From: Asterionellopsis glacialis
Lineage: Eukaryota > Bacillariophyta > Plagiogrammaphyceae > Rhaphoneidales > Asterionellopsidaceae
Direction of reading: 5' to 3'
Assembly (NCBI GenBank): GCA_014885115.2
Contig: WKLE02000487.1
Coordinates: forward strand, 55,983 to 69,248
Length of the DNA stretch: 13,266 nucleotides
Numbering within the stretch: position 1 is the stretch's first letter; the number at the start of each line of letters is the position of its first letter. The position numbers were made by a program, and so were the translations under genes. Positions 1 to 13,266 of this stretch are shown piece by piece. The notes under the pieces were generated by a model that was not told the DNA's origin, made no database searches, and saw only the letters and a list, made by a program, of their open reading frames with translations.

Positions 1-905
1 AAAGTGTTCCCACCAGAGGAGCGATCGCCAAAAAAATTTAGGGATAAAATCATTTTTTTCTTGGTCTCATCCCCGTTTTCGGAACAGTGTACCAGTTACT
101 TTCATTTTCGATAATATCTTCTGAGTTGAGAAGACAAATAAATCTTGATTGGAATACCTAAACGCCTGATTGGAATAATTATAATCATTATTTAACTAAT
201 CGAGTACCGGAAATGCTTATTCTGGCATTTATGTAGTCGCCGAGAAACTAAATAAAATAAGCAATTTTCTTGAGAGGTTCTTCTGGCTTCTTTTATTGCT
301 CTTATTATAGAGCTCATGCTGTAAATAATTGTTTCCGGGGAGTACCTTTACATGTACCACTCACTGATGACTCACTCAGATAGATGGCTGGCAGTCCTAT
401 CAACGGTACAATTAGCTCCTACAATGTACGGTACCTAAGTAACAGATAGACTATTTTACGGTACTGTACCGGTACCCATTGGAAATACACTTAAGAAGCC
501 AAAGATTTTGATTCGTGGAAGTACTGTACAAAAGGTTTTGTTCTTACTATGGTGAGTACTGCTCCTGGTAGTTTTTTTCAAACGCGAAGAGAAAAAATAT
601 TTTTCTCTTGAATAGTAGATAGTTGGTTGTAGACTCAATAAATAGGTAGGTGATATGTATCACTAAGTGGCAACTGCGAATTGTAAGTAGTCTAGTTTAC
701 GACAGATCCTACATGATATGGTAATCCTTTTGAAGTGCTTTTGGTGCATATATATAGAATCCTTCTTTGAGTTCTCAATAGTTTACATACAGTATTTAGG
801 TGCATCTACTTTGAAATTCAGAAATTTTATGGTACTTTACTTTAGGTAAACTCTAGCGTTGACACCTTCTGTAGCGCCTACACACTTAATTACGGTAATA
901 TATAT
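1..905. other. Intergenic region, no gene seen
   Basis: No convincing coding sequence on either strand; the short reading frames here are low-complexity and resemble no family I know. The stretch is AT-rich and holds several GTAC words, notably 426-435, 457-477 and 521-530. The final part (roughly 890-905, TATATAT) directly precedes the DUF6824 reading frame and may serve as its core promoter, which is inference from position only. Confidence 0.6.
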
Positions 906-2634
906 ATGAATTACAGGCCAGCTCGCAGAATGCACCAAACGCCCAATATGAACAAATTTCCAAGAGCTATTGTTGTGAATAAAAAATCAAACGGAGACAA
1001 GAGGAGAATTAGCTGGACGATGTCGGATCAAGCTCAACCTCACCATCGGAACGTATCGCAACAGCTGAGAGATATTGCAAATCCGCACGACCATGATGTA
1101 CTCTCGGGTCGCGGAAACTTTGTGAATTACCATGCGGGAAACGAGCACTTTCGTGCGTTAGTGAGGAAGCACAAGGTAGCCTATGTTGCATGCCCGAAGC
1201 CGCAAAAGGCTAAGTTTAGCCGATTAATCGTGGACGAAGTTAGATCTCGCGATCCACCTGGACGCTTCCTCAAGCAAGACAACAAAACGAAGTTGTGGTA
1301 TGACATTGGTGATAAGAAAGCTCTTGACAAGACGAGACAAGCATTGAGAGAGGGAGCTCCCGACCTCCTCAAGGAGCTGCACCCCTCTGACGACGAACAA
1401 CAACACGAGGCTGCTGTAGTACAACCTGTACGTATAATTGGCTCGCGCTGGAATTTTTTTATTTCACTTTGATTTTGTACGGATGTTTACAGGGAGGTTT
1501 CTGCAGCAGACAAACTGTAATACCGTACGATACCGTACCACAGTCAAATTCCTGTCGCATAATGTTTTTCCTTCGATGTTTTGACTTTCGAAATGAAAGT
1601 AGCTCTAGGTTACTATATGTATCAACTTTGTATGTACTCATTTTGCCTCTTCTCTTTTTTTGTTTCTAATAAAACAGCGAGGTGGAAATGCGAACGATAT
1701 TTTTTCGTCTTTGACTCATGCCGGTGCTGCTCAAGCTCAACCAAGTGTGGTTACCTCCGGAACTGGTTTGATTCAGCAAGATTTGAGGCACACCGGACAG
1801 GCCCTAAATATAAATCAAACAAGTGCGAATGTGGCGATGGCTGCTGAAAACCTTGAAACATTGCAAAAACAGTTAACCTCTGCTTACTCAACCGAACAAT
1901 TCGAACCCGCACCTATCACTGCTCCTCTTGGAGTTCAAATCAGAGAAGCACAAGCGCAGCTTCAAGCTTTGCAGACACAGCTTTTGCAGCAACAAACTCA
2001 ATTGCAGCAACAGGCTATACAGTCCACTCTCCAACAAACACAAACACAGCAGCCTCAACCTCGTTCTAAACCGGCCCAACAGCAACAAGCAGCTGCAAAG
2101 TCCACAAATGCTCAGATGGCTCCTCCTCGTATTCAGCGAGGTCGTTTTGAACGAGAATCATCTCTCAAATTCCACGAACTCTTTAAAGGAGACAACAAAG
2201 GGGAAGTACAACAGAAGGATGAAAAAGAAGGCGGAGCTGTCGAAGATGTATCAGCCATGTCTGGTATGAGCTTTTCCGTCGGAAACATGACTGTCTCGGA
2301 TGAAGAAAGTAATTTGAGTGCTGTATTTGAAGACTCTGTCCGAATATCTGAAAAAGGAAAAAGACGAGGAGTTGGTCATTCTGGAGCATTGCCGAATCGA
2401 ACTATCAGGGTCCCGGCCGAAGGAAAGATTGAGGCAAGTAGTAGTTCTGGAGGTGTGAAACAACCCTCTGACACACAGCAACACGGTTATGGGCAACAGA
2501 GCACTACCAACATGGAGGCTTTTGATATGAGCGCAATGACACTAGGGAGTAGTACAATGCAAATGTCCTTCAATGGTGGTTTTGGTGAATCACAGGACCT
2601 GGGAAAGTTAACCAGAAAGAAAGAAGATTGGTAG
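906..2634 (+). CDS. DUF6824 domain protein with glutamine-rich coiled coil (2 exons)
   Basis: Two exons, 906-1427 and 1678-2634, joined in phase 0 give 492 residues. Residues about 61-153 form a DUF6824 domain: the block DVLSGRGNFVNYHAGN opens it, followed by an F..LV..HK segment and a GRFL..D....W.DIGD..A..KTRQALRE ending. DUF6824 is abundant in diatoms and has no established biochemical function that I know of; its basic, W-containing ending has led to suggestions of nucleic-acid or chromatin roles, but that is not shown here. Exon 2 encodes a Q-rich stretch with Leu/Gln heptads (roughly residues 255-315, genomic 1930-2090) that should form a coiled coil, then a charged linker and Met/Ser-rich segments such as DVSAMSGMSFSVG and DMSAMTLGSS. 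I infer a nuclear regulatory or scaffolding protein. The first ATG is 906; a second in-frame ATG at 1020 would still keep the whole domain, so the start is uncertain. Confidence 0.85.
1428..1677 (+). other. Intron of the DUF6824 gene
   Basis: It begins GTACGT and ends TAAAACAG after a long pyrimidine-rich stretch at about 1639-1667. It splits the frame cleanly in phase 0 (CCT | CGA). At 250 nt it is more than twice as long as the other introns in the window. It contains a near-tandem ATACCGTAC repeat at 1520-1539. Without splicing, the first reading frame stops at 1472. Confidence 0.85.
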
Positions 2635-2986
2635 TTGGTTATGGTTTATTATTTAAGCGCTTTTAAAACTGTAGTTGCGCCAGGAAGGTGCTAACGCTTA
2701 AATATATTATAACAGGACACATTAAAAATAATAACAGTTGCTTGTTTTAAAAGTATTCTGATCATGAAGCCATTCTTTTGCGAAAACTAGAAATAGGGAC
2801 TGAAGATGGAATCAACATGTTCCACTCAGCACTGTACATAAATGCTGTGCATACTACGTTTTTAATTGTGTTTACTTTCGGAATAATCAAGGTAGTTTCT
2901 AAAAGAAAAGGAGTATCCAATTTCCTAGTAAATTCCAGCAAATTTTGTTGCAGAGCTTAGCAAATGCTCCATCAGCTGGTCCTATT
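2635..2986. other. Convergent 3' intergenic region
   Basis: This lies between the 3' ends of the DUF6824 gene (+) and the oxygenase gene (-). It is AT-rich and presumably carries both polyadenylation regions; I see no gene. Positions 2953-2982 are a diverged copy of the oxygenase C-terminal coding sequence. Confidence 0.6.
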
Positions 2987-3019
2987 TTAGAGTTTAGCAA
3001 GTGCCTCATCAGCAAGTCC
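2953..3019 (-). repeat. Diverged tandem duplication at the 3' end of the oxygenase gene
   Basis: Positions 2953-2982 match 2990-3019 at 24 of 30 bases, offset by 37 bp. The inner copy encodes the protein's last residues (GLADEALAKL). The outer copy lies beyond the stop codon, in a different frame, and could encode GPADGAFAKL. Confidence 0.7.
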
Positions 3020-4021
3020 AAATGGTGGTGGTACACGAACTGTATGTCTCCAGATTCTTGCTATCCACTTTTCATCAACAGCGGGACAGCCCTCGTGTTC
3101 TGTCCTTTCATCAAACGTACCCGAAGCATCAGCGGGGAAAAATAGCAAAGCATCTCCAAGTTTAGGCTGGACTGTAAGCTTTGTCTCATCGCTATCGGGA
3201 CTTGCAGAACTGGCAGGTAATTTCCCGAACCGTGTTAAACCACCCTTTTCAACATCATTTAGATAGACAAGGAGCGTCGCAAGTGTCTGTCCACCTCGAT
3301 TGGCATCTTCAGTTGCAGCCGAGCGGTTGGCATCAAAATGTGGCTTGAGGACCTGTCCAGCTTCATACCGAATCACAGTTGGAGCCTCAAAGAGAGAAGC
3401 ATCCCTTGCTGGATCCGAAGTGCCACTACCGAACAAGTCAGCTGCTCGTCGTACAAACATTGCCGTTCCACCCTCAGTATCATTCAAATCGTCAAGAGTT
3501 GTTGATGTACTTGTTCTCATTTCCTTGAGACTATCAGCACGAAACTTTGTAAATGCTGCAATACCCGCGACAGCAACGACTAGAAGAACAACGTAATTTT
3601 GTACGCCATGGATTGCTAAATCAAATTGCGTAGCAGATGCGTCATCTTTAGTTTGTAACCAAGCACCTAAAATTGCAAACCAAGAGACAGGTCCTTTAGC
3701 AGCCAATTCTACTAAATCCTTAAAGTCTTCAGTCCAACCAGCATAAGCTACCGGTGACGGTTCAAGCTTTTTCGTCCTCGCCTTTTCAATAAGGTCCTTA
3801 CAAGATGTTTCATCAAGGAAGTTTTCAATTACAAATATATCAGGATTTGCATGAACTTTTTTTAATCCATCAAAATCTTCGTTGATTGGAATCCTTGGAC
3901 CCATCATGGTAGCAAACAATTTTGTGGAATATTCTGGTTTGCTCCGGGGCACCAAAAACGCTTTCACCGTGGGTTGGCACCATGGCAAAGCTGCCACTAT
4001 AAATTTTAGAAGCTTAACCAT
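2987..4021 (-). CDS. Prolyl 4-hydroxylase-like 2OG/Fe(II) oxygenase, probably plastid-directed
   Basis: A 344-residue single-exon protein. Prolyl 4-hydroxylases use 2-oxoglutarate, O2 and Fe(II) to hydroxylate proline in peptides. The catalytic core is intact: RYEAGQVLKPHFD gives iron ligands H228 and D230, H309 (TEHEGCP) is the distal iron histidine, and K318 (EKWI) is the expected 2-oxoglutarate-binding lysine. GGLTRF (260-265) and PKLGDALLFFP (286-296) are usual family blocks; RTSTST at 169-174 corresponds to the R-T-S motif near the start of the fold. The N-terminus (hydrophobic residues 5-15, then VKA|FLVP around residue 21) fits a diatom signal peptide plus transit peptide. Unusually, about 75 residues including a hydrophobic segment (143-158) are inserted between the N-terminal FVIENFLDETSCKDLIEKA block and the RTST motif. 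Substrate unknown; plastid location is inferred from the presequence only. Confidence 0.85.
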   Translation of the reverse strand: MVKLLKFIVAALPWCQPTVKAFLVPRSKPEYSTKLFATMMGPRIPINEDFDGLKKVHANPDIFVIENFLDETSCKDLIEKARTKKLEPSPVAYAGWTEDFKDLVELAAKGPVSWFAILGAWLQTKDDASATQFDLAIHGVQNYVVLLVVAVAGIAAFTKFRADSLKEMRTSTSTTLDDLNDTEGGTAMFVRRAADLFGSGTSDPARDASLFEAPTVIRYEAGQVLKPHFDANRSAATEDANRGGQTLATLLVYLNDVEKGGLTRFGKLPASSASPDSDETKLTVQPKLGDALLFFPADASGTFDERTEHEGCPAVDEKWIARIWRHTVRVPPPFGLADEALAKL

Positions 4022-4450
4022 GTTGTTCCTTGACTAAATTGTGGGCGTGGTATGAAGAGAAGTCAAACGCAAAATGTTGCAGAAAAGTTGCTGGAGAAGA
4101 GGTGTAAGATGATAATATGAAATGCGGCAGATGTGGACAGCTTCTCGTGATAGTGCACTCAGTAGAACTACTAACATCAACTGGTACTATCTGTGTCACA
4201 TGGCTCACGACTTACAACAGCATGAGGTGTCATACCCCACAGGATAAAAAATCTAGTGGGGCAGGATGTTGTTCGAAAGAACAAACGTCAGACACCTTCC
4301 CGAAAGTATCCCGATGAGATTTGATCGAAATCATTTCTCCTTTTTGTGTTTCGGACCCATTATTACAGTTTTAAACACTAAAACATTGTGCGCTTTCTCT
4401 TTTGGCCAATTTGCATCTGTTTCCGGAATTTCTGGGCGTGTAAAATTTGG
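4022..4450. other. Intergenic region upstream of the oxygenase gene
   Basis: Presumed promoter and 5' region of the minus-strand oxygenase gene. Reading frames on both strands are short and have no recognisable family character. The plus-strand frame at 4266-4709 is a spurious translation running through the tRNA halves. Confidence 0.5.
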
Positions 4451-4458
4451 TTTAAATA
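4451..4458 (+). promoter_or_regulatory. TATA-like element upstream of the permuted tRNA
   Basis: TTTAAATA lies 38-45 bp before the first tRNA base at 4496, in an AT-rich stretch. If transcription begins in the leader at about 4480-4487, the element is about 25-35 bp upstream of that start. Upstream TATA elements assist Pol III at some tRNA genes; its role here is inference. Confidence 0.3.
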
Positions 4459-4486
4459 GCCAAAATTTCCCCGTACATGGCACGAA

Positions 4487-4577
4487 GCGCAAGAAATCAG
4501 GAGATTCCGGGTTCGAATCCCGGGCAGGTTTCGTCCTGACTTGTTGGCCCAATGGTAAGGCGCCTGACTACGGACGC
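4487..4577 (+). other. Precursor splice structure (BHB-like) of the permuted tRNA
   Basis: The leader GCG at 4487-4489 pairs with the trailer CGC at 4575-4577. Between this helix and the anticodon stem lie 7 nt on each strand (4490-4496 and 4568-4574). In that register G4493 (position -3 from the 3' splice site) faces C32 (4568), the anticodon-intron pair used by eukaryotic splicing endonuclease, and A4492 faces U33. The other two positions of the central helix are mismatched. Cleavage after G37 (4573) and before A38 (4496) would liberate ends that can be ligated. Confidence 0.6.
4496..4573 (+). tRNA. Circularly permuted tRNA-Arg (anticodon ACG)
   Basis: The two halves lie in reversed order. 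The 3' half comes first: A38 at 4496, anticodon-stem strand TCAGG 4497-4501, variable loop AGATT 4502-4506, T arm CCGGG-TTCGAAT-CCCGG 4507-4523, and acceptor strand GCAGGTT 4524-4530. A 7-nt spacer (4531-4537) follows. Then the 5' half: acceptor strand GACTTGT 4538-4544, TG, D arm GCCC...AGGC 4547-4561, G26, stem CCTGA 4563-4567, and loop CTACGG 4568-4573 with anticodon ACG at 4570-4572. The halves complete each other: 5/5 anticodon-stem pairs and 7/7 acceptor pairs, three of them G-U. The 5' half resembles the plant cytosolic tRNA-Arg(ACG) type. No complementary half lies outside the pair, so this is not part of an ordinary tandem array. Caveats: the G1-U72 pair and U73 (4531) as discriminator are unusual for an arginine tRNA. 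Standard tRNA finders would probably miss it. Confidence 0.82.
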
Positions 4578-4580
4578 ATC

Positions 4581-4585
4581 TTTTT
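4581..4585 (+). terminator. Pol III T-run terminator after the permuted tRNA
   Basis: TTTTT begins 7 nt after the last base of the 5' half and 3 nt after the predicted CGC strand of the precursor helix. RNA polymerase III stops at runs of four or more T, so this is well placed to end the permuted precursor. Confidence 0.65.
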
Positions 4586-4764
4586 GGACAACGAACGACT
4601 CCTAACCAATGTCTGTTTCATGCTTACTGATTTAAAAAGGAATCCATGCAACCCCACGCAACTATTACATTTTTGTGGCCTCAAACTCCAAACGATTGGA
4701 CGAACTTAATGGAAAATTAATACGTCGCTTCACAGCAGTAAGCCTTGTTAAAATTAATTTTATT

Positions 4765-6843
4765 TTATTCTTCCATCATAATCTTTTCGTCATTACCGTC
4801 ATAATAACCACTATTGCTGTTTCCGTCATCGCTATCTTCTGCAAGTTTTAAATTGAATAATTCCCCGTGTCCACTTGCATGTGTCATAATTTGATCCCAA
4901 AAATGCGCTACACCTTTCGCTTCTAAAACTTTGCGAGCCATATCAGATGTTTCACATGATTGAAACATGAAGTTAGAAAACATACGCTTAGCTCCCATAC
5001 CAGACCAGACAAGTTCACATTTATTGTTTTGATTAAACTTGTGTGTTTTAGGCGTGTCATCGTCATTGTCATCCATATCACTAATTTCGCCATCATCACC
5101 GTCCTCTTCTAAATCCTGTCCCTTCCATTTCATACGCACAAGCATAAGGCGTGTATAACGCTTGATGGCCTTGGGTCCACCCTCACATATGATGCATGAT
5201 AATGATGGATTTTCACATTCCAATACACCACCTGTAATGTTATTCTGTTGTGCATTTAAATCAACTTTAGCACGGTGGTATGGATGTGACATGTCTTTGA
5301 CAAAAAATAATGCAACTGATACAGATTTACTTGTATCTTCTAATAATTTGGCTGCCTTCTTTTCACGCCGTTGATCTTTTGTGAGTTTACGTGCTTCATT
5401 GCGTTCCAAATGCGCTCTTTGTCTTGCTTGAATTTGTTCATTAACCTTTTGTTCCATTTGACTTGGATCCAAATAGGCTTGATCACCCAATACAGATATG
5501 AAGTTTTTCAATGTCAATCTTGGTTCAGGTGGTGGTACTAATCCTGCTGCCTGCATATCTTGCAATTCACGTTGTTTTTCAGCACGACGCAGTTTACGTT
5601 GACGCTTTAATTCTTTTTTGGTTAAATAGAGTGTCGGTTGTTTGGTCGATTCTACAAAACCTGGTGGTTTGATAGGGACAATGTGCTGTATTAATGTAGA
5701 TGTTTTCGAATTTGACAAGGCAACTAAATCCCAACATTTTTTTTCTAATTCAAGGGTATCTTCATCCTTTGTGGCGTTATCCTCATCATTGTTGCTGCTG
5801 TCTTTGCTCCCTCCCACCTGTTTTGATTCACCCCCAAGTTGCTGCAATTGTGCTTTTGTTTGTTTTGATAACGCGCGACCCTCGTGTTCTGCCACTTTTT
5901 TCTTCAAATCTTTGGGTAGTAATTCCATATCCCACCATTCCATAATGAGTGGCATTTGTGTTGTAGTGGATGCATCCGCTCTTGGTTTTAATGTTCGATC
6001 CTCTTTCTCATCAACATCTTTTCCACCACCATACACATTGGCCATACCTGTACTCTCCACGAATTCACCCTTTTTACGTCCAGATACAAATCCTGATTGT
6101 TCGGCATTGGCTGCTCGTTGTCGTTTACGTTCCGCAATTTCAATGAATGTACCGGGTTCTACAAATGTCATGGCTTTATGCCGCTGTCGTGGTTTAATGG
6201 CACGTAATAGACGTTCATCTTCGGCTTCTGGGACTACTACAGCCGACAATGCTGCAGCTGCATTTGTTTTTGCTTCATCATTGTTTACTGTTGCTGTCTT
6301 ATCTTCATCTTCCTTTTCAAGATGGGCGAGATACGGATTGATTTTCTTTTTTGGTAACGCAGGTAAACTAGGAGTAGATTTCTTAAATGTTGGTCCAGTA
6401 GTTGTAAGATCTAAATCATACACTTTCGCTTTTTTGGCAGGTGGAGGTTGTGATTGCTGCTGCTGTATTGATTGCTGTGTATCTGCTGTTGAGAGACGTT
6501 TGATACCTGTAGTTGGTGCACTACTTCCTGCCCCCGTTTTACTTTTAGCTGCAGCTAGTCTTGCTGCAATACTTGCCTTCATGGCCAATATTTTCGCCTT
6601 CGGATCCGATGGAGCTGTCGCTGCAGCCCCATTAGTGCTTGCACTAGTTGTAGCTACAGCTGGCGGTTGTGCCGCACTCGAACCCGTCCCAGCCTCGGCA
6701 GCAGCCGGTGCTGCATCTCCCCAACGATTTTTTCTTTTACGACGTGGTGGTTTTGATGGTTCATTACTATTAATTGCATTGCCATTAGCTGTTGACTGCC
6801 CTTGTGACTGCCCTTGTGACTCCCCTCCAACTGGCGGGACCAT
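4765..6843 (-). CDS. PRP3: U4/U6 small nuclear ribonucleoprotein Prp3
   Basis: A 692-residue core component of the U4/U6.U5 tri-snRNP, which binds the U4/U6 snRNA duplex during pre-mRNA splicing in the nucleus. Conserved blocks appear in family order: KINPYLAHLE in the middle of the protein, FVEPGTFIEIAERKRQRA, MEWWDMELLP, the basic segment KKELKRQRKLRRAEK running into GLVPPPEPRLTLKNFISVLG, RKLTKDQRREKK, and the C-terminal DUF1115/ferredoxin-like domain with EGGPKAIKRYTRLMLVRMKW and later ELVWSGMGAKRMFSNF. The C-terminal domain carries an acidic loop (EEDGDDGEISDMDDNDDD). Length is close to human PRPF3. The first about 150 residues are low-complexity (Gln, Ala, Ser) with a basic PRRKRKNRWG patch, and I do not see the PWI domain found at the N-terminus of animal Prp3. 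An in-frame stop lies a few codons upstream of the ATG at 6843, supporting that start. No intron is needed. Confidence 0.95.
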   Translation of the reverse strand: MVPPVGGESQGQSQGQSTANGNAINSNEPSKPPRRKRKNRWGDAAPAAAEAGTGSSAAQPPAVATTSASTNGAAATAPSDPKAKILAMKASIAARLAAAKSKTGAGSSAPTTGIKRLSTADTQQSIQQQQSQPPPAKKAKVYDLDLTTTGPTFKKSTPSLPALPKKKINPYLAHLEKEDEDKTATVNNDEAKTNAAAALSAVVVPEAEDERLLRAIKPRQRHKAMTFVEPGTFIEIAERKRQRAANAEQSGFVSGRKKGEFVESTGMANVYGGGKDVDEKEDRTLKPRADASTTTQMPLIMEWWDMELLPKDLKKKVAEHEGRALSKQTKAQLQQLGGESKQVGGSKDSSNNDEDNATKDEDTLELEKKCWDLVALSNSKTSTLIQHIVPIKPPGFVESTKQPTLYLTKKELKRQRKLRRAEKQRELQDMQAAGLVPPPEPRLTLKNFISVLGDQAYLDPSQMEQKVNEQIQARQRAHLERNEARKLTKDQRREKKAAKLLEDTSKSVSVALFFVKDMSHPYHRAKVDLNAQQNNITGGVLECENPSLSCIICEGGPKAIKRYTRLMLVRMKWKGQDLEEDGDDGEISDMDDNDDDTPKTHKFNQNNKCELVWSGMGAKRMFSNFMFQSCETSDMARKVLEAKGVAHFWDQIMTHASGHGELFNLKLAEDSDDGNSNSGYYDGNDEKIMMEE

Positions 6844-7901
6844 TGTCGATGGGCGTTTCGCAGCTTACCGATCTATGTATTTTGCTTTGTTGGGTTGTCA
6901 TCAAAAAACTCTCCCCATCATTTTACAAATCTTGAAATCAAAATAATAATCTTGGGTCACAAAGTCCTTCCTCGTCTGTCTGTCTACCTATGCTCTACAA
7001 GACTAGAGAGGCAAGCAAAAACATTGTGGGGGGTGCAATCTAATCTCTATAAACCGGTAGGTATAGTCTATCACAAATCTCAAATCTCATTAAGATCACA
7101 AAATAGTTCATGTTGAGGTGCATGACGCAATCCCATTGTTAATGTTCTTTACAATGTACCATCAAATTATGTCAGGGATGTCACAAATTTAGTATAAGGG
7201 GTCCAATTAAATGTGAAAAATTTGTGAATAAAGGCTCGGTTCATTTTCTCAAAATATCTTAGACGAGAAAAAGTGGACCACTACTTCTCATAAACCAAAG
7301 CTTCAGTGATTTACGGAGTGATAATATTATGCAAGGAGCCGCCGAATTCATATGCAAAAGTAGCAAAATGAAGGCAATAGCTAAACGTTGATGTCTCATG
7401 TCATGGGGAGGGTTATTTGGATCATTCACCAAAAAGTTCTTGAAAAGAAAGATTTGCTTTTACAATGTGTGTTTTTAGTATTGTAGGTATCAACTGTTAG
7501 GTGATGCAAACGCGAAGCTCTGCTCTTTTTTCTTCTGTTCCAATGAAGCCGACACGCGCGAGACAGAGCAAAATAGATCCTGCTCGGAAAAAAGAAAAAA
7601 TAATGAGAACACCCGCGACAGCCCGCAGCGCGCTGAGCATTCCAATAATAAAAATATTATGAAGATATATGGTGCCCCCCAAAAAGAGACCTCAACGGAC
7701 GGTGCGATACTGCTTACGAGGGAAGAAGTACATGCTCAAGAACAAAACACCAAGACAAAAGCGATTTCGAAGAAAAGTGCAAAACTTGTTGTCGTTGTTC
7801 TGAATATACGTTTTTTAAATGGAGTAGTGTATTCTTTAAGAATTCATACCACGCGTAACTTGACAGGAAAGTTGGATACCACATAATATATTATTAGATC
7901 G
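6844..7901. other. Divergent intergenic region between Prp3 and the lectin-like gene
   Basis: About 1.06 kb, presumably holding promoters for both flanking genes. It is mostly AT-rich; the 7540-7640 stretch is locally GC-richer with purine- and pyrimidine-rich tracts. A 75-codon frame at 7659-7886 has no recognisable character, ends 15 bp before the next start and is probably 5' leader. I see no RNA gene here. Confidence 0.5.
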
Positions 7902-9113
7902 ATGTTAAACTGGCGTAGTAGTTCGGATCCAAAGAAACACGAGTATGAACTTGTAAATATCAACGAGGATTCATCCTGTCAACAGGGTGTGTGTCGTCCA
8001 CAGGCTACTGTAATTCACGAAAATTCCGACCAAGGTAATTCAGGTGGTAACAAATGGTACAGTTGGACTACCAAACTATTTATTTTTGTAGGATGCCTTA
8101 CAACTGTATTTGTAATGGTCAGGATGATTATGTCCCCGACTACAAATGACGATGATGAAAATCATAATAATACAGATGTGAAAGAATATTCCCCTTTTAT
8201 TGCACCGTCTTCATTGAATTTCAAACCCGGTACTAGTAATGGTGAAACAACGAGTAAATTCAATCCATCATGTGTAGGCAATCGACTTGAAAGTGGCAGA
8301 GAGTTGAATGTTGATCAGTTTTTGTGTGATCCGCAAAAGCGATATATGTTTGGTATGGACAAAAATGGGTCATTGCTCTATATCAACGATAAAAGCAATA
8401 CAAAAACTCGAATTATGAAAGGAGGATCTTCGATCAAATTATTAAAGGACGGAACCTTGCAAGTCAAGAATGATGCCGGGAAAGTAATATGGAAAAGATT
8501 GTACTTGGAAGCTGGAGTGAAAGATTCCTTACCAAATGAGTGTTTAAACAAACGTGACAATGATTGCCCGTACGTGCAACTTCATAACGATGGAGCAGTT
8601 GTACTAAAATATACGGATAATAGCGGGACTTCGCAGAATCGTGACATTCATCGCATTTATGATATTGATTACAAAAGTGGCAATGTTCTACGTGACGAAT
8701 TCCAATGTATTGGTGAACGAATTCAAAATTCAGTCAAGTTACAAAATGGATTATTTTTATGTGATCATACTCGACGGTACAGATTTGGTTTGGATGAGCA
8801 GGGCAATTTGATTTATGCCGACGATGTGTCTAGAAAAACTACAGTATTTTTCCATGGAAAAAAAGAGGAATATTCCTTTACAATGCTTCAAGATGCAACA
8901 TTTGCAATAAAAAATATGGACGGCAAAGAAAAGTGGAGTAAAAAATGCAAAGACAAGGTGAAAACTTCATCAAAGTGCCTAGCAAAGCCAGAATTTGACT
9001 GTCCTTACTTGCATTTGCACAGTAGTGGTATTATAGTGTTGAACTACATCGACGAAAAGGGTGACTGGCAAGAGAAAAAAGTTAGGCGCAAATACGACAT
9101 GGATTTTAGATAA
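7902..9113 (+). CDS. Type II membrane protein with two lectin-like cysteine repeats
   Basis: A 403-residue protein not assignable to a named gene. A short cytosolic tail (1-56) precedes one hydrophobic segment, about 57-77 (TTKLFIFVGCLTTVFVMVRM), with no cleavable signal, so a type II signal anchor is likely. The rest should face the secretory lumen or the cell exterior. It is an acidic, Asn-rich linker (80-123) followed by two homologous units, residues 124-258 and 269-403. Each has four cysteines with identical spacing (18, 72 and 8 residues): C124, C142, C214, C222 and C269, C287, C359, C367. Each unit contains FG(M/L)D..G.L.Y, L.D.T..(V/I)KN..GK..W and CPY..LH..G..VL.Y. These resemble the Q-x-D-G-N-L-V-x-Y repeats of bulb-type (GNA-like) lectins, whose strands fold into a beta-prism; the mannose-binding residues are not clearly kept. 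Possible glycan-binding or cell-surface role, inferred. An in-frame stop at 7884-7886 supports the ATG at 7902. Confidence 0.75.
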   Translation: MLNWRSSSDPKKHEYELVNINEDSSCQQGVCRPQATVIHENSDQGNSGGNKWYSWTTKLFIFVGCLTTVFVMVRMIMSPTTNDDDENHNNTDVKEYSPFIAPSSLNFKPGTSNGETTSKFNPSCVGNRLESGRELNVDQFLCDPQKRYMFGMDKNGSLLYINDKSNTKTRIMKGGSSIKLLKDGTLQVKNDAGKVIWKRLYLEAGVKDSLPNECLNKRDNDCPYVQLHNDGAVVLKYTDNSGTSQNRDIHRIYDIDYKSGNVLRDEFQCIGERIQNSVKLQNGLFLCDHTRRYRFGLDEQGNLIYADDVSRKTTVFFHGKKEEYSFTMLQDATFAIKNMDGKEKWSKKCKDKVKTSSKCLAKPEFDCPYLHLHSSGIIVLNYIDEKGDWQEKKVRRKYDMDFR

Positions 9114-9541
9114 CATGATGGTAATCGGAAAACCAAGAAGAAATATATGTCTTCTTCTAAACTGTATGTACCACACAACGCTGTTGTAGCAGTTTTGATT
9201 GCGACCTTTAAATTAGGTACAATCTCTAAATGATCGTCATGGCATATTAAACGATGCTGAATTTGGAAAAAGAATGATCAATCTTGTCAACTTTATACGT
9301 GTCAGAATTGTTTACCATGGCACACTGTTGATCGAATTAACTTTCTGTGGCGTTTGATTCTTATATATAGTCATGGCACTCCCGTCAATAAAGTGTGATA
9401 ACCAATCTTACTAAACATTCAAAGCATGATACCATCAGTTGCATATAGAAAATTTTTCAATAAATTCTGTTTTGTATTGTCCGATAAAGATTGCATTTAA
9501 AAATATTTAAATGATTCATTTGCCAGCACTAGATCCGAGTT
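9114..9541. other. Convergent 3' intergenic region
   Basis: AT-rich spacer between two converging genes, with no coding potential seen. A perfect 8-bp inverted repeat (CATTTAAA at 9494-9501, TTTAAATG at 9506-9513, 4-nt spacer) lies about 30 bp beyond the stop of the minus-strand gene; it may be only AT-rich coincidence. Confidence 0.5.
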
Positions 9542-10264
9542 TTAAATATCTGGTATTTGTATCACGGGATTATTCAACAACTCAGGAAACTGGGTGACAA
9601 TCATGGCGAGAACAATAATACAAACAGAAAAATATCCAATCCAATTTTGTTTGTACGGAGCAGCAACTTCAGCTCTCAACTTTTCTTGTGTTATTTCGCC
9701 TTCCATTGCCTTGATGAGGGGGGAGGGATAAAAAGAGTACATTCGTTTAGAGCACAACATGATGATGATCCGAAAGCATCAATATTTTTATTCTTTGACA
9801 TTTCAAGGCTTACCTTTCGATTTTTTATTGCTTGCTCGCGAAGCAACGATTCTTGTAAATCTTTTTCATCAATCCAATAGTCTTCACCAGCTTCTCTAGC
9901 TTCTGCTGACACAAGAGGACGACGATCAGCTGTTTCCCAAAAGTCTTCTCCAAGAGTCTGTGCCTTTTGTTGACGTTTACGTCGATTTCGTCTCTACAAG
10001 TTAGAGCAAAAAGTAAAGCATCCGCTGTTGTAAGGTCAAGTAATGTCGTGAAAATGAACCTGAAAAAAAGGGATTCTTACTGCACAACGTACTTACCTTT
10101 TTCAGATTTCTTCTCGGTTGTCTTCGCTCAGGCGTAGCAAATAAGCAATTAAAATTTGATGTCTTTTGCAGCACAATGTGCTCCACTGGCGAAGTCAGTA
10201 TTGTAAAAGCTGAAGATGCATGAAGCATGATAATTGCCACAGTCAATATACCAGTAAAGAACAT
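9542..10264 (-). CDS. Probable plastid-targeted small membrane protein (3 exons)
   Basis: Exons 10097-10264, 9814-9993 and 9542-9709 join in phase 0 at both junctions (GTAAGT and GTAAGC donors; TAG and AAG acceptors) to give 171 residues. Residues 1-19 form a signal peptide ending HASSA, followed by F20: the ASAF-type cleavage motif of diatom bipartite plastid presequences. A Lys/Arg-rich stretch (RRQPRRNLKKRRNRRKRQQK) precedes an acidic conserved-looking block, EDFWETADRRPLVSAEAREA and GEDYWIDEKDLQ. The C-terminus holds APYKQNWIGYFSVCIIVLAM, with one transmembrane helix at about 140-158, then FPELLNNPVIQIPDI. I do not recognise the family. The architecture suggests a thylakoid or plastid-envelope protein with a charged stromal domain, perhaps an assembly factor, but that is inference. 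The first ATG of the frame, at 10264, is chosen; the longer open frame upstream has no earlier ATG. Confidence 0.8.
9710..9813 (-). other. Intron 2 of the plastid-targeted protein gene
   Basis: 104 nt, with donor GTAAGC after AAAG and acceptor ATCAAG after a C/T-rich tract. Phase 0. The transcript reads on to stop codons if it is retained. Confidence 0.75.
9994..10096 (-). other. Intron 1 of the plastid-targeted protein gene
   Basis: 103 nt, with donor GTAAGT after AAAAAG and acceptor CTAACTTGTAG, which contains a good CTAAC branch-like sequence. Phase 0. Confidence 0.8.
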
Positions 10265-11043
10265 ATTGGACCCCTCCGTCCCCTCAATTTTTGTCAAGCT
10301 CTGAAGCGTTTATTTTTCTCTAGTCAGATTGCAGGTATCTCAAAGCCAAAAGAGTCTTTGTTCAAGTACTTCAAGAAGTGCTAAGTCCACAATCTTTACT
10401 CCTCTGGCGGAAAGCAACTTAAAACTGCAACAAATGGGTACCCATTGAGCTTATGCCTTCGTCATGATGTGCTGTTGATGTCATCGCCTCAGCCCAGACA
10501 AGGTTGGTACGTGTCGGTGTCACTCTACAAAAGCCGGGTTCTCGTCCCCCTCTTATGGGTTATGGTTTTTAAGGAATAGCCCTATCCCTTTTGTATCCTT
10601 TCATAGCAGGGGAGCCGCCCAGCCAGAACTATTGGTGTTTCTGGTAATGCACTTCTAGTTTCCTATGATCTTGTGAGTAGGACTATCCTCAAGGTACTAT
10701 TTTATATATAAATAGTGGTAGCTGAAGATTCGCTTATCGCCAACAACAGATACGGGGTACAGTAATAAATAATGTTGTCAAAAAATTATGATATTCGTTT
10801 CTGAGGAAAAACATATACCTACATGACTTAGGTTCAGGTTCGTTTCCGTTGAAACGTTTCCAAAAATAACCATCAATAAGCCGAAACAGAGGTATCTCCC
10901 CGCAAGCAACAAGCTTACAAGGTATATATGGCAACGATAAGAGACCCAGTCTATTGCAGTCCTTATCCAGACCTTCAATAGTTGCACACAACAAGCTTTC
11001 TCTTGTTGTTTTGGTTGTCATATTTCAATTATTACCCACAACG
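10265..11043. other. Divergent intergenic region
   Basis: About 780 bp between two divergently transcribed genes, so presumably both promoters. It contains a perfect 14-bp palindrome, AATGGGTACCCATT, at 10433-10446, and a GC-richer stretch at about 10500-10650 with two possible hairpins (10557-10563 with 10576-10582; 10623-10628 with 10639-10644). A 95-codon minus-strand frame at 10734-11021 looks spurious. Confidence 0.5.
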
Positions 11044-11813
11044 ATGAAAATCCTCCTCTCTTTACTGGGTACTGTGTTTCTGACTTCACCAGTTGTTGCA
11101 ACTACGACATTTTCTGTTAGTAGTGGCTCATGCAATAACGGTGTATCTGCTGGGTCAGTCTCTTCGAGTTGTGATGGTGGCAGTTGTACTTTCGGTAGCA
11201 AGATTGATATTGATGCGACAAGTGAGTGTTTTCCAAAACAAAACGTAGAGATATGAAGAGTGTTTCATTCTGACCTAAGTAATATTCTTTTTAATTCTCG
11301 CAAAATTTCTCTTGCTATCCAACAGTATATTTTAAAAACGATTTTGACACCGATAGCAATCTATCCTATAAATTTTGTCCAGTTGTAATGGGATTTGAAA
11401 TCTCAAGCTACTGTACAGACACACAAGAAAGCGCCAACATATGTGAAAATTTAACCAACAAAGATGGCAATTCCTGTGGAACTAAAGGGTCGTATCAATT
11501 TTCCTACAGCCGTGATATCCCAAATTCCGGTGAATACGAAAGTTACATTGAGTCTGTTTCTTACATGCTTTCAGGAAAAGTTTATGCGTACCTAGGAGAT
11601 TTTTCAACATGTACATATTCTGTTAGTACTTCCTCTAGCGGCTCGAGTTCGACCGCTTTCTTTGTCGGTATGTCAGCCGCAGGGGCTGCTACACTTGTGG
11701 CAGGTGCCTTATTCATCAAGCGCCGTCGTGTAATCACCAGCGGTGACGGAGAAGATAAATCAACACCCTTTGTTGAAATGACAGATGCTTCGGCTAAAAT
11801 GACTATTGTATAG
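11044..11813 (+). CDS. Type I membrane surface protein, cysteine-containing ectodomain (2 exons)
   Basis: Exons 11044-11221 and 11326-11813 join across a split codon (A|TA, Ile) to give 221 residues. Residues 1-19 (MKILLSLLGTVFLTSPVVA) form a signal peptide. The ectodomain, about 20-168, is rich in Ser, Gly and Tyr with eight cysteines (C30, C43, C48, C77, C89, C99, C110, C155) that could form disulfides, and an NLT glycosylation site near residue 101. A Ser-rich stalk (STSSSGSSS) leads to a transmembrane helix at about 170-190, then a KRRR stop-transfer cluster and a short acidic tail ending KMTIV. I do not recognise the family; the layout is that of a single-pass cell-surface protein or receptor-like protein with no catalytic domain. 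The ATG at 11044 is the first in the frame. Confidence 0.75.
11222..11325 (+). other. Intron of the type I surface protein gene
   Basis: 104 nt, with donor GTGAGT and acceptor CCAACAG after a C/T-rich stretch. Phase 1. Splicing keeps the frame open and adds 21 codons ahead of the first ATG of the downstream frame. Confidence 0.8.
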
Positions 11814-11896
11814 AAGTAGATTGATTGAATATTTAGAGACCCTTACATAAAAATGATCTACCAAAAGAAAGAGTAGAGCAACAGCAGCGTTTCAAT

Positions 11897-12652
11897 TCAA
11901 TACTTTATTTTATATTTCCAAGGGATGTGCTTTCGATAATATTTATATTTTTCAGGAGGCAATCGCAATAGGATACCGATAACCAAGGCCTCTTTTTCAG
12001 TCATATGAGCTTCCAGATTCTCTGCATATTTAGTTACATCATCCGTTAAAGTTTGTTTCAAAGGCGCGTACGAGTCAGAATCACTTGATATTTGATGCAG
12101 TGAATTGTAAATGTCATCTGGAACCTCTAACTTTGCGTAATTTTCAATCAAGCCATTCATTGCATGCTTCACTTCATCTCCACTAGGGGCTCCATAGTAT
12201 ATCAAGGCCGGGAACATCACAAGCTGTTCGAATTCCAAATGTGAGAAGAACGCTTCCTCGAACTTATGAAATTCAGCTGACAATCTGTTCACAACACGAA
12301 AACGTAATTTTTCATCTTCCTCAATTGGACGTGAAGCTAGATTGTTTGTTGAACTAATAAAAGTATCGATCGTCCTGCGGAATCGACCTTGCACTTTCAT
12401 CCACTTTCTACAGCGATGGCCATTTGGATGAAGTGGCCAGTGTTTTACCCAAAAATTGGGATGATCCCTCAGGACAACATGGGCAGCTTGTCGTTCCGCA
12501 CTCGTGTCGTTTTCGTCATCCAGTACTACTCCATTTTCGACGAGGAATATATTAATTTTATCATTTTCTTGTGCTGTGTCATATACAAAAGTTCTTGTTG
12601 CGTTGGCGATAATGTATGGTACTGTTATATGACGAGGCAAGGATTCCTTCAT
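11897..12652 (-). CDS. Hemerythrin-like (HHE) four-helix protein
   Basis: A 251-residue protein. Hemerythrin-like domains bind a di-iron centre (or haem/metal in some subfamilies) through His and acidic residues of a four-helix bundle, and act in O2, NO or iron sensing and handling. Visible pattern: helix with H129 and E132, then FFSHLEFEQLVMFPAL with H138 and E142 (the H-x3-E...(L/M)FP signature), a helix with H163 (DEVKHAMNGL), and a last helix EAHMTEKEALVIGIL with H216 and E220 (H-x3-E). The first ligand helix is less clear; residues 70-100, around HWPLHPNGHRCRKWMK, are a candidate. No signal peptide or membrane segment is seen, so it is probably cytosolic. An in-frame TAA shortly upstream of the ATG at 12652 supports the start. 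Family assignment rests on motif spacing, so it is moderate; physiological role unknown. Confidence 0.62.
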   Translation of the reverse strand: MKESLPRHITVPYIIANATRTFVYDTAQENDKINIFLVENGVVLDDENDTSAERQAAHVVLRDHPNFWVKHWPLHPNGHRCRKWMKVQGRFRRTIDTFISSTNNLASRPIEEDEKLRFRVVNRLSAEFHKFEEAFFSHLEFEQLVMFPALIYYGAPSGDEVKHAMNGLIENYAKLEVPDDIYNSLHQISSDSDSYAPLKQTLTDDVTKYAENLEAHMTEKEALVIGILLRLPPEKYKYYRKHIPWKYKIKY

Positions 12653-13266
12653 ACTGAATTTTTATGCTGGGTGTCTTTTACTCCACCTGAAAGAAAATTC
12701 TTGGCTGACAGAAAACCGAACCGAAAAAACTTCTAAACTGCTCAGTTCAGCTCTGTTGGAACATTTAGAGTGCTGCAATATAGTCCTAGTTTTGATCGCC
12801 TGGGCCAAAGTGAAGTCCGTCGCTCGTTTGCGTTGGTACTGGGTGTCTCTTCATCGACAATGCTCCCAACAAGCTGGTTCTTCTTCCTCTTTGTCGTTTT
12901 ACGTACCTCAAACAAGAAATATTTTGATAAAAGCGATCACCGGTATGTACGGTACGTTTTTTGTGGTATCAATTCCCCGTTAAAAAGATACCCGTGCTAG
13001 AGTGGCAAAAAAAAATTATGGTGTTTTTCAGTCTTGTTTATCTACTTTCATGTGATAATTACCTGGTACAAGTGGAGGAGACAATTATATATTCATAGTC
13101 TTAGGTACAATAACATGCACGTATTATTTGTTTACATCATATCAGAAACCATCTTGCTTGTAACAGCGGCACCTATGCACAAAATCACTCAAACGTAGAA
13201 TATACACCTAATTGTCTATACCAGGTATGAGCACAACAAGCAAATTCCTGAAGAGAAGAGAAGAGA
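12653..13266. other. Intergenic region to the window end
   Basis: Presumed promoter region of the hemerythrin-like gene, then non-coding DNA. Two overlapping plus-strand frames at 12756-13000 look spurious. It contains GTACGGTAC at 12947-12955, also found at 426-434, and ends in an AAGAG-type purine repeat at 13252-13266. Confidence 0.5.

Follow-up and report, generated by a model that had tools for sequence, protein, structure and literature searches.

A probable permuted tRNA-Arg(ACG) gene in a diatom genome with three such loci and no linear copy found

Permuted tRNA genes, in which the 3' half of the tRNA is encoded ahead of its 5' half, have so far been placed in algae of the red and green lineages, in nucleomorphs of green origin and in a single archaeon. 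Table 1 of Soma 2014 (PMC3978253) comprises 34 such genes, with no Arg(ACG), no Ile(UAU) and no diatom among its entries. The type II genes treated there, from prasinophytes, the B. natans nucleomorph and C. merolae, resemble the locus that we describe here in having the 3' half first, a junction between positions 37 and 38 and a T-stretch after the 5' half. They also have in common with it the lack of an encoded CCA, a spacer without a termination signal and, as a prediction in our case, pairing of leader and trailer at the junction. As given in that paper, type II spacers measure 5-64 nt, compared to 6-7 nt for Arg here, and the hosts are red or green algae or contain a green-derived nucleomorph, whereas our host is a diatom. 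In its table only C. merolae Gly(CCC) is stated as two genes for one identical tRNA, while the present genome has three loci with identical halves.

Other systems are related to a varying degree. In the green alga Auxenochlorella, permuted tRNA genes were found after tRNAscan-SE had given an incomplete tRNA set (PMC12636532, PMC12633428); by these accounts that host is a green alga and ours a diatom. The Amorphochlora nucleomorph is a later permuted tRNA case. The permuted tRNAs of Thermofilum pendens share with our Arg gene the 3' half in first place and a short spacer (7 and 1 nt in T. pendens), but, as described in PMC3218864, they belong to an archaeon, are joined at 59/60 in the T loop and have an encoded CCA. 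Finally, the Y RNA-like YrlA (RF02553) has the same order of a T-arm-like followed by a D-arm-like part and is not a tRNA. A first-pass annotation of this DNA had named Cyanidioschyzon merolae, prasinophytes, a nucleomorph and Thermofilum as known cases and had left out Auxenochlorella. It knew of no diatom, and our literature searches on permuted tRNA with diatoms, Phaeodactylum and algae, with subscription papers mostly outside their scope, returned no diatom case either. The gene reported here is likely the first permuted tRNA gene from a diatom; its kind is already known, and the host lineage and the isoacceptors Arg(ACG) and Ile(UAU) are new.

We analysed a stretch of 13,266 nucleotides, which we refer to as the window. 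With high confidence we interpret positions 4496-4573 as a circularly permuted tRNA-Arg(ACG) gene from a diatom whose draft genome has three of them and no linear copy that we could find. Its transcript is predicted to be joined into a circle and reopened at the spacer. On the forward strand, positions 38-73 of the tRNA (A38 to U73) are encoded at 4496..4531 and positions 1-37 (G1 to G37) at 4538..4573, both halves being delimited by the letters themselves, BLAST, a rotated covariance model and ARAGORN. The two halves thus lie on one strand, the 3' half ahead of the 5' half, and a short spacer, CGTCCT (4532..4537, +), connects both acceptor strands. This spacer is 6 nt long as judged by the letters; the first-pass annotation had placed the last letter of the 3' half at 4530, giving 7 nt, and position 73 is in fact 4531. 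The A box (4545-4555, +) lies in the 5' half and the B box (4510-4520, +) in the 3' half, so both are there in reversed order.

The rejoined halves form the cloverleaf that the first-pass annotation had proposed, with the anticodon ACG at 4570-4572 (+). All seven acceptor pairs are found, a count that includes three G-U pairs (1-72, 4-69 and 7-66), and G1-U72 recurs in both linear Arg(TCG) genes of the same genome. The anticodon stem and the T stem have five of five pairs each, all Watson-Crick, and the D stem has three. No CCA is encoded 3' of position 73. By its letters the junction fits type II, with G37 (4573) followed by A38 (4496) at the predicted cut site; a join one step further (A4574 to T4497) yields the identical tRNA.

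Standard tools do not detect this gene: ARAGORN run on the unaltered window finds no tRNA and an Rfam search of the window at gathering scores gives no match. Given the rejoined halves, ARAGORN reports tRNA-Arg(acg), while none of 500 letter shuffles gives a tRNA. For a permutation-aware search, we constructed a rotated covariance model (R2) from 15 other tRNAs of the same genome recut as 3' half, spacer and 5' half. The first alignment comprised 25 rotated tRNAs, from which seven with a short variable loop were dropped as out of register. The permuted Arg(ACG) and Ile(UAU) genes were left out of the training set, in which six members received a spacer taken from one of the Arg loci and the others invented ones. 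The window gene scores 55.2 bits with R2 (E 2.3e-14 over 55,871 bases, E-values being rough), the three Arg loci together range from 55.2 to 60.1 bits, and three copies of a permuted tRNA-Ile(UAU), described below, score 54.7-57.3 bits. Because the spacers of these Ile copies are unrelated to those of the Arg loci, the borrowed spacers do not explain the R2 score.

We searched the draft assembly (40.3 Mb in 1503 contigs) by BLAST with the rejoined Arg(ACG) tRNA at E up to 10. The search returned six pieces at three places, each with the 3' half first, on contigs C211 (the window contig), C1021 and C835, and no linear Arg(ACG) anywhere in the draft. The rotated model likewise finds the window gene and the two further Arg loci. 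A BLAST search of the same type with the rejoined Ile(UAU) detects the linear Ile(AAU) at 82 % identity, so a linear Arg(ACG) of such similarity should have shown. The three loci have the same two halves, letter for letter, and each half is present once per examined stretch; the spacers all differ (CGTCCT, CAAATAT and CACTAT; 6, 7 and 6 nt). Between C1021 and C835 the similarity of the flanks stops within 60 nt upstream and 13 nt downstream, and between C211 and the other two within 19 nt upstream and 1 nt downstream. With two further permuted copies in the genome, the permuted Arg(ACG) gene is neither a chance pattern nor a one-off, and it is on these identical permuted loci that our confidence in the permuted-gene reading rests. 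The first-pass annotation, which had considered the window locus by itself, is supported as regards that locus and understated the extent of the phenomenon, the genome having three Arg(ACG) loci and a permuted Ile(UAU) as well.

This second permuted isoacceptor was found by the rotated model in three copies on contig C441 (stretch L121, 3411-4106), and BLAST with the rejoined tRNA gives no linear Ile(UAU) in the draft genome. The spacers are 14, 23 and 23 nt long, and two of the copies sit within a 205-bp tandem repeat whose units are 98 % identical. The cloverleaf fits both a 36/37 join, with A37, and a 37/38 join, with G37; A37 is usual for tRNA-Ile(UAU). The sole Rfam tRNA call on the array (C441:9364-9545, 46.1 bits) runs from the 5' half in one unit to the 3' half in the following unit, and reads as a linear gene with a 109-nt intron whose transcription would need passage through the T5 run at +11. 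Since the tandem units also spell a linear intron-bearing gene, the array looks like the tandem-duplication stage that PMC3978253 proposes for the origin of permuted genes.

We next consider the signals around the permuted copies. At the window locus a T5 run, by its position likely an RNA polymerase III terminator, occupies 4581..4585 (+). A run of T4-5 begins at +8 in all three Arg loci and at +10 or +11 in all three Ile copies, whereas a first T4 run beginning at +7 to +12 is seen at 4.4 % of 50,000 random places in the examined DNA of the genome; among linear tRNA records, 58 of 62 have T4 within 30 nt. None of the six spacers contains T4. In all six copies a terminator-like T-run therefore follows the 5' half and the spacer is free of one, as expected if each is transcribed as a single RNA. 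Upstream, a TATA-like stretch, TTTAAATAG (4451..4459, +), is recognised from the letters and starts 45 nt ahead of the 3' half. TATATA or CATATA is found at -45, -43 and -44 in C1021, C835 and one Ile copy, respectively. The TATA hexamer is exact in one of the six permuted copies (C1021) and has one or two mismatches in the others. Linear tRNA records are similar (12 of 62 exact and 31 with one mismatch), so TATA-like stretches are not distinctive.

Leader and trailer, which in a permuted gene would make a BHB-type motif at the junction, can pair beside the anticodon arm in all six copies, by GCG/CGC, GAGAGC/GTTCTC, GAAAC/GTTTC, TAAGC/GCTTG, AACAC/GTGTT and GACAC/GTGTT. At the window locus the leader arm of the predicted helix, GAAGCG (4484..4489, +), pairs with 4575-4580, the second arm within the trailer (4574..4580, +; from folding and the pairing test), with one A-A mismatch. 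The leader side of the internal loop (4490..4495, +) includes G4493, at -3 from A38 and opposite C32, which we take to be the place of the anticodon-intron pair in eukaryotic pre-tRNAs. The AGAA ahead of A38 is common to the three Arg loci. The helix forms in six of six folds when the tRNA core is enforced. Free folds give the expected structure in one of the six (C1021) and prefer alternatives by 0.7-1.6 kcal/mol in the other five, where C211 and C835 are without the leader-trailer helix and the three Ile copies keep it with an altered core.

We evaluated the pairing against 50,000 positions from the examined stretches of the same genome, in a register that was chosen after viewing the sequences. 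The p-values per copy are 0.15 (C211), 0.017 (C1021) and 0.040 (C835) for Arg and 0.065, 0.040 and 0.065 for Ile, which makes the helix of the window the weakest of the six. With the register picked post hoc, the three Arg loci reach a joint p of 0.003, and the three Arg and two Ile copies about 3e-4, the third Ile being a near-copy that was left out; an unanchored duplex test gives a joint p of 0.004. When the leader and trailer of a copy are themselves shuffled, p is 0.05-0.37 per copy. For five of the six leaders the best partner is their own trailer or one identical to it; the exception is the C211 leader, for which the trailers of C835 and of the three Ile copies are better partners. Between C1021 and C835 both sides differ at two helix pairs, and 62-91 of 500 shuffles do as well in this three-row alignment; covariation in the helix is not significant over the same three rows.

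From these elements a path of expression can be proposed. The locus would be transcribed as one RNA consisting of leader, 3' half, spacer, 5' half and trailer, in which leader and trailer would pair beside the anticodon arm and so set two cuts, one after G37 and one before A38. Both cuts would be made by the splicing endonuclease, and RtcB or another ligase would then join 37 to 38 into a circle. RNase P and tRNase Z would take out the spacer and thereby open the circle, CCA would be added to the opened tRNA, and conversion of A34 to inosine would let the tRNA read CGU, CGC and CGA. While the order of the halves, the cloverleaf on rejoining and the placement of the T-runs, together with the predicted endonuclease-domain and RtcB genes, can be read off the assembly, we infer from the sequence that the permuted Arg(ACG) is expressed and passes through a circular RNA intermediate.

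The processing machinery is partly recognisable. Two splicing-endonuclease catalytic domains are encoded, on C14 and C351; scanned alone, the C351 open frame scores 25.2, just below the cut-off of 27. RtcB is encoded in three pieces on C923, the largest of which contains one TAG. Searches of the genome gave no match for TFIIIC Tau95, the TFIIIC B-block or the Trl1-type ligase PF09511, and absence is not implied in any of these cases because the control search was empty for Tau95 and PF09511 and found the B-block in prokaryotes only.

One alternative explanation is that the three loci are dead or non-tRNA relics, that is rearranged pseudogenes, and that a linear Arg(ACG) absent from the draft does the work. 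The fragmentation of the draft and a tRNA census without several expected tRNAs mean that some genes are absent from it or escaped the searches, and an unassembled linear Arg(ACG) is conceivable; Rfam for its part overlooked four linear tRNAs (three Pro(AGG) and one Leu(AAG)). Decay would however be expected of relics, yet the halves are identical at three loci, the tRNA fold is complete and the T-runs are in place, and we regard this explanation as unlikely. A tRNA pseudogene spread in repeats was rejected, there being three copies only, with identical halves.

Alternatively, the locus could make a non-coding RNA of the YrlA Y RNA sort, stable and tRNA-like, in which a permuted tRNA-like module is never joined. 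When 501 bases are scanned with lax settings, YrlA is indeed the best Rfam match (19.9 bits, E 0.13), and one further match covers 13 bases on the opposite strand at E 6.8; there are no others. This score is far beneath the gathering score of 69, which leaves the locus outside the family, and a scan of the whole window has no match at E 0.5, as expected from the larger search. A mimic would moreover not need the complete acceptor stem, the anticodon arm and the otherwise missing anticodon ACG that are found here, making such an RNA very improbable. We give still less credence to an assembly artefact, in which a normal tRNA gene, present as a tandem or as a circular template, was collapsed or mis-joined. 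Tandem linear genes can imitate the pattern, as our pitfall control demonstrates: on C373, where two linear Arg(TCG) genes stand in tandem, R2 gives 52.7 bits. Unlike that pair, none of the Arg(ACG) loci has outer halves. They lie on three contigs with different spacers, and no N occurs in the window, in the 9.9 kb that surround the C1021 gene or at less than 2 kb from the C835 gene; the locus does not resemble the collapsed or chimeric tandem that the first-pass annotation had envisaged as a refutation.

If the loci are permuted genes as we propose, their significance depends on what they decode. In four open reading frames of the window, two of which have Pfam matches, CGU is used more often than any other Arg codon (30 of 86), CGU, CGC and CGA together account for 55 of 86, and AUA represents 16 of the 69 codons for Ile. 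Among the linear tRNA genes found, CGN codons are read by Arg(UCG), with two genes on C373, and Arg(CCG), with one on C606, and by no others. We lean slightly towards a broader hypothesis in which the diatom reads its commonest Arg codons (CGU, CGC and CGA) and AUA only via permuted genes and circular RNA precursors, the permutation had an origin in stramenopiles separate from that in red and green algae, and the Ile(UAU) array preserves the tandem-duplication route. A diatom case would bring the trait into stramenopiles, where genes would then be escaping standard tRNA annotation unnoticed. Identical permuted halves at three sites and an Ile array with overlapping permuted and intron-containing readings provide a test system, and this overlap makes the duplication-and-loss model of origin directly testable.

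The assignment to a diatom nuclear genome, already suspected in the first-pass annotation, is supported by the closest named relatives of the proteins predicted next to the window gene and on C835 and C441. The window protein 2987-4021(-) has 429 relatives, and the organism-named rows among the 120 best listed include Cylindrotheca, Thalassiosira, Pseudo-nitzschia and Seminavis; we take the genera named among these best 120 of 429 to be all diatoms. The C835 neighbour has one organism-named relative among 120 matches listed, with an incomplete name that we read as Craspedostauros, presumably a diatom, and several of its relatives carry PF16940, which we assume to be Tic110. On C441 a putative CCA-adding enzyme is encoded about 1.4 kb downstream of the Ile(UAU) copies; Eucampia and Skeletonema match it at 81-83 % over 61-64 % of the query, and lower-ranked relatives include a parmalean, plants and others. 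By Pfam, the neighbours within the window are the splicing factor PRP3 (4765-6843, -), a 2OG-Fe(II) oxygenase (2987-4021, -) and a DUF6824 protein (906-1472, +).

For further permuted tRNAs we screened 72 of 72 sites with GGTTCGANTCC, 37 of 37 with GGTTCGANCCC and 50 of 149 with GGTTCAANYCC, eight of the latter being linear tRNAs. Rotated models R1 and R2 and ARAGORN identify Arg(ACG) and Ile(UAU) as the only permuted tRNAs at the screened sites, plus a linear Leu(AAG). Weak rotated matches at L079 (18 bits), L073 (15.5) and L120 (15) were rejected as chance or linear, many linear genes reaching 15-29 bits with neighbouring DNA. The permuted Arg and Ile patterns have no match in IMG/VR and prokaryote contigs. 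A linear census of the draft by partial searches (Rfam, patterns and ARAGORN) lacks Cys, Thr(AGU/UGU), Leu(CAA/CAG), Arg(UCU/CCU), Glu(CUC), Val(UAC), Ala(UGC), elongator Met and some others, which are missing from the draft, were missed by the searches, or are further disrupted genes. The linear tRNAs that Rfam missed were found by pattern and ARAGORN, Pro(AGG) on C50, C546 and C1338 and Leu(AAG) on C435.

Several minor observations were made during this screen. On C120, a linear tRNA-Ser(AGA) (L046 5121-5379) has its 3' end and trailer in tandem (98-bp unit, two copies), and another copy of the 3' end lies at contig position 20, a partial tRNA duplication. An Asn-like tRNA on C1203 (L068 302-373, -) has an anticodon one base short and is likely a pseudogene. 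A tandem array of 215-216 bp on C348 (L080) carries GGTTCGATTCC by coincidence and may consist of small repeated exons of a leucine-rich-repeat gene. Two similar tRNA-like elements, at L120 324-394 and L142 around 356(-) (GGCTTGGCCTAG... and GGTTTGGCCTAG...), each have a B box and perhaps represent a tRNA-derived short repeat.
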